Shown in pieces: positions 1 through 48,419 of a DNA stretch of 48,419 nt. The stretch spans positions 1-48,419 of the IMG/VR virus record IMGVR_UViG_3300035703_000138. One strand, written 5' to 3'. The notes under the pieces were generated by a model. That model had not been told where the DNA came from. It saw nothing but the letters and a program-made list of their open reading frames with translations, and did no database searches. Position 1 is the first letter of the stretch; the number at the start of each line of letters is the position of its first letter. A program made the translations under genes and the position numbers. This DNA is from a virus.

Positions 1-137
1 TGATCCACGCAGCCGCAGAAAATCGCTTGATAACCGCTCTCAATAAGGTTGCCGTTATTGAGAATCAACAATAGGTTTTGGAGCTTGCCATGCTGTGGTG
101 CGAATGCACATCTGCAACCGAGCGGTAACCTAGTTGC
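1..137 (+). promoter_or_regulatory. Non-coding leader upstream of terS, part of the putative packaging (cos) region
   Basis: No gene is visible. There is a perfect 9-bp inverted repeat, TCTCAATAA (38-46) and TTATTGAGA (55-63), with an 8-nt loop. At 89-108 lies a degenerate, minus-strand copy of the phage promoter-like 20-mer (reverse strand TGCATTCGCACC...). TGCA-N4-TGCA occurs at 105-116. In lambda-type phages the DNA between the last late gene and terS carries cos and the TerS binding sites, so these elements are candidates for that role. That role is inferred from position, not shown. Confidence 0.4.
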
Positions 138-710
138 ATGACGGTTGCAAATAGCCAACTACTCAGTGCTGGCAAGGGTGCTGAGCTGATCCGTTCGAAT
201 ACCGGCCGGAGTTGTACTAGGCAGAACTTGGAGAAGTTGTGCAAGCAAGGCCGGCTGCCGCGTAGCACGGCAAGCGCTGCGCCGGTGCGGGTGCGGGCTG
301 ATCTGCTGGTAGATGAATACCTGTCGAACGTCGCGCCACATCAGGCCGAGGCACGGCAGCCAAGGGCCAAGCGTCAGCGGGCGATGGCAACTGCATCAGT
401 GCCTGCACAGCTGCCGCCGGAGCGGCCTGATGATCTGCCGGAGTACACTATCAGCCGTGCCCGCTCAGAGTTTGAGAAAGCGAACCTGCTGGAGCTGGAT
501 CGCAAGACGAAGGAAGGCCAGCTGCTGCGGCGTGAGGATGTAGAGCAGGCGTGGAACGGTGCAGTCAACATCACCCGTACCAAGGTGCTGGGCGTTCCGA
601 GCCGTGCCAAACAGCAGATCCCGCACCTGTCGCCTGATGAGGTGGAGCTGATTAGGGACCTGATACGCGAGGCCCTCGATGAGCTGGCCGCTGGTGAGGT
701 GACGGCATGA
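138..710 (+). CDS. terS: Terminase small subunit (lambda Nu1-like)
   Basis: This 190-aa protein would recognise the packaging site and recruit the large terminase subunit. Residues 1-60 look like a Nu1-type winged helix with a wing rich in Arg and Lys. The middle is a basic, Pro-rich linker, and the C-terminal third is helical and charged (FEKANLLELDRKTKEGQLL), as expected for the oligomerisation and TerL-binding part. The length fits the Nu1 family (about 180 aa). It is the first gene of the late operon and its stop overlaps the terL start (ATGA). The ATG at 138 is the first in-frame start. The family call rests on N-terminal style and context. Confidence 0.8.
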   Translation: MTVANSQLLSAGKGAELIRSNTGRSCTRQNLEKLCKQGRLPRSTASAAPVRVRADLLVDEYLSNVAPHQAEARQPRAKRQRAMATASVPAQLPPERPDDLPEYTISRARSEFEKANLLELDRKTKEGQLLRREDVEQAWNGAVNITRTKVLGVPSRAKQQIPHLSPDEVELIRDLIREALDELAAGEVTA

Positions 711-2611
711 TCACGGCGGACGTTGGCCAGCTGACACGGCAGATCCTGGCAGGGTTTAAGCCACCGCCGAGGTTACGGCTGAGTGAGTATGCCGACGAGT
801 TCTCAGTGATGACCGGCAGCGCGGCGGAGAAAGGCCGCTGGCGGACGCTGCCATATCAGCGGGAGATCCTCGATCAGTTCACCACGCCTGGCGTTGAGAT
901 CATTGCCTGCATGAAATCAGCCCGTGTGGGCTGGACCAAGTGCCTGGGTGTGGTGGTGCAGTACTTCAGCCACCAGGACCCGTGCGAGATCATGATCGTG
1001 CAGCCGGTGAAGGAAGACGCCGAGGGCTACAGCAAGGAAGAGATCAAGCCGCTGTTTGAGGATACGCCGGTGCTGCGCGGCCTGATCAGCGAGGCAAAGG
1101 CTCGGAACACGGCAAGCAACACGATCCTGCTTAAGCAACTCAGCAATGGCGGGCTGATTGACGTGGTGAATGCTGCCAGCGGCAGGGCGTTCCGGCGCAA
1201 GTCGCGGAAGGTGGTGTTGTTTGATGAGCCCAGCGCGTACCGGCGGATTGATGAAGGCGATCAGATTAAGCTGGGCCGCAACCGTGCGGATTACTACTGG
1301 GACCGAAAGATTGCGATTGGTGGGACGCCGATCTTTCCCAACGACAAGACGCATGAGTGGTTCCTGCGCGGTGATCAGCGCCGGTACTTCGTGCCGTGCC
1401 CGTTCTGCCAGGAGTACCAGGTGCTCCGGTGGGAGCAGATGCGCAAGGACGGCGATGGTGCTGGCCAGTATGAGTGTGCCCACTGCGCTGAGCTGATCCC
1501 GCATAGCAAGAAGCGGTGGATGGTTGAGCGTGGCGAGTGGCGGGCTACAGCTGAATCACAGCAGCCGGGGCTAGTGAGCTTCCACCTGTGGGCCGGATAT
1601 AGCTACAGCCCTGCAGCGGACTGGTCGATCTTGGTGCGTGAGCACCAGGAAGCACTGGAGGCAATGCGCCGTGGCGACCCTGACGCCATGCAGACGTTCC
1701 ATAACACGGTGCTGGGTGTGCCGTGGGAAGACACGCTGGCCGGCAAGCTGACAGGTGATGGCCTCGCTAAGCGCCGGCAGGACACAGCAGCTGGCAATGG
1801 GTATCCAGTGGGCAGCGTGCCCGATGGCGTGCTGCTGATCACAGCTGGCGTTGACGTACAAGGCGGTGGCGGATCATTGGGTGAGCGGCTGGTGGTGACG
1901 TTATGGGGCTGGGGCCGTGGCGAGGAAGCATGGCACCTGGGGCACTTTGAGATTGATGGCGACCCGCAGCAGCCGGAGACTCTGGCTCAGCTGGATCAGG
2001 TAGCAGAGACGCGGTGGAAGCGTGACGACGGCACAGTGCTCACCTTGACGCTGGGTGGCATCGACGATGGCGGCATTGCCACCCAGGAGGTTCGGGAGTG
2101 GTGCCGCACCAGATCGGCAACATGGGTGCCAATGAAAGGCGCTCACCAGAAAGGCAAGGCATTGATTGGCCGTGGTGTGCCGGTGGATGTGAACCGGAAG
2201 AACCAGGCGGTGCTCAAACGCGGCGTGCTGCTGTACCCGCTGGGATACGACGCGAGCGTGAACCATCTGCAGGGCCGGCTCAGGAACGAACAGCCAGGGC
2301 CTGGGTATCTGCACTTTGGCGAGGCAGCTACGGATCAGTTCTTGGATGAGCTATTCCCATGGAAGCGGATGCCGCGACGTGACAAAGGGCAGGTCAGCTA
2401 CCACTGGGTGTTGCCGCCTGGGTCACGGGATGAAGGTGGCGACTGTACGAGGATGGCGTATGCAGCGCTGCAGATCGTCTCGCGCAAGTACACGCGGGCC
2501 ACCATCTGGGACCAGATCAAAGCGCAGCTGGCGGCTAGCGCTGCCGGGCCAACATCACAACCTGCAGCAGGCATCACCCGCCGTCGTGGCAGCTGGCTAA
2601 GCCGCGACTGA
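707..2611 (+). CDS. terL: Terminase large subunit (phage GpA family)
   Basis: ATPase-nuclease motor that cuts concatemers and pumps DNA into proheads. The 634-aa length matches lambda gpA. Visible motifs: the GpA Walker A variant MKSARVGWTK (about residues 69-78), Walker B VVLFDEPSAY (about 166-175), a zinc-binding pair CPFC ... CAHC (about 230-262), and the RNase H-like nuclease aspartates in ITAGVDVQ (about 380) and GGIDDGG (about 450). It overlaps terS by 4 bp and is followed by a gpW-like gene, which is the lambda order. It looks intact. Confidence 0.95.
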   Translation: MITADVGQLTRQILAGFKPPPRLRLSEYADEFSVMTGSAAEKGRWRTLPYQREILDQFTTPGVEIIACMKSARVGWTKCLGVVVQYFSHQDPCEIMIVQPVKEDAEGYSKEEIKPLFEDTPVLRGLISEAKARNTASNTILLKQLSNGGLIDVVNAASGRAFRRKSRKVVLFDEPSAYRRIDEGDQIKLGRNRADYYWDRKIAIGGTPIFPNDKTHEWFLRGDQRRYFVPCPFCQEYQVLRWEQMRKDGDGAGQYECAHCAELIPHSKKRWMVERGEWRATAESQQPGLVSFHLWAGYSYSPAADWSILVREHQEALEAMRRGDPDAMQTFHNTVLGVPWEDTLAGKLTGDGLAKRRQDTAAGNGYPVGSVPDGVLLITAGVDVQGGGGSLGERLVVTLWGWGRGEEAWHLGHFEIDGDPQQPETLAQLDQVAETRWKRDDGTVLTLTLGGIDDGGIATQEVREWCRTRSATWVPMKGAHQKGKALIGRGVPVDVNRKNQAVLKRGVLLYPLGYDASVNHLQGRLRNEQPGPGYLHFGEAATDQFLDELFPWKRMPRRDKGQVSYHWVLPPGSRDEGGDCTRMAYAALQIVSRKYTRATIWDQIKAQLAASAAGPTSQPAAGITRRRGSWLSRD

Positions 2612-2619
2612 TCCTGTTC

Positions 2620-2635
2620 CATAGCCTGAGCTATG
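2620..2635 (+). repeat. CATAGCCTGA junction repeat, copy 1 (forms a hairpin with the gpW start codon)
   Basis: The sequence reads CATAGC-CTGA-GCTATG, a perfect 6-bp stem with a 4-nt loop. It sits 8 nt after the terL stop, and the ATG of the gpW-like gene forms the last three bases of the right arm. The 10-mer CATAGCCTGA recurs exactly at 4251, 9505 and 22905, always at a stop/start junction on the plus strand. It resembles in concept the start-associated sequences described in cluster K mycobacteriophages. Its function here is unknown. Confidence 0.6.
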
Positions 2636-2833
2636 GCCAGATTCACGCAAGCCCAGCTCGATGATCTGCGTGCAGCAATCGCTGAGGGCGTGCTGCGTGT
2701 CAGTGCCAATGGTCGTTCTACGGAGTTTCGCAGCTTGGCTGAGATGCGCGAGCTGGAGCGCATGATGGCCGCCGAGCTGGAGAACAGCAGCTATCGCCCA
2801 AGCCGTACTTACGTGTCGTTCAAGAGGGCGTGA
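2633..2833 (+). CDS. Head-tail joining protein, gpW-like
   Basis: A 66-aa protein, the same size as lambda gpW (68 aa), in the same position between terL and portal. It begins MARFTQAQLDDLRAAIAEG and carries the family's typical early helix and a short beta-rich segment (RVSANGRSTEFRSLAEM) before a second helix (RELERMMAAEL). gpW closes the portal after packaging. The stop overlaps the portal start (TGATG). The start codon is inside the CATAGCCTGA hairpin. Confidence 0.85.
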   Translation: MARFTQAQLDDLRAAIAEGVLRVSANGRSTEFRSLAEMRELERMMAAELENSSYRPSRTYVSFKRA

Positions 2834-4260
2834 TGGGAAAGCGCAAAGACCTTGAAGATGCTCTGAAGGCAACCAGGATGCAGCTGGCTATAGAGCACCT
2901 GCGATCCTTTGAAGCGGCCAAGCTGAGCCGGCGTACGGACAACTGGCTGACCAGTAACAAGGGCCCGAATGCTGACCTGCGGCTGTCGCTGCAGCGGATG
3001 GTGGCCAGGCATCAGGACCTGGTGGATTCAGACCCGTGGGCCAGTAAGGCGGTTGCAGTGGTCGTCAATAACTGGGTGGGCGATGGCATTGCCGGCGCTC
3101 CAGTTGGCGCTACACGCAAATATGCCGATGGCTACCGCGAATGGGCAGAGAGTACGGACTGCGACTGGACCGGTCAGCACAACTTCTACGGGCTGCAGTC
3201 GCTGATTGCTCGAACGGTAGCGGTGCGCGGCAGCTGCCTGGTGCGACGGCGGTTTGATGAAAGCCAGCTGGCGCGTGGCCTCAGTCCGCTGCAGCTGCAG
3301 GTGATGGAGCCGGACTACCTGGACTTGAGCAAGGACGATGGCGCCAAGATCAGGTTTGGCAAGCAGTACACCGATAGCGGGAAGCTGGAAGGGTATTGGA
3401 TACGGCTGTCGCATCCGGGTGAAAGCGACTGGACCGGATCTATCAGGGTGCAAAGCGAGTTCGTCAACGCCTCCGAGATCTGTCACGTGTACGACATGCG
3501 CCGGCCTGGCCAGGCAACCGGTGTGCCGTTTGGCGTGAGTGCGCTGCTGAAGCTGCGAGACGTAAGCGACCGTGACGCGGCGCAGCTGCTGAAGGACAAG
3601 CTGGCGGCGTGCTTCATGGCATTCGTGTCAGATGCTGACGCTGACGCTGTGGCCAGTGGTACGGAGCTGCTCGACACGCTGGAGCCTGGCGTGATTGAGA
3701 ATCTGCCACCTGGTAAGTCGATCACGTTTGCGCAGCCGCCTACGTCAGGCGACTACGTGGCCAATCAGAAGTACCACCTGCTGAGCATTGCGCAGGCGTA
3801 TGAGATCACGTATGAAGCGCTGACTGGCGATCTGGGCAACGTCAACTTTTCCAGCGGCCGGATGGGCTGGATGGAGATGCGCAGGGCCGTTGCTCGCTGG
3901 CGATGGGGGATCATGATCCCCCAGCTGCTCAACCGCGTCGCTGGCTGGTATCGAGACGCTGCAGCGATATCAGGCACCGGCCGCGCCACTGCACGGTTTG
4001 AGTGGACGCCGCCGATCACCTGGCTGGTAGATCCGGCCCGCGAGATCCCGGCTTACGTCGATGCAGTGCGTGCTGGCTTCATGAGCTTGTCCGAGGTGCA
4101 GCGGATGCTCGGGTACGTGCCCGAGCTGGTGATCCAGGAGCTTGGCGCTGATATGGATCGCGCAAGGGCTGCAGGGTTGAAATTGGATGTAGACCTAGCA
4201 TCAACAACTGGCACTGTTCGGCCGATGCCTATGGATGCAAATGCACAGTCCATAGCCTGA
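2833..4260 (+). CDS. Portal protein (lambda gpB family)
   Basis: Dodecameric ring at the unique capsid vertex through which DNA enters and leaves. Length 475 aa, slightly shorter than lambda gpB (533 aa). Typical lambda-family portal features are an early DNA- or clip-associated segment with SDPWASKAVAVVVNNWVGDG, and FSSGRMGWMEMRRAVARWR near the end of the core domain. I chose ATG 2833 (MGKRKDLED) rather than the in-frame GTG at 2830, because it gives the usual TGATG overlap with gpW. The last bases form the second CATAGCCTGA junction repeat. Confidence 0.92.
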   Translation: MGKRKDLEDALKATRMQLAIEHLRSFEAAKLSRRTDNWLTSNKGPNADLRLSLQRMVARHQDLVDSDPWASKAVAVVVNNWVGDGIAGAPVGATRKYADGYREWAESTDCDWTGQHNFYGLQSLIARTVAVRGSCLVRRRFDESQLARGLSPLQLQVMEPDYLDLSKDDGAKIRFGKQYTDSGKLEGYWIRLSHPGESDWTGSIRVQSEFVNASEICHVYDMRRPGQATGVPFGVSALLKLRDVSDRDAAQLLKDKLAACFMAFVSDADADAVASGTELLDTLEPGVIENLPPGKSITFAQPPTSGDYVANQKYHLLSIAQAYEITYEALTGDLGNVNFSSGRMGWMEMRRAVARWRWGIMIPQLLNRVAGWYRDAAAISGTGRATARFEWTPPITWLVDPAREIPAYVDAVRAGFMSLSEVQRMLGYVPELVIQELGADMDRARAAGLKLDVDLASTTGTVRPMPMDANAQSIA

Positions 4261-4267
4261 GGCCATG
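4251..4267 (+). repeat. CATAGCCTGA junction repeat, copy 2
   Basis: CATAGCC-TGA-GGCCATG forms a stem with one A-C mismatch. The TGA loop is the portal stop codon, and the last three bases are the start codon of the protease/capsid gene. The 10-mer is identical to copies at 2620, 9505 and 22905. Confidence 0.6.
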
Positions 4268-6178
4268 GAACAGCAGCTCCAACGGATGGCGCTTTTGGCG
4301 CCCAATAGCTGGGACGAGGAAACTCGTTCGGCGACGATTGTCATCTCTACGGATGCCGACGTTGGAGATGGGTTCCAACTGCTCCACACGCCTGAATCAA
4401 TCCGCTGGCCGGAGCGGCCATTACCGGCCGACTACGACCACAAGCGCACGTCAGAGAGTATCTGGGGTGCGGTGATGGATCTCAGCTTGGAGCGTGCCGC
4501 TGATGGCACGAATCAGCTTGTAGGGCGCGTGGTGGTAGATGGTCCAGCTGAGGCAGTGGACATTGCACTGCCAAGGTTCAGGACCGGATCTGCGCGGTTC
4601 TCTGTTGACGCACGGATCTACGCCTGGCGTGAAGGTGATCCCGGCACACCGCTTGTTGCGACTGAATGGTCGCCGCAACTGGTGAGCTTGGTATCAGCTG
4701 GCCAGGACACGCACGCTGTAATGCGCAGTACCAACCCAACCGTGGACACTTCCATGACCGTTGAATCGCAGGCCGGGAGTGACCCGGTGATTGAGAACAC
4801 TGATGCACCTGCTGCAGCCGCTGAGGCTGCTGTGTGTGCTGCACCGATTGCTGAACCTGAGGCGGATGACGCTGTGCAGCGTGCTGCAGCTGACAAGCTG
4901 GAGCTCGTTGTGCGTCGTGCTGCTTCTGAAGCCAAGCTGCCTGAGGATGTGGTGCAGCGGATTCTCTCTGAGAACCGTGGCCGCTCGCAGGTTGAAGCTC
5001 TCACCGCTGTGGTGCGTGAACACCGTATTGCCGTTGAGGCTCAGAATCCTGTGAACCCTGGCTTTGGCGCACCGATCACTGTTGTGCGCGATCAGGGTGA
5101 GACCCTGGTGCGTGCGTTTGATTCCGAGCTTCAGCGCCGCGCTGGCCTGATCTCTGCTCCTACCGAGGAGGGCAAGGCGGCCTATGGCCTGACCTGCCTG
5201 GAGATGTGCCGCAACTACCTCAGCTCCCGTGGTGTGAACACCCTGGGGATGAGCAAGAACGAGGTGGTGTCGCGTGCGTTCCACAGCACCAGCGACTTCC
5301 CCAACCTGTTCGCCAACGTCGCCAACAAGACGCTGCTGGCTGCTTACGCCGAAGAGCCGCAGACCTGGGCGCCGCTGGCCCGTCAGCGTAACCTGCCCGA
5401 CTTCAAGCAGGTGACTGATCTGCAGATTGCCGGTCAGATCGTCCCCGAGAAAATCCTCGAAGGTGGCGAGTACAAGAGCGGCACGCTGACTGAAGGCAAG
5501 GCCACCTGGAACCTGGCCACCTACGGCAAGCGGATTGCCGTAACAAGGCAGGCGATCATCAACGACGATCTGGACAGCCTGAGCCGTGTGCCCGAAATGC
5601 TGGGCCGTGGCTGCCGACTGCTGGAGTCGAACATGGTGTGGGATCTGCTGACCACCGGCGCCAGCGGTGCAACGGTGAGCCTTGACGGTCAGGCACTGTT
5701 TGCTGCAGGGCATAACAACACCATCACTGGTGCTACGTCGGTGATTGGTATTGCTGGCATGGATGCCGCCAAGGTGAAGCTGCGTAAGCAGACCGACCTG
5801 GCTGGCAACCGCCTGAACTTGTCGCCTGCCTATCTGGTGGTGCCTGTGGAGCTGGAGACCACTGCGCTGCAGTTCCTGTATCCCACCGGCTATGCCCCTG
5901 CTGCTCTGACCGGTTCTGCTGGCCCCAACCCGTTTGCTGCTGGTGTGCAGCTGATCGTTGAGCCCCGCTTGTCAGATGACAGCACGGCTTATTGGTACCT
6001 GTGCTCTAGCCCCAACCGCGTGGAGATGATCACCTACGGCTACCTCGCTGGCGAGGCTGGCCCGACGATCACCACCACCGAGAAGCGTGATCCTGATGGT
6101 GTGGAGCTGCTGGTCCGTATGGACTTCGGTTGCACCCTCAGCGACTATCGCGGTTTTGTGCGCTCGGCTGGCGCCTGA
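4265..6178 (+). CDS. Prohead protease fused to HK97-fold major capsid protein
   Basis: A single 637-aa polypeptide. Residues 1 to about 150 look like a phage prohead protease: YDHKRTSESIWGAVMDLS (candidate catalytic His) and RFSVDARIYAWREG (candidate Ser). An Ala/Glu-rich linker of about 80 residues resembles a scaffold segment. From about residue 260 onward it is a major capsid protein of the protease-fused family (LARQRNLPDFKQV, EGKATWNLATYGKRIAVTRQ, GYLAGEAGPTITTTEKRDPD). The layout implies that protease, scaffold and coat are made together and separated by self-cleavage. Such fusions are known in some phages. The catalytic assignment is inference. Confidence 0.88.
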   Translation: MEQQLQRMALLAPNSWDEETRSATIVISTDADVGDGFQLLHTPESIRWPERPLPADYDHKRTSESIWGAVMDLSLERAADGTNQLVGRVVVDGPAEAVDIALPRFRTGSARFSVDARIYAWREGDPGTPLVATEWSPQLVSLVSAGQDTHAVMRSTNPTVDTSMTVESQAGSDPVIENTDAPAAAAEAAVCAAPIAEPEADDAVQRAAADKLELVVRRAASEAKLPEDVVQRILSENRGRSQVEALTAVVREHRIAVEAQNPVNPGFGAPITVVRDQGETLVRAFDSELQRRAGLISAPTEEGKAAYGLTCLEMCRNYLSSRGVNTLGMSKNEVVSRAFHSTSDFPNLFANVANKTLLAAYAEEPQTWAPLARQRNLPDFKQVTDLQIAGQIVPEKILEGGEYKSGTLTEGKATWNLATYGKRIAVTRQAIINDDLDSLSRVPEMLGRGCRLLESNMVWDLLTTGASGATVSLDGQALFAAGHNNTITGATSVIGIAGMDAAKVKLRKQTDLAGNRLNLSPAYLVVPVELETTALQFLYPTGYAPAALTGSAGPNPFAAGVQLIVEPRLSDDSTAYWYLCSSPNRVEMITYGYLAGEAGPTITTTEKRDPDGVELLVRMDFGCTLSDYRGFVRSAGA

Positions 6179-6206
6179 TCATCACCCTTTCTGAGGTAAT
6201 CAACCC

Positions 6207-6542
6207 ATGAAGAACTACATCCAAGAGGGTGAAAACATCACTCTCACCGCCCCTTACGCCCGGCTGTCGGGTGAGGGTGCATTGGTCGGCGCACTGTTCG
6301 GTGTGGCCATGACCGACGTGGAGAACGGCGCCGAAGGCGTCTTTGCCACTGAGGGCGTGTTCACGCTGGCCAAGGCCACTGGTGCCAGCACCGGCGGCGC
6401 CCAGGGCGCTAAGGCGTACTGGGTGGCGGCAAGCAAGTCGGTCAGCGCCGCTTCTAGCGGCAACACGCTGATCGGTTGCTTTGCAGCGACCTGCGCAGAT
6501 GGCGATGCCACCTGCCTTGTGCGTCTGAACGGCACCGTCTGA
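6207..6542 (+). CDS. Capsid decoration/stabilising protein (DUF2190-like)
   Basis: A 111-aa protein that follows the capsid gene with a 28-bp gap. It begins MKNYIQEGENITLTAPYARLS, and the turn-rich body (GALVGALFGVAMTDVENGAEGVF, ending CLVRLNGTV) is the pattern of DUF2190 proteins, beta-rich capsid cement proteins placed after the major capsid gene. The stop overlaps the next start (TGATG). Its role on the outer capsid surface is inferred from family and place. Confidence 0.78.
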   Translation: MKNYIQEGENITLTAPYARLSGEGALVGALFGVAMTDVENGAEGVFATEGVFTLAKATGASTGGAQGAKAYWVAASKSVSAASSGNTLIGCFAATCADGDATCLVRLNGTV

Positions 6543-6841
6543 TGAGCTGGGCCAGCCGTCACAATCTGCTGGCCCGTGCCGTCAATCGTTCGCTTGGCGG
6601 CGTCCCGGTTATCTGGGGCGCCGTTTCAGGCTTGGCATTGTTGGAACAGAACACCGAGATGGTGATTGGCGACCAGGTGCTGAGCATTGAGTATGCGTTG
6701 CACAATCTGCCGGCTGCATCGTTTGGTGGCATGGCCCACGGTGATGCTGTCACTGTTGATGGCGTGAGCTACACAGTGCGGCACGCACCAATGCCGGTGG
6801 GTGATGGACGATTCTGCATAGTGCCGTTGAGCAAGGCCTAG
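6542..6841 (+). CDS. Probable head-tail connector (FII-like position)
   Basis: A 99-aa protein starting at the ATG that overlaps the decoration gene stop. An upstream in-frame ATG at 6476 would run deep into that gene and is less likely. The sequence has a short helix (RHNLLARAVNRSLG) then beta strands, with HGDAVTVDGVSYTVRHAPMPVGDGRF near the end, resembling small head-tail attachment proteins such as lambda gpFII. Size and position support a connector role. No diagnostic motif is seen. Confidence 0.6.
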   Translation: MSWASRHNLLARAVNRSLGGVPVIWGAVSGLALLEQNTEMVIGDQVLSIEYALHNLPAASFGGMAHGDAVTVDGVSYTVRHAPMPVGDGRFCIVPLSKA

Positions 6842-6880
6842 CAGAGGTCCACAGACTGTAGACAAGAAAACTAACGGGCC

Positions 6881-7465
6881 ATGACGCTGACCAACTTTAT
6901 TGGAGCTGACGGCAAAGGCCGGACAGTCAGCACAACCGATCCATTGCCTGTGGGCGATACCGGTGGCAGCCTGACGGTCGATGGCAAGGCGTACCGCGCT
7001 GCGGTGACGATCACCAGGCCGAGCAACACCACCGCCTACACCGCTGGTGACGTGGTGGGTGATACGGGTGGCAGCGCGATCATCACGCTGCCCAGCATCG
7101 GCCCCAGCGGCGGGTATGTGCTGATGCAGTCGGTGCGGCTGCTGATCGGTAACACCAGCGTGCCTAGCGGCATGACGGGCTTCCGGCTGCACCTGTACAC
7201 CGCCAGCCCCACGGCGATTGCCGATAACGCTGCGTTTGATCTGGTCAGTGGCGAGGTGGCCAACTACGCCGGTTACGTCGATCTGCCAACACCGCAGGAT
7301 TTGGGCAGCACGCTGTTCAGCCAGGCTGATTACTGCGGCACTGCGATCAAGCTGGCCAGCGCCAGCACCACGCTGTACGCCGAGCTGGAGACCCGTGGCG
7401 CCTTCACGCCGGCCAGCGGGACGCTGTACGACCTGCGTGTGATGACGCTGGAGGCAGGTCTGTGA
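6881..7465 (+). CDS. Predicted beta-rich virion protein, unknown function
   Basis: A 194-aa protein rich in Thr, Ser, Gly and Ala with alternating strands (SVRLLIGNTSVPSGMTGFRLHLY). Its N-terminus, MTLTNFIGADGKGRTVSTTDPLPV, resembles short phage structural proteins that carry a DPLPV motif. It lies between the connector and the lectin-like protein and its stop overlaps the next start. Probably a head-surface or baseplate accessory. I do not recognise a named family. Confidence 0.55.
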   Translation: MTLTNFIGADGKGRTVSTTDPLPVGDTGGSLTVDGKAYRAAVTITRPSNTTAYTAGDVVGDTGGSAIITLPSIGPSGGYVLMQSVRLLIGNTSVPSGMTGFRLHLYTASPTAIADNAAFDLVSGEVANYAGYVDLPTPQDLGSTLFSQADYCGTAIKLASASTTLYAELETRGAFTPASGTLYDLRVMTLEAGL

Positions 7466-8796
7466 GCCTGACGCTAAGCAGCCGACGGGCTGCCCTGGCA
7501 CCTGGCCCCTGGGTGCGTAACGAGCTATGGCGCCGCGCCAGGGCTGTGCCAAGCCTTGACCTGCGGTTTGCGGATAACAAAAGCCTGACTGACGCTGTTA
7601 CCGGGCAGTCGCTGGTCACCTTCACCCGCGCCAGCAGCGGCACGTACGTGGGCAGTGATGGGGTGATCAAGACGGCGACGACGAACGAGCCCCGCTTCGA
7701 CCACAACCCCACGACCGGCGAAAGCCTGGGCCTGCTGGTGGAGGAGCAGAGGACGAATCTGCTGTTGCGAAGTGAGGAGTTTGATAATGCGAGTTGGACA
7801 AAGACTGCAGGCTCAATAACTGCAGACAATACAACAGCCCCCACCGGCAACACGACTGCAGAACTATTTACTCCAACGGCCAGCAGCTCTTTTCATGCAT
7901 GCGTGCAAAGCCTCACAGTTACAGCATCAACGCCTTACACCGCATCAGTTTACATCAAAGGCAACGGCGCGCCATTTGCACAGCTTAGCTATGACAATGG
8001 TGCCTCTGTAGGAGCGTGGCTTAACGTCAATCTAAGCAACGGAGCAATAACACGCGGCCCTGAAGCGGCCGGTGGAGCCACTGGCGTTTCTGGAAGTGTT
8101 ACCGCAATGCAAAACGGCTGGTATAGGCTAGCCGTTACTGCAACACATACAGGGACTGTTGGCAGGGTACTCGTAATGCCGCTCCCTTCTGGTTCGTCTA
8201 CAACAGGAATTAATGCTACAACGACTACTGCCACAACCGACCAAATATACCTCTGGGGCGCCCAACTAGAAGCCGGAGCCTTCCCCACCAGCTACATCCC
8301 CACCACCAGTGCCACGGTCACCCGCAGTGCGGACGTGGTAAGCATCACGGGGGCTAATTTTAGTAGCTGGTACCGGCAGGATGAGGGGACGGTGTTTGCG
8401 GATATTAATACAGCGCCTGTGGCAAATATTGCTCAAGGCATTTTTGACTTAAGCGAAGGCGCTGGGGCTGAACGTATTTTTCACAGACGCAATACAACCA
8501 GCTTTATCGTCACTGCTATTACTGACAACAGCGTAGTACAAGGTGACTTTGGTTCTGTATCCGTTTCCGCATCAGGCAGAGCTCGCTTAGGGCTTGCTTA
8601 TCGTCTTAATGATTTTGAAGCTGCTGTTAATGGGAGCTCAAGCGGAACAGACACGTCAGCAACAGTTCCAACACCAGACAGAATCCACATTGGGCAGAAC
8701 TTCGCATCTGGCCAATCCGTAAACGGCACCATCCGCCGCCTCACCTACTTCCCCCAGCGCCTGAGTAACTCCACTCTCCAAGCCATCACGCAATGA
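7462..8796 (+). CDS. Lectin-like/LamG-type phage structural protein (possible head fibre)
   Basis: A 444-aa protein. The segment FTRASSGTYVGSDGVIKTA ... EEQRTNLLLRSEEFD is a signature I associate with adsorption or virion-surface proteins of environmental phages. It is followed by carbohydrate-binding-like beta sandwiches (residues about 115-280, ending YLWGAQLEAGAFPTSYIPTT) and a second sandwich to the C-terminus. Its place inside the head-to-tail transition suggests a head fibre. Bases about 7790-8270 and 8395-8700 are visibly more A/T-rich than the flanks, so this gene looks mosaic. The adhesive role is inference. Confidence 0.55.
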   Translation: MSLTLSSRRAALAPGPWVRNELWRRARAVPSLDLRFADNKSLTDAVTGQSLVTFTRASSGTYVGSDGVIKTATTNEPRFDHNPTTGESLGLLVEEQRTNLLLRSEEFDNASWTKTAGSITADNTTAPTGNTTAELFTPTASSSFHACVQSLTVTASTPYTASVYIKGNGAPFAQLSYDNGASVGAWLNVNLSNGAITRGPEAAGGATGVSGSVTAMQNGWYRLAVTATHTGTVGRVLVMPLPSGSSTTGINATTTTATTDQIYLWGAQLEAGAFPTSYIPTTSATVTRSADVVSITGANFSSWYRQDEGTVFADINTAPVANIAQGIFDLSEGAGAERIFHRRNTTSFIVTAITDNSVVQGDFGSVSVSASGRARLGLAYRLNDFEAAVNGSSSGTDTSATVPTPDRIHIGQNFASGQSVNGTIRRLTYFPQRLSNSTLQAITQ

Positions 8797-9080
8797 CCCA
8801 CTTCCTCCGCTTCCCCAACGAAGCCACCGGCATGGCTGCCCTGGAGGCTGCTGGTCTGCTTACCGAGGACGGCCTCCCCATCACCGCCAGCCACACACAC
8901 GCCCTCGACTGCATTGGCACCATCACCCGTGGTGGCGAGTACGACCCCGAGACCGGTGAAGTGCTGGTCCCGCCCACAGTGCTGGATGGCTGGCACTGCA
9001 ACTACGTCGGTGAGCTGCCGGATGGGTGGGAGCAGTACGTGGTAAGCCCTGAGCAGCCGGTGAGGGTGTTTGCGTCATGA
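8793..9080 (+). CDS. Hypothetical protein in head/tail junction
   Basis: A 95-aa protein beginning MTHFLRFPNEATGMAALEAAGL and containing GWHCNYVGELPDGWEQYVVSPEQP. It overlaps both neighbours by 4 bp (ATGA at each end), so it is translationally coupled to the lectin-like protein and the tail terminator. The N-terminal pattern is similar to small proteins seen next to phage adhesins. No function can be assigned. Confidence 0.6.
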   Translation: MTHFLRFPNEATGMAALEAAGLLTEDGLPITASHTHALDCIGTITRGGEYDPETGEVLVPPTVLDGWHCNYVGELPDGWEQYVVSPEQPVRVFAS

Positions 9081-9502
9081 CCGCCAGCAAGCGAGAGCAG
9101 ATCCTGGCCGCCATCACTACCAGCCTGGCCGGCACCACTGGCGTCGGCAGCAGGATCTACCGCTCGCGGGTGGAGGCCTTTGCCCGCAACGAAGCTCCTG
9201 CCATCGTGGTGGAAGGTGGGAGAGAGACGGCAGCCGTCATCAGTAACTGCAAGCTCGACTGGAGCATGGATGTGCTGGTGGCGATCTACGCCAGGGGCAA
9301 TATCCCTGATCAGCTGGCGGATCCAGTTCGCGTCAGCGCTCACGCGAAGCTGATGGCAGATCGCACCATCGGCGGCCTGGCAATGGACATCGTGCCAACC
9401 AGCGTTGATCCGCAATTGGAAGCCGGCGATCAGCCAGCGCTGTGGATGGTCTGTACCTATCAGGTCCGCTATCGCACCGCTGCTACTGATCTGACGGCTT
9501 GA
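9077..9502 (+). CDS. Tail terminator/minor tail protein, gpU-like
   Basis: A 141-aa protein whose length and fold pattern fit lambda gpU: helix (KREQILAAITTSLAG), then RIYRSRVEAFARNEAPAIVV, then strands and a C-terminal TYQVRYRT strand. gpU caps the tail tube and joins head and tail. The location just before the tube gene supports this. It is followed by the third CATAGCCTGA junction repeat. Confidence 0.65.
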   Translation: MTASKREQILAAITTSLAGTTGVGSRIYRSRVEAFARNEAPAIVVEGGRETAAVISNCKLDWSMDVLVAIYARGNIPDQLADPVRVSAHAKLMADRTIGGLAMDIVPTSVDPQLEAGDQPALWMVCTYQVRYRTAATDLTA

Positions 9503-9504
9503 TT

Positions 9505-9514
9505 CATAGCCTGA
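9505..9514 (+). repeat. CATAGCCTGA junction repeat, copy 3
   Basis: Exact 10-mer 2 nt after the stop of the gpU-like gene and 18 nt before the next ATG (9533). The spacer holds a CTGCA/TGCAG inverted repeat (about 9520-9531). Same element as at 2620, 4251 and 22905. Confidence 0.55.
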
Positions 9515-9532
9515 ACCATCTGCACATGCAGC

Positions 9533-9688
9533 ATGGCGCGTACAGCTCCAGCACCGTTACCACCGCTGCCTACTGAAGGCGGCTCGTACCTGCTGGATGG
9601 CGGGCAGTGGGTATGTACACAGCAAACCCTGCCTGTGCAGCCTGAGCCGGCAGCGCCTGTTGAGCCCGCCCCTACTCCTGAGAACTGA
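9533..9688 (+). CDS. Small Pro-rich protein before the tail tube gene
   Basis: A 51-aa reading frame, MARTAPAPLPPLPTEGG ... QPEPAAPVEPAPTPEN, ending 2 nt before the tail tube start. It fills the gap between the gpU-like gene and the tube gene exactly and is preceded by a junction repeat, so I regard it as real. The Pro/Ala/Glu composition suggests an unstructured peptide. It has a GQWVCTQQ core. Function unknown. Confidence 0.6.
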   Translation: MARTAPAPLPPLPTEGGSYLLDGGQWVCTQQTLPVQPEPAAPVEPAPTPEN

Positions 9689-9690
9689 TC

Positions 9691-10623
9691 ATGGCCTTGA
9701 CCCGTAAGCGGCTGATTCTGGCTAAGGCTGAAGCCAGCTATGGCACAGATTCAACACCGACTGGAGCGGCAAATGCCATCTTGGTGCGCAACCTGGAGAT
9801 CACCCCGCTCCAGGCTGAAAGCGTAAGCCGTGATCTGATCCGCCCGTATATGGGCAACAGCGCAGAACTTCTTGCTCAGACCCGCGTTGAGGTCACCTTT
9901 GAAGTGGAGCTGGCAGGCTCTGGCGCTGCTGGCACAGCGCCGGCTTATGGCCCGGTGCTGAAAGCTTGCGGCCTTTCCGAGGTTGTGGTGGCATCCACCT
10001 CAGTTACCTACGCACCCGTGAGCAGCAGCTTCAGCAGCTGCACGCTGTACTTCCACAACGACGGCATCCGCCATAAAGTCACCGGTTGCCGTGGCACCTT
10101 CAGCCTGAATGCTGAAGTGGGCCAGATTCCAGTGATCGCGTTCACGATTACTGGAATCTATAACGCTCCTACAGATGAGACGCTGCCTACACCAACCTAC
10201 GCCAACCAGGCAGCGCCGCTGATCTTCAAAAACGGAAACACTACTAACTTCTCCATCTTCAGCTACAGCGGCTGCTTGCAGAGCCTCAGCCTGGATATTG
10301 GTAATGAGATTGTCTACCGCGAATTGGTTGGCTGTACTAAGGAGGTGCTAATCACCAACCGTGCCGCCAATGGCACGTGCGTGATTGAAGCGCCAAGCAT
10401 CGCCACTAAGGACTTCTTCACAATTGCCAATGGCAACACCCTTGGCTCTATCAGCTTCCAGCACGGTGCTACAGCTGGCAGCATTGTTACGTTTACTTCT
10501 GCACAGTCTGATATTGGCGGTCCTACATACGCTGATCAAGATGGCGTACAAATGTTGAACCTGCCCTATCGGGCAACACCAACCAGCTCTGGCAATGACG
10601 AGCTGACACTGGTTTACACCTGA
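9691..10623 (+). CDS. Major tail tube protein
   Basis: A 310-aa protein that would polymerise into the siphovirus tail tube. It begins MALTRKRLILAKAEASYGTD, the usual opening of tail tube proteins of this class, followed by ILVRNLEITPLQAESVSRDLIRPYMG and a beta-rich body. It precedes the two-frame chaperone genes and the tape measure, the standard order. Confidence 0.82.
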   Translation: MALTRKRLILAKAEASYGTDSTPTGAANAILVRNLEITPLQAESVSRDLIRPYMGNSAELLAQTRVEVTFEVELAGSGAAGTAPAYGPVLKACGLSEVVVASTSVTYAPVSSSFSSCTLYFHNDGIRHKVTGCRGTFSLNAEVGQIPVIAFTITGIYNAPTDETLPTPTYANQAAPLIFKNGNTTNFSIFSYSGCLQSLSLDIGNEIVYRELVGCTKEVLITNRAANGTCVIEAPSIATKDFFTIANGNTLGSISFQHGATAGSIVTFTSAQSDIGGPTYADQDGVQMLNLPYRATPTSSGNDELTLVYT

Positions 10624-10641
10624 TCTTGGAGCGCATCTAGC

Positions 10642-11001
10642 ATGTCATTTGTACTTAAGCAATCCGAAACTTACACCTGGCCGGTCGTCTTTGATGTACC
10701 GATTGATGGTGGTCGCCATGAGCGGCAAACCTTTGATGGTGAGTTCAAGCGTCTCCCGCAAAGTAAGATCGGCCCAATGGTAGCTGAGCTGCAGCGGCTG
10801 GAAGATCTTGGCGACCTAGAGCGCATCACTGAGATTGCTGGTGATGTTGTCGTCGGGTGGTCTGGCATCAACGATGACCAGGGCAATGAGATTCCTTTCA
10901 GCCAGAAAGCGCTGCAGCAGCTGCTTGAGGTGCCATTTCTTGCTGTTGCTGTGCTCAAGGCTTACATGGACAGCATCAAGGGAGCTAAGCGAAAAAACTG
11001 A
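10642..11001 (+). CDS. Tail assembly chaperone, short form (gpG-like)
   Basis: A 119-aa product ending at TGA 10999-11001. It lies between tail tube and tape measure, where lambda has G and T. The sequence (VLKQSETYTWPVVFDVPIDGG ... SQKALQQLLEVPFLAVAVLKAYMDSIKG) resembles chaperones that coat the tape measure protein during tail assembly. The slippery heptamer A AAA AAC abuts the stop codon, so a fraction of ribosomes should make the longer G-T form. Confidence 0.85.
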   Translation: MSFVLKQSETYTWPVVFDVPIDGGRHERQTFDGEFKRLPQSKIGPMVAELQRLEDLGDLERITEIAGDVVVGWSGINDDQGNEIPFSQKALQQLLEVPFLAVAVLKAYMDSIKGAKRKN

Positions 11002-11321
11002 TCGAGGCCGCCGAGTATTGGGCTGGCGGCGGCATTAAAGATGACTCGCAGGCCGATGCAGCGGCGCTTGGTGTGGCGTTGCCAGAGCAAGCGCCCAAAG
11101 ATGATTTTGAAGTGTGGGAGGAGAACTGGCCTGTGGTTGAAATGTTCCTGCGCTGTCAAACGCAGTGGCGCACCACGATGAAGGGCCTGCTAGGGCTTGA
11201 TTATGTTGCCGTTGCGTGGCTGCTTAGCCTATATCAGATCGAAAATCCCCGAGCGCTGCTGGAGGGCTTGCAGGTAATGGAAGAAGCGGTGCTAGTCAAG
11301 ATCAACGAGCGGAGCAGCTGA
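10642..11321 (+). CDS. Tail assembly chaperone, frameshift product (gpG-T-like)
   Basis: Read from 10642 to 10998, then -1 from 10998 to 11321, giving about 226 aa. The T part starts LIEAAEYWAGGGIKDDSQAD and includes DFEVWEENWPVVEMFLRCQTQW, a DUF1799-like pattern known from gpT-type domains. An internal ATG at 11073 exists but starts mid-domain, and the segment 11002-11072 is open in this frame, so frameshifting is the better model. The T domain in lambda contacts the tail tube protein. Confidence 0.85.
10992..10998 (+). other. Programmed -1 ribosomal frameshift site A_AAA_AAC
   Basis: In the gpG frame the bases split as A|AAA|AAC immediately before TGA, the canonical X_XXY_YYZ heptamer. A -1 shift joins the gpG frame to an open frame that runs to 11321 and has its own conserved-looking domain. 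This is the known G/G-T strategy of lambda and most siphoviruses. Confidence 0.9.
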
Positions 11322-11322
11322 C

Positions 11323-13593
11323 ATGGCAATGAACATGGATGCAATGCTCCGCATTAAGGCGGATGTTCAAGGCGAAAACAATATCCGCAGGCTGGGTAAT
11401 TCCATGCAGGGCCTGCAGGGCCAGGTCAAGAATGCCGCGCTGGGATTCAACAGCCTTAAGGGTGCCGTGGCTGGTTTTGGTGCTGCTATCGCTGGTAGCG
11501 CCATTGTTGGTGGGTTGAGCGCCGTCGTAAAGAAAGCGATAGACGCTGGTGATGAGCTGTTCAACATGCAAGCCAAAACAGGCATTGCTGCCAATGCGCT
11601 GATTGGCATCGGCAATGCTGCAAAGCTGGCTGATGTTGATATTGCCACTCTGGGCAAAGGCCTGACCAAGCTCAATGTAAATCTGCTTAAGGCCGCAGAA
11701 GGCAATGAGGATCTAGCGCGGAAGTTCCAAGCCTTAGGCGTGAGTGTAAAAGACTCCAATGGCCAGGTGGTGCCAGCTGATAAGGCGCTGAAGCAGATTG
11801 CTGATCGCTTTGCTGACATGCCTGACGGTGCGCAGAAAGCAGCAGCTGCTGTGGCCCTATTTGGCAAGTCAGGCGCAGATCTGATCCCGCTGCTGAATGA
11901 AGGTGCCGCCAGCATGGAGAAGTTCACCTACAAGGTGGGCGAGGACTTTGCAGCGCGGTCTGATCTGTTCAACGACACGATCACCGAGTTCGGCATCAAG
12001 ACGCAGGGCTTCGGGATGGAGCTGACCGATGCGCTGCTGCCGGCGCTGCAGTCGATCCTTGAGGTGTTTGGCGATCTGTTTGATACCAAGCAAGATTGGA
12101 CAGCATTGTTTGAGGTTATCAAGTTCGGCCTGCGTGCTGTCGCCACTGTCCTGTACGCAACAATCAAGCTTGTTGATCAGTTTGTGAAAACTATCGTCTA
12201 TACGTTCGACGCTATCGGCAAGGCACTAAAAGGTGACTTCTCAGCTGCTGGCGAGGCCTTGTCCAAGGGTTTTGGATCGGGCCTGGAGCAGGCCAAGCGT
12301 GATTTTGCTCAGATCCAAAAGCTTTGGACTGATGCGCCATCACCTGGCACTGGCCGCCGCACTGGTGGAAGGAGCATGGCGTTGGATACAACGGCAACTG
12401 ATGCACGCAATCAAGCCGCAGCAGCGCGTTCGTCAGCAGAAGCAAAGCGTGCTGCATCGGAACAAGAACGGCTGCTGGAGCGTCGGCAAGAACTGACCCG
12501 CCGTGCAGCAGATCTGCAGCAACAGCTGCGCAACAGCATCGAGGATGTGAACGCTGCCTACAAGGGCGTCGGCGCCACGCTGGTGGACCAGCTCTTCCTC
12601 CAGCAGATCGAAGCGATCACCGAAAGCAACCGCCAGGTGAACAAGCTGACGCGCGATGTGGCGGAGCTGGCGCTGGAAGTCAAAAAAGCCGGCGGCCAGC
12701 TGGACATCAAGATGTTCAAGGATTTGGTCAACGACCTGTCGGACGCCAACGCGCAACTGGCAAACAAGCAGTACCAGCAAGGTCTGAAGGATCTGCTGCC
12801 GAGCCTTGACGAGTACGACGCCAAGATCAAGGAGGTCCAGCAGGGCAAAACCGAGCTGAGCGAGGTTGAGAAGCTCAACGCGCAGATCAACCTGCTGCAG
12901 CTCGACATCCTTGCCAAGACCAACCCGGAGCTGGCCAAGTACGTTGACCTCCTCCGCAATCGCGCCCAGGCGCTCGATGATGCGACGGCCAAGCAGAAGA
13001 AGGACAGCGAGTCGATTGGCACCGGCATCCGCGACCGGCTGCAGGAGTATTACAACAGCGTCAAGGACCTTGGCACTGCTATTGGCGATGCGGTTGTGAG
13101 CGGTCTGAAGGGGCTGGAGGATCAGCTGACTGCGTTTGTCACCACCGGCAAGGCCAACTTCAAGGAGTTGGCGGCCAGCATCCTTTCCGACCTGGCACGC
13201 ATTGCGCTGCGGGCGGCCATCATCCAGCCCATCGTCAAGGCGCTGGGTGGCCTGTTCCCCAGCTTCAAATTTGCCAACGGCGGCATCATGACCGACGACG
13301 GGCCGATGCCGCTGAAGAAGTACGCCACCGGCGGCATCGCCAACAGCCCGCAGCTGGCCATGTTTGGCGAAGGCTCAATGCCTGAGGCGTATGTGCCACT
13401 ACCCGATGGTCGGCGGATTCCGGTGGCAATGCAGGGCGGCAGCGGTACCACCAACGTGACCGTGAACGTTGATGCAAGTGGCACAACGGCCAGCGGCAAT
13501 GCTGGCGTTGCAAATGCCTTAGGTCGTGATCTTGCGGCTGTAGTAGACAGCCGTCTTGTCTACCACAAGCGCCCTGGAGGACTGTTGGCGTAA
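11323..13593 (+). CDS. Tape measure protein
   Basis: A 756-aa protein that sets tail length and is ejected with the DNA. Features: an early hydrophobic stretch (AVAGFGAAIAGSAIVGGLSA, about residues 48-67), a second hydrophobic segment (about residues 265-300), long coiled coils rich in Gln, Arg and Lys (about 360-560), and a Gly-rich C-terminal region with FANGGIM ... ATGGIAN ... FGEGSMPEAYVPL, typical of lambda-H-like tape measures. Its stop overlaps the next start. No lysozyme-like or peptidase motif was noticed. Confidence 0.92.
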   Translation: MAMNMDAMLRIKADVQGENNIRRLGNSMQGLQGQVKNAALGFNSLKGAVAGFGAAIAGSAIVGGLSAVVKKAIDAGDELFNMQAKTGIAANALIGIGNAAKLADVDIATLGKGLTKLNVNLLKAAEGNEDLARKFQALGVSVKDSNGQVVPADKALKQIADRFADMPDGAQKAAAAVALFGKSGADLIPLLNEGAASMEKFTYKVGEDFAARSDLFNDTITEFGIKTQGFGMELTDALLPALQSILEVFGDLFDTKQDWTALFEVIKFGLRAVATVLYATIKLVDQFVKTIVYTFDAIGKALKGDFSAAGEALSKGFGSGLEQAKRDFAQIQKLWTDAPSPGTGRRTGGRSMALDTTATDARNQAAAARSSAEAKRAASEQERLLERRQELTRRAADLQQQLRNSIEDVNAAYKGVGATLVDQLFLQQIEAITESNRQVNKLTRDVAELALEVKKAGGQLDIKMFKDLVNDLSDANAQLANKQYQQGLKDLLPSLDEYDAKIKEVQQGKTELSEVEKLNAQINLLQLDILAKTNPELAKYVDLLRNRAQALDDATAKQKKDSESIGTGIRDRLQEYYNSVKDLGTAIGDAVVSGLKGLEDQLTAFVTTGKANFKELAASILSDLARIALRAAIIQPIVKALGGLFPSFKFANGGIMTDDGPMPLKKYATGGIANSPQLAMFGEGSMPEAYVPLPDGRRIPVAMQGGSGTTNVTVNVDASGTTASGNAGVANALGRDLAAVVDSRLVYHKRPGGLLA

Positions 13594-13928
13594 TGGCTAC
13601 CTTTACCTGGATTGCAAGCTTTGAAGCCACTGAATCAAGCCAGCCGCGCGTCAGCAGGTTTCAGGCTGGTGATGGGTACGAGCAACGCATCCGTTTTGGG
13701 CTGAATACCGACCCTAAGGAATGGGATCTAACGTTCTCAGAGCGCACCGATACCGAGCGCGATCAGATTGCCGCGTTCTTAGAAGCCCGTGCTGGTGTGG
13801 AGTCGTTTGATTGGACGCCACCTATGGGTACAGCTGGAAAGTATGTGTGTGACGGTTGGCAAATCACACTGAGATCTTGCAACTTTAATACGATCCGCGC
13901 TAAGTTCCGTGAGGTATTTGAGCCATGA
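13593..13928 (+). CDS. Minor tail protein M (lambda gpM-like)
   Basis: A 111-aa protein equal in size to lambda gpM (109 aa) and first of the M-L-K-I-J tail tip cluster. It has the family signature with a GDGYEQRIRFGLN motif and an SFDWTPPMG strand before FREVFEP at the end. It forms part of the distal tail ring. It overlaps the next gene by 4 bp. Confidence 0.88.
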   Translation: MATFTWIASFEATESSQPRVSRFQAGDGYEQRIRFGLNTDPKEWDLTFSERTDTERDQIAAFLEARAGVESFDWTPPMGTAGKYVCDGWQITLRSCNFNTIRAKFREVFEP

Positions 13929-14647
13929 CAGTTCCTGTTTCAGATCTCCAGGCAATTGCTCCTAGCGCAGTTATTGAGCTGTTTGAGCTGCAGCTGAATG
14001 TGGCGCAGCATGGTGTGGCGGATACCTATCGTTTCCACGCTGGTACAAGTCTGAACGCTAACGGTGAACTGGTCTGGGCTGGTCAGAATTATTTGCGTTT
14101 TCCAATTGAAGCAGAAGGTTTTGCGTACGAAGGTAAGGGCCAACTACCACGGCCCAAGATCCGTTGCAGTAACATCCTCGGCACTATCACTTCGATTCTG
14201 CTCAGTCTGCCCAAGGGACTAGAGGGCGCAAAGGTAACGCGCATTCGCACCCTAGTCCGGTACATCGACGCTGTGAATTTCCCTGGTGCTGTAAATCCCT
14301 ATGGCGCACCGGATTCAACGGCTGAATTTCCACGGGAGATTTACTACATAGATCGCAAAGTTACCGAAACCCGCGACGTGGTGGAATTTGAGCTGGCCAG
14401 CGCATTTGACTTGGTAGGCGTTAGGGCTCCAAAGCGTCAGTGCATTAGCAATATCTGTCAATGGGTGTATCGCTCTGCCGAGTGTGGGTACACCGGACCC
14501 AACTATTACAACGAAAGTGATCAGAGTGTTGCCACTGCAGGACAGGATGTGTGCGGCAAGAGGCTAAGTAGTTGCACCATTCGATTTGGTAGCACCTCAC
14601 CGTTGCCGTTTGGCAGCTTTCCTGGTGTTGGAAGCTACTTCTCATGA
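13925..14647 (+). CDS. Minor tail protein L (lambda gpL-like)
   Basis: A 240-aa protein in the tail-tip cluster between M and K. It has the L-type N-terminus ([19 protein letters not shown]), a hub-domain-like middle, and C-terminal cysteines ([19 protein letters not shown], then [10 protein letters not shown]) matching the Cys-rich domain that binds an iron-sulfur cluster in lambda gpL. Cluster binding here is inferred from those cysteines. Confidence 0.88.
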
Positions 14648-15366
14648 CTTGGCGCACTGAAGCACTGGCCCATGCCCAACAGGAATATCCACGTGAATCC
14701 TGTGGCTTGGTGGTGATCGTCAAAGGACGTGAACGCTACTGGCCTTGCCGCAACCTGTCAGCCGGCACCGAGCAGTTCATCCTTGATCCGCAGGATTATG
14801 CCGCTGCCGAAGATGCTGGCGAAATATTGGCCGTTTTTCACAGTCATCCAATAACACCGCCAATTCCAAGCCAGGCTGATTTATTGGCAATTGAGCGCAC
14901 CGGACTGCCCTGGTGGATCGTCAACCCAAAGACCGAGGTGTGGAGCGAAGAGCTCCGCCCCAGCGGCTACCAGGCGCCGCTGATTGGCCGTGAATGGGTC
15001 TGGGGACTCAGTGATTGCTGGACGCTGGCGCGGGATTGGTACGCCGAGCACGGCCTAGACCTCCCAGATTGGAACCGTCCACTTACCCCCGAAGCATTCG
15101 AGGCAGATCCTCTGTTTGATCGCTACTGGAAGGATGCGGGCTTTTACGAGCTGGATGAAGAGCAAGAGCTGCAATACGGTGATGCGCTGCTGATGAGCAT
15201 CAATAGTCCCGGCCTTAACCACGTTGGCGTTTACATTGGTGATCAGCTGGCGTTGCATCACATACGAGGCCGGCTAAGCAGTCGTGATTTGCTAGGTGGC
15301 TGGCTGCTCAAGTGCGTTGGTCGTCGGCTTCGTCATTACGATGCAGATAGGATGGTGCTGTCGTGA
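14644..15366 (+). CDS. Tail tip assembly protein K: JAB peptidase plus NlpC/P60 domain
   Basis: A 240-aa two-domain protein. Residues 1-110 form a JAB/MPN metallopeptidase-like domain with [16 protein letters not shown] (HxH and downstream D). Residues about 120-235 form an NlpC/P60 domain with the Cys in [12 protein letters not shown] and the His in [10 protein letters not shown]. Lambda gpK has the same composition and is needed for tail tip assembly. Both overlaps are 4 bp. Confidence 0.88.
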
Positions 15367-15968
15367 TGTTGCGCACAATTCGTGTTTATGGACGCTTGGC
15401 TAAGTTCCTGAAGCGCCGCAAATTTGAAGCTGAAATAAGCAGCGCTGCCGAGGCTGTGCGCTTCCTAGTGACCAACTTCCCTCAGCTGGAAAAGCACATG
15501 GCTGACCAGCACTATCGCGTAAGCGTAGGAGGCTACGACCTAAGTTTCGACGAGATCCACAATCCATCGGGTTTGCAAGAAATTAAGATCGTGCCAGTGG
15601 TAGCTGGTGGCTCCGGCGCAACAGGACGCATTCTTGCTGGTGTTGGTCTAATTGCATTGTCATTTCTTACGGCAGGAGCAACTGTCGGATTGTTGGGGCT
15701 GGCAGCTCCTGTGGCAATTAGTCCAATTATTGCAGGAATTGGCGTTTCGCTTGCGCTAGGTGGTGTTGCACAGCTTCTAACACCTGTCCCAACACTTAGC
15801 ACTCCATCAACAATAGATACAGTCAAGGATCCTCGTAAGTCTTACAGCTTTAGCGGTATTCAGAATACGTCACGGCAAGGTGTACCTGTGCCGATTGTTT
15901 ATGGCGAAACCCTGGTGGGCTCGGTAGTGATCTCTGCTGGTATTGATACTGAGCAGGTGACGGCATGA
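15366..15968 (+). CDS. Tail assembly protein I (lambda gpI-like)
   Basis: About 200 aa. The start could be GTG 15363 or ATG 15366; I use the ATG. The N-terminal half is ubiquitin-like (RTIRVYGRLAKFLKRRKFEAEI ... IKIVPV). A glycine-rich hydrophobic segment follows (residues about 80-140), then the family's DPRKSYSFSGIQNTSRQG. It is placed between K and J as in lambda. The hydrophobic segment suggests interaction with the tip protein or membrane. Confidence 0.85.
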   Translation: MLRTIRVYGRLAKFLKRRKFEAEISSAAEAVRFLVTNFPQLEKHMADQHYRVSVGGYDLSFDEIHNPSGLQEIKIVPVVAGGSGATGRILAGVGLIALSFLTAGATVGLLGLAAPVAISPIIAGIGVSLALGGVAQLLTPVPTLSTPSTIDTVKDPRKSYSFSGIQNTSRQGVPVPIVYGETLVGSVVISAGIDTEQVTA

Positions 15969-18900
15969 AAATGATTAGTGGCTCTGGTGGCGGTGGCTTT
16001 TACGACGGAAAAGTTGGCAGTAGTGGCAGCGGTCCACAGACTTATACGCCAACTGAAGCTGCGGATACGCTTAATTCCACGCAATACGCAAACATCATTG
16101 ACCTGATTTCAGAAGGCGAAATCCAAGGGCTAAAAAATGGTCATAAGTCAATCTTCATTAACAACACGCCACTACAGAATCAGGATGATTCATACAACTT
16201 TAATAACGTAACAGTTTGGACGCGAACCGGCACCCAGCTGCAAGACTACATACCCTCAACCGATACTGTTGAAAATGAGGTAGCTGTTGGCGTAACAGTT
16301 TTACAAGCAGTCCCTGTTGTTCGTACTATTTCAGATGCAAGTGTAAACGCCATTCGCGTTACCATTAGCATTCCTGCTTTGCAGCGCATCACAGATCAGG
16401 GCGATATTGTTGGCAGTGTTTTCAGGTTTCAGATTCAGCTGCAATGGGCCGGCGGTGGATATGTAACTTTTGTAGATGACTTGATTCGTGGTCGCACAGC
16501 CAATCTTTACCAGCGTGATTACCTAATCAATTTCCTGCAAGCACCGCCAGTCAATATCAAAGTCGTTCGCATCACTGACGATAATTCAGAACAGGATGCA
16601 CAGGGAGGTGAATCGGCAAAGATTACAAATGCGTTCAGCTGGGCCAGCTACACCGAAATCACCTACGCCAAGCTGCGCTATCCCAATAGTGCATTGGTTG
16701 GTATTCGCATTGATGCCGAACAGTTTAACTCTATTCCTTCTCGCTCATATTTAGTACGCGGCATTAAGGTTCGGATTCCTAGTAATGCCACAGTAGACAG
16801 CACTACAGGCAGGTTAATCTATGCCGGTATTTGGGGCGGCACTTTTGGTGCTGCGCAATGGTGTAGTGATCCGGCTTGGATCTTATGGGACCTGCTTACA
16901 TCAACTCGCTATGGCTTTGGTCAACACATCCAGGCATCGCAGCTGGACAAGTGGGCCTTTTATGCTGCAAGCCAGTATTGCGCCGAACTGGTGCCTGATG
17001 GTTTTGGCGGTCAAGAGCCACGCTTTTCATGCAACGTAAATATCCAAACCCAGGAAGATGCCTACAAGCTGATCAATGATATGTGTTCGGTGTTTCGAGC
17101 GATGCCGTACTGGAGTGCCGGTGCGCTCACGATCAGTCAAGACCGGCCGGCCGATTCCGCCTATCTATTCACGCTAGCTAACGTAGCTGAAGGCGGTTTT
17201 ACCTATTCAAGCAGCAGTTTGAAAACACGTCCAAACGTAGCTGTTGTAAGCTACCTTGACTTAGAACTGCGCGATGTTGCATATGAAGTCGTTGAAGATC
17301 AATCGTCTATATCCAAATACGGTGCCATTACTACTGAGATCAGCGCCTTCGCCTGTACCAGCCGGGGGCAGGCAGGAAGAATTGGTGAATGGTTGCTTTA
17401 CTCCGAGCAATACGAGAACGAAGTCGTCACCTTTACCACCAGTATCGACGCGGGAGTGGTGGTGCGGCCTGGCCAGATCATCGAGGTCAGCGACCCCATG
17501 CGAGCTGGCGCCCGTCGCGGTGGTCGCATTGCGGCCGCAACGACCACTGCCGTCACTGTCGACAATGCAGCGGGCTTGACATCAGCTGGCGCCACTCTGT
17601 CGGTCATCCTGCCGGATGGCACGGTGGCCTCTCGCGGCGTCGCAAGCATCGTCGGCAAAGTCATCAACCTGACCTCTGCCCTGCCCACGGCACCGAACGC
17701 CAACAGCGTCTGGATCCTCGAAACGGCCTCAATCCAGACTTCAACTTGGCGAGTGATCAGCGTTGTCGAACAGGATCAGGCGCAATACCAAATCACTGCA
17801 TTGTCCTACAACGCTAGCAAGTACAGCTACATCGAACGAGGTAGACCTCTTGAGGTTCGTGATACTAGCGACCTTAACGAGATACCTGACGCACCAGCCA
17901 GCATTTCCTTTGAAGAAGCGTTATACAGCTATCAGAATCAGATCCGGGCTAAGGTCATTGTCTCTTGGCCTGCAGTGCTGGGCGTGTCTCAGTACCGTGT
18001 GAAGTGGCGCAAGGACAGCGCCAACTGGAGCGTTGTTGATGTACTGAGCAACGACTACGAGATTCTTGACATTACACCTGGGCTGTTTGATGTACAGGTG
18101 TTCTCAATGAATGCTGCGCTGAAGCTGTCCACCACAGCAACCACTGGCAGCATTACAGCTTTAGGCAAGACGGCACCACCCAGCAACTTGCTGACATTCA
18201 GTGCTGTGCTTGATCCTGACGTTGGCATCACACTGAACTGGAATCCTATAACCGACCTTGACTTGCAAGGCTATGAGATCTGGCAAGGCCCGTCCTGGGG
18301 CGCTGGTACAAAACTAGGCCTTTTCAGTGCAACCAGCAAGAAGCTTGGCTTATTGCCAATGGGTACTACAACATGGTGGATTAAAGCACTGGATACTTCC
18401 GGTATTTACTCAGCTGCTGCCATCAGTGCATCTATATCGCTAACTGCAGCTGCCGCTCCTACAGTCACAGGCAACTTTACGTTTGAACTATACAACATCC
18501 AATGGACAAACATAAATGGCAGCTTAAAAACAGCATACTACGAAATCCGATATGGCGATGCGTCAAGCACTTGGAATACGGCAACAGCGCTTACTACAGT
18601 TAAGGGCACCACGTTTGCTGTCAAGACTGACTGGATTGGAACTCGCCGGTTTCATGTTGCGGCGGTTGACCTAATCGGCACTGTAGGCGGATCCGCCTAT
18701 GTAGCAGCTGTAGTTACAGTTGCGCCAGCGCCTGTTATATCTGCTACATTCTCCAGCAAGACTGCAATCCTAAATTGGAGCGCTGTTGAAGGTACTGTGC
18801 CTACGATTGAATACGAAATACGCAGAGGCGCAACTTACGCAACATCAACATTTCTAGGCACTATTCAAGCCACCACGTATAAAGCTGAAATTGATTGGGT

Positions 18901-20233
18901 TGGCGTAGAAACTTTTTGGGTTACAGCCATTAGCAGTAACAACGCCTTGGGCGCTAATGGCTTTGTAGTTGTCACTGTACTTGCGCCACCTGCTGTATCA
19001 ATAAACAATTCCTTCTCAGGTGAACAGTACCGATTGTCTTGGACCACAGCGCAAGGCTCCTTGGACACTTCCCGCTACGAAGTGCGCCGAGGTAGCACAT
19101 TTCAAACCGCTACAGTAATCGCCAATATAGATTCAAATACTTACAGCGCCAAAGCAAATTGGGTAAATACTGAACGATTCTGGGTAGTCGCTTACGACAT
19201 TGTAGGCAACATTGGCGCGACTGCTTTTCAGGATATAACTGTAAATGCTCCAGTTGCACCATCAATCAGCCAGCAGGTCATCGACAACAACGTGCTTTTG
19301 CGGTGGAGCGACTCAACTCAGACGCTGCCCATCGTGTACTACGAACTGAGGCGCGGTTCGACATGGGCTAGCGGCACTTCGGTTGGCACCAAGCAAGGGC
19401 TGTTTACCACCGTGTTTGAAACAGTCTCGGGTACCTACACCTACTGGCTGGCGGGCATTGACACCGCTGGCAACGTTGGCACTCCTGCCAGCGTGTCTGC
19501 CCAGGTCAATCAGCCGCCGGACTACCTGCTGCGCTCAGACATCAACAGCACTTTTAGCGGCACCTCTACTAACCTGACTGTCAACGCAGGCGGTTTTCTA
19601 GCAACGATTGATACATCCGAAACATGGCAGTCGCACTTCACTTCGCGCAGTTGGACCACGCCACAAGATCAGGTAAACGCTGGCTTCAGCATCTACTCCA
19701 TGCCGTCAACAACGACAGGCAGCTACGTCGAGGAGTTTGACTATGGCACCGTGTTGGCTGGTACCAAAATCACGTCAACGCTGACGCGGCAGGCGGTAGC
19801 GGGATCTGTGACCGTGACTCCAACGCTGAGCGTGAAGACCACTGCTGGTGGCGCTTGGACCGACTACGCCGGTTCTGAGTCGGTCTACGCGACCAATTTC
19901 CGCTACGTGAAGGTCCGATACGACTTCACCAGCTCAGGCGGGGATGACCTGCTGCAGCTCAGCGGTCTAAACGTTCGCCTGGACGTGAAGATTAAGAACG
20001 ACATGGGCACTGGCACAGCAAATAAAACTGATACGGGCGGCACGACCGTTAATTTCAACGTGCCTTTTGCAGACGTAGAGAGTATCAGCGTCACACCGAG
20101 CGGGACGACTCCTCGAATTGCTATTTATGATTTTGTTGACGCCCCAAATCCAACCAGCTTCAAGGTGCTGCTGTTTGATACCTCGGGTAACCGGGAGGAC
20201 GGCCCCTTTAGCTGGCAAGCCCGAGGAAGCTAA
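15965..20233 (+). CDS. Tail tip/central fibre protein J with FN3-like repeats (host specificity)
   Basis: At 1422 aa this is the largest gene here. Residues 1 to about 620 match the gpJ hub region (AADTLNSTQYANIIDLISEGEI, later DLLTSTRYGFGQ). From about 640 to 1180 come at least five FN3-like repeats with a shared pattern YExRxGxxxxxxTxxGT ... DWVGxxxFWVxAxD. A C-terminal beta region follows. It probably contacts the host receptor. Base composition shifts within the gene: about 15965-17340 is A/T-richer than 17350-17760, suggesting mosaic exchange. Confidence 0.92.
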   Translation: MKMISGSGGGGFYDGKVGSSGSGPQTYTPTEAADTLNSTQYANIIDLISEGEIQGLKNGHKSIFINNTPLQNQDDSYNFNNVTVWTRTGTQLQDYIPSTDTVENEVAVGVTVLQAVPVVRTISDASVNAIRVTISIPALQRITDQGDIVGSVFRFQIQLQWAGGGYVTFVDDLIRGRTANLYQRDYLINFLQAPPVNIKVVRITDDNSEQDAQGGESAKITNAFSWASYTEITYAKLRYPNSALVGIRIDAEQFNSIPSRSYLVRGIKVRIPSNATVDSTTGRLIYAGIWGGTFGAAQWCSDPAWILWDLLTSTRYGFGQHIQASQLDKWAFYAASQYCAELVPDGFGGQEPRFSCNVNIQTQEDAYKLINDMCSVFRAMPYWSAGALTISQDRPADSAYLFTLANVAEGGFTYSSSSLKTRPNVAVVSYLDLELRDVAYEVVEDQSSISKYGAITTEISAFACTSRGQAGRIGEWLLYSEQYENEVVTFTTSIDAGVVVRPGQIIEVSDPMRAGARRGGRIAAATTTAVTVDNAAGLTSAGATLSVILPDGTVASRGVASIVGKVINLTSALPTAPNANSVWILETASIQTSTWRVISVVEQDQAQYQITALSYNASKYSYIERGRPLEVRDTSDLNEIPDAPASISFEEALYSYQNQIRAKVIVSWPAVLGVSQYRVKWRKDSANWSVVDVLSNDYEILDITPGLFDVQVFSMNAALKLSTTATTGSITALGKTAPPSNLLTFSAVLDPDVGITLNWNPITDLDLQGYEIWQGPSWGAGTKLGLFSATSKKLGLLPMGTTTWWIKALDTSGIYSAAAISASISLTAAAAPTVTGNFTFELYNIQWTNINGSLKTAYYEIRYGDASSTWNTATALTTVKGTTFAVKTDWIGTRRFHVAAVDLIGTVGGSAYVAAVVTVAPAPVISATFSSKTAILNWSAVEGTVPTIEYEIRRGATYATSTFLGTIQATTYKAEIDWVGVETFWVTAISSNNALGANGFVVVTVLAPPAVSINNSFSGEQYRLSWTTAQGSLDTSRYEVRRGSTFQTATVIANIDSNTYSAKANWVNTERFWVVAYDIVGNIGATAFQDITVNAPVAPSISQQVIDNNVLLRWSDSTQTLPIVYYELRRGSTWASGTSVGTKQGLFTTVFETVSGTYTYWLAGIDTAGNVGTPASVSAQVNQPPDYLLRSDINSTFSGTSTNLTVNAGGFLATIDTSETWQSHFTSRSWTTPQDQVNAGFSIYSMPSTTTGSYVEEFDYGTVLAGTKITSTLTRQAVAGSVTVTPTLSVKTTAGGAWTDYAGSESVYATNFRYVKVRYDFTSSGGDDLLQLSGLNVRLDVKIKNDMGTGTANKTDTGGTTVNFNVPFADVESISVTPSGTTPRIAIYDFVDAPNPTSFKVLLFDTSGNREDGPFSWQARGS

Positions 20234-20235
20234 CC

Positions 20236-22371
20236 ATGGCCAACTGGTCCAACCCACTACTGACCAGCACCTATACCAACTTCCTTACGGAGGTCAAAGA
20301 CCGCGACACAGACCTAGCGCTGCAGTTTGACGGCACGACCAGCAGCAACATTCCGACGAACGCTATCCGTTGGAACAGCTCGGTTAACCGCTGGCAGAAG
20401 TGGAGTGGCAGCGCCTGGGGCGAGCTGACCGGCACCTATGCGCTGACGGGACTTAGCACTACGGGCAACGCGACGATCGGCGGCACGCTGGGCTCTGGCG
20501 CCATCACCAGCACAGGCAGCGTAAGCGGCACTGCATTGATACCCACGGGCTCCACCGTGCCGGCCACCGGCGTCTATCTGTCATCCGCTAACACGATCGG
20601 CCTGGCCACAAGCAGCATTGGCCGGGTGTTTGTCGACGCCTCTGGTGAATTCGGCGTCGGCACCGCAACACCAGGTACAAGCGTTGATGTCACACTAGCG
20701 GCGGCGAGTGCAACGATTGGCAACGTCCGTATCGCACCAAGCGTTGCCGGTCAAGCTCGCTTTCACTTGTTCAACGGTGGTGCGGTAGCCGAGTGGCTGT
20801 TTGGCCAGAAAACGAGCACAGACCACAGCTTCAAGCTGAGTAAGAGTGTTGCTGGATCGGAGACTGATTATCTGACTGTTGACATTAGCGGGCGGCTAGG
20901 TATTGGCACAACAAGTCCAGGTTACACATTGCATGTAAACGGTTCTTGTGCGGTAGCCGGTGACAAAAACTTTCGACTTGGCGAAAGCACCTTTACTTAT
21001 TATTACGACCTTGGCAGGGATGGGACTACTGGAGCGTTTGTTTTTAACGGAAACCAAACAGGCAGCGTTGCCTACAGCTTTAGAAAAGGCGGGACAAGCC
21101 TAGTAGACATTGACAACTCCGGCCGCGTGGGTATTGGGACGAGTAGTCCCGCAGAATTGCTTCACGTCGCCAATGGAGCTGCTTGGGTTGGGGCACCCAC
21201 CAGTTCATCGTCTGGAACTATTGCAATTTACGGAAACGGCAATAACGGCACCATCGAAGTCTTTGCAGGCAACAACCCGTCCATAAAAAGAAACCTGCTG
21301 CTTTGTCAGTATGGAGGGTCGGTGGGGATCGGGACGAGTAGTCCTGGCGCTGCCCTTCACGTTGGAAACGATGGTGACTTTTGGCTTAGCAGCAGCGTAA
21401 GCACAGTAGAAGAAAAAAATACCATCTCCTGGAGAATTGAAGACGGTAGTCAGGGTGCGTCTATTTCCACTTATAGAGAGGCTGTTACAAACGCTCCTCA
21501 CGCAATACTTTTTGGTACTAGAAATAGTGCAGGCGGCATTGCTGAACGCCTCCGCATCACCTCAGCCGGCTTCCTAGGCCACAACACCACCAGTCCTGCA
21601 GCGCCTGTACACTTCGCTCTGCCAACAACCAGCGCCTCAATCGGTAACGTCTACGTTGCACCATCCACAGCTGGCCAGGCGCGCTTCCACCTCTACAACG
21701 GCGGCTCTACAGCTGAGTGGCTCTTCGGCCAACGAACCAGCACCGATCACGAGTTCCGGATCAGCACCCAAGTAGCTGGTTCTGAAACAGAACGCCTGCG
21801 CATCGGCACCGCCGGCCAAATCGGCATTGCCGGCGCCAACTACGGCACAAGCGGCCAGGTGCTCACCAGCAATGGATCTGGGTCGGCGCCGTCTTGGACA
21901 ACTATTACTGCACTGACTGCCGCAACTGCTGCAAGTGCCACAGGAACAGCTGTTGATTTCACCAGTATTCCATCATCTGTAAAACGGATTACTGTAATTA
22001 TTGATAGCGTTAGCCTAAATAGCACTGATACCATAGCTGTACAGCTTGGCGATAGCGGAGGCATTGAAACAACAGGATATACCTGTGGCCTTGCGTGGAC
22101 AGGTCAAAGCACTGGAAGTAGCGGCTCCAGCTCCACGTTTGCTCTTGCTACCGGAGCAGCCAGTGATGTTTTATGTGGTCACGCCGTAATTACAAAAATA
22201 TCAGGTGACACGTGGATTTTGTCTAGCACTATATGCCGCGAAAATGACGACCTAGTATTTGTAAGCGGCGGATCAAAGACACTGTCCGCAACCCTAGACC
22301 GGATTCGCATCACCACGCCCGGAGGCGCCGCAGCATTTGATGCAGGCACTATTAACATTATGTACGAGTAG
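20236..22371 (+). CDS. Tail fibre protein with internal duplication
   Basis: A 711-aa protein, Gly/Ser/Thr-rich. GIGTSSPG-type turns recur several times. A block of about 60 aa is duplicated: SATIGNVRIAPSVAGQARFH (about residue 160) and SASIGNVYVAPSTAGQARFH (about residue 465), each followed by a WLFGQ and STDH segment. No C-terminal intramolecular chaperone (S74) motif is evident. The N-terminus follows gpJ by 2 bp, so it likely attaches to the tail tip. Two DNA copies of GGGACGAGTAGTCC (21136, 21331) mark the repeats. Confidence 0.8.
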   Translation: MANWSNPLLTSTYTNFLTEVKDRDTDLALQFDGTTSSNIPTNAIRWNSSVNRWQKWSGSAWGELTGTYALTGLSTTGNATIGGTLGSGAITSTGSVSGTALIPTGSTVPATGVYLSSANTIGLATSSIGRVFVDASGEFGVGTATPGTSVDVTLAAASATIGNVRIAPSVAGQARFHLFNGGAVAEWLFGQKTSTDHSFKLSKSVAGSETDYLTVDISGRLGIGTTSPGYTLHVNGSCAVAGDKNFRLGESTFTYYYDLGRDGTTGAFVFNGNQTGSVAYSFRKGGTSLVDIDNSGRVGIGTSSPAELLHVANGAAWVGAPTSSSSGTIAIYGNGNNGTIEVFAGNNPSIKRNLLLCQYGGSVGIGTSSPGAALHVGNDGDFWLSSSVSTVEEKNTISWRIEDGSQGASISTYREAVTNAPHAILFGTRNSAGGIAERLRITSAGFLGHNTTSPAAPVHFALPTTSASIGNVYVAPSTAGQARFHLYNGGSTAEWLFGQRTSTDHEFRISTQVAGSETERLRIGTAGQIGIAGANYGTSGQVLTSNGSGSAPSWTTITALTAATAASATGTAVDFTSIPSSVKRITVIIDSVSLNSTDTIAVQLGDSGGIETTGYTCGLAWTGQSTGSSGSSSTFALATGAASDVLCGHAVITKISGDTWILSSTICRENDDLVFVSGGSKTLSATLDRIRITTPGGAAAFDAGTINIMYE

Positions 22372-22419
22372 TCTTGCGCTCCCTAAGCTGCTTATGATCT
22401 CATCATTCGCGCATTGCTA

Positions 22420-22590
22420 ATGCCTGAATTTAAACAACAGCTCGCTGATCTAATCGAGGCCTACGCCACCGCAAAGGCAACTGGCAACTCCCTGCTCATC
22501 CAATCCGCTGGCGCCACACTGGTCAGCTACCTGGAGAGCGTTGAGATCACCGAAGTACAGCAATCTGAAACCGAGTCAACCGATGTCTGA
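22420..22590 (+). CDS. Small helical protein after the tail fibre
   Basis: A 56-aa frame, MPEFKQQLADLIEAYATAKATG ... ESVEITEVQQSETESTDV, starting 48 nt after the fibre gene and overlapping the next gene by 8 nt (ATGTCTGA). It is helical and acidic. Its fit between the two genes supports it as real. Function unknown. Possibly a fibre chaperone by position only. Confidence 0.6.
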   Translation: MPEFKQQLADLIEAYATAKATGNSLLIQSAGATLVSYLESVEITEVQQSETESTDV

Positions 22591-22909
22591 CATTACCTAC
22601 ACCTGGGTCATTGCTCAGCTGGACTGCGCCCCACAAGAAGACAACTTAGAGAACGTGGTTAAAACCATTCACTGGCGCTACCAGGCCACGGATGGCACTC
22701 ATACCGCTGATTGCTACGGCAGCATCGGCGTGGGTGCGGTGGATCCTGACGACTTCACTCCCTACGCCGAGCTGACCAAAGATCAAGTGGTTGCCTGGCT
22801 TGAAGCACAGCTTGATGTCGATGAGCTAGAGCGGAACCTTGCTACACAGCTGGCCATGCTGGCTAATCCGCCAGTCACGTCGCCTGCGTTGCCGTGGCAA
22901 CTTGCATAG
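22583..22909 (+). CDS. DUF7936-like protein (cyanophage-type)
   Basis: A 108-aa protein. ATG 22583 (MSDITYTWVIAQLDCAP) is chosen over an upstream in-frame ATG at 22541 because it gives coupling with the previous gene. The pattern TYTWVIAQLDC ... VVKTIHWRYQATDG ... FTPYAELTKDQVVAWLEAQL ... LANPPV matches small proteins common in cyanophages and their hosts, encoded near fibres. Their function is not established. The gene ends in the fourth CATAGCCTGA repeat. Confidence 0.72.
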   Translation: MSDITYTWVIAQLDCAPQEDNLENVVKTIHWRYQATDGTHTADCYGSIGVGAVDPDDFTPYAELTKDQVVAWLEAQLDVDELERNLATQLAMLANPPVTSPALPWQLA

Positions 22910-22914
22910 CCTGA
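22905..22914 (+). repeat. CATAGCCTGA junction repeat, copy 4
   Basis: An exact 10-mer whose TAG is the stop codon of the DUF7936-like gene. It lies 16 nt before the GTG at 22931. Same element as at 2620, 4251 and 9505. Confidence 0.55.
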
Positions 22915-22930
22915 GTGCAGCACGCAACCC

Positions 22931-23122
22931 GTGGACATGGAACGGATCTCGGATTACGTCGCCCTGGCTGTGGCCATTCACGGCGTTGCAGTCGTGGTGG
23001 TAAATCTCACGCCCACACCTAAGGACAACGATGCCTTGAACGCCTACAGCCGTATGGCTGTGAAGCTATACCGGGCCCTGGAGATCCTCGCTGGCATCGT
23101 CACCCCCCTTGCTAAGCACTGA
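22931..23122 (+). CDS. Small protein with one hydrophobic segment, lysis region
   Basis: A 63-aa protein with GTG start at 22931 or ATG at 22937. Residues about 8-26 (DYVALAVAIHGVAVVVVNL) form a hydrophobic helix, followed by a TPTPKDND turn and an amphipathic helix. This pattern is seen in small phage proteins placed before holin and endolysin. It could be a holin or antiholin, but one weak membrane segment is not decisive. Confidence 0.55.
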   Translation: MDMERISDYVALAVAIHGVAVVVVNLTPTPKDNDALNAYSRMAVKLYRALEILAGIVTPLAKH

Positions 23123-23124
23123 TC

Positions 23125-23367
23125 ATGATCGAAGTGCTGGCGGCTCTCGTCGGCGCCGTGCTGGGCATTGGCGCCAGTGGTGTTGGTGGCTTCATGCGCC
23201 GCGATGAAGAAGCAGGCAAAGCAGTCGTGCGCCTTACTGCAGCGGTTGAACATATCGCTGGTGAGGTGTCAATGCTTAGGCAGGAGATTAAGGAAGATCG
23301 GCAAGAGCTATACCCACGACTGAATGTCATCGAGCAACGACTGGCCAAGCTGGAGGCTAAGCCGTGA
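23125..23367 (+). CDS. Putative holin/spanin-like membrane protein
   Basis: An 80-aa protein with an N-terminal Gly/Ala-rich transmembrane segment (LAALVGAVLGIGASGVGGFM, residues about 5-24) followed by a charged coiled coil (VEHIAGEVSMLRQEIKEDRQ). This layout is common in phage lysis proteins (type III-like holins or Rz-like proteins). It is directly upstream of, and overlaps, the endolysin gene, so it probably controls lysis timing. Which class it belongs to cannot be decided from sequence alone. Confidence 0.6.
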   Translation: MIEVLAALVGAVLGIGASGVGGFMRRDEEAGKAVVRLTAAVEHIAGEVSMLRQEIKEDRQELYPRLNVIEQRLAKLEAKP

Positions 23368-24548
23368 ACACCATCGCCAAAGTTCGCGCTGCTGTAGAGC
23401 ACGCAGCACGACAGGGCCAGCTGAGTCCGCAGCAACTGGCAGCGTTCAGCTGGCTGGATGAGCACCTGACGCAGGAGCAGCAGCAGGGCTTTACCGAGCT
23501 GTGGCGTGCAGAGGGCAGCCCTGCCCAGGCCCCAAGCAAGCTGCTGGCACCGCTGTGGCTGGCACCGGCACTCAGGTTGATCAAGGAGTTCGAGGGCTGC
23601 CGCCTGGAGGCCTACCGGTGCCCTGCAGGTGTGTGGACCATCGGCTGGGGCAGCACCCGCCTGATCAATCAACCCGTCCGCGAGGGTGACACCATCACGC
23701 AGCAGATGGCTGATGAGCTGCTCCAAAACGAGGTGGAAAATCTCTTCGCACCAGGCCTGTTCACCCTGCTGCCGCTGGCCAAGCGCTGGCGACCTGAGCA
23801 GCAGGCTGCACTGATCAGCTTCTCCTACAACGTCGGCCTTGGAGCGGTGGAAGAGTCCACGCTGCGGAAGCGGATCCTGGCTGGTGAAGATCCAATCAAG
23901 GTGGTGAGGGAAGAGCTACCGCGATGGAACAAAGGTGATGGCGGCAAGCCGCTGGCTGGCCTAGAGCGTCGCCGTGCTGCTGAGGTGGCACTGTTCTGTG
24001 GTGGGCAGGTGCCAGCACCACTGAAGGTGCCGTACTACTCGCAGCGGGACAGTGCCGTTGACGGGCAGGCCCAGCGGATGTGCTTCTCCTCCAGCTGCGC
24101 AATGCTGACCGCCTACCTCAGGCCGGGAAGTATCACCGGCCCTAACCCTGATGACCAATACCTCAAGCGGGTGCAGCAGTACGGCGATACCACCAGTGGC
24201 ATTGCGCAGATCAAAGCGCTCGCCAGCTACGGCATCACGGCACGATTTGTCCATAACGCTGATTGGGCCGACATCGAGCGCCAGATCAACCGTGGTGTAC
24301 CGGTGCCTTGCGGGTTCCTCCACCACGGCCCCAGCTCAGCACCAACGGGTGGTGGCCACTGGCTGATCGTGATTGGGTACACACCCACCGCTGTGATCGT
24401 CAATGATCCATGGGGTGAGATGCTCGTCGCCCAGGGCAGTTACCTTGGCCCGCGTGGTGCTGGGCTCTGCTACAGCCGCAAGAACTGGGGACCACGGTGG
24501 CTGGCAGAAGGTGCCCGGTCTGGCTGGGCGATCATTGCGGAGCCGTGA
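23364..24548 (+). CDS. Endolysin: GH24-type lysozyme fused to C39-like peptidase
   Basis: A 394-aa protein with GTG start overlapping the previous stop. Residues 1-65 are helical. Residues about 68-215 form a phage lysozyme domain: LIKEFEGCRLEAY (catalytic Glu), GVWTIGWGST and ALISFSYNVGLG. Residues about 220-390 form a C39/papain-like peptidase: Cys in QRMCFSSSCAMLTAYL, His in GGHWLIVIGY, Asp/Asn in VIVNDPWG. It would cut both glycan and peptide bonds of the wall. No signal peptide is seen, so export depends on the holin. Confidence 0.85.
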   Translation: MNTIAKVRAAVEHAARQGQLSPQQLAAFSWLDEHLTQEQQQGFTELWRAEGSPAQAPSKLLAPLWLAPALRLIKEFEGCRLEAYRCPAGVWTIGWGSTRLINQPVREGDTITQQMADELLQNEVENLFAPGLFTLLPLAKRWRPEQQAALISFSYNVGLGAVEESTLRKRILAGEDPIKVVREELPRWNKGDGGKPLAGLERRRAAEVALFCGGQVPAPLKVPYYSQRDSAVDGQAQRMCFSSSCAMLTAYLRPGSITGPNPDDQYLKRVQQYGDTTSGIAQIKALASYGITARFVHNADWADIERQINRGVPVPCGFLHHGPSSAPTGGGHWLIVIGYTPTAVIVNDPWGEMLVAQGSYLGPRGAGLCYSRKNWGPRWLAEGARSGWAIIAEP

Positions 24549-24736
24549 TGGCTCTCAAAAACGCCTATCAGCTGCAACCTGGCCTCTGGCGTGTCACCAG
24601 AGATACCACTGGTGTACAGCTGTGGATCGCTATCGCCAATGGCATCACGCTCTACAGCTACAGCGAGGATTACGCCCGGTTGTGGCTGAGTCGTGAGCAG
24701 GACATCCCCGATCCACCTGGCCCAGTAGCGGCATAG
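24548..24736 (+). CDS. Small hypothetical protein after endolysin
   Basis: A 62-aa protein starting MALKNAYQLQPGLWRVTRDT, with the ATG overlapping the endolysin stop. An upstream in-frame ATG at 24497 lies inside the endolysin gene and is unlikely. The sequence alternates short strands (VQLWIAIANGITLYSYSEDY) and ends PDPPGPVAA. No membrane segment or known motif. Translationally coupled to lysis. Confidence 0.55.
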   Translation: MALKNAYQLQPGLWRVTRDTTGVQLWIAIANGITLYSYSEDYARLWLSREQDIPDPPGPVAA

Positions 24737-24808
24737 CTGCCGGTCGTGCTAATGTGCATTTACGCCAGCTGTTGAGCGCTGCTCCAGCTGGCAACTGCAT
24801 TTTCCATC
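24737..24808 (+). promoter_or_regulatory. Short intergenic region with inverted repeat
   Basis: Contains CCAGCT ... AGCTGG arms (about 24767-24792) that could form a stem. No T run follows, so it is not a typical intrinsic terminator. It also contains ATGTGCAT (about 24751), the octamer that leads the promoter-like 20-mers at 27327 and 43241, but the GCTAKGGT part is missing. Evidence for a promoter is weak. Confidence 0.25.
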
Positions 24809-24994
24809 ATGACCACCACCATCCTGTGGGTGCTGCTGGTGCCGCTGGTGATCGCCATTGGCGTGATCCTCTGGCTCAGCGAGACCACACCCCAACGCAT
24901 CAACCGCCTGCGCCACTCCGGCTGGAGCCAACAACGCATTGCTGATCACCTAAAGATCAGCCGCTATGCCGTACGTCAAGTGCTGATGACTTAG
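24809..24994 (+). CDS. Membrane-anchored small HTH protein
   Basis: A 61-aa protein. Residues 3-23 (TTILWVLLVPLVIAIGVILW) form a strong transmembrane helix. The cytoplasmic tail has a helix-turn-helix pattern, GWSQQRIADHLKISRYAVRQ. A membrane anchor with a sigma-region-4 or MarR-like HTH is unusual in so small a protein. It may tether a DNA-binding tail to the membrane or act in lysis. It ends overlapping the stop of the convergent gene. Confidence 0.65.
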   Translation: MTTTILWVLLVPLVIAIGVILWLSETTPQRINRLRHSGWSQQRIADHLKISRYAVRQVLMT

Positions 24995-25182
24995 GGCGTC
25001 GGTAACCCCATCTGCCGGCGCAGCTCGCGGCATAGCTCCATTGCTCGATGGCCAGACGCCAGCTGGATGCAAACTCCACGGTTCACCACCTCCCAGCACG
25101 CTGAACCGCGATCATCAATTCCTACGCGCACGTATGGGTCGTCTGGGTCGTCGTCAGACTGAGGCAATGCGGTTGGTGCCAT
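24991..25182 (-). CDS. Small hypothetical protein
   Basis: A 63-aa protein from ATG 25182 (MAPTALPQSDDDPDDPYVRV). The longer frame from 25203 would overlap the divergent gene. It contains GIDDRGSACWEVVNRGVCIQ and a C-terminal helix AMELCRELRRQMG. Its start shares CATG with the start of the plus-strand gene at 25181. No family recognised. Confidence 0.5.
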   Translation of the reverse strand: MAPTALPQSDDDPDDPYVRVGIDDRGSACWEVVNRGVCIQLASGHRAMELCRELRRQMGLPTP

Positions 25183-25462
25183 GGATTCCTGGATGATCCC
25201 CACCCTCAGCCTGCAGACCCAGCTGACACAGGAGCGTGCGCGGCGTGCAGTGGCACGGATGAGCCGTGATCAGCTTGCGGTGAAGGCTGATGAGTTGATC
25301 CAGTCGTGGTTCCTGCAGCAGGAGCTCATCAATCGCCTGCTGGGCCGCGTGCGTGAGCTGGAGGTGCAAGTGGCGCTCAAGGATGCTGCACCCCTGGGCC
25401 CGCCACGGGCTGAGCACCACCAGTGGGCGGCGGAGCTGCTCGGCAGGGATGGGGTGAGCTGA
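25181..25462 (+). CDS. Hypothetical helical protein
   Basis: A 93-aa protein rich in Arg, Glu, Gln and Leu: helical TQERARRAVARMSRDQLAVK and LINRLLGRVRELEVQVALKD suggest a coiled coil. The start codon overlaps the start of the minus-strand gene (CATG 25180-25183). It converges with the sigma gene, whose stop is 7 bp downstream. Function unknown. Confidence 0.55.
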   Translation: MDSWMIPTLSLQTQLTQERARRAVARMSRDQLAVKADELIQSWFLQQELINRLLGRVRELEVQVALKDAAPLGPPRAEHHQWAAELLGRDGVS

Positions 25463-25468
25463 GCGGCG

Positions 25469-26419
25469 CTACGCCGCAAACAAGCTCAGCTGCTCCGTCA
25501 CCCCCATCGGCTCCACCGGCCTGATTACCGGCCGCTTTGATGGCACCACATCCCTAATCATCTGCATCGCCTGCAGCTGCTGTTGCAGATACCGCAGCCG
25601 GCCATCAACACGTGCCGGTTTCATCCCAAGCTGCGTAGCAATCTCAGAGCGCTCCACCGCTGGACCATCCAATCCCCACGCCATCGCCAGCAACATCTGA
25701 TCACGGCTTGGCAACGTCGCCATCAGCTCGCGCAGCTGCTCGGCCTGCTGGTACCGCTCGTCCTGGGCTTCATACTCTTCAGGCGTTGAATCCCAACAGG
25801 CCACCACATCACCTAGCTCTAGCCCGTCGTCACTGATCACCTGATCCAGGCTGGCAACAGGCCTAGCGTTCACCAGTAGCTGATCCATCACCCGCTCAGA
25901 CACCCCAAGCTCTGCAGCGATCTCATCCTGCGTCGGCTCACGCCCCAGCTCCATCGCCAGCCGTCTGCGGATTGGACCGAGCTTCCCAAGGTGCTGGCTG
26001 TGGCTGCCGGGAATCGCCACCAGCCTGGTGTGATGATCAGCCCAGTGACCTACCGCCTGACGGATCCACCAGTAGGCATAGGTGCTGAACCGATACCCCC
26101 TGGTGGGATCGAACCGTTCTACCGCTCGGATCAATCCCTCGTTGGCGGCCTGCACCAGATCATCAATGCTGTGGTCCTTGGCCATGCGGTGGCAGTGCTT
26201 TGACACATACGCCACCGCAAGCCGTAGGTTTCCCTTCACAAACCTATCTTTCGCCCGCTTGCCGCGACGTTTGATGCCAGGCGGGCAACTATCTGGGAAT
26301 CCCGGATGGTTCAGCCAAGCTTGTACCTGATTGCCCAGCTCGATCTCCTCAGCAGGCGTGAGCAGCGGGATGCGGCCAATCTGATCAAGCCACCAACTCA
26401 GTCCAGATGGCGGTGCCAT
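25469..26419 (-). CDS. Sigma-70 family RNA polymerase sigma factor (second of tandem pair)
   Basis: 316 aa. Region 1.2-like IGRIPLLTPAEEIELGNQVQ; region 2 with NLRLAVAYVSKHCHRMA, DLVQAANEGLIRAVERFDPT and GYRFSTYAYWWIRQAV (core and -10 binding); region 3 with LAMELGREPTQDEIAAELGV; region 4 with LPSRDQMLLAMAWGLDG and SEIATQLGMKPARVDGRLRY, weaker than usual (no canonical VSRERIRQIE). The IPLLTPAEEIELGNQVQ style is that of cyanobacterial group-2 sigma factors. It is 4 bp downstream of the other sigma gene, so the two are co-transcribed. Altered region 4 suggests an unusual -35 or activator requirement. Confidence 0.88.
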   Translation of the reverse strand: MAPPSGLSWWLDQIGRIPLLTPAEEIELGNQVQAWLNHPGFPDSCPPGIKRRGKRAKDRFVKGNLRLAVAYVSKHCHRMAKDHSIDDLVQAANEGLIRAVERFDPTRGYRFSTYAYWWIRQAVGHWADHHTRLVAIPGSHSQHLGKLGPIRRRLAMELGREPTQDEIAAELGVSERVMDQLLVNARPVASLDQVISDDGLELGDVVACWDSTPEEYEAQDERYQQAEQLRELMATLPSRDQMLLAMAWGLDGPAVERSEIATQLGMKPARVDGRLRYLQQQLQAMQMIRDVVPSKRPVIRPVEPMGVTEQLSLFAA

Positions 26420-26423
26420 GGCA

Positions 26424-27311
26424 TCACGCAGCGCAGTTGAGTTGATTGCGCATCCGCATCAATGCTCTTCGTTCACGCTGACGGATTCGCTCACGGCTCA
26501 CGCCAAGCGATGCACCAATCGCTCGTAACGTGGTCGGCTTGCCTTGCAGGTACCGCTCACGGATGATCATCCGATCCATCGGGTCCAGCTGCTGCAGGAT
26601 TGCAACGCTGCTTTGCAGTAGGTCGCCGTGCTCATCCATGAAGCTGCTGTCTGTAGCTTCAGCAGCGACCTGATCTAGGTACGTGGACGCCTCGCTGCCA
26701 CGGTTACCGCTGTCGCTGCGCAGGTTCTGGTCCAGGCTGATCGCCGGTTGCGCATGAGCCAGCGTCGCTTTCAGCGTTTCCATGTTGCAGCCGACATGCT
26801 CAGCAATCTCAGCTAGCTGCGGCTTCCGGCCGGTCTTCATGACCTGCTCGTCGCAATAGATGGATGCCTTTCGCAATAAGGTCAGGTTGTGGCACGGGAG
26901 GCGGATCATCCGCGCCTGGCTCTCAATCGCCCTGTTGATGCTCTGCCGTATCCAGTTGAACGCGTAGGTGCTGAACTTGTACCCACGTGAGGCGTCGAAC
27001 TTGGTGATGGCCCGCTGCAGGCCAATCAATCCCTCCTGCACAAGGTCCTCAACGGTGAGGTGTGGCTCGGCACGCTTGGTATGGCGCTTGGCAATCAGCA
27101 CCACCAGTCGAATGTTGGACAGGAAGAACCGGTCCCATGCCCGCTTGCCACGGCGCTGGATTGCTCGCTGTTTGGCCGTGGGCGTGGCCAGGTCCTTGAT
27201 TGCCAGCCAGGCCTGAACGTCGCGGCTCAGCGTGATCTCCTGTTCAGTCGTCAGCAGCGGGTAGGCGCGGCTTTGCTGCATCAACCAGTCGAGTGGTTCG
27301 GCCATCGGCAT
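26424..27311 (-). CDS. Sigma-70 family RNA polymerase sigma factor (first of tandem pair)
   Basis: About 295 aa. Start ATG 27311 (or 27305); the longer frame from 27452 would cover the promoter-like element at 27327. Region 1.2 RAYPLLTTEQEITLSRDVQ; region 2 NIRLVVLIAKRH, DLVQEGLIGLQRAITKFD and GYKFSTYAFNWIRQSINR; region 3 GRKPQLAEIAEHVG; region 4 LDPMDRMIIRERYLQG and GASLGVSRERIRQRERRAL. All parts of a group-2 sigma are intact. It would redirect host RNA polymerase to phage promoters. Closest in style to cyanobacterial sigma factors. Confidence 0.92.
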   Translation of the reverse strand: MPMAEPLDWLMQQSRAYPLLTTEQEITLSRDVQAWLAIKDLATPTAKQRAIQRRGKRAWDRFFLSNIRLVVLIAKRHTKRAEPHLTVEDLVQEGLIGLQRAITKFDASRGYKFSTYAFNWIRQSINRAIESQARMIRLPCHNLTLLRKASIYCDEQVMKTGRKPQLAEIAEHVGCNMETLKATLAHAQPAISLDQNLRSDSGNRGSEASTYLDQVAAEATDSSFMDEHGDLLQSSVAILQQLDPMDRMIIRERYLQGKPTTLRAIGASLGVSRERIRQRERRALMRMRNQLNCAA

Positions 27312-27326
27312 CCGTCGATCGGCTGC

Positions 27327-27346
27327 ACCATAGCGGTGCGGATGCA
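27327..27346 (-). promoter_or_regulatory. Promoter-like 20-mer upstream of tandem sigma genes
   Basis: The minus strand reads TGCATCCGCACCGCTATGGT, one of five near-identical 20-mers here (others 27700, 37059, 43241, 46390). The right end resembles an extended -10 box. The likely transcript start, about 7 nt downstream, is 10-15 nt from the sigma start codon. This spacing supports a promoter; no -35 consensus is obvious. Confidence 0.55.
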
Positions 27347-27475
27347 CATTGCCACCGCTTTGCCGCAGATCCGTGTCTCCGTGTTGACGCGAGCCTGTGC
27401 CCGTTGCCACGGTTGTGGGGTGGACCGGCGGTGCGTCAACACCCCGGCCCATGACCGATCCATTGCTCTGGACCG

Positions 27476-27667
27476 ATGACCACAGTCAACCTCACTGCCC
27501 ACACCACCGCAAGCGGCCTGGCGCTTGCTTGCCGCCATCCACAGCGCATCAGCGTCAGCATCAGCTGGGCGCTGCATCAACGCTTGATTGAGCTCAGCGA
27601 CCACGAGGGCCGCAGCCTGAGCAACTTGGCTGCACACCTCCTAGAGACGGCCCTGCCACGTCGCTAA
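27476..27667 (+). CDS. Ribbon-helix-helix small DNA-binding protein
   Basis: A 63-aa protein. A strand (PQRISVSISWALHQRLIEL) followed by SDHEGRSLSNLAAHLLETAL fits an RHH (CopG/Arc-type) fold. The second helix is very similar to that of the RHH gene beside tnpB (GRTVSNLGAFLLEIGL). Divergent from the sigma genes across a 164-bp gap. Probably a small transcriptional repressor or antitoxin-like regulator. Confidence 0.7.
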   Translation: MTTVNLTAHTTASGLALACRHPQRISVSISWALHQRLIELSDHEGRSLSNLAAHLLETALPRR

Positions 27668-27699
27668 CTGTTGCAGGCTGCATCGTAGTGATGCGGTTT

Positions 27700-27719
27700 T
27701 GCATCCGCTTTGCTATGGT
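27700..27719 (+). promoter_or_regulatory. Promoter-like 20-mer upstream of the Gp157-like operon
   Basis: TGCATCCGCTTTGCTATGGT, member of the five-copy family. The extended -10-like TGCTATGGT ends 24 nt before ATG 27743, a normal 5' leader length. The left part overlaps a GATGCGGTTTTGCATC inverted repeat (27690-27705) that could serve as an operator. Confidence 0.55.
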
Positions 27720-27742
27720 GCGGTCGGCCATCACGCCATGCC

Positions 27743-28294
27743 ATGACCGCAACCCTATTTGACCTGACCGGCGATGCGCTGCGGCTGCAAGCCCGCATCA
27801 ATGCCGCTGCTGAAGGCCTGTTCAGCGAAGACCCTGCTGATGTGGCCAATGCCACCGGACAGCTGGAATCGCTGATCAGCGCTGAAGCGGACAACCGCCG
27901 CGCTGTAGAAGCCAAGGCTGATGCCTGGTGCTGGGTGATTGATCACCTCCGCGCTCAGGCCGTAGCCAGAGCTGAGCACAGCCGCCGCCTGGCAGACCTG
28001 GCCAAAGCCGCTGAGCATCAAGCCGAGGTGCTGCAGGAGCAGCTGATCAGCGCATTGCAGCGTGTGGCGCCAGATGAAACCACCTGGAAGCTGCCCGATC
28101 ACAAGATCACCAGCAGGAAAACCACCAGCGTGGAGCTCGATCCTGATATGCAGGTGCTGGATCTGCCGGAGCAGTACCAGCGGGTAAAGACCACCTACAC
28201 CGCCGATAAGTCCGCCATCAAAGCTGCCCTGGCTGGTGGTGAACAGATTGAAGGTGCGCAGCTGGTCGAGCGCCGTAGCTGGAAAATTGCCTAA
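27743..28294 (+). CDS. Siphovirus Gp157-like protein
   Basis: A 183-aa protein from ATG 27743 (MTATLFDLTGDALRLQARIN). An upstream ATG at 27710 lies inside the promoter-like element. The N-terminal half is a long coiled coil. The C-terminal half has WKLPDHKITSRKTTSVELDP and VKTTYTADKSAIKAALAGGE, the pattern of the Gp157 family found next to early DNA-metabolism genes of siphoviruses. The original members were linked to resistance to superinfecting phage, but the role here is unknown. First gene of a plus-strand early operon. Confidence 0.8.
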   Translation: MTATLFDLTGDALRLQARINAAAEGLFSEDPADVANATGQLESLISAEADNRRAVEAKADAWCWVIDHLRAQAVARAEHSRRLADLAKAAEHQAEVLQEQLISALQRVAPDETTWKLPDHKITSRKTTSVELDPDMQVLDLPEQYQRVKTTYTADKSAIKAALAGGEQIEGAQLVERRSWKIA

Positions 28295-28300
28295 CCTCCC

Positions 28301-28675
28301 ATGATGCAGATTCACATTCACACCCCTGCGATGGAATGCGAGGCGGCATTGTCAGATCAAGTGCTGCAGGCGGCACGGGCTGCAGTGCCAGCTGATGCCG
28401 CCCGGTATTTCGCTGATGCGATGCGGCTGAGCAGCGCCGGCCCACGAAATGAGCCGTTGCTGCCGCTGCTGATCGCCTTGCTAGATGCCACCAAAACCGT
28501 GGCGGCTGCTGTGGCGGATAACGCCTGGGACGAATGCCGGCCGATTGACCGGCAGCTCACCACCGACCTGGCACGTCAGGCGCAAGCCATTGCAGCAGAC
28601 ATCACCAACGCCAGCGACTGCCCTGATGCAGCCGGCTGGAGCCTCCCATCTATGAGCGGTAAGGAACTCGTATGA
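28301..28675 (+). CDS. Hypothetical early protein
   Basis: A 124-aa protein starting at ATG 28301 or 28304. Mostly helical, with Ala-rich amphipathic segments (LLIALLDATKTVAAAVADNA). It is in the operon with the Gp157-like gene (6-bp gap) and overlaps the next gene by 4 bp. No recognised motif. Confidence 0.6.
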   Translation: MMQIHIHTPAMECEAALSDQVLQAARAAVPADAARYFADAMRLSSAGPRNEPLLPLLIALLDATKTVAAAVADNAWDECRPIDRQLTTDLARQAQAIAADITNASDCPDAAGWSLPSMSGKELV

Positions 28676-28902
28676 CCACCACCGAACGCAATGCAGCGCT
28701 TTACGACTCTGTGGCTGCTCAGTATCTGTACCGTGCGCAACGGCGGCGTGCTCGTACTGCTGCCAAGGCCGATGCCCGTCGCAGAAGCTTGATCAATCTT
28801 GCCCTCACCACATTGATGGTGGCGGGCTTTGTGAGCTATGCAGCCGCGTTGCACGGTGAAGAGCAACTGCAGGAGCTGGAGCGGAATGGCAGCATCCGCT
28901 GA
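28672..28902 (+). CDS. Small single-pass membrane protein
   Basis: A 76-aa protein. A basic N-terminal half (RAQRRRARTAAKADARRRSL) precedes one transmembrane helix (INLALTTLMVAGFVSYAAAL) and a short charged tail (GEEQLQELERNGSIR). The positive-inside rule puts the N-terminus in the cytoplasm. It overlaps its upstream neighbour by 4 bp. It may be a superinfection-exclusion or regulatory membrane peptide, but nothing proves it. Confidence 0.6.
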   Translation: MTTTERNAALYDSVAAQYLYRAQRRRARTAAKADARRRSLINLALTTLMVAGFVSYAAALHGEEQLQELERNGSIR

Positions 28903-29047
28903 GCGGCCGAAGCTCATGACGCTCCGCGAAGCGTTGCTGTCACGGTTTAAGAGCTACGAGGCCGAGGTTCTATTGGGTCGCCATGAACCCCTACCGCCAC
29001 GGCCCGCAGAACAGCCTGAAATATCACACGCTGTTCGTCTGTCGTAG
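28886..29047 (+). CDS. Possible small protein overlapping integrase 3' end
   Basis: A 53-aa frame (MAASAERPKLMTLREALLSRF ... EISHAVRLS) coupled to the upstream membrane protein gene. Its last 101 bases lie antisense to the 3' end of the integrase gene. It could be genuine, or its tail could run into integrase DNA by chance. If attP is at the integrase 3' end, integration would replace its C-terminus. Confidence 0.35.
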   Translation: MAASAERPKLMTLREALLSRFKSYEAEVLLGRHEPLPPRPAEQPEISHAVRLS

Positions 29048-30269
29048 CATCACTGAAGAAGAGCGGATCCTGCAGGGCCTTGTAGAACCTTGGATCAATC
29101 TCAGGTTTTGCATCCCGTTGCAGTGCTTCAATCCGTTGCCGTTGCTCAGCCACGGCTGCTGACATGGCGCGGTTGTCTGGATTCCTCGCTGCCATCCGCT
29201 CCATTAGCTCCAGTTCATCAGCCATCGCGGCAATTGCTGGATTGAGCTGGTGGTGACTGGCGACAGCGGACGACAGCCGATGAGCTTCAGCGATACACGC
29301 ATCAATCACAACCGGCAGGATCCGCTCTTCGCGGGCACCACCGCGAGCATTGCAGAGGCGATGCCGGCACCGCCACCACGCAACACCAGCTGACGTGTTG
29401 CGGCGCATCAGATGGCCACAGCTAGCGCACCGCAGTAGGCCGGTTAGAGCGTGCCGGGTCTCGGTGCCGACTGCTCCACCCCTAAATCGGTTTCGTGGTC
29501 GCTGCAGCAGTGCCGCCAGTTCACGCCAATCGGCCTCGCTGATCAGCGCTGGATGCTGGTCGTAGTACATCTCACCCCAGACCTGCCCCCAGCCTTTGCC
29601 GGTGCTGCGGTCGCGGTGGTGGCCAATGTGGCCACGGATCACTGGATTGCAAAACCAGTTCTGCAGGTTGCAGGCTGATGGCGTCCACTCGCACCACTGC
29701 GTCATCCACCTGGCAACACCGGTGAAGCTGCCCTGTATGCGCAGCTCTTCAATCACCCGCAGCGCTTGCGGCCAGTGCTCAGGGTGTGGCTGCAGTCTGT
29801 GATCGGGACCGCCCTGGTAGCCAAACGGCTTGCGCCGGCGCAAGTGCCGACCCTCGGCGCGGTAGACGCTGAACTGGCGCCGGAGCCGTAGCGACAGCAT
29901 CCGGCTTTCCATCTCCGCAAGGCCGGTCTGCAGGCGGGCCATCAGGAATCCCTGTGGCGTGGCGGTCTCGATGGTGCCGCCGTCCAGGGCACGGACGCTG
30001 ACGCTGTGCGCCTCACACTGGGCCAGTAGAGCGTCGGTGTATGCCGCGTCACGGCCAAGCCGATCCACTCTGGTCACAAGCAGCTCTGTGACCTGACCGG
30101 CTCGCACCATTGCCATCAGTTCCAGCAGCCCATCGCGGTCAGTGCTGCGGCCGGTCTCAATGTCAGTGATGACCTGGCTGCAGCCGGCAGCCTGAAGGCG
30201 CGAGACCTGTGCTGGCAAGCTCCCGGCCTGATCGTCGGTACTCACCCTGGCGTAGCCAACAGCGGGCAT
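28947..30269 (-). CDS. int: Large serine recombinase (phage integrase)
   Basis: 440 aa. Resolvase catalytic domain at residues 1-140: VGYARVSTDDQ with nucleophile Ser10, VTRVDRLGRDAAYTDALLAQ, then the long E helix (ARLQTGLAEMESRMLSLRLR). Recombinase domain about 150-260 (RRRKPFGYQGG). Zinc ribbon about 275-310 (CASCGHLM ... CRHRLC), then a coiled coil (MADELELMERMAARNPDNRA) as used to control direction. It integrates and, with a directionality factor, excises the prophage. At 440 aa it is near the small end of the family but all parts are present. Confidence 0.9.
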   Translation of the reverse strand: MPAVGYARVSTDDQAGSLPAQVSRLQAAGCSQVITDIETGRSTDRDGLLELMAMVRAGQVTELLVTRVDRLGRDAAYTDALLAQCEAHSVSVRALDGGTIETATPQGFLMARLQTGLAEMESRMLSLRLRRQFSVYRAEGRHLRRRKPFGYQGGPDHRLQPHPEHWPQALRVIEELRIQGSFTGVARWMTQWCEWTPSACNLQNWFCNPVIRGHIGHHRDRSTGKGWGQVWGEMYYDQHPALISEADWRELAALLQRPRNRFRGGAVGTETRHALTGLLRCASCGHLMRRNTSAGVAWWRCRHRLCNARGGAREERILPVVIDACIAEAHRLSSAVASHHQLNPAIAAMADELELMERMAARNPDNRAMSAAVAEQRQRIEALQRDAKPEIDPRFYKALQDPLFFSDATTDEQRVIFQAVLRAVAVGVHGDPIEPRPRSS

Positions 30270-30308
30270 AGGATCGGCCCAGAAAGCCCATGAAATCTAG
30301 CCTGCGCT

Positions 30309-30560
30309 ATGAACACCTACTCCTTAGATAGGGGTGCCATAGCGCACAGGCCAGAAGTCAGGCTGCTACTGACTGTTACCGAAGCTGCCCATGCGTTTGG
30401 CGTCAGTGAACGGCACATCAAGACCCTGATTGAGGAGGCAACGAAGTGCCGGAAGTCCCGTTGGCGTTTTGGTCGTGAGTTGATTGACCTGGCACCGCTT
30501 GCCAGTCAGCGGCGGATGGTGCGCATCAACGCTGGGGCTGTGGTGCCGAACTTAACATGA
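30309..30560 (+). CDS. Winged-helix/Xis-like DNA-binding protein (candidate directionality factor)
   Basis: An 83-aa protein. LTVTEAAHAFGVSERHIKTL is an excisionase/MerR-type HTH, followed by a basic wing (KCRKSRWRFGREL). Divergent from the serine integrase across 39 bp, the position expected for a lysogeny regulator or recombination directionality factor. The start lies in TCTAGCCTGCGCTATG, a variant of the CATAGCCTGA hairpin. Assignment as directionality factor is inference. Confidence 0.6.
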   Translation: MNTYSLDRGAIAHRPEVRLLLTVTEAAHAFGVSERHIKTLIEEATKCRKSRWRFGRELIDLAPLASQRRMVRINAGAVVPNLT

Positions 30561-30579
30561 AACGGTTGCCACTGCTTAG

Positions 30580-31455
30580 ATGGCGCATGACAGGTTGAAA
30601 CTGGTGCGCCACAGTCCTGAGCTGCTGGAGATCCGCATCCCATACGGACGCTATGACCAGCATGAGTTCCTGCTTTGCTCAGACATCCACCTTGACAACC
30701 CGAAGTGCGATCGTGAGCTGCTCCGTAAGCACCTGAAGCAATGCCAAGGCCGCGGCGGTCATGCCCTCTTCTTCGGTGATGTGCTCTGCCTCATGCAGGG
30801 CAAGAAAGACCGCCGCGCCAGCAAGGGCAGCATCAGGCCTGAGCACCTCGGCTCCAACTACTTCGACCTGGTGTTCTCCGAGGCCGCCGACTTCCTCGCG
30901 CCATTTGCCTCGAACATCCTGATGATGTCGGACGGCAACCACGAGACCGCCGTCCTCAACAACAACGAGGTCGACCCCCTGGGCAATGTCGTGCGGCTCA
31001 TGCGTGACCGCCACAAGGCCCCGACTGAGCACATGCGCTACCAGGGCTTCATCTGGTTCACCTTCTACCGTTCCGGCTCAAGCGGCAAACCCGAGCGCAC
31101 ACGCCGCACCACCCTCTTCTTCCACCATGGGGCATGGGGCGGCATCATCACCAAGGGCACCATGGGTGGTGGTCGCTATGCCTCGATCGCTCCTGATGCA
31201 GACCTGATCATCAACGGGCACAACCACGAACGCTCGATGGTGTCACACCCCTGCTACCGCCTGACCAGTGCAGGCAAGCAGCGCATTGCTACCCGCTGGC
31301 ACATCCAGACAGGGACCTACAAGGAGGAGTTCGCTGATGGTGGGGGCTGGGCTGTGGAGCGCATCGTCATGCCCAAGAGCCTGGGAGGCGTCTGGCTGCG
31401 CCTCAAGCCCTCCATCGAGAGCGGTGTAGAGGTCAGCTGCGAGCCTGCCGGTTGA
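30580..31455 (+). CDS. Calcineurin-like metallophosphoesterase
   Basis: 291 aa. All metal-binding motifs are present: DIHLD (D-x-H, about residue 32), FFGDV (GD, about 64), DGNHE (GNH-E, about 119), FHHGAWGG (H, about 186) and NGHNHE (GH-x-H, about 213). It is a two-metal hydrolase of phosphodiesters or phosphomonoesters. In phages such enzymes may process DNA or RNA ends or signalling nucleotides. It follows the Xis-like gene with a 19-bp gap. Substrate cannot be read from sequence. Confidence 0.85.
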   Translation: MAHDRLKLVRHSPELLEIRIPYGRYDQHEFLLCSDIHLDNPKCDRELLRKHLKQCQGRGGHALFFGDVLCLMQGKKDRRASKGSIRPEHLGSNYFDLVFSEAADFLAPFASNILMMSDGNHETAVLNNNEVDPLGNVVRLMRDRHKAPTEHMRYQGFIWFTFYRSGSSGKPERTRRTTLFFHHGAWGGIITKGTMGGGRYASIAPDADLIINGHNHERSMVSHPCYRLTSAGKQRIATRWHIQTGTYKEEFADGGGWAVERIVMPKSLGGVWLRLKPSIESGVEVSCEPAG

Positions 31456-31457
31456 TT

Positions 31458-31500
31458 GCAAGCGCTGCAGGCGTACCTGCAATACAGAGCAGCAGCTTGC
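31458..31500. terminator. Nested inverted repeat between convergent genes
   Basis: Outer arms GCAAGCGCTGC (31458-31468) and GCAGCAGCTTGC (31489-31500) pair with one bulge; an inner GCAGG-CGTA-CCTGC hairpin lies at 31467-31480. It sits between the stops of the phosphoesterase (plus) and DUF551-like (minus) genes. It may end transcription from both sides, though no T run is present. Confidence 0.4.
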
Positions 31501-31522
31501 AGGGCGGCGGAAGAGAGGGTGG

Positions 31523-31969
31523 TCATGGCTGCGGCACCGGCAGCGCGTGGTGGGGGAGCCAGTGGGTAAGCGAGGGCATGATGCTCGGAGCTTCAATCAA
31601 GACCTGCCACCACACGCCATCCGGCTCGTACATCCAGCACCAGCCTTCGCCGTCGCAATCCTCCGGGCCCGGCAGGCGCTCAGCGACGGGCACCGGCTCG
31701 ATGGCGGCGCGGCCCCAGCGGGCGAGCACGGCGCGGGCAAAGTGCCCAGCCATGTCGCCAAGTGTCTTGCAATCGTGGAACGCCATCACTTCTGAGTACA
31801 ACGCAACGGCTTCTTCATCCGTCGGCCCCTGCTGCTCGGGCTGGGCCAGGGCGGCGCGCGCTTCGGCGACAGTGGGATGGGTGATCCTCGTCCCGTCATT
31901 TCTGGTGTAGCCGGTTTCAGCATCTAGCTCGTAAGCCAGCTCAGCGCACAGTGCACGGAAGTCAGTCAT
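31523..31969 (-). CDS. DUF551-like accessory protein
   Basis: A 148-aa protein and the last gene of the minus-strand accessory operon. Its C-terminal half, PVAERLPGPEDCDGEGWCWM ... THWLPHHALPVP, is the DUF551-type pattern (ERLP ... W ... THWxP). The N-terminal half (ELDAETGYTRNDGTRITHPT) is helical with a short acidic segment. DUF551 proteins are common in phage accessory regions and have no defined role. It overlaps the upstream small membrane gene by 4 bp. Confidence 0.7.
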   Translation of the reverse strand: MTDFRALCAELAYELDAETGYTRNDGTRITHPTVAEARAALAQPEQQGPTDEEAVALYSEVMAFHDCKTLGDMAGHFARAVLARWGRAAIEPVPVAERLPGPEDCDGEGWCWMYEPDGVWWQVLIEAPSIMPSLTHWLPHHALPVPQP

Positions 31970-32121
31970 TTAGCTCCAAGGCAGAATACTTGAGCTGGGC
32001 GATTGTCATACAACTTTTGGCAGGCTTGCCACTTTTGCGGCAACCACCACCAAGCAGTGGCAAACATGATCAGCAGTATTACCGCTATAAAACCCGCGAA
32101 GATTTTGTCGTCGTTAGTCAT
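31966..32121 (-). CDS. Very small single-pass membrane protein
   Basis: A 51-aa frame: MTNDDKIFAGFIAVILLIMF then ATAWWWLPQKWQACQKLYDN, ending VFCLGAK. Residues 8-27 form a transmembrane helix. It overlaps the genes on both sides by exactly 4 bp (TCAT at 31966 and 32118), which strongly supports it as real. Function unknown. Confidence 0.7.
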   Translation of the reverse strand: MTNDDKIFAGFIAVILLIMFATAWWWLPQKWQACQKLYDNRPAQVFCLGAK

Positions 32122-32465
32122 CGGTTTTCAGTGGTAAAGGTTTCCAGCTCGGCGGCGATGGCGAGAATTTCATCGCGGATTTTGCGACGATGCGGCATCG
32201 CTTCTGGTGCGACTACATTTGCAGCGGCCTGGAGGGCGACGGCAGCCATCCTGGCCGCATATTGTTCATCGGTGCAGGTGTACAAAAGGTCTTCATCAGA
32301 AAGAGGCAAAACGGCGTTAAGCACAAACTTTGCGGCGGGGGATAACTTAGCGGCGAGAAAAGCGCGAGCTTGAGCCTTAAGAGCTTGCTGGTAGTTGTGG
32401 TCTGTTGCGTGTTCCAGGTGATCGGTCAGCCGCTGGATCAGCTCGCGAGCGGTGGGGGCAGTCAT
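32118..32465 (-). CDS. Accessory protein with AIAAELE tail (paralogue A)
   Basis: A 115-aa helical protein. It shares three blocks with the protein at 32773-33027: LSPAAKFVLNAV, AVALQAAANVVAPEA and EILAIAAELE, so the two are paralogues with different spacers. An N-terminal helix (ARELIQRLTDHLEHATDHNY) is unique to this copy. The family is common in cyanobacterial prophage regions in my reading, with no function known. Confidence 0.6.
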   Translation of the reverse strand: MTAPTARELIQRLTDHLEHATDHNYQQALKAQARAFLAAKLSPAAKFVLNAVLPLSDEDLLYTCTDEQYAARMAAVALQAAANVVAPEAMPHRRKIRDEILAIAAELETFTTENR

Positions 32466-32471
32466 GAGTTT

Positions 32472-32780
32472 TCAGTGGTAGAGGTTTGCAATCCGGCCAA
32501 AGGCTAAAAGTTGTTCTCCCTTGGCAGTAATTTCAAAGTCGCCACGGCAGCCGCAGCCACACCCATCAACAAGGCCACGGCGGATGAGCTGGCGCATCTT
32601 TGCCAAGACCAATTTGTCTGGCGTACCAAGAGGCATACAGCGATGAACGTCGCGTTCGTCTTCAAAGAACCAGTTGCACCATTTGCCTTTGTGGCGCTGC
32701 AAGAATTTAAGGATCGGATGGTCCGGAATGTCTTTGCATTGCTTGGGCGCCGCCTGCGCGGCGGGGGAAAGGTCAGCCAT
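32472..32780 (-). CDS. Hypothetical protein with Cys-rich winged-helix-like tail
   Basis: A 102-aa protein from ATG 32780 (MADLSPAAQAAPKQCKDIPD); the longer frame would overlap the upstream gene. It resembles a small wHTH: HPILKFLQRHKGKWCNWFFE, LAKMRQLIRRGLVDGCGCGC, then DFEITAKGEQLLAFG. The CGCGC cluster may bind metal. It overlaps the upstream paralogue-B gene by 8 bp. Confidence 0.6.
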   Translation of the reverse strand: MADLSPAAQAAPKQCKDIPDHPILKFLQRHKGKWCNWFFEDERDVHRCMPLGTPDKLVLAKMRQLIRRGLVDGCGCGCRGDFEITAKGEQLLAFGRIANLYH

Positions 32781-33027
32781 TGCCACCCTCCAGTTCAGCG
32801 GCGATGGCGAGAAGTTCGGAGCGGGTAGCCATGCGGGCATCCCAGCTTTCAGTTTTGAGATTCCAATCTGAAAACGTCATAGCTGATTGATCCGGCTCCG
32901 GTTCCTCTGGCACCACCTGATCTGCAGCAGCTCGCAGGGCGGCGGCGGCAATCTCATCGGCAGGCGCAGGGCAAAGTTCGCGCACTGCATCCAACACCGC
33001 CTGCGCTTGTGGTGATAGTTCAGCCAT
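32773..33027 (-). CDS. Accessory protein with AIAAELE tail (paralogue B)
   Basis: An 84-aa protein with the same three blocks as paralogue A: MAELSPQAQAVLDAV, AALRAAADQVVPEE and ELLAIAAELEGG. A central FSDWNLKTESWDARMATRS segment is unique. Overlaps both neighbours by 8 bp. Function unknown. Confidence 0.6.
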   Translation of the reverse strand: MAELSPQAQAVLDAVRELCPAPADEIAAAALRAAADQVVPEEPEPDQSAMTFSDWNLKTESWDARMATRSELLAIAAELEGGNG

Positions 33028-33247
33028 TGTCAGCCTCCTTCACTTGTGGTTGGTGCATCTTGGCGTGCTGCTTGCAATAAAGGCCGTCAGGGCCATGGCC
33101 ACGTTTGCGGCAGCATTGGTGAGGAATCCAGGTACCATCAGACGGCCAGACCTGTTCAATGCAGCGGGTCGGGTCTTCTGCCTGCCCTTGAGGGCAGCCA
33201 CGCCAGACTCCGTACCGGCGTTGAGGGGAGATAGATTCAGCCATCAA
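33020..33247 (-). CDS. Small Cys/His-rich protein
   Basis: A 75-aa protein (ATG 33247 or 33244). QCCRKRGHGPDGLYCKQHAK has CC-x3-H-x6-C-x2-H spacing that could bind zinc. The N-terminal part (RRYGVWRGCPQGQAEDPTRC) adds two Cys. Such short zinc peptides are typical of cyanophage accessory regions. Overlaps the neighbours on both sides. Confidence 0.55.
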   Translation of the reverse strand: MMAESISPQRRYGVWRGCPQGQAEDPTRCIEQVWPSDGTWIPHQCCRKRGHGPDGLYCKQHAKMHQPQVKEADNG

Positions 33248-33791
33248 GTTGCTCCAGTGCGCGTCGGATGATGGCGGCTTGGTCTTTGTTGAGGATGGTT
33301 CTCAAGGCAACCACATCGCCGGTGAGCGGATTGGTCAGCGCGTCTTTGTCGGCACGCGACAGAGCGCCTAACGCCTGCTTCTTCAAGCTCGGCGGCTTGG
33401 GGCGGCGGGCGTTACGAAGGGCATTGGATGCCATTTCTCCAAACGGGATACCAAACGGGCTGGGGAGACTTTTCATTTCCTCACAGCACGCATCCAATTC
33501 CTTGTCCGCTCCCCAAGCGGCGGCGCGAGCAGCTATGGACTCAGTAAGAGTGCAGTAGTCCTGATGGCGGCCTTCCATGTTCCACTGCTGCACCAGCTCC
33601 GGCGGTGGGGTGATCTCAGAACTCCTAATTTGGCGATCATTAGGAGATGATTTGGAGTTCATGGCCCATTCAATGCAAAGGATGGCAAAGGTCTTGAGGT
33701 AGCCAGCGCCATTCCGCTTGTTGCTCTCGTCGCGTGCCTGCGTCGAAAACTTTTTCAGCAGATGCGGTGGCGGTGGGGTGATGTTGCTCAT
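33237..33791 (-). CDS. Hypothetical accessory protein
   Basis: A 184-aa protein. It contains EITPPPELVQQWNMEGRHQD, a phrase I associate with small cyanobacterial phage proteins, and an N-terminal echo of it (ITPPPPHLLKKF). The C-terminal part is basic (RRPKPPSLKKQALGALSRAD) and ends with a helix. No enzymatic motif. Overlaps upstream and downstream genes. Confidence 0.6.
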   Translation of the reverse strand: MSNITPPPPHLLKKFSTQARDESNKRNGAGYLKTFAILCIEWAMNSKSSPNDRQIRSSEITPPPELVQQWNMEGRHQDYCTLTESIAARAAAWGADKELDACCEEMKSLPSPFGIPFGEMASNALRNARRPKPPSLKKQALGALSRADKDALTNPLTGDVVALRTILNKDQAAIIRRALEQLDG

Positions 33792-34015
33792 TGATCCAGC
33801 TCCTTAACAAGTTTCTTCAGGGCCTTGAACTGGCCCCAGGTCAGACAGAAACGCTGCTCGCCGTTGAGGTTAACATCGAAGCCTTCGCTGTTGTGCCATA
33901 GCAATACTTCAATGAAATCCACAAGCTTGGCGAGGTGGTCAAACTCGCGCAGCGGCGCAAAGGCTGCATCAAGCTTGTAGGTGGTGATGTCAGCCACGCT
34001 CGGCCTCCCGCTCAA
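33788..34015 (-). CDS. Small hypothetical protein
   Basis: A 75-aa protein with DFIEVLLWHNSEGFDVNLNG and a helical ending WGQFKALKKLVKELDQ. Overlaps the downstream gene by 4 bp and the upstream one by 26 bp. No family recognised. Confidence 0.5.
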   Translation of the reverse strand: MSGRPSVADITTYKLDAAFAPLREFDHLAKLVDFIEVLLWHNSEGFDVNLNGEQRFCLTWGQFKALKKLVKELDQ

Positions 34016-34442
34016 GCCCTTGGGCGCCTTGTTCCCATCCGTGGGCTTCCCGCAGCCACGCTGCTACTTCACGGATCGCGGCGCGGGCTTCGCTTCCTGC
34101 AGCAGCCATGACCATGGCGTCGTAGACCCGCGCTACCAGCGAATTGCGCTCGGGCAGCCCGGCCGCCGCACGGATCTGCTCTGGCGTGGCGTTGCGGATC
34201 AGGTCCATGCACGCATGAAACCGCCGGTCGTTCTCTTCCTCGTCAAACGGCTCAGGCTGCTGCTGCGCGGCCTCCAGCTTCATGATCCGCTGCAAGTGCT
34301 GATCGCTCCATCGCATCAGCTTGTCCACCTCCTTGCCCCACTCCAGCGTGGCCAGGCGCATGGTCTCGTACTTGGCCTCCAACGCTTCGACCCTGGCGCG
34401 GAGTTCAGCCCACTGCTCAGTCGTTGCTTTGTGGTCAGTCAT
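33990..34442 (-). CDS. Coiled-coil accessory protein
   Basis: A 150-aa protein. Residues about 8-60 form a coiled coil (WAELRARVEALEAKYETMRL, VDKLMRWSDQHLQRIMKLEA). Acidic FDEEENDRRFHACMDLIRNA follows, then a helical C-terminus. Overlaps its upstream gene by 4 bp. Function unknown. Confidence 0.55.
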   Translation of the reverse strand: MTDHKATTEQWAELRARVEALEAKYETMRLATLEWGKEVDKLMRWSDQHLQRIMKLEAAQQQPEPFDEEENDRRFHACMDLIRNATPEQIRAAAGLPERNSLVARVYDAMVMAAAGSEARAAIREVAAWLREAHGWEQGAQGLEREAERG

Positions 34443-34660
34443 CGGAGATTGGAATTACGTTGTTCAGCAGTCAGTGATGGGTGGCTGTCCCAGGTCTCAG
34501 GTGGATCTAGGCACGCCGCGTGATGCTCTGTCCATTCCTCAGCCAGCCAGGCCGCTTCATGCAGCGGGATCGGCAGCTGCAGGACTTGCTCAGCGCCGCA
34601 CAGCTCGCAGCGGAACAGCGGCGGCTGGCTAGTGAGGTCGATCACGCAGTGGTCGGTCAT
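34439..34660 (-). CDS. Small zinc-finger-like protein
   Basis: A 73-aa protein with FRCELCGAEQVLQLP (C-x2-C) and later TEHHAACL (HH...C), a plausible zinc site. Overlaps both neighbours by 4 bp. Function unknown. Confidence 0.55.
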   Translation of the reverse strand: MTDHCVIDLTSQPPLFRCELCGAEQVLQLPIPLHEAAWLAEEWTEHHAACLDPPETWDSHPSLTAEQRNSNLR

Positions 34661-34878
34661 GGCTGCGCCTCCTGCCGCAGCAGCAGCGCCAAGCTGTGAA
34701 CATCCATCCCAGGCCGGCGCTGGGACAACTCCACCAGCTCGTAGCTGAGGTGATTGAGCACAGCAGCTGTGCCACGACGGCGAGCTGACGAGTCGGGCCA
34801 GCTGCTTATCGCCTGCTCAAAGGCTTCGACGTAAGCCACGGTGCAACGGCCCAGCAGGGTGTTCTCGGTTGCCATCAC
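34657..34878 (-). CDS. Small helical protein
   Basis: A 73-aa protein (ATG 34878, or 34875, which overlaps the upstream stop). Helices: RCTVAYVEAFEQAISSWPDS and GTAAVLNHLSYELVELSQRR. No motif. Coupled to neighbours by 4-bp overlaps. Confidence 0.5.
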   Translation of the reverse strand: MMATENTLLGRCTVAYVEAFEQAISSWPDSSARRRGTAAVLNHLSYELVELSQRRPGMDVHSLALLLRQEAQP

Positions 34879-35123
34879 CGCAGCCCCCGCATATGGTCTT
34901 CAACAATCTTCAGCAGGGTCTGTGGCACTTGCCGAGGGTTAGGCCGCCAGCGGGTTCCGCTCCAATCGCTGCCATCCCAGTGGGCGATCTGATCCAGCAA
35001 CTTGCGCTGCTGGCCCATCTTCATAAAGCGCACCAAATTGGGGAGCCTGTCGTAGGGCCGTTCAACGGTCCAGCGCGGACCAAACTTCAGGTCGTGCGTG
35101 TCCTGGTGGATGAGCTGGGTCAT
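34875..35123 (-). CDS. Small hypothetical protein
   Basis: An 82-aa basic protein: LKFGPRWTVERPYDRLPNLV, then KLLDQIAHWDGSDWSGTRWR and a C-terminal helix. Aromatic/basic composition is compatible with nucleic-acid binding, but there is no recognised domain. Overlaps both neighbours by 4 bp. Confidence 0.5.
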   Translation of the reverse strand: MTQLIHQDTHDLKFGPRWTVERPYDRLPNLVRFMKMGQQRKLLDQIAHWDGSDWSGTRWRPNPRQVPQTLLKIVEDHMRGLR

Positions 35124-35422
35124 CGCTCCACCCCGTTTAGGCGATCGGCCACCAGCTGCGCATAACCGGCAATGTCGTGCCAGCTGTCCGCATAGTCGGG
35201 GTCGCCGTTGATGATTCGGCCGATCTTGTGGCAGATCATGTCGAGGGCCTCCTGCTGGTCAGGGGCTAGGTGATCGCTATGTGTGCCATCGGCGCGGGTC
35301 CGGCCCAATGGCGTGTGCTCAGCGATCAATTGCTTCAGATCCTGCGTGATGCGGGCGTGGCCTATGAACTTGCCGTAGCGGCTGCCGCGCTCCTGCAGCG
35401 TGGTGGTGATGTCGGTTGTCAT
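35120..35422 (-). CDS. DUF6378-like protein
   Basis: A 100-aa protein. LQERGSRYGKFIGHARITQD ... EALDMICHKIGRIINGDPDY ... SWHDIAGYAQLVADRL is the DUF6378 pattern, an all-helical small phage protein resembling MazG-type NTP pyrophosphohydrolases in layout. A nucleotide-pool role is possible. It fits with ThyX elsewhere in this genome. Confidence 0.78.
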   Translation of the reverse strand: MTTDITTTLQERGSRYGKFIGHARITQDLKQLIAEHTPLGRTRADGTHSDHLAPDQQEALDMICHKIGRIINGDPDYADSWHDIAGYAQLVADRLNGVER

Positions 35423-35700
35423 CCCTCCACCTCCAGCACTTGGCGACGGAGTGCAGTAAGCACCAGGGCATTGGTGCCAGCACGCTGCAGCTGATCCAGC
35501 TGGGAATCAATCAGCGCAAGGATCCGATCGCGTTCAGTGGCGAGGGCCTGCTGCCAGGCCGCCTGCACCGCACGCTCCTGCGTCAGCTGTTCAGCAGCGC
35601 GAGCAAGCGCACATTGCTCAGCCTCAATGGCGGCACGCTCGCTGGTGATCTCAGCCAGCAGCGCATCAAGCTGCAGGCGGGTTCGCGTCAGGGTTTCCAT
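35419..35700 (-). CDS. Coiled-coil protein downstream of SSB
   Basis: A 93-aa protein, almost entirely a single coiled coil (LLAEITSERAAIEAEQCALA, AWQQALATERDRILALIDSQ). Its start overlaps the stop of ssb by one base. It may act with SSB or the recombination proteins. No direct evidence. Confidence 0.55.
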   Translation of the reverse strand: METLTRTRLQLDALLAEITSERAAIEAEQCALARAAEQLTQERAVQAAWQQALATERDRILALIDSQLDQLQRAGTNALVLTALRRQVLEVEG

Positions 35701-36146
35701 CAGAAGGGTGCCTCCTCGTCGTCGCCTTGCCAGCCGCTGCTCCAGTCCTGCGCGGGCTGCGCAGCCTGTTGTGCTGGTTTGGCTGGCTTTACCGGGGCCT
35801 TACCGCCAACCGGCTGCCAGTCGTCCACCATCACCACCAACCCAGTGCGGGTTTGGCCGGTGGACTTGTCTTCCCAGCTCTCGCTCTTCACCCGGCCGCT
35901 TACGTCGCACAGGTCGCCCTTGCGGTGCGCATCAGCAAATGACGTGGCCAGGTCGTTCCACAGCTCCAACTTGAAGCCATCAGGCTCCTGCCCGTCGTCG
36001 CGTTTGGCGCCGGGGCGGTTGATCAGGATGCGGACATTGCAAACGCTCTTGCCCGACTCGAAGTAGCGCACCTCAGGGTCACGGGCTAGGCGGCCAATGA
36101 AGCGGTGCTGGCTGGCACGAAGCACAGCGGCGATCAGTTCGTTCAT
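35700..36146 (-). CDS. ssb: Single-stranded DNA-binding protein
   Basis: 148 aa. Residues about 10-110 form an OB fold: HRFIGRLARDPEVRYFESGK, VCNVRILINRP, LELWNDLATSFADAHRKGDL and DVSGRVKSESWEDKSTGQTR. A Pro/Ala/Gln linker follows, then an acidic tail DDEEAPF, close to the usual SSB tip that recruits partners. It covers ssDNA in replication and RecT-type annealing. Its upstream gene is the RecT-like protein on the same strand. Confidence 0.9.
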   Translation of the reverse strand: MNELIAAVLRASQHRFIGRLARDPEVRYFESGKSVCNVRILINRPGAKRDDGQEPDGFKLELWNDLATSFADAHRKGDLCDVSGRVKSESWEDKSTGQTRTGLVVMVDDWQPVGGKAPVKPAKPAQQAAQPAQDWSSGWQGDDEEAPF

Positions 36147-36185
36147 CTAGGCGATGTGAATGTGAATGTGCACTGCCCAAGGCCG

Positions 36186-37031
36186 CTAGGCAGCCCAGGC
36201 GGCAGGTAGGTCATCAGGGTCTTCGTCGTCGCCGTTGCACCTGGCGACGGTCTCGGCGCTCACGCCATGCTTCACCAGCTTCTGCAGGGTGGCGACCGGC
36301 AGCTGATCCAGCGTCTCGGCGCTGCCCTTGCTGATCTCAGCAATCAGGGCAATCAACCCGTCATCAGACAGGCCGGCATCAACGCACGCTGCATACGCCT
36401 GCGCCAGTAGCTGCGCATCAGGGCCTGTCTCGGCTGCTGCTGCCGGCTGCACCTCAGCCACCTGCACCGCCTCAACCGGTTGCGCATCGTCACCAAGCTC
36501 CTCGGCCGTGTACGCCGTGGCGCCGTTCAGCGCATCAGGGCAGTGTGTACGCATCCCGGCCGTCAGCGCCCTGGAGAACAGCATGGCTTCGGGATACGAG
36601 CGCCAGGTTGGGTTCTTCAGCAGCCCAGCACGCTCGGCCATCTCGATGGTGAACGTCTCATCACCCAGCGTCTCGCCCTTGGCTAGAAACCGAATCCGGC
36701 AGACAGTGTTCGACTTCTCCAGCACCCGGTAGTCGTACACCGGATGACGGCGCACGGCCTGGGCCAGCAGGTTGGAGCTGAACGCAGGCTTGCCGTTGAT
36801 GATGTGAACGCCGGTGGCACTGGCAAACGGACTGAAGCCCGCTTCCATACCAGCCATCAGGCGGATGGCGCACTCAGCGATCTGCGTGTCCTGGTTGCCG
36901 TTGCGGCCAAACAACCCGCTGGCTGCAAACACCCGCGCTAGGCGGGCTAGGTCATCAACGGAATGGACCTGCAATGACAGGCCTGGACTGGTCGTGGTCG
37001 CCAGCGCAGAGCTGGCGGAAGTGGAAGCCAT
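36186..37031 (-). CDS. RecT-like single-strand annealing protein
   Basis: 281 aa. FGRNGNQDTQIAECAIRLMA, FSPFASATGVHIINGKPAFS, ETFTIEMAERAGLL, then NPTWRSYPEAMLFSRALTAG and FRTHC-like MRTHCPDALNGATAYTAEEL are typical of RecT-type recombinases of actinophages and cyanophages. The C-terminal third is a low-complexity linker and an acidic tail. It pairs complementary ssDNA in recombination-dependent replication. Its partners here are likely SSB and the VRR-NUC nuclease. A promoter-like 20-mer lies 28-47 nt upstream of the ATG. Confidence 0.75.
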   Translation of the reverse strand: MASTSASSALATTTSPGLSLQVHSVDDLARLARVFAASGLFGRNGNQDTQIAECAIRLMAGMEAGFSPFASATGVHIINGKPAFSSNLLAQAVRRHPVYDYRVLEKSNTVCRIRFLAKGETLGDETFTIEMAERAGLLKNPTWRSYPEAMLFSRALTAGMRTHCPDALNGATAYTAEELGDDAQPVEAVQVAEVQPAAAAETGPDAQLLAQAYAACVDAGLSDDGLIALIAEISKGSAETLDQLPVATLQKLVKHGVSAETVARCNGDDEDPDDLPAAWAA

Positions 37032-37058
37032 CAGTAGCGGTTAGCGGTGGCTTGTGCC

Positions 37059-37078
37059 ATCCTAGCAATGCGGATGCA
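37059..37078 (-). promoter_or_regulatory. Promoter-like 20-mer upstream of the RecT-like operon
   Basis: The minus strand reads TGCATCCGCATTGCTAGGAT, with extended -10-like TGCTAGGAT. The predicted start falls about 20 nt before ATG 37031. A TGCA-N4-TGCA dyad (37075-37086) overlaps its upstream edge and may be an operator. Confidence 0.6.
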
Positions 37079-37182
37079 AATCTGCACCGCTTTCCCCGTT
37101 ATGCCGATCCTGCATAGCGGTTGCAAGCCAGTACCGGTGTACTGCTAGCCAGGGTTAGGACTGTTCCGCCGCCACCTATCGC

Positions 37183-37383
37183 ATGATCCAGATCCACTGC
37201 AGCAACCACCAAGAAGCCGATGCCGCCTGGCGACTGCTCACAGCAGTGCCGCACTGCAGCTTTACGCCCGTTGAGCTGCACCTAGACGGCTACGGCCTCC
37301 TGTACCAGGTGGTCAGGCTGGACGATGGCTCTCAGGCAGCAGTTCGGCCCGCAGCTCAGTTGGCCCATAGCTCCCAGGCTTAA
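37183..37383 (+). CDS. Small hypothetical protein, divergent from RecT-like gene
   Basis: A 66-aa protein: MIQIHCSNHQEADAAWRLLT ... HLDGYGLLYQVVRLDDGSQA. A beta-alpha-beta pattern is plausible. Its last 71 bases overlap the opposite-strand gene at 37313. The upstream DNA contains further copies of TTGCAAGCC-like sequence. Function unknown. Confidence 0.5.
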   Translation: MIQIHCSNHQEADAAWRLLTAVPHCSFTPVELHLDGYGLLYQVVRLDDGSQAAVRPAAQLAHSSQA

Positions 37384-38089
37384 GACCACGCAGCACACGC
37401 AGCAGCTCAGCCAGTGCATGGAGCTCGGATTCCAGCTCCTCACGGCTCAGCTGCTCGTCGCCCAATATCACCGCCTGCAGCCGACGCTGCCGTGCTGCAT
37501 CGGTAGTGGGGTACGCATCCTCCACCTCAGCCTTTGCCTCGCGTGGGCTCCAGCCACGCTCAACCGCAACAGCATTCAGCAGCGCCGCCAGACGCTCTGA
37601 AGCCTGCCGTGCCTCACCAGGCGTCAGTAGTGCAGTGGCCAGGTACGGCAGCTGCAGGTGACCGACAAACACCGATGCCAGCTCAGGAAACCGCAGCGGC
37701 TGGTCAGGCTGCCCCGGTACCGGCAACCACTCCGCAGCATCCAGCCACTTCTCGTCAATGCCCCAGCTGCTCTGCGGACCCAACTTGGCTCGTGCCGCCT
37801 CTGGCCCCTGCGTCTTCCACAGCCAGATGGCCTCATTGGCTGCAGCAAGCGCATCGGTGTTTTTCCAGCTCGCGCCTTGCGCATTACGGCTGTTGCGGGC
37901 ACGTGAAAGCCACGATGGATCCAAAATCCCCGGCTCGCCCATTCCCCATGCGGCGATGGTCGCCATACGGTCATGGCTCAGCCCGCTGCGGCCTAGCCAG
38001 TAGTTCACCAGCGCTGGCACCTGCGCAATGCCACGTTCATGCCGTTCGGTAGCAGGGCGCATGGAAGGGGTGTGATCGCGCTTTTGCAT
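37313..38089 (-). CDS. Hypothetical protein of cyanobacterial type
   Basis: A 258-aa protein. It has an N-terminal aromatic/basic region (ALVNYWLGRSGLSHDRMATI, AAWGMGEPGILDPSWLSRAR) with SRARNSRNAQGASWKNTDAL, then helices to a C-terminal coiled coil. The first 90 residues look like a compact domain that could bind DNA. I associate this pattern with cyanobacterial hypothetical proteins near recombination genes, without a known function. Confidence 0.6.
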   Translation of the reverse strand: MQKRDHTPSMRPATERHERGIAQVPALVNYWLGRSGLSHDRMATIAAWGMGEPGILDPSWLSRARNSRNAQGASWKNTDALAAANEAIWLWKTQGPEAARAKLGPQSSWGIDEKWLDAAEWLPVPGQPDQPLRFPELASVFVGHLQLPYLATALLTPGEARQASERLAALLNAVAVERGWSPREAKAEVEDAYPTTDAARQRRLQAVILGDEQLSREELESELHALAELLRVLRGLKPGSYGPTELRAELLPESHRPA

Positions 38090-38110
38090 GGATCGCCGGA
38101 ACCTGTGTAA

Positions 38111-38485
38111 TCACACCGTACCGGAACCGGATTCGCATTGCCCAGTGAGGATGCGGTTTGCGTCATCAACGCTGCGGGCGATTCCCGCCCTTCCCCCAGC
38201 GCTGCTGATGTGCTCAAGAAATGCCAGCTGCTGCTCTGTCGGCCGGCCACGCTCGGCTTTCACCTCCACCGCTGCAAACACCGCCACGGTCTGGCCCACC
38301 ATCTCGGGCGTGATGGTCACGCTGCGGTAGCCGATCAGGTCGGCGCTGCCAGGGCACAGGCCAAACGTCACCAGCTGCCCACGCTCATCCCGCAACCGCC
38401 CGGTGTTGTTGCGCCACAGCCGCGTGTCACCCGTGCTGCAGGCCAGCCGGATCTGCTGCTGGATCGCCTGCTCGGATGTTGCCAT
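38111..38485 (-). CDS. VRR-NUC domain nuclease
   Basis: 124 aa from ATG 38485 (MATSEQAIQQQIRLACSTGD). A minimal VRR-NUC: RLWRNNTGRL, FGLCPGSADLIGYR (catalytic Asp), VEVKAERGRPTEQQLAFLEH (E-x-K) and GGRAGIARS (VRR-like strand). Phage VRR-NUC proteins act as structure-specific nucleases, often near helicases and recombinases. The start codon shares CATG with the divergent thyX frame. Only 21 bp separate its stop from the start of the next minus-strand gene. Confidence 0.88.
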   Translation of the reverse strand: MATSEQAIQQQIRLACSTGDTRLWRNNTGRLRDERGQLVTFGLCPGSADLIGYRSVTITPEMVGQTVAVFAAVEVKAERGRPTEQQLAFLEHISSAGGRAGIARSVDDANRILTGQCESGSGTV

Positions 38486-38492
38486 GATGGGA

Positions 38493-39239
38493 ATGTGCAT
38501 CACCATCGGTTTAGTGACGATTGACCCCCGCTTCCGCGTTACCCTGCTGGCGCAGACGCCCAACCCACAGCAGGCGATCTGGCGGGCGATGCACCAGGAC
38601 TACAGCGAGGGATTTGTGGCTGATGAACCCTGCCCATCAGAACCGCAGGCTGGTGCCATTGCCGTGAAGCGTTTGCTGTCTGGCGAGCGGGGCCATTACG
38701 GCCCGCTGGAGCATCCGCAGATCACCTTCAACGTCGGCTGGTTTCCGCACAGCGTGATGCAGCAGGCCCGCACTCATCGCGTGGGGGTGAGCTTTGATGT
38801 GCAGTCGCTCCGCTATACCTCTCAGCGCATCATCGACGTTGCTACCCGCGACCGAGACATCGAGGAGGTGTTCTACCTCAGGCCTGAGGGCACGTACACC
38901 GACCGCCAGGGGGCGAAGTACGACTACAGCAAGTCGATGCGCCTGATGGACTTGTCTAGGTGCTACGACGCTGCAGCGCACTACGCCCACCAGCTACGGC
39001 AGGGCATGGCTGAAGAGCACGCTCGCGGGATGCTGCCGTTCGATTACCGCCAACACTTCGTGGTGAGCTTCACCCTGCGGGCGCTGCTGCACTTCCTGGA
39101 TTTGCGCAGCAAGGCGGACGCGCAGCTGGAGATCCGGCAGCTGTGCCTGCTGATGTGGCCGTACCTGAAGGGCTGGGCGCCGGAGATTGCAGGCTGGTAC
39201 GAGAAGGCACGGCTCGGGAAGGCCAGGCTGGCGCCTTAA
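38493..39239 (+). CDS. thyX: Flavin-dependent thymidylate synthase
   Basis: About 248 aa. The catalytic signature is present as QQARTHRVGVSFDVQSLRYT (RHR-x7-S variant) near residue 90, with LLSGERGHYGPLEHPQITFN before it and RGMLPFDYRQHFVVSFTLRA after it. It converts dUMP to dTMP using FAD and folate. The start is uncertain: ATG 38484, 38487 or 38493, or GTG 38514; I use 38493. It overlaps the helicase stop at its 3' end. Phage copies raise dTTP for replication. Confidence 0.88.
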   Translation: MCITIGLVTIDPRFRVTLLAQTPNPQQAIWRAMHQDYSEGFVADEPCPSEPQAGAIAVKRLLSGERGHYGPLEHPQITFNVGWFPHSVMQQARTHRVGVSFDVQSLRYTSQRIIDVATRDRDIEEVFYLRPEGTYTDRQGAKYDYSKSMRLMDLSRCYDAAAHYAHQLRQGMAEEHARGMLPFDYRQHFVVSFTLRALLHFLDLRSKADAQLEIRQLCLLMWPYLKGWAPEIAGWYEKARLGKARLAP

Positions 39240-40630
39240 GCCACCACCGCCCAATGCCCCTTCGCCTGGCGGGCAGCCAGCACATGGCGGGCCCACGCGC
39301 GTGGTTGCTTCATGCCCCTGCGGCGGCCGAGCTCTACCAGCTGCTCCAGCGTGGTGGCCTGCGCTTGCTCGCGTTTTGCCTCGCGCCTCTGCTGCTGGTG
39401 GTCAACCTCGACCAGCTCGCCATCCACGTGCTCGAGCTTGCGCCGCTCTGGCGCGAACTCATGGCCGCACTCAGGGCATTGCGGGCAGCCTGATGGCATC
39501 GCAGCAAAGCAGCGGGGGCACACCTTCACCGATGGCGCCTTGTCGCGGTCCTTCTTCGGTGTGCCCTCCAGCGTCCATTCCCGATCCTCCAGGTGGTGGC
39601 CCAGCCGCTGAGTGTTCCCCACGTGATCAAGGATCACGGCGGTCTTCCCGTCCTGGGGCCTGAGGCAACGGCCAATCATCTGCAGATGCAGGCTGACGCT
39701 TTGCGTTGGCCGCAGCAGGATGCAGCCGGCCACGCTCGGCACGTCCACACCCTCCCCGATCAGGCTGCAGCTGGTCAGTACCTTCAACCGGCCAGAGCCA
39801 AGGTCGCTCAGCAGCTGCTCACGCTGCAGGCTGTCCATCGTGCCGTCGATGCTCGCCGCTGCAATCCCGTGGTCGTTGAACAACTGAGCCACCGCCGAGG
39901 CATGGGCCACGCTGCAGCAGAACGCAATCGCTGTCTGACCATCCAGGTACTTCCGGTAGTGCGATAGACAGTCACCCATCGCCTGCCCCGCCTGCAGGGC
40001 TTGGCCGGCCTGGCTCATGTCGAAGTCACCCATCCGCTTCCGCAGGCCCTTGGTGCTGAATCCAGGTGGTGCCAGCACCTTGGCCGGTGCCAGAAAACCA
40101 GCAGCTGTCAGCTCTGCAGGGCTGGGGCCCAGCACCATCGCGCCATACCACTCACCCAGGCCACGGCCATCACTGCGGCACGGTGTCGCAGTCACACCCA
40201 ACACCCGTGCGCGGTGGAAGTGGTTGAGCACGGTGGCCCAGGTGCCGGCATTGCTGTGATGCGCTTCATCCACCACCAGCAGCTGGAAGAACTCACGCGG
40301 CAGCTTCTGCAGCCGGCGGGCCAGGGTCTGCACACTGGCCACCTGCACCAGCTGGCTCAGATCCATGCTTCGGCCGGCGGCAATCAACCCATGCGGCACG
40401 CCAAGGCTCTGAAGTGATGCGCTGGCCTGTCTGAGCAGCTCCTGCCGATGCACCAAGATGCAGATGCGGTTGCCCTTGCGGCTGGCCTGTTCGGCGATGT
40501 GGGAGAAGACAACCGTCTTGCCGCCGCCGGTTGGCAGCACAAACAGCACTGAGCGATGGCCATCGACCCGGTAGGCGGACCGGATGCTGGCGACGGCTTG
40601 CTGTTGATACGGGCGGAGTTCAATGCTCAT
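39236..40630 (-). CDS. SF2 DEAH-type helicase with C-terminal zinc ribbon
   Basis: 464 aa. Motif I PTGGGKTVVF (about residue 33), motif II VDEAHH (about 118), motif III TATP (about 145), motif V GEGVDVPS, motif VI QMIGRCLRP. A C-terminal CPRCFAAMPSGCPQCPECG zinc ribbon follows helicase domain 2, then a helical basic end. It is a RecG/UvsW- or RAD3-like phage helicase for fork or recombination processing. Overlaps the HTH gene by 4 bp. Confidence 0.9.
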   Translation of the reverse strand: MSIELRPYQQQAVASIRSAYRVDGHRSVLFVLPTGGGKTVVFSHIAEQASRKGNRICILVHRQELLRQASASLQSLGVPHGLIAAGRSMDLSQLVQVASVQTLARRLQKLPREFFQLLVVDEAHHSNAGTWATVLNHFHRARVLGVTATPCRSDGRGLGEWYGAMVLGPSPAELTAAGFLAPAKVLAPPGFSTKGLRKRMGDFDMSQAGQALQAGQAMGDCLSHYRKYLDGQTAIAFCCSVAHASAVAQLFNDHGIAAASIDGTMDSLQREQLLSDLGSGRLKVLTSCSLIGEGVDVPSVAGCILLRPTQSVSLHLQMIGRCLRPQDGKTAVILDHVGNTQRLGHHLEDREWTLEGTPKKDRDKAPSVKVCPRCFAAMPSGCPQCPECGHEFAPERRKLEHVDGELVEVDHQQQRREAKREQAQATTLEQLVELGRRRGMKQPRAWARHVLAARQAKGHWAVVA

Positions 40631-40836
40631 GGGCTCATAACCCTCCGCGTGCGCTTCGCCAACGTCTCCTCAAGTAAGGCTGCACACCACAACAGGCTCG
40701 GCGCCTTCTGCCCCATGCCGGTGGCGATGAAGTGAGTGCCAGGCCTGAAGTAACCAGCCTTCCGCATCCGCCGCAACGTGGACTCTGAAATGTGCAGCAG
40801 CTCGCAAGCTTGCTTTGAAGTGATGTCGTATTTCAT
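40627..40836 (-). CDS. Small HTH protein (MerR/Xis-type)
   Basis: A 69-aa protein from ATG 40836: MKYDITSKQACELLHISEST, LRRMRKAGYFRPGTHFIATG, then SLLWCAALLEETLAKRTRR. Excisionase-like wHTH. The frame is open upstream to 40998, through two repeats of the array, but ATG 40836 gives a complete domain. It may bind the repeats immediately upstream as an operator, or act with the helicase. Overlaps the helicase start by 4 bp. Confidence 0.65.
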   Translation of the reverse strand: MKYDITSKQACELLHISESTLRRMRKAGYFRPGTHFIATGMGQKAPSLLWCAALLEETLAKRTRRVMSP

Positions 40837-40879
40837 GGGGGTGGAAGAACCAGAGGGGCGGGCCGGGTTTGGGAGTCCC

Positions 40880-41138
40880 GTTGCCTTCATGCACAAGAGG
40901 GATAGAGGAGTGTCGTGATTGCCAGAGTTGTCTTCACGCACGAGTGGGATCAAGGCCTGGGTGAGCTGCTGGCGGTTGAGCAGTGCAGTTGCCTCCATGC
41001 CAGCGTGTGATAAAGGCCAGCATCAGGTGGTGCGGGCACGTCATCTTCACGGTTGCCTCCATGCCCTAGTGGGTTAAAGGATCGCCAGCAGCTCGGACAG
41101 GTTGCTGTTCGTTGCCTCCATGCCTGAGTGGGACAAAG
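40880..41138 (-). CRISPR. Degenerate CRISPR-like repeat array downstream of tnpB-like gene
   Basis: Five 28-bp units start at 40880, 40927, 40988, 41052 and 41111. On the plus strand they begin GTTGCCTCCATGC and end GTGGGNNAAAG (variants in each), with 19, 33, 36 and 31 bp of unrelated sequence between them. The three units nearest tnpB share the first 14 bases exactly; the two farthest units are the most divergent, as at the trailing end of CRISPR arrays. On the minus strand (tnpB sense) each unit ends GGCAAC. It could instead be a set of iterons or operators for the HTH gene. No cas1 or cas2 is seen. Confidence 0.45.
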
Positions 41139-41196
41139 ACATGATCAACACTGAGATCCCAGCAAAAACCAGCCTCTAAGTCTTGGGCGTGAAGGT

Positions 41197-41284
41197 GGCC
41201 CCCATGGGGCCAGATGCCACCGGAGTGGCTTCCTGCTGACACCGCAAGCGGCCAAAAGCAGGCGTTTATGGTCTCCAGCTCCAA
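41197..41284. repeat. Three-hairpin inverted terminal repeat, left copy (3' of tnpB)
   Basis: Reading outside to inside: hairpin 1 GGCCCCCATGGGGCC (41197-41211); hairpin 2 GCCAC-CGGA-GTGGC (41216-41229); hairpin 3 arms CCTGCT (41232-41237) and AGCAGG (41257-41262), followed by GCGTTT. The inverted copy at 42990-43078 keeps the linkers (GATG, CTTCCTGCTGACACC, GGCCAAAAGCAGGCGTTT) but has different stem bases that still pair. On the minus strand this lies 21 nt after the tnpB stop, where TnpB omega-RNA scaffolds are found. Confidence 0.7.
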
Positions 41285-41302
41285 CGCCGGCGACCGTCAT
41301 CA

Positions 41303-41313
41303 GATCATACTAC
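41303..41313. repeat. 11-bp direct repeat at the tnpB stop codon
   Basis: GATCATACTAC; the identical 11-mer is at 42808-42818. On the minus strand GTAGTATGATC provides the tnpB stop here (GTA GTA TGA) and the start codon there (ATG ATC). The reading frame is thus bracketed exactly by direct repeats. Confidence 0.7.
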
Positions 41314-42813
41314 GAAAAGCCCCAGTTGTGTCGCTGATTGCGCTGAGGCCTTTCGCTTGGCTGGGCGCTTCCCTCGCGCCACTTTCGCGCTACCGCACGC
41401 AGTCAGTACCAACTGGTGGTCGCCGGGAACCGCAATGGGCCCAGGCGCCATCGGGATCACGGCCTCAGGCCTCGCGCTGCGCAGAATGTTCACGGCAGCG
41501 TTATGGTCCGCGTTCATCGTGTGACCGCAGCTCACGCACTGGAATACCGCCTGGCTCAACCTGCTGGCTTTGTCGATGGTGCCGCAAGCTGGGCAAGACC
41601 TACTGGTATTTGCTGGGTTGACCCGCTCTACTGTTCGGCCCAACTCGGCAGCCTTCGCCTCCAGCATCGTGTAGAGGCCGCCTATGCCAGCGTCGAGCAG
41701 GTTGCGATTCAGGCCAGCCTTAGCTGCTGCGTTGTTAGGCAGATAGCCAGTGCCATCCTCGTTTGGCTTGGCCGCCGGCCTGCGCACCATGTTCGCCAGT
41801 TTCAGATCCTCAACAATCACCGTGTCGTAGGTGCGCAACAGGAATGTGGTGGCCTTGTGCGCAAACAACTTCCGAGTGCGACGGATGCGCTCGTGCAGTT
41901 CAGCGATCTTTGCCACGGTCTTACGCCAGTTGGCTCCTCCCTTCTGCTGCCGGGCCATTTGCTGCTGCAGCCGTTCTAACTTCCGCAAACCTGCAGCCAG
42001 CGCCGCCGGCCCGTCAATGTGTTTACCAGTGCTGGTTGTGAGCGTGTGCTTCACACCAGCATCAACACCGACCGCAAGGGTGGTTGATCGCACCGTTGAA
42101 GTTTCAACCTCGCCCACCAGCAGCAGATACCAGCCGGATGGTTCACGGCAAACCCGAAACGTGCAGACCTGCCGATCGCTGGGCCAGCGCCTTCCGCCAC
42201 GGTTTCCGCGAATCCGGACAGAACCTAAAACGGGCAATCGAGCCACATCGCCATCCACGCTGACCGCTTTCTTGCAGTCTTGGTCGCTTAGCGTGGTGAT
42301 CGGAAACCGCTGCGACTTGAACCGTGGCTGCTTTCGCTTGCCCTTGCGGTATTCCGTCCATGAGGTGGCCAGCGCCTTGAGGGTGCCTCGGATCAGGTTG
42401 TTTGGGCAGCCCTGCAGCTCTGGCCAGTTGGGGTGGTTCTTCTTGGCGAAGAAGGACGCCAAGCTGAAATAGCTGTCGTTGGTCAGCCGTGGCTGCCGGT
42501 ACTGCTGCGGAACTGGGCAGCTCAGGCCAGCGCGGCGGTGCTGCCTGATTGTGCTGTAGGGAATCCCCTGCCAGTTGCCATCCTCGGCTTTCTGCCAGCG
42601 GTACTCCCACGGCACTGGGCAGCATGGCGCCATTGCCTTGTCAGCCTTGTTGTAGTGGCTGAACGCAGAGAGCTCCTGCAGCAGGGCCAATCCATAGTTC
42701 CAGATCCGGCGGTTGAGCAGCAGCCATGCCTCCAGCTGCTGCTCTTGCGCCCGCGTCGGGTAAAGTCGAAACTCAAGTGTGCGCACGGCGCCCACGCATC
42801 TGACTCGGATCAT
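41305..42813 (-). CDS. tnpB: TnpB/Cas12-like RNA-guided RuvC nuclease
   Basis: 502 aa. N-terminus TLEFRLYPTRAQEQQLEAWL and RRIWNYGLALLQEL (TnpB WED/REC style); RGTLKALATSWTEYRKGKRK and QPRFKSQR in the middle; RuvC-I GVDAGVKHT (Asp251); RuvC-II VIVEDLKLAN (Glu335); zinc finger Cys407, Cys410, Cys426, Cys429; RuvC-III NADHNAAVNI (Asp436). All catalytic residues are present. It is longer than typical TnpB (about 380-430 aa) because of an insertion at about residues 50-130. No tnpA is seen. The neighbouring array makes a type V-U-like effector an alternative to a plain TnpB. Confidence 0.88.
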   Translation of the reverse strand: MIRVRCVGAVRTLEFRLYPTRAQEQQLEAWLLLNRRIWNYGLALLQELSAFSHYNKADKAMAPCCPVPWEYRWQKAEDGNWQGIPYSTIRQHRRAGLSCPVPQQYRQPRLTNDSYFSLASFFAKKNHPNWPELQGCPNNLIRGTLKALATSWTEYRKGKRKQPRFKSQRFPITTLSDQDCKKAVSVDGDVARLPVLGSVRIRGNRGGRRWPSDRQVCTFRVCREPSGWYLLLVGEVETSTVRSTTLAVGVDAGVKHTLTTSTGKHIDGPAALAAGLRKLERLQQQMARQQKGGANWRKTVAKIAELHERIRRTRKLFAHKATTFLLRTYDTVIVEDLKLANMVRRPAAKPNEDGTGYLPNNAAAKAGLNRNLLDAGIGGLYTMLEAKAAELGRTVERVNPANTSRSCPACGTIDKASRLSQAVFQCVSCGHTMNADHNAAVNILRSARPEAVIPMAPGPIAVPGDHQLVLTACGSAKVARGKRPAKRKASAQSATQLGLFVV

Positions 42814-42818
42814 ACTAC
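42808..42818. repeat. 11-bp direct repeat at the tnpB start codon
   Basis: GATCATACTAC, identical to 41303-41313. On the minus strand it contains ATGATC, the first two codons of tnpB. It occupies most of the 14-bp gap before the divergent RHH start and could also contain a promoter or operator element. Confidence 0.65.
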
Positions 42819-42827
42819 AATCTGACC

Positions 42828-43007
42828 ATGGCTGAAGGCGTCCGGCTTCAATTCGTGCTTCCCACAGGCCTTGCCGACGCCCTCAAGCGTCGCGCCAAGG
42901 CCGAAGGCCGCACGGTCTCAAACCTGGGCGCCTTCCTCTTGGAGATTGGCCTACGCCAACTCCCTCCACTTGATATGGGTTCGCCTGGGTTGGACCGGGA
43001 GAACTGA
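42828..43007 (+). CDS. RHH DNA-binding protein divergent from tnpB
   Basis: A 59-aa protein: MAEGVRLQFVLPTGLADALK, RRAKAEGRTVSNLGAFLLEI, ending GLDREN. Ribbon strand VRLQFVLP and helix pair fit an RHH fold. Its ATG is 14 bp from the tnpB ATG, so its dimer could repress both genes by binding the gap. The stop overlaps the right three-hairpin repeat. Helix 2 resembles that of the RHH gene at 27476. Confidence 0.72.
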   Translation: MAEGVRLQFVLPTGLADALKRRAKAEGRTVSNLGAFLLEIGLRQLPPLDMGSPGLDREN

Positions 43008-43078
43008 AACGCCTGCTTTTGGCCTTCTGGTGTCAGCAGGAAGTCGCCATGGCGACATCGACCCCCATGGGGGGTCTT
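42990..43078. repeat. Three-hairpin inverted terminal repeat, right copy (3' of RHH gene)
   Basis: Inverted copy of 41197-41284. Hairpin 3 arms CCTGCT (43012-43017) and AGCAGG (43035-43040), hairpin 2 GTCGCC-AT-GGCGAC (43043-43056), hairpin 1 GACCCCCATGGGGGGTC (43060-43076). Homology reaches inward to TTGGACC at 42990. Stems differ from the left copy by paired changes. It starts within the RHH stop codon and may also act as a terminator for that gene. Confidence 0.7.
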
Positions 43079-43240
43079 AACGCAATTTGCTGCCGCCCAT
43101 GCAGGCGATACGCACTTTGGCGCCATCAACAGACCTCGACGGGACCATTGATCAGGCCAGAGGCCAGTTGCACCCACCACCTGGGCCGGGCAGTGGCTGG
43201 CGTGGCCATGGAGCAGGGCTTCAGCGGCAGTGGCCTGCCA

Positions 43241-43260
43241 ACCCTAGCAATGCGGATGCA
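43241..43260 (-). promoter_or_regulatory. Promoter-like 20-mer facing the tnpB locus
   Basis: The minus strand reads TGCATCCGCATTGCTAGGGT. A GTGTCA hexamer lies 17 nt upstream of TAGGGT. It points away from the RHH/primase operon and toward 43078-39236, where the hairpin repeat, tnpB, array, HTH and helicase are all on the minus strand. It might produce a long transcript through the whole locus. Confidence 0.5.
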
Positions 43261-43301
43261 CATTGACACCCCTATGCTGGGCTTTCGCATCACATCGCGC
43301 C

Positions 43302-43484
43302 ATGCCCACCTGGCCCACGCCCGAAGGTCGCAAAACCATCACCATCGAAGTGCCCAACGACCTGCTGGATCGCATCGACGCGCAGGCCCAGTACCTCGGC
43401 TGCAGCAGGGCCGCATACGTCAGGCAGTTGATGGTCCGCGACATCGAGAGGCAGGGCCCCGGTAAGCGCTCCGCTAAGGCCTGA
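43302..43484 (+). CDS. RHH DNA-binding protein upstream of primase
   Basis: A 60-aa protein from ATG 43302 (MPTWPTPEGRKTITIEVPND). Classic RHH: strand KTITIEVPNDLLDRIDAQA, then YLGCSRAAYVRQLMVRDIER. It precedes the primase gene by 4 bp, so they are one operon. Probably an autoregulator of replication genes. An upstream in-frame ATG at 43263 lies in the promoter region. Confidence 0.75.
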   Translation: MPTWPTPEGRKTITIEVPNDLLDRIDAQAQYLGCSRAAYVRQLMVRDIERQGPGKRSAKA

Positions 43485-43488
43485 CCAC

Positions 43489-46011
43489 ATGCGCTCCGCC
43501 CTAGACCAAGCCTCCGGGCGTTGGCCGGAGCTCTTGATCGCGCTCGCCCATCTATCCCCAGAGCAGCTCACCGACAAACACCAACCCTGCCCCGCCTGTG
43601 GTGGTACAGACCGCTACCGCTGGGACCGTGACGATGGCCCCGGCGGCTGGTACTGCAATCAATGCGGCGGCAAAGACCACAGCGGTGGTGCCGGCTCCGG
43701 CATGGACCTGCTCACACGCGTCACCGGCTGGGACTTCAAACAGGCCGTTGCACGCATCCAGCAGCACCTCGGCATCGACACCACTGCACCCATCCCCGAG
43801 CCACCTACAGCTGGCGCTGAGCACGTCTGGCGATACACCGACACCTACATCGTCTGCCGCTTCCCAAGCAAACGCATCCGCCCCCTCACCTACGACGGCT
43901 CCACCTGGCGGTGGAAGTCACCACCCAAACCACGCCCCCTCTACTGGGCACGCCGCAACGCCGGTGCTCCAGTCCTGATCGCTGAAGGCGAGAAAGCCGC
44001 CGACGCTGCCGCCACACTCTTTCCCGATCACGCCGTCTGCACCTGGCCTGGTGGTACCAGCAACGTCCAACACGCCGACTGGAGCGCACTGCGTGGCCGC
44101 TCCATCACGATCTGGCCAGACGCTGATGACGTAGGCCGCAAGGCTGCTGCTCAGCTCGCACGCATCCTCCTAGGCCTTACCTGCACCGTGCAGGTGGTCA
44201 ACCCGCCAGACAGTGCCCCACAAGGCTGGGACGCGGCTGATGCACTCGCCGAGGGCTGGACGGCAGGCACTGCAGCTAAGGCCGTTGCCAAACGCGCCAA
44301 GGCCGTAGAAGCACCCGCCGAACCGGAGCCAGAGCCAGCAGCGGAGCCCGGCCCTGCGCCAGCTGCAGCCACACCCGCAGTCAAGGCGCCCTTCGTCTGC
44401 CTGGGCTTTGACGGCGAAGATTTCTTCTACCTCCCACACTCCACCGGCCAGGTCACTCGCATCAGGCGCGGGCAGCACACAGGTACACCGCTCGTATCCA
44501 TCGCGCCCATCAGCTACTGGGAATCCATCTACCCATCCAAGACCGGCGTCAACTGGCCAGCAGCTGCATCAGGCCTGTTCCAGCAGCAGGCCGCCATCGG
44601 TGTCTTCGACCCAGATCGCATCCGTGGTCGTGGTGCATGGCTCGACGATGGCCGCGTGGTCTTCCACCTCGGTGATCGCCTGATCGTTGATGGCAGCGCT
44701 CACAGCGTTCTGCAGCCACCTCCTAGCCGCTTCTTCTACGAGCACTCACGCCACCTCGATGGCCCTGGTGATGCGCCGCTCAGCGATTCAGACGCCATCC
44801 AGATCTCCAACATTGCCGAGCGCTTCCCATGGGAGGTGCCAGCCTCGGCGTACTTCCTCACCGGCTGGACCGTCCTGGCCCCTGTCTGCGGTGCCCTCAA
44901 CTGGCGACCGCACATCTGGGTCACAGGTGGCGCCGGCACTGGCAAGACGACCATCCTCAAAACCTTCATGCGCCCGCTCATGGGCGGCGTGCTTCAGACC
45001 GCCACCGGTGGCACAACAGAGCCCGGTCTGCGCGGCATCCTCAAGTCCGATGCCATACCCGTCGTCTTCGATGAGTTCGAGCAGAACGAAGCCAAGGACA
45101 AGGCCGTCGTGCAGAACGTGCTGCAGCTGGCACGTATTGCCTCATCAGAAGGCGGGAAGATCTACAAGGGCCTGCCCACAGGTGGCGCCAATGGCTACGA
45201 GATCCGCAGCATGTTCTGCGTCTCCTCCATCAACGTCTCCCTGATCAACAAGGCCGACATCGACCGCTTCTGCGTCCTGGGCCTGCGGAAGCAGCCGATG
45301 GGCAAGAACGAGTGGCTGGATTTCGAGCGGCAGATCCTTGCGGTTGCCACCGTTGACAACGGCCGCGCCCTGATCGCTCGCACCCTCTCGCAGCTGCCGA
45401 TCATCGCGCAGAACGCTCGCACCCTTGCCCAGGCCCTCGGCCGACGTTTTGGCCAGCGCTTTGGTGATCAGCACGGCACCTTGCTGGCCGGCGCTTGGAG
45501 CCTCGAAGCCAACGGCGGTGGCGTGCTCAGCGTCGAAGACGCAGACCAGTGGATCGCCTCGATGAACTGGGACCATCAGCAGCACGATGCCAGCGACGCT
45601 GATGAGCTCAAATGCCGCGACACGATCCTGCAGCAGATCGTGCGCTATGGCGGTGGCCTAGACGCCTCGCTGGGCGAGATGGTGCAGTCCGTCGCCACAC
45701 AGCAGTCGCTGGGCGCGACCCTTTGGGATCAGTTGGTGCCGATCCTCGGCCGCTATGGCCTGAAGGTGTTCCGCGACGGCCAGAAGCTCCCCGATGGTGA
45801 GCAGGCAGCAGGTCACTTCCTGGCGGTCGCTAACGGCAATGCGCAGCTCGACACGCTGCTCAGGAGCACCCCATGGGGCAATGGCGCCCACCGCTCCGCA
45901 TTACGACGCATCAGCGGGGCACTGACTCCGGCCAAACCGACCCACTTCGCCGGCATCGGCGCGAAACGGTCCACGGTGATACCAATTCCGGCCGACGACC
46001 TGGCCGCGTAA
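43489..46011 (+). CDS. Primase-helicase (zinc finger, TOPRIM and P-loop ATPase)
   Basis: 840 aa. N-terminal primase zinc motif CPACGGTDRYRW ... WYCNQCGGKDHSG (about residues 34-66), then DLLTRVTGWDF. TOPRIM-like region PVLIAEGEKAADAAA (about 163-178) and ITIWPDADDVGR (about 205-216). An Ala/Pro/Glu linker, about 265-300. A C-terminal DUF927-like ATPase with Walker A TGGAGTGKTT (about 480) and VVFDEFEQNEAKDK (about 525). It would prime and unwind at the phage origin. Adjacent non-coding DNA is a candidate origin. Confidence 0.85.
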   Translation: MRSALDQASGRWPELLIALAHLSPEQLTDKHQPCPACGGTDRYRWDRDDGPGGWYCNQCGGKDHSGGAGSGMDLLTRVTGWDFKQAVARIQQHLGIDTTAPIPEPPTAGAEHVWRYTDTYIVCRFPSKRIRPLTYDGSTWRWKSPPKPRPLYWARRNAGAPVLIAEGEKAADAAATLFPDHAVCTWPGGTSNVQHADWSALRGRSITIWPDADDVGRKAAAQLARILLGLTCTVQVVNPPDSAPQGWDAADALAEGWTAGTAAKAVAKRAKAVEAPAEPEPEPAAEPGPAPAAATPAVKAPFVCLGFDGEDFFYLPHSTGQVTRIRRGQHTGTPLVSIAPISYWESIYPSKTGVNWPAAASGLFQQQAAIGVFDPDRIRGRGAWLDDGRVVFHLGDRLIVDGSAHSVLQPPPSRFFYEHSRHLDGPGDAPLSDSDAIQISNIAERFPWEVPASAYFLTGWTVLAPVCGALNWRPHIWVTGGAGTGKTTILKTFMRPLMGGVLQTATGGTTEPGLRGILKSDAIPVVFDEFEQNEAKDKAVVQNVLQLARIASSEGGKIYKGLPTGGANGYEIRSMFCVSSINVSLINKADIDRFCVLGLRKQPMGKNEWLDFERQILAVATVDNGRALIARTLSQLPIIAQNARTLAQALGRRFGQRFGDQHGTLLAGAWSLEANGGGVLSVEDADQWIASMNWDHQQHDASDADELKCRDTILQQIVRYGGGLDASLGEMVQSVATQQSLGATLWDQLVPILGRYGLKVFRDGQKLPDGEQAAGHFLAVANGNAQLDTLLRSTPWGNGAHRSALRRISGALTPAKPTHFAGIGAKRSTVIPIPADDLAA

Positions 46012-46262
46012 TGCGATTTGGGCCGAAAATTACCGGCCTTGTAATGAGCAGATCGCTTGCGGCGCAGTGGATCTGCTGCGCTCATTACGGTTATAACGCC
46101 ATAACGCCTCCAAGACAGACATATACGAGACGCGTAGAGAGCTCATGACGTTCTGAGAAAGCTCTCTCTACTATCTATCTTATTCTTGTAATAGGTGTTA
46201 TTTCGTTATAGGCCAGTCAGGGACTGGGATCTCGGCATTACGCCGCATTACGGTGGCGTAAT
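46012..46262. other. Candidate replication origin: iteron-like ATTACG repeats and hairpins
   Basis: Seven copies of GTAAT/ATTAC lie between 46007 and 46262, five of them as CGTAAT/ATTACG (46007, 46084, 46237, 46247, 46257). A long stem pairs GTAATGAGCAGATC (46041-46054) with GATCTGCT-GC-GCTCATTAC (46070-46088). ATTACGCC (46237) and GGCGTAAT (46255) form another. A T/A-rich stretch (46163-46210) interrupts otherwise G/C-rich DNA. Position directly after the primase-helicase fits an origin. Confidence 0.45.
46136..46186 (+). terminator. Stem-loop followed by T-rich stretch after primase-helicase gene
   Basis: Arms AGAGAGCT (46136-46143) and AGCTCTCT (46160-46167) pair perfectly with a 16-nt loop. 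CTACTATCTATCTTATTCTT follows. This can act as an intrinsic terminator for the primase operon; alternatively the T-rich part is the unwinding element of an origin. Confidence 0.5.
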
Positions 46263-46628
46263 TAGCCCAGGGCCAGCCTGGCGGCACGTCACCACTCCAA
46301 ACGCCAGCCACCGCAATGGATCTGCCCCTGGTGAGGCTGCTCACGTCACCACCCCACCAGTGCGCCCCTGCACTGCCCCGGTGCGCTTTCACATCCGCAT
46401 TGCTAGGGTTAAGCCACAGGGCCTCTAGGCTGGCCCTGCCGGGTCGGTCCTACCCGCAAGGATGGACGCGGTGACTGGCTTCTCTGGGGCTGGTCTGAAA
46501 CCGTGACGAAGGCCCGGTTCCCATGGCATAGCCCTGGTCTGCCCACGCAGGCTGGGGCTTTGCTGTTTCAAGGGCTTGAAAGCCCAGTCATGGCAGCCGT
46601 ACCGCAAATCTGCGGTGCGGACCAGACC
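46263..46628. other. Non-coding region with two perfect short palindromes
   Basis: No convincing gene. It holds the plus-strand promoter-like element at 46390, and two perfect inverted repeats: TTTCAAG-GG-CTTGAAA (46566-46581) and ACCGCA-AATC-TGCGGT (46601-46616). Both are typical operator sizes and lie upstream of the KilA-N gene. Confidence 0.45.
46390..46409 (+). promoter_or_regulatory. Promoter-like 20-mer in the leader of the KilA-N gene
   Basis: CACATCCGCATTGCTAGGGT, sharing 16 consecutive bases with the copies at 37059 and 43241 on their strand. It points to the KilA-N gene, 325 nt downstream. The long leader would include all three palindromes. Confidence 0.5.
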
Positions 46629-46691
46629 CGTTATCGGAAATCCGATAACGCTCCTAGCCCTTGACTTGCTGCGGTCTGCTGTGCTTATGCT
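46629..46691 (+). promoter_or_regulatory. KilA-N gene promoter with 22-bp palindromic operator
   Basis: CGTTATCGGA-AA-TCCGATAACG (46629-46650) is a perfect 10-bp inverted repeat. It is followed by TTGACT (46661-46666) and TATGCT (46686-46691), a sigma-70-like pair with 19-nt spacing, ending 43 nt before the ATG. The palindrome just upstream of the -35 box is a good candidate for repressor or activator binding. Confidence 0.5.
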
Positions 46692-46734
46692 GTGAATGTC
46701 GGCTAGTCCCCGGCACTCCAGAGCCTGAATACCC

Positions 46735-47460
46735 ATGACCGCCCAAGGTCTCAGCGTCCGCATTTGGCAGGACGCTGCCATTGCTCGTCGCAATGACGAC
46801 GGATTCGCCAACGCCACGGCCATGTGCAAGGCCAACGGCAGGGAGTGGTTTACCTATGCAAGGGCAGACCGCACGCAGGAGTACATCACCGCGTTGTCCG
46901 AAGCGATTGGCGTCCCTGCTGACCAGCTGATTCAAACCCGTCAGGGTGGCATCCCTGAACTCCAAGGCACCTGGATCCATCCCCGCCTGGCCGTAGACCT
47001 CGCACGCTGGATCTCTCCACAGTTCGCCGTTTGGATGGATGGATGGTTCCTCGATGCCGTCTCCACACCTCAGCAGCTCAAGCCACGGCGTTCTCGTCGC
47101 CGCAGGCATCAGCCTGTCCTGCCTGAAATCTCAGCCACCTGCGCCTTCTGCGGCAAGCCCTTCCAGGCTCGATCCCTATCCGCTTCCTTCTGTCACGTCA
47201 ACTGCAGAGTGGCCGCTCATCGCTTCCGTAGGCACAACAAGCCATACCCAGCTGCTGTCTCAACAGCCCTGGCGACCGTACCCACACCCACCCTCACCCC
47301 AGGTATCCACGTCGTCGCACGCAGCCAACGCCAAGCCAGCTGGCTATGGGCTGAAGCCGTTGAACGCCACGTAGGCGCCGCACTCATGCTTGACATCGCT
47401 CACGGCCCTCGTACCCAAGCTCAACCCTCCTTCCAGCTGCATCTCCTGCCCACCACCTGA
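46735..47460 (+). CDS. KilA-N domain protein with C-terminal zinc finger
   Basis: 241 aa. Residues about 5-110 form a KilA-N/APSES-like DNA-binding domain: DDGFANATAMCKANGREWFT and GTWIHPRLAVDLARWISPQF, then WMDGWFLDAV. A zinc-finger-like motif follows: CAFCGKPFQARSLSASFCHV with a second Cys/His pair (NCRVAAH). The C-terminal part is unassigned. Such proteins act as antirepressors or regulators. It is flanked by an operator-rich leader and a terminator, so it is separately controlled. Confidence 0.85.
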   Translation: MTAQGLSVRIWQDAAIARRNDDGFANATAMCKANGREWFTYARADRTQEYITALSEAIGVPADQLIQTRQGGIPELQGTWIHPRLAVDLARWISPQFAVWMDGWFLDAVSTPQQLKPRRSRRRRHQPVLPEISATCAFCGKPFQARSLSASFCHVNCRVAAHRFRRHNKPYPAAVSTALATVPTPTLTPGIHVVARSQRQASWLWAEAVERHVGAALMLDIAHGPRTQAQPSFQLHLLPTT

Positions 47461-47473
47461 CCTCACCCCCACG

Positions 47474-47500
47474 CCCCGCTCTCACCCAGCGGGGCTTCTC
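47474..47500 (+). terminator. Intrinsic-type terminator after KilA-N gene
   Basis: CCCCGCT (47474-47480), loop CTCACCC, AGCGGGG (47488-47494), then CTTCTC. A strong 7-bp GC stem located 13 bp after the stop codon. The T tract is weak. Confidence 0.6.
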
Positions 47501-47528
47501 AGACTGCTCTCAGCACACCCGCAAGCCA

Positions 47529-47741
47529 GTGAAGCGTCTCGCCACCATCTCCTGGCTCCTCGACCGCCAAGTCCCCTGGCTCCCCTGGTGGCAGGAGCTC
47601 ATGCTCAACTGGGTCAGCAGCTGGAGCACCATTGGCAGCCTTCAGGTCGTCGCATCCAACCGTGAGGATGTCTTCACCTGGGATCTGCCCACTGACCTTG
47701 AACATCAACGCGCTGAACTTGAGCAGCTCCTGGAGCGCTAA
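47529..47741 (+). CDS. Small hypothetical protein before gpZ-like gene
   Basis: A 70-aa frame from GTG 47529: MKRLATISWLLDRQVPWLPW, WQELMLNWVSSWSTIGSL, then QVVASNREDVFTWDLPTDLE and a helical end. Trp-rich N-terminal half. It ends 3 bp before the gpZ-like gene, so it is likely in the same operon. Function unknown. Confidence 0.5.
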   Translation: MKRLATISWLLDRQVPWLPWWQELMLNWVSSWSTIGSLQVVASNREDVFTWDLPTDLEHQRAELEQLLER

Positions 47742-47744
47742 CCC

Positions 47745-48362
47745 ATGGCATCCATATCAATCACTGTCTCGGGTATTGCAGAGCTCAAACGCCTGCAACT
47801 CGCCCTTGACCCAAAGCTCTACACCAAGGCAATGCGTGGTGGCATCTCCTACGCATCCAAGGCCGTACCACCTGCCGTAGCCAAAGGCATCTCATCCACC
47901 TACAACATCGCATCCTCACGCGTCAAGAAAGACATCAGTGGTATTCGCTTTGAAGAACAAGGCCAGTCCGCTTCTATCCGCTTCAGTCGTCGTTCACCAA
48001 CCCTCACACAGTTCAGACCCAACCCAGGCCGTCGTTCCCCACAGCCTGGCCTAGGCCGTGGCATGGGCTGGGGCAAGCCACGCAAACCCGGCCGGCCCCT
48101 AACCGCCACTCTCATCAAGGCCAATGGCCGTCAACCATTCACCGGCGCCTTCCTCGCTCAAGGTCTCAACAGCAACAGCCTCGTGCTGCGCAAAGACTCA
48201 TCAGGTCGCTTCTATGGCGTCTATGGCCCGTCCATCGGATCCATCTTCCTAGGTCAGTCCACCATTGGCCCACAGCTCCGCGATGACGTAGCCCAACGCA
48301 TCAACGAGCAGTTCATCAAAGGCTTTCAACGCGTTCTCGACTCAGCAGCTCGCGGGCGCTGA
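47745..48362 (+). CDS. Minor tail protein Z-like (tail completion)
   Basis: A 205-aa protein. N-terminus MASISITVSGIAELKRLQLA; YNIASSRVKKDISGIRFEEQ and SIRFSRRSPTLTQF resemble lambda gpZ, with a basic Gly/Pro loop and the C-terminal INEQFIKGFQRVLDSAARGR. Lambda places Z between FII and U. Here it lies at the far end, upstream of terS on the circular map, so the late operon may begin here. Assignment is by pattern and size (lambda gpZ 192 aa). Confidence 0.65.
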   Translation: MASISITVSGIAELKRLQLALDPKLYTKAMRGGISYASKAVPPAVAKGISSTYNIASSRVKKDISGIRFEEQGQSASIRFSRRSPTLTQFRPNPGRRSPQPGLGRGMGWGKPRKPGRPLTATLIKANGRQPFTGAFLAQGLNSNSLVLRKDSSGRFYGVYGPSIGSIFLGQSTIGPQLRDDVAQRINEQFIKGFQRVLDSAARGR

Positions 48363-48419
48363 CTCACGCAAAGTGCGGGTCCCTCCGACGGGGGGGGGGA
48401 TAGTGCCGATCCACGCAGC
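48363..48419 (+). other. Putative packaging (cos) region: G10 tract and terminal 12-mer
   Basis: Contains GGGTCCCTCCGACG followed by ten G (48390-48399), and ends with GATCCACGCAGC. The same 12-mer is at positions 2-13, so on the circular map the two copies would be in tandem with a 13-bp period. This may be a TerS-binding repeat, a cohesive-end sequence or an assembly overlap. The location between the last gene and terS supports a packaging site. Confidence 0.4.

Follow-up and report, generated by a model that had tools for sequence, protein, structure and literature searches.

Tandem sigma-70 family factors in a cyanophage-like genome: a candidate late sigma with a clamp-binding-type tail and a single-box late element

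The tandem sigma genes and the early 20-mer

The window, the whole stretch of DNA analyzed here, is a virus record of 48,419 bases whose plus strand carries genes for terminase, portal, tail and lysozyme proteins. Its gene content, together with a serine recombinase gene, is consistent with a temperate cyano-siphovirus. Two sigma-70 family genes lie in tandem at 25469-27311, where the earlier note had placed them; the open reading frames, their position and their strand were confirmed.

28947-30269, in the window: serine recombinase gene
26424-27311, minus strand: sA, sigma-70 family factor of the A-type lineage, 295 aa from the MPMAEPLDW start
25469-26419, minus strand: sB, sigma-70 family factor of the B-type lineage, 316 aa

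The genes are co-directional, with sA first and 4 nt between its stop and the start of sB; a longer in-frame ATG start for sA is also present at 27452. A single promoter appears to drive the expression of both. The cascade previously proposed for the pair (early to late, or lysogenic to lytic) was not demonstrated. Both proteins gave strong sigma-70 family matches in Pfam, NCBIfam and PHROGs (PHROG 351/RpoD-like sigmas in the latter), and regions 2 and 3, responsible for core binding and -10 recognition, scored above cut-off in both (PF04542/PF04539). The best NCBIfam match of each is TIGR02997, at 203.8 bits (sA) and 188.5 bits (sB), far below the curated cut-off of 384.5. Comparison with the relative G018 gave dN/dS values of 0.038 for sA and 0.117 for sB; both genes are under purifying selection.

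The two proteins are only 34% identical to each other. sA is 44-51% identical to the sigmas of phages that carry an A-type factor alone (A-only phages), and sB is 58-68% identical to the B-only phage sigmas, among them that of the isolate S-LBS1. In a maximum-likelihood tree sA and sB fell in different, well supported clades, which together with the low identity rules out a recent duplication of one sigma; by these comparisons, they belong to two separate cyanophage lineages. In the window the pair sits next to the lysozyme region; in A-only and B-only phages this slot holds just one sigma. When 24 other records, some of which may be fragments, were searched with PF04542, 22 yielded one sigma each; the exceptions, each with two, were the window's close relatives G017 and G018.

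The window further contains five copies of a 20-mer, TGCATCCGCnnnGCTANGGTG, against 0.28 expected from shuffling:

27326-27346, minus strand: 20-mer TGCATCCGCACCGCTATGGTG, about 15 nt upstream of sA
27700-27720, plus strand: 20-mer upstream of a Gp157-like gene, divergent from the sigma operon
37058-37078, minus strand: 20-mer upstream of a RecT-like gene
43240-43260, minus strand: 20-mer in the early region
46390-46410, plus strand: 20-mer with 3 mismatches, upstream of a regulator-like gene at 46735

One of the five thus lies at the sigma operon, as the earlier note had pointed out. All five are in the early half of the genome, ahead of early genes. In B-only phages the corresponding divergent interval, from the sigma gene to the Gp157 gene, contains an element whose sequence is different. 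For these reasons the 20-mers look like early promoters or operators, and TGCATCCGCACCGCTATGGTG is probably the early promoter/operator of the sigma operon. Both the 20-mers and their B-only counterparts look like elements used before any phage sigma exists. The same two observations leave the 20-mers unsupported as sigma-specific promoters and weaken the suggestion that the operon regulates itself through its copy. The protein encoded at 46735-47460 matches a PHROG of transcriptional regulators and, weakly, the BstA abortive-infection family.

A TnpB/OrfB-type gene (41305-42813) lies between the arms of long imperfect inverted repeats (41199-41293 and 42981-43073; 76-84% complementary). The near relatives G017 and G018 yielded no such gene, and the unit is a probable recent mobile insertion. 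Close to it and to helicase-side genes, five 29-nt direct repeats at 40880-41139 (72-83% alike, spaced by 47-64 nt) may be either origin iterons or another array.

Domain structure of sA and sB and the C-terminal tail of sB

Pfam identified regions 2, 3 and 4 in sA, with region 1.2 below cut-off (18.4 against 22 bits), and regions 1.2, 2 and 3 in sB. sA lacks a clamp-like tail, and its region 4.2 is canonical (SRERIRQ), with RERQ at the positions of E. coli R584, E585, R588 and Q589. Its description as a canonical factor is accurate for this region and needs qualifying in region 2.3, where the residue equivalent to E. coli W433 is an asparagine:

26955-26957, minus strand: W433-equivalent of sA, residue 119 = N (YAFNWIRQ), region 2.3

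The asparagine is shared by sA and all six aligned A-type relatives (7/7), and may alter -10 recognition by A-type sigmas. A candidate A-specific element, GG[CT]AACCTA, at first appeared late-linked in A-only phages and occurs before terS in the window; it failed in 27 new A-clade contigs, with 10 copies on the sigma strand against 2 on the late strand, mostly in one recurring context.

The only "region 4" hits in sB are weak and sit at residues 159-186, inside region 3, which means that its true region 4 (residues 229-290) goes unrecognized by Pfam. At the four positions named above sB has P/A/D/G, outside the canonical region 4.2 pattern; host sigmas have RERQ and members of the B family have other residues. 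The second sigma has therefore lost the residues that usually read the -35 element, in agreement with the diverged region 4 of the earlier note.

25562-25624, minus strand: region 4.2 recognition helix of sB, residues 266-286
25478-25492, minus strand: QLSLF clamp-binding-type peptide, sB residues 310-314, at the end of the disordered tail

AlphaFold2 modeling of sB, with an alignment of 24 sequences from which S-LBS1 was left out, predicted helices at residues 238-248, 257-264 and 268-286 (pLDDT about 80), followed by a disordered tail at residues 287-316 (pLDDT <50). Foldseek matched the model to housekeeping sigmas in initiation complexes. In the model region 4 of sB keeps its fold, and it probably continues to dock on the beta flap. 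In most B-family sigmas (e.g., L003:11690-12640) a second conserved segment, QLVLVAV, directly follows region 4; it has been lost in the window clade.

The consensus bacterial sliding-clamp-binding peptide is QL[SD]LF, and known clamp peptides include the shapes QLNLF (UmuC) and QLSLPL (Hda). The tail of sB ends in TEQLSLFAA. The rest of the tail is variable, but 24-25 relatives with identities as low as 36% all have Q310 and L311, and nearly all have L313, a conservation equal to that of the core of region 2. None of 79 cyanobacterial host sigmas has a clamp-type tail. Among phage sigmas, the strict clamp pattern was found in 17 of 94 that have lost the -35 residues versus 1 of 61 that keep two or more of them; the looser form QLxL covers the remainder of the B family.

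Apart from one class, L101-L103, all sampled B and C classes form one clade (support 100/99), with the tails QLSLF, QLxL, QLALF, QLALPL, QPTLPL and QLTLL; QYALPL also occurs among related classes. The tails of the window clade and of L040, L041/42 and L044/45 read QLSLF, QLALF, QLALPL or QPTLPL, and in many members outside the window clade QLxL is followed by V, E or A rather than F. The unrelated sigma lineage L101-L103 has clamp-like C-termini as well (QFLLPL(DV) or QLPLDL(D)), which suggests that these were acquired independently. Other classes with an altered region 4.2 (L051, L064, L085, L229, L199, L316 and relatives) end in different conserved tails, SSSLxWGWG or NPLxDTPLG, and loss of -35 reading thus does not require a clamp tail.

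Host DnaE carries an ordinary clamp-type motif, QGNLF, so that the host clamp presumably binds the usual peptides. No clamp or gp33 gene was recognized among the 20 window proteins searched, and the host clamp would therefore serve.

A single-box element at late gene starts

A repeated sequence, CCATAGCCTGA, which does not figure in the earlier note, was spotted at late-gene junctions, where it often overlaps the stop codon of the upstream gene. It belongs to a single-box element, TYCATAGCCTGA, that is present in phages with sB-type sigmas and has no conserved -35 element. In the window the following copies were found, and none was found before terS:

2619-2629, plus strand: late element CCATAGCCTGA; the ATG of a 66-codon ORF (2633) follows after 3 nt
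4250-4260, plus strand: late element CCATAGCCTGA; the ATG of the head/protease gene (4265) follows after 4 nt
9504-9514, plus strand: late element TCATAGCCTGA; the ATG of a 51-codon ORF follows after 18 nt
22904-22914, plus strand: late element variant GCATAGCCTGA, 1 mismatch

G017, a near relative, carries an exact CCATAGCCTGA in a context matching that of the variant at 22904-22914.

Across 22 genomes, the pattern YC[ACG]TAGCCTG occurred 37 times on the late strand and never on the other, and no conserved -35 was found upstream. An open start lay at most 29 nt downstream of 36 of the 37 copies, as opposed to 37% for late-strand positions picked at random. Of the 32 distinct start-linked sites, 15 lie 1-8 nt before the start and 17 lie 18-29 nt before it; intermediate distances are absent. 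This bimodal spacing fits a -10 box (TAGCCT), the nearer group giving leaderless and the farther group short-leader mRNAs. When 9-mers around mechanically called gene starts were counted without bias in 21 genomes, pieces of the late element ranked with the most widespread ones at late-strand starts, where an unusually large share of all their occurrences was located, and were absent near early-strand starts. T4-type late promoters (TATAAATA) showed no late-strand excess.

As the pattern had been derived from some of the 22 genomes, further sequences were tested separately. Six genomes outside the discovery set (G012, G003, G005, G008, G007, and G016) gave 9:0 in favor of the late strand and 14 new B contigs gave 6:0. 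No copy was present in 328 kb from 27 new A-clade contigs, and there was no late bias in more distant phages with other sigmas (5:7). Host contigs had 7 copies in 2.8 Mb of strand. Counted by genome, the element is present in 15 of 17 phages with clamp-type sigmas and in none of five others, excluding one S-CBS1 copy that is not start-linked; the associated p-value of 0.0008 is optimistic because some of the genomes are closely related. Copies are few, 1-6 per genome (in S-LBS1 they lie at 2506, 4677, 8072, 11934 and 19753), and exact ones are lacking in G009 (a B phage) and G015 (tail QPTLPL). On this distribution, TYCATAGCCTGA, apparently undescribed so far, is a candidate late promoter of these viruses.

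A possible clamp-tethered late sigma and its relation to known systems

We propose that sB is a late sigma that reads only TYCATAGCCTGA and is tethered to the host clamp, a reading to which, taken whole, we give about an even chance. Regions 1.2 to 3, as their conservation suggests, would bind the host RNA polymerase core and open the promoter, and region 4, with its altered residues, would sit on the beta flap without reading a -35 element. Through its QLSLF motif the tail would tether the holoenzyme to host DnaN on replicating phage DNA. Late transcription would then start at TYCATAGCCTGA, with TAGCCT in the -10 position and often with leaderless mRNAs, and the clamp would couple late genes to replication. 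In such a scheme sB would be a natural fusion of the roles of gp55 and gp33, with the host clamp replacing gp45. Any delay in sB action would come from the need for loaded clamps. sA, which ordinarily fills the same slot, would be expressed alongside sB and probably serves other, clamp-independent promoters. We infer the use of TYCATAGCCTGA by sB from the co-occurrence of sigma and element; because this link is drawn among related phages, shared ancestry is a confounder. Of the earlier expectation that the second sigma needs a different -35 element or an activator, the activator fits a clamp-tethered sigma, whereas no conserved -35 accompanies the late element.

In one alternative sB is a late sigma for TYCATAGCCTGA whose QLxL tail has another role, such as binding another phage protein, the beta flap or an activator, and late transcription is not clamp-coupled. 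In most family members the last position does deviate from the strict clamp consensus, and other phage sigma classes carry different conserved tails; yet the tails of the window clade, L040, L041/42 and L044/45 have known clamp peptide shapes, and an unrelated lineage also ends in QFLLPL, which makes this alternative rather unlikely. An ordinary two-step cascade along the lines of the earlier note, in which sA transcribes the middle genes and sB needs another -35 or a phage activator to transcribe the late ones, would suit the tandem co-directional arrangement and the difference in region 4. We consider it quite unlikely, given that there is no -35 information upstream of the late element, that one sigma suffices for phages of either lineage, and that the candidate A-specific element failed in new contigs.

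It is also conceivable that the tandem is a transient recombination product, with sA recently acquired and redundant or being lost. Only three records carry the pair, and dS between the window and G018 is ten-fold lower for sA (0.039) than for sB (0.44), from which a recent exchange of sA follows. With sA intact in 3/3 records and under strong purifying selection (dN/dS 0.04), this history seems unlikely; it would be compatible with our favored explanation for sB. Least probable, to our mind very improbable, is that CATAGCCTGA is a translation or RNA-processing signal and sB acts on other promoters. The position of the element very near start codons, often overlapping the upstream stop, would agree with such a signal, but it is not Shine-Dalgarno-like and is absent from A-clade phages. 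Moreover, distances of 9-17 nt to the start are missing among the start-linked sites, a gap expected for a promoter with +1 about 7 nt downstream, whose transcripts need either no leader or one that can accommodate a ribosome site.

The clamp-tethered reading of sB invites comparison with phage T4, in which a sigma unable to read the -35, a flap-binding co-activator and the sliding clamp drive one-box promoters (PMC2988020, PMC7892883). Fusing gp55 to gp33 artificially yields functional proteins whose dependence on the activator is almost complete (PMC2988020, PMC7892883). At the motif level, sB resembles the gp55/gp33/gp45 system in being a sigma without -35 reading that has a C-terminal clamp-type peptide on a variable flexible linker; the single-box cyanophage element without a conserved -35, a candidate promoter, would be the counterpart of the T4 late promoters with their one -10-like box. 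Unlike its T4 counterpart, sB retains regions 1.2 and 3 together with a region 4 that is folded in the model; the PHROGs matches of sA and sB include no gp55 family, and the cyanophage box is CATAGCCTGA, not TATAAATA.

Coupling of late transcription to replication by the clamp has been described as unique to T4-related phages (PMC2988020), and it is firmly known only from relatives of T4; our search of the open-access literature gave no clamp-tethered sigma beyond the T4-like phages. Somewhat more tentatively than for sB itself, we suggest that a large clade of small cyanophages evolved, independently of T4, a one-chain late sigma that ignores the -35, is activated by the host clamp and reads a new box giving leaderless late mRNAs, to which the window adds the clamp-independent sA. 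If true, the mechanism, needing one protein and the host clamp, would have arisen more than once in a form simpler than that of T4, and may be common.

Among known cyanobacterial and cyanophage factors, host SigA and the group 2/3 sigmas (TIGR02997) differ from sB in their SRERVRQ-type helices and in having no tail. The sigmas of S-CBS1 and S-CBS3 (rpsD4, "group 2") are sigma-70 family members in the same slot, 41-42% identical to sA; each is a single sigma with canonical RERQ, and without a clamp tail or a start-linked late element. The cultured cyanosiphovirus relative S-LBS1 lacks sA, and its sigma (MG271909, SLBS1_A33), annotated only as RpoD-like, occupies the same slot; the passages located in the genome paper (PMC6157547) mention neither the tail nor late promoters. 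This isolate offers a cultured relative in which the candidate late promoter could be tested: its sigma is 61% identical to sB, with the same altered recognition helix and a QLxL tail, and its genome contains five copies of the late element.
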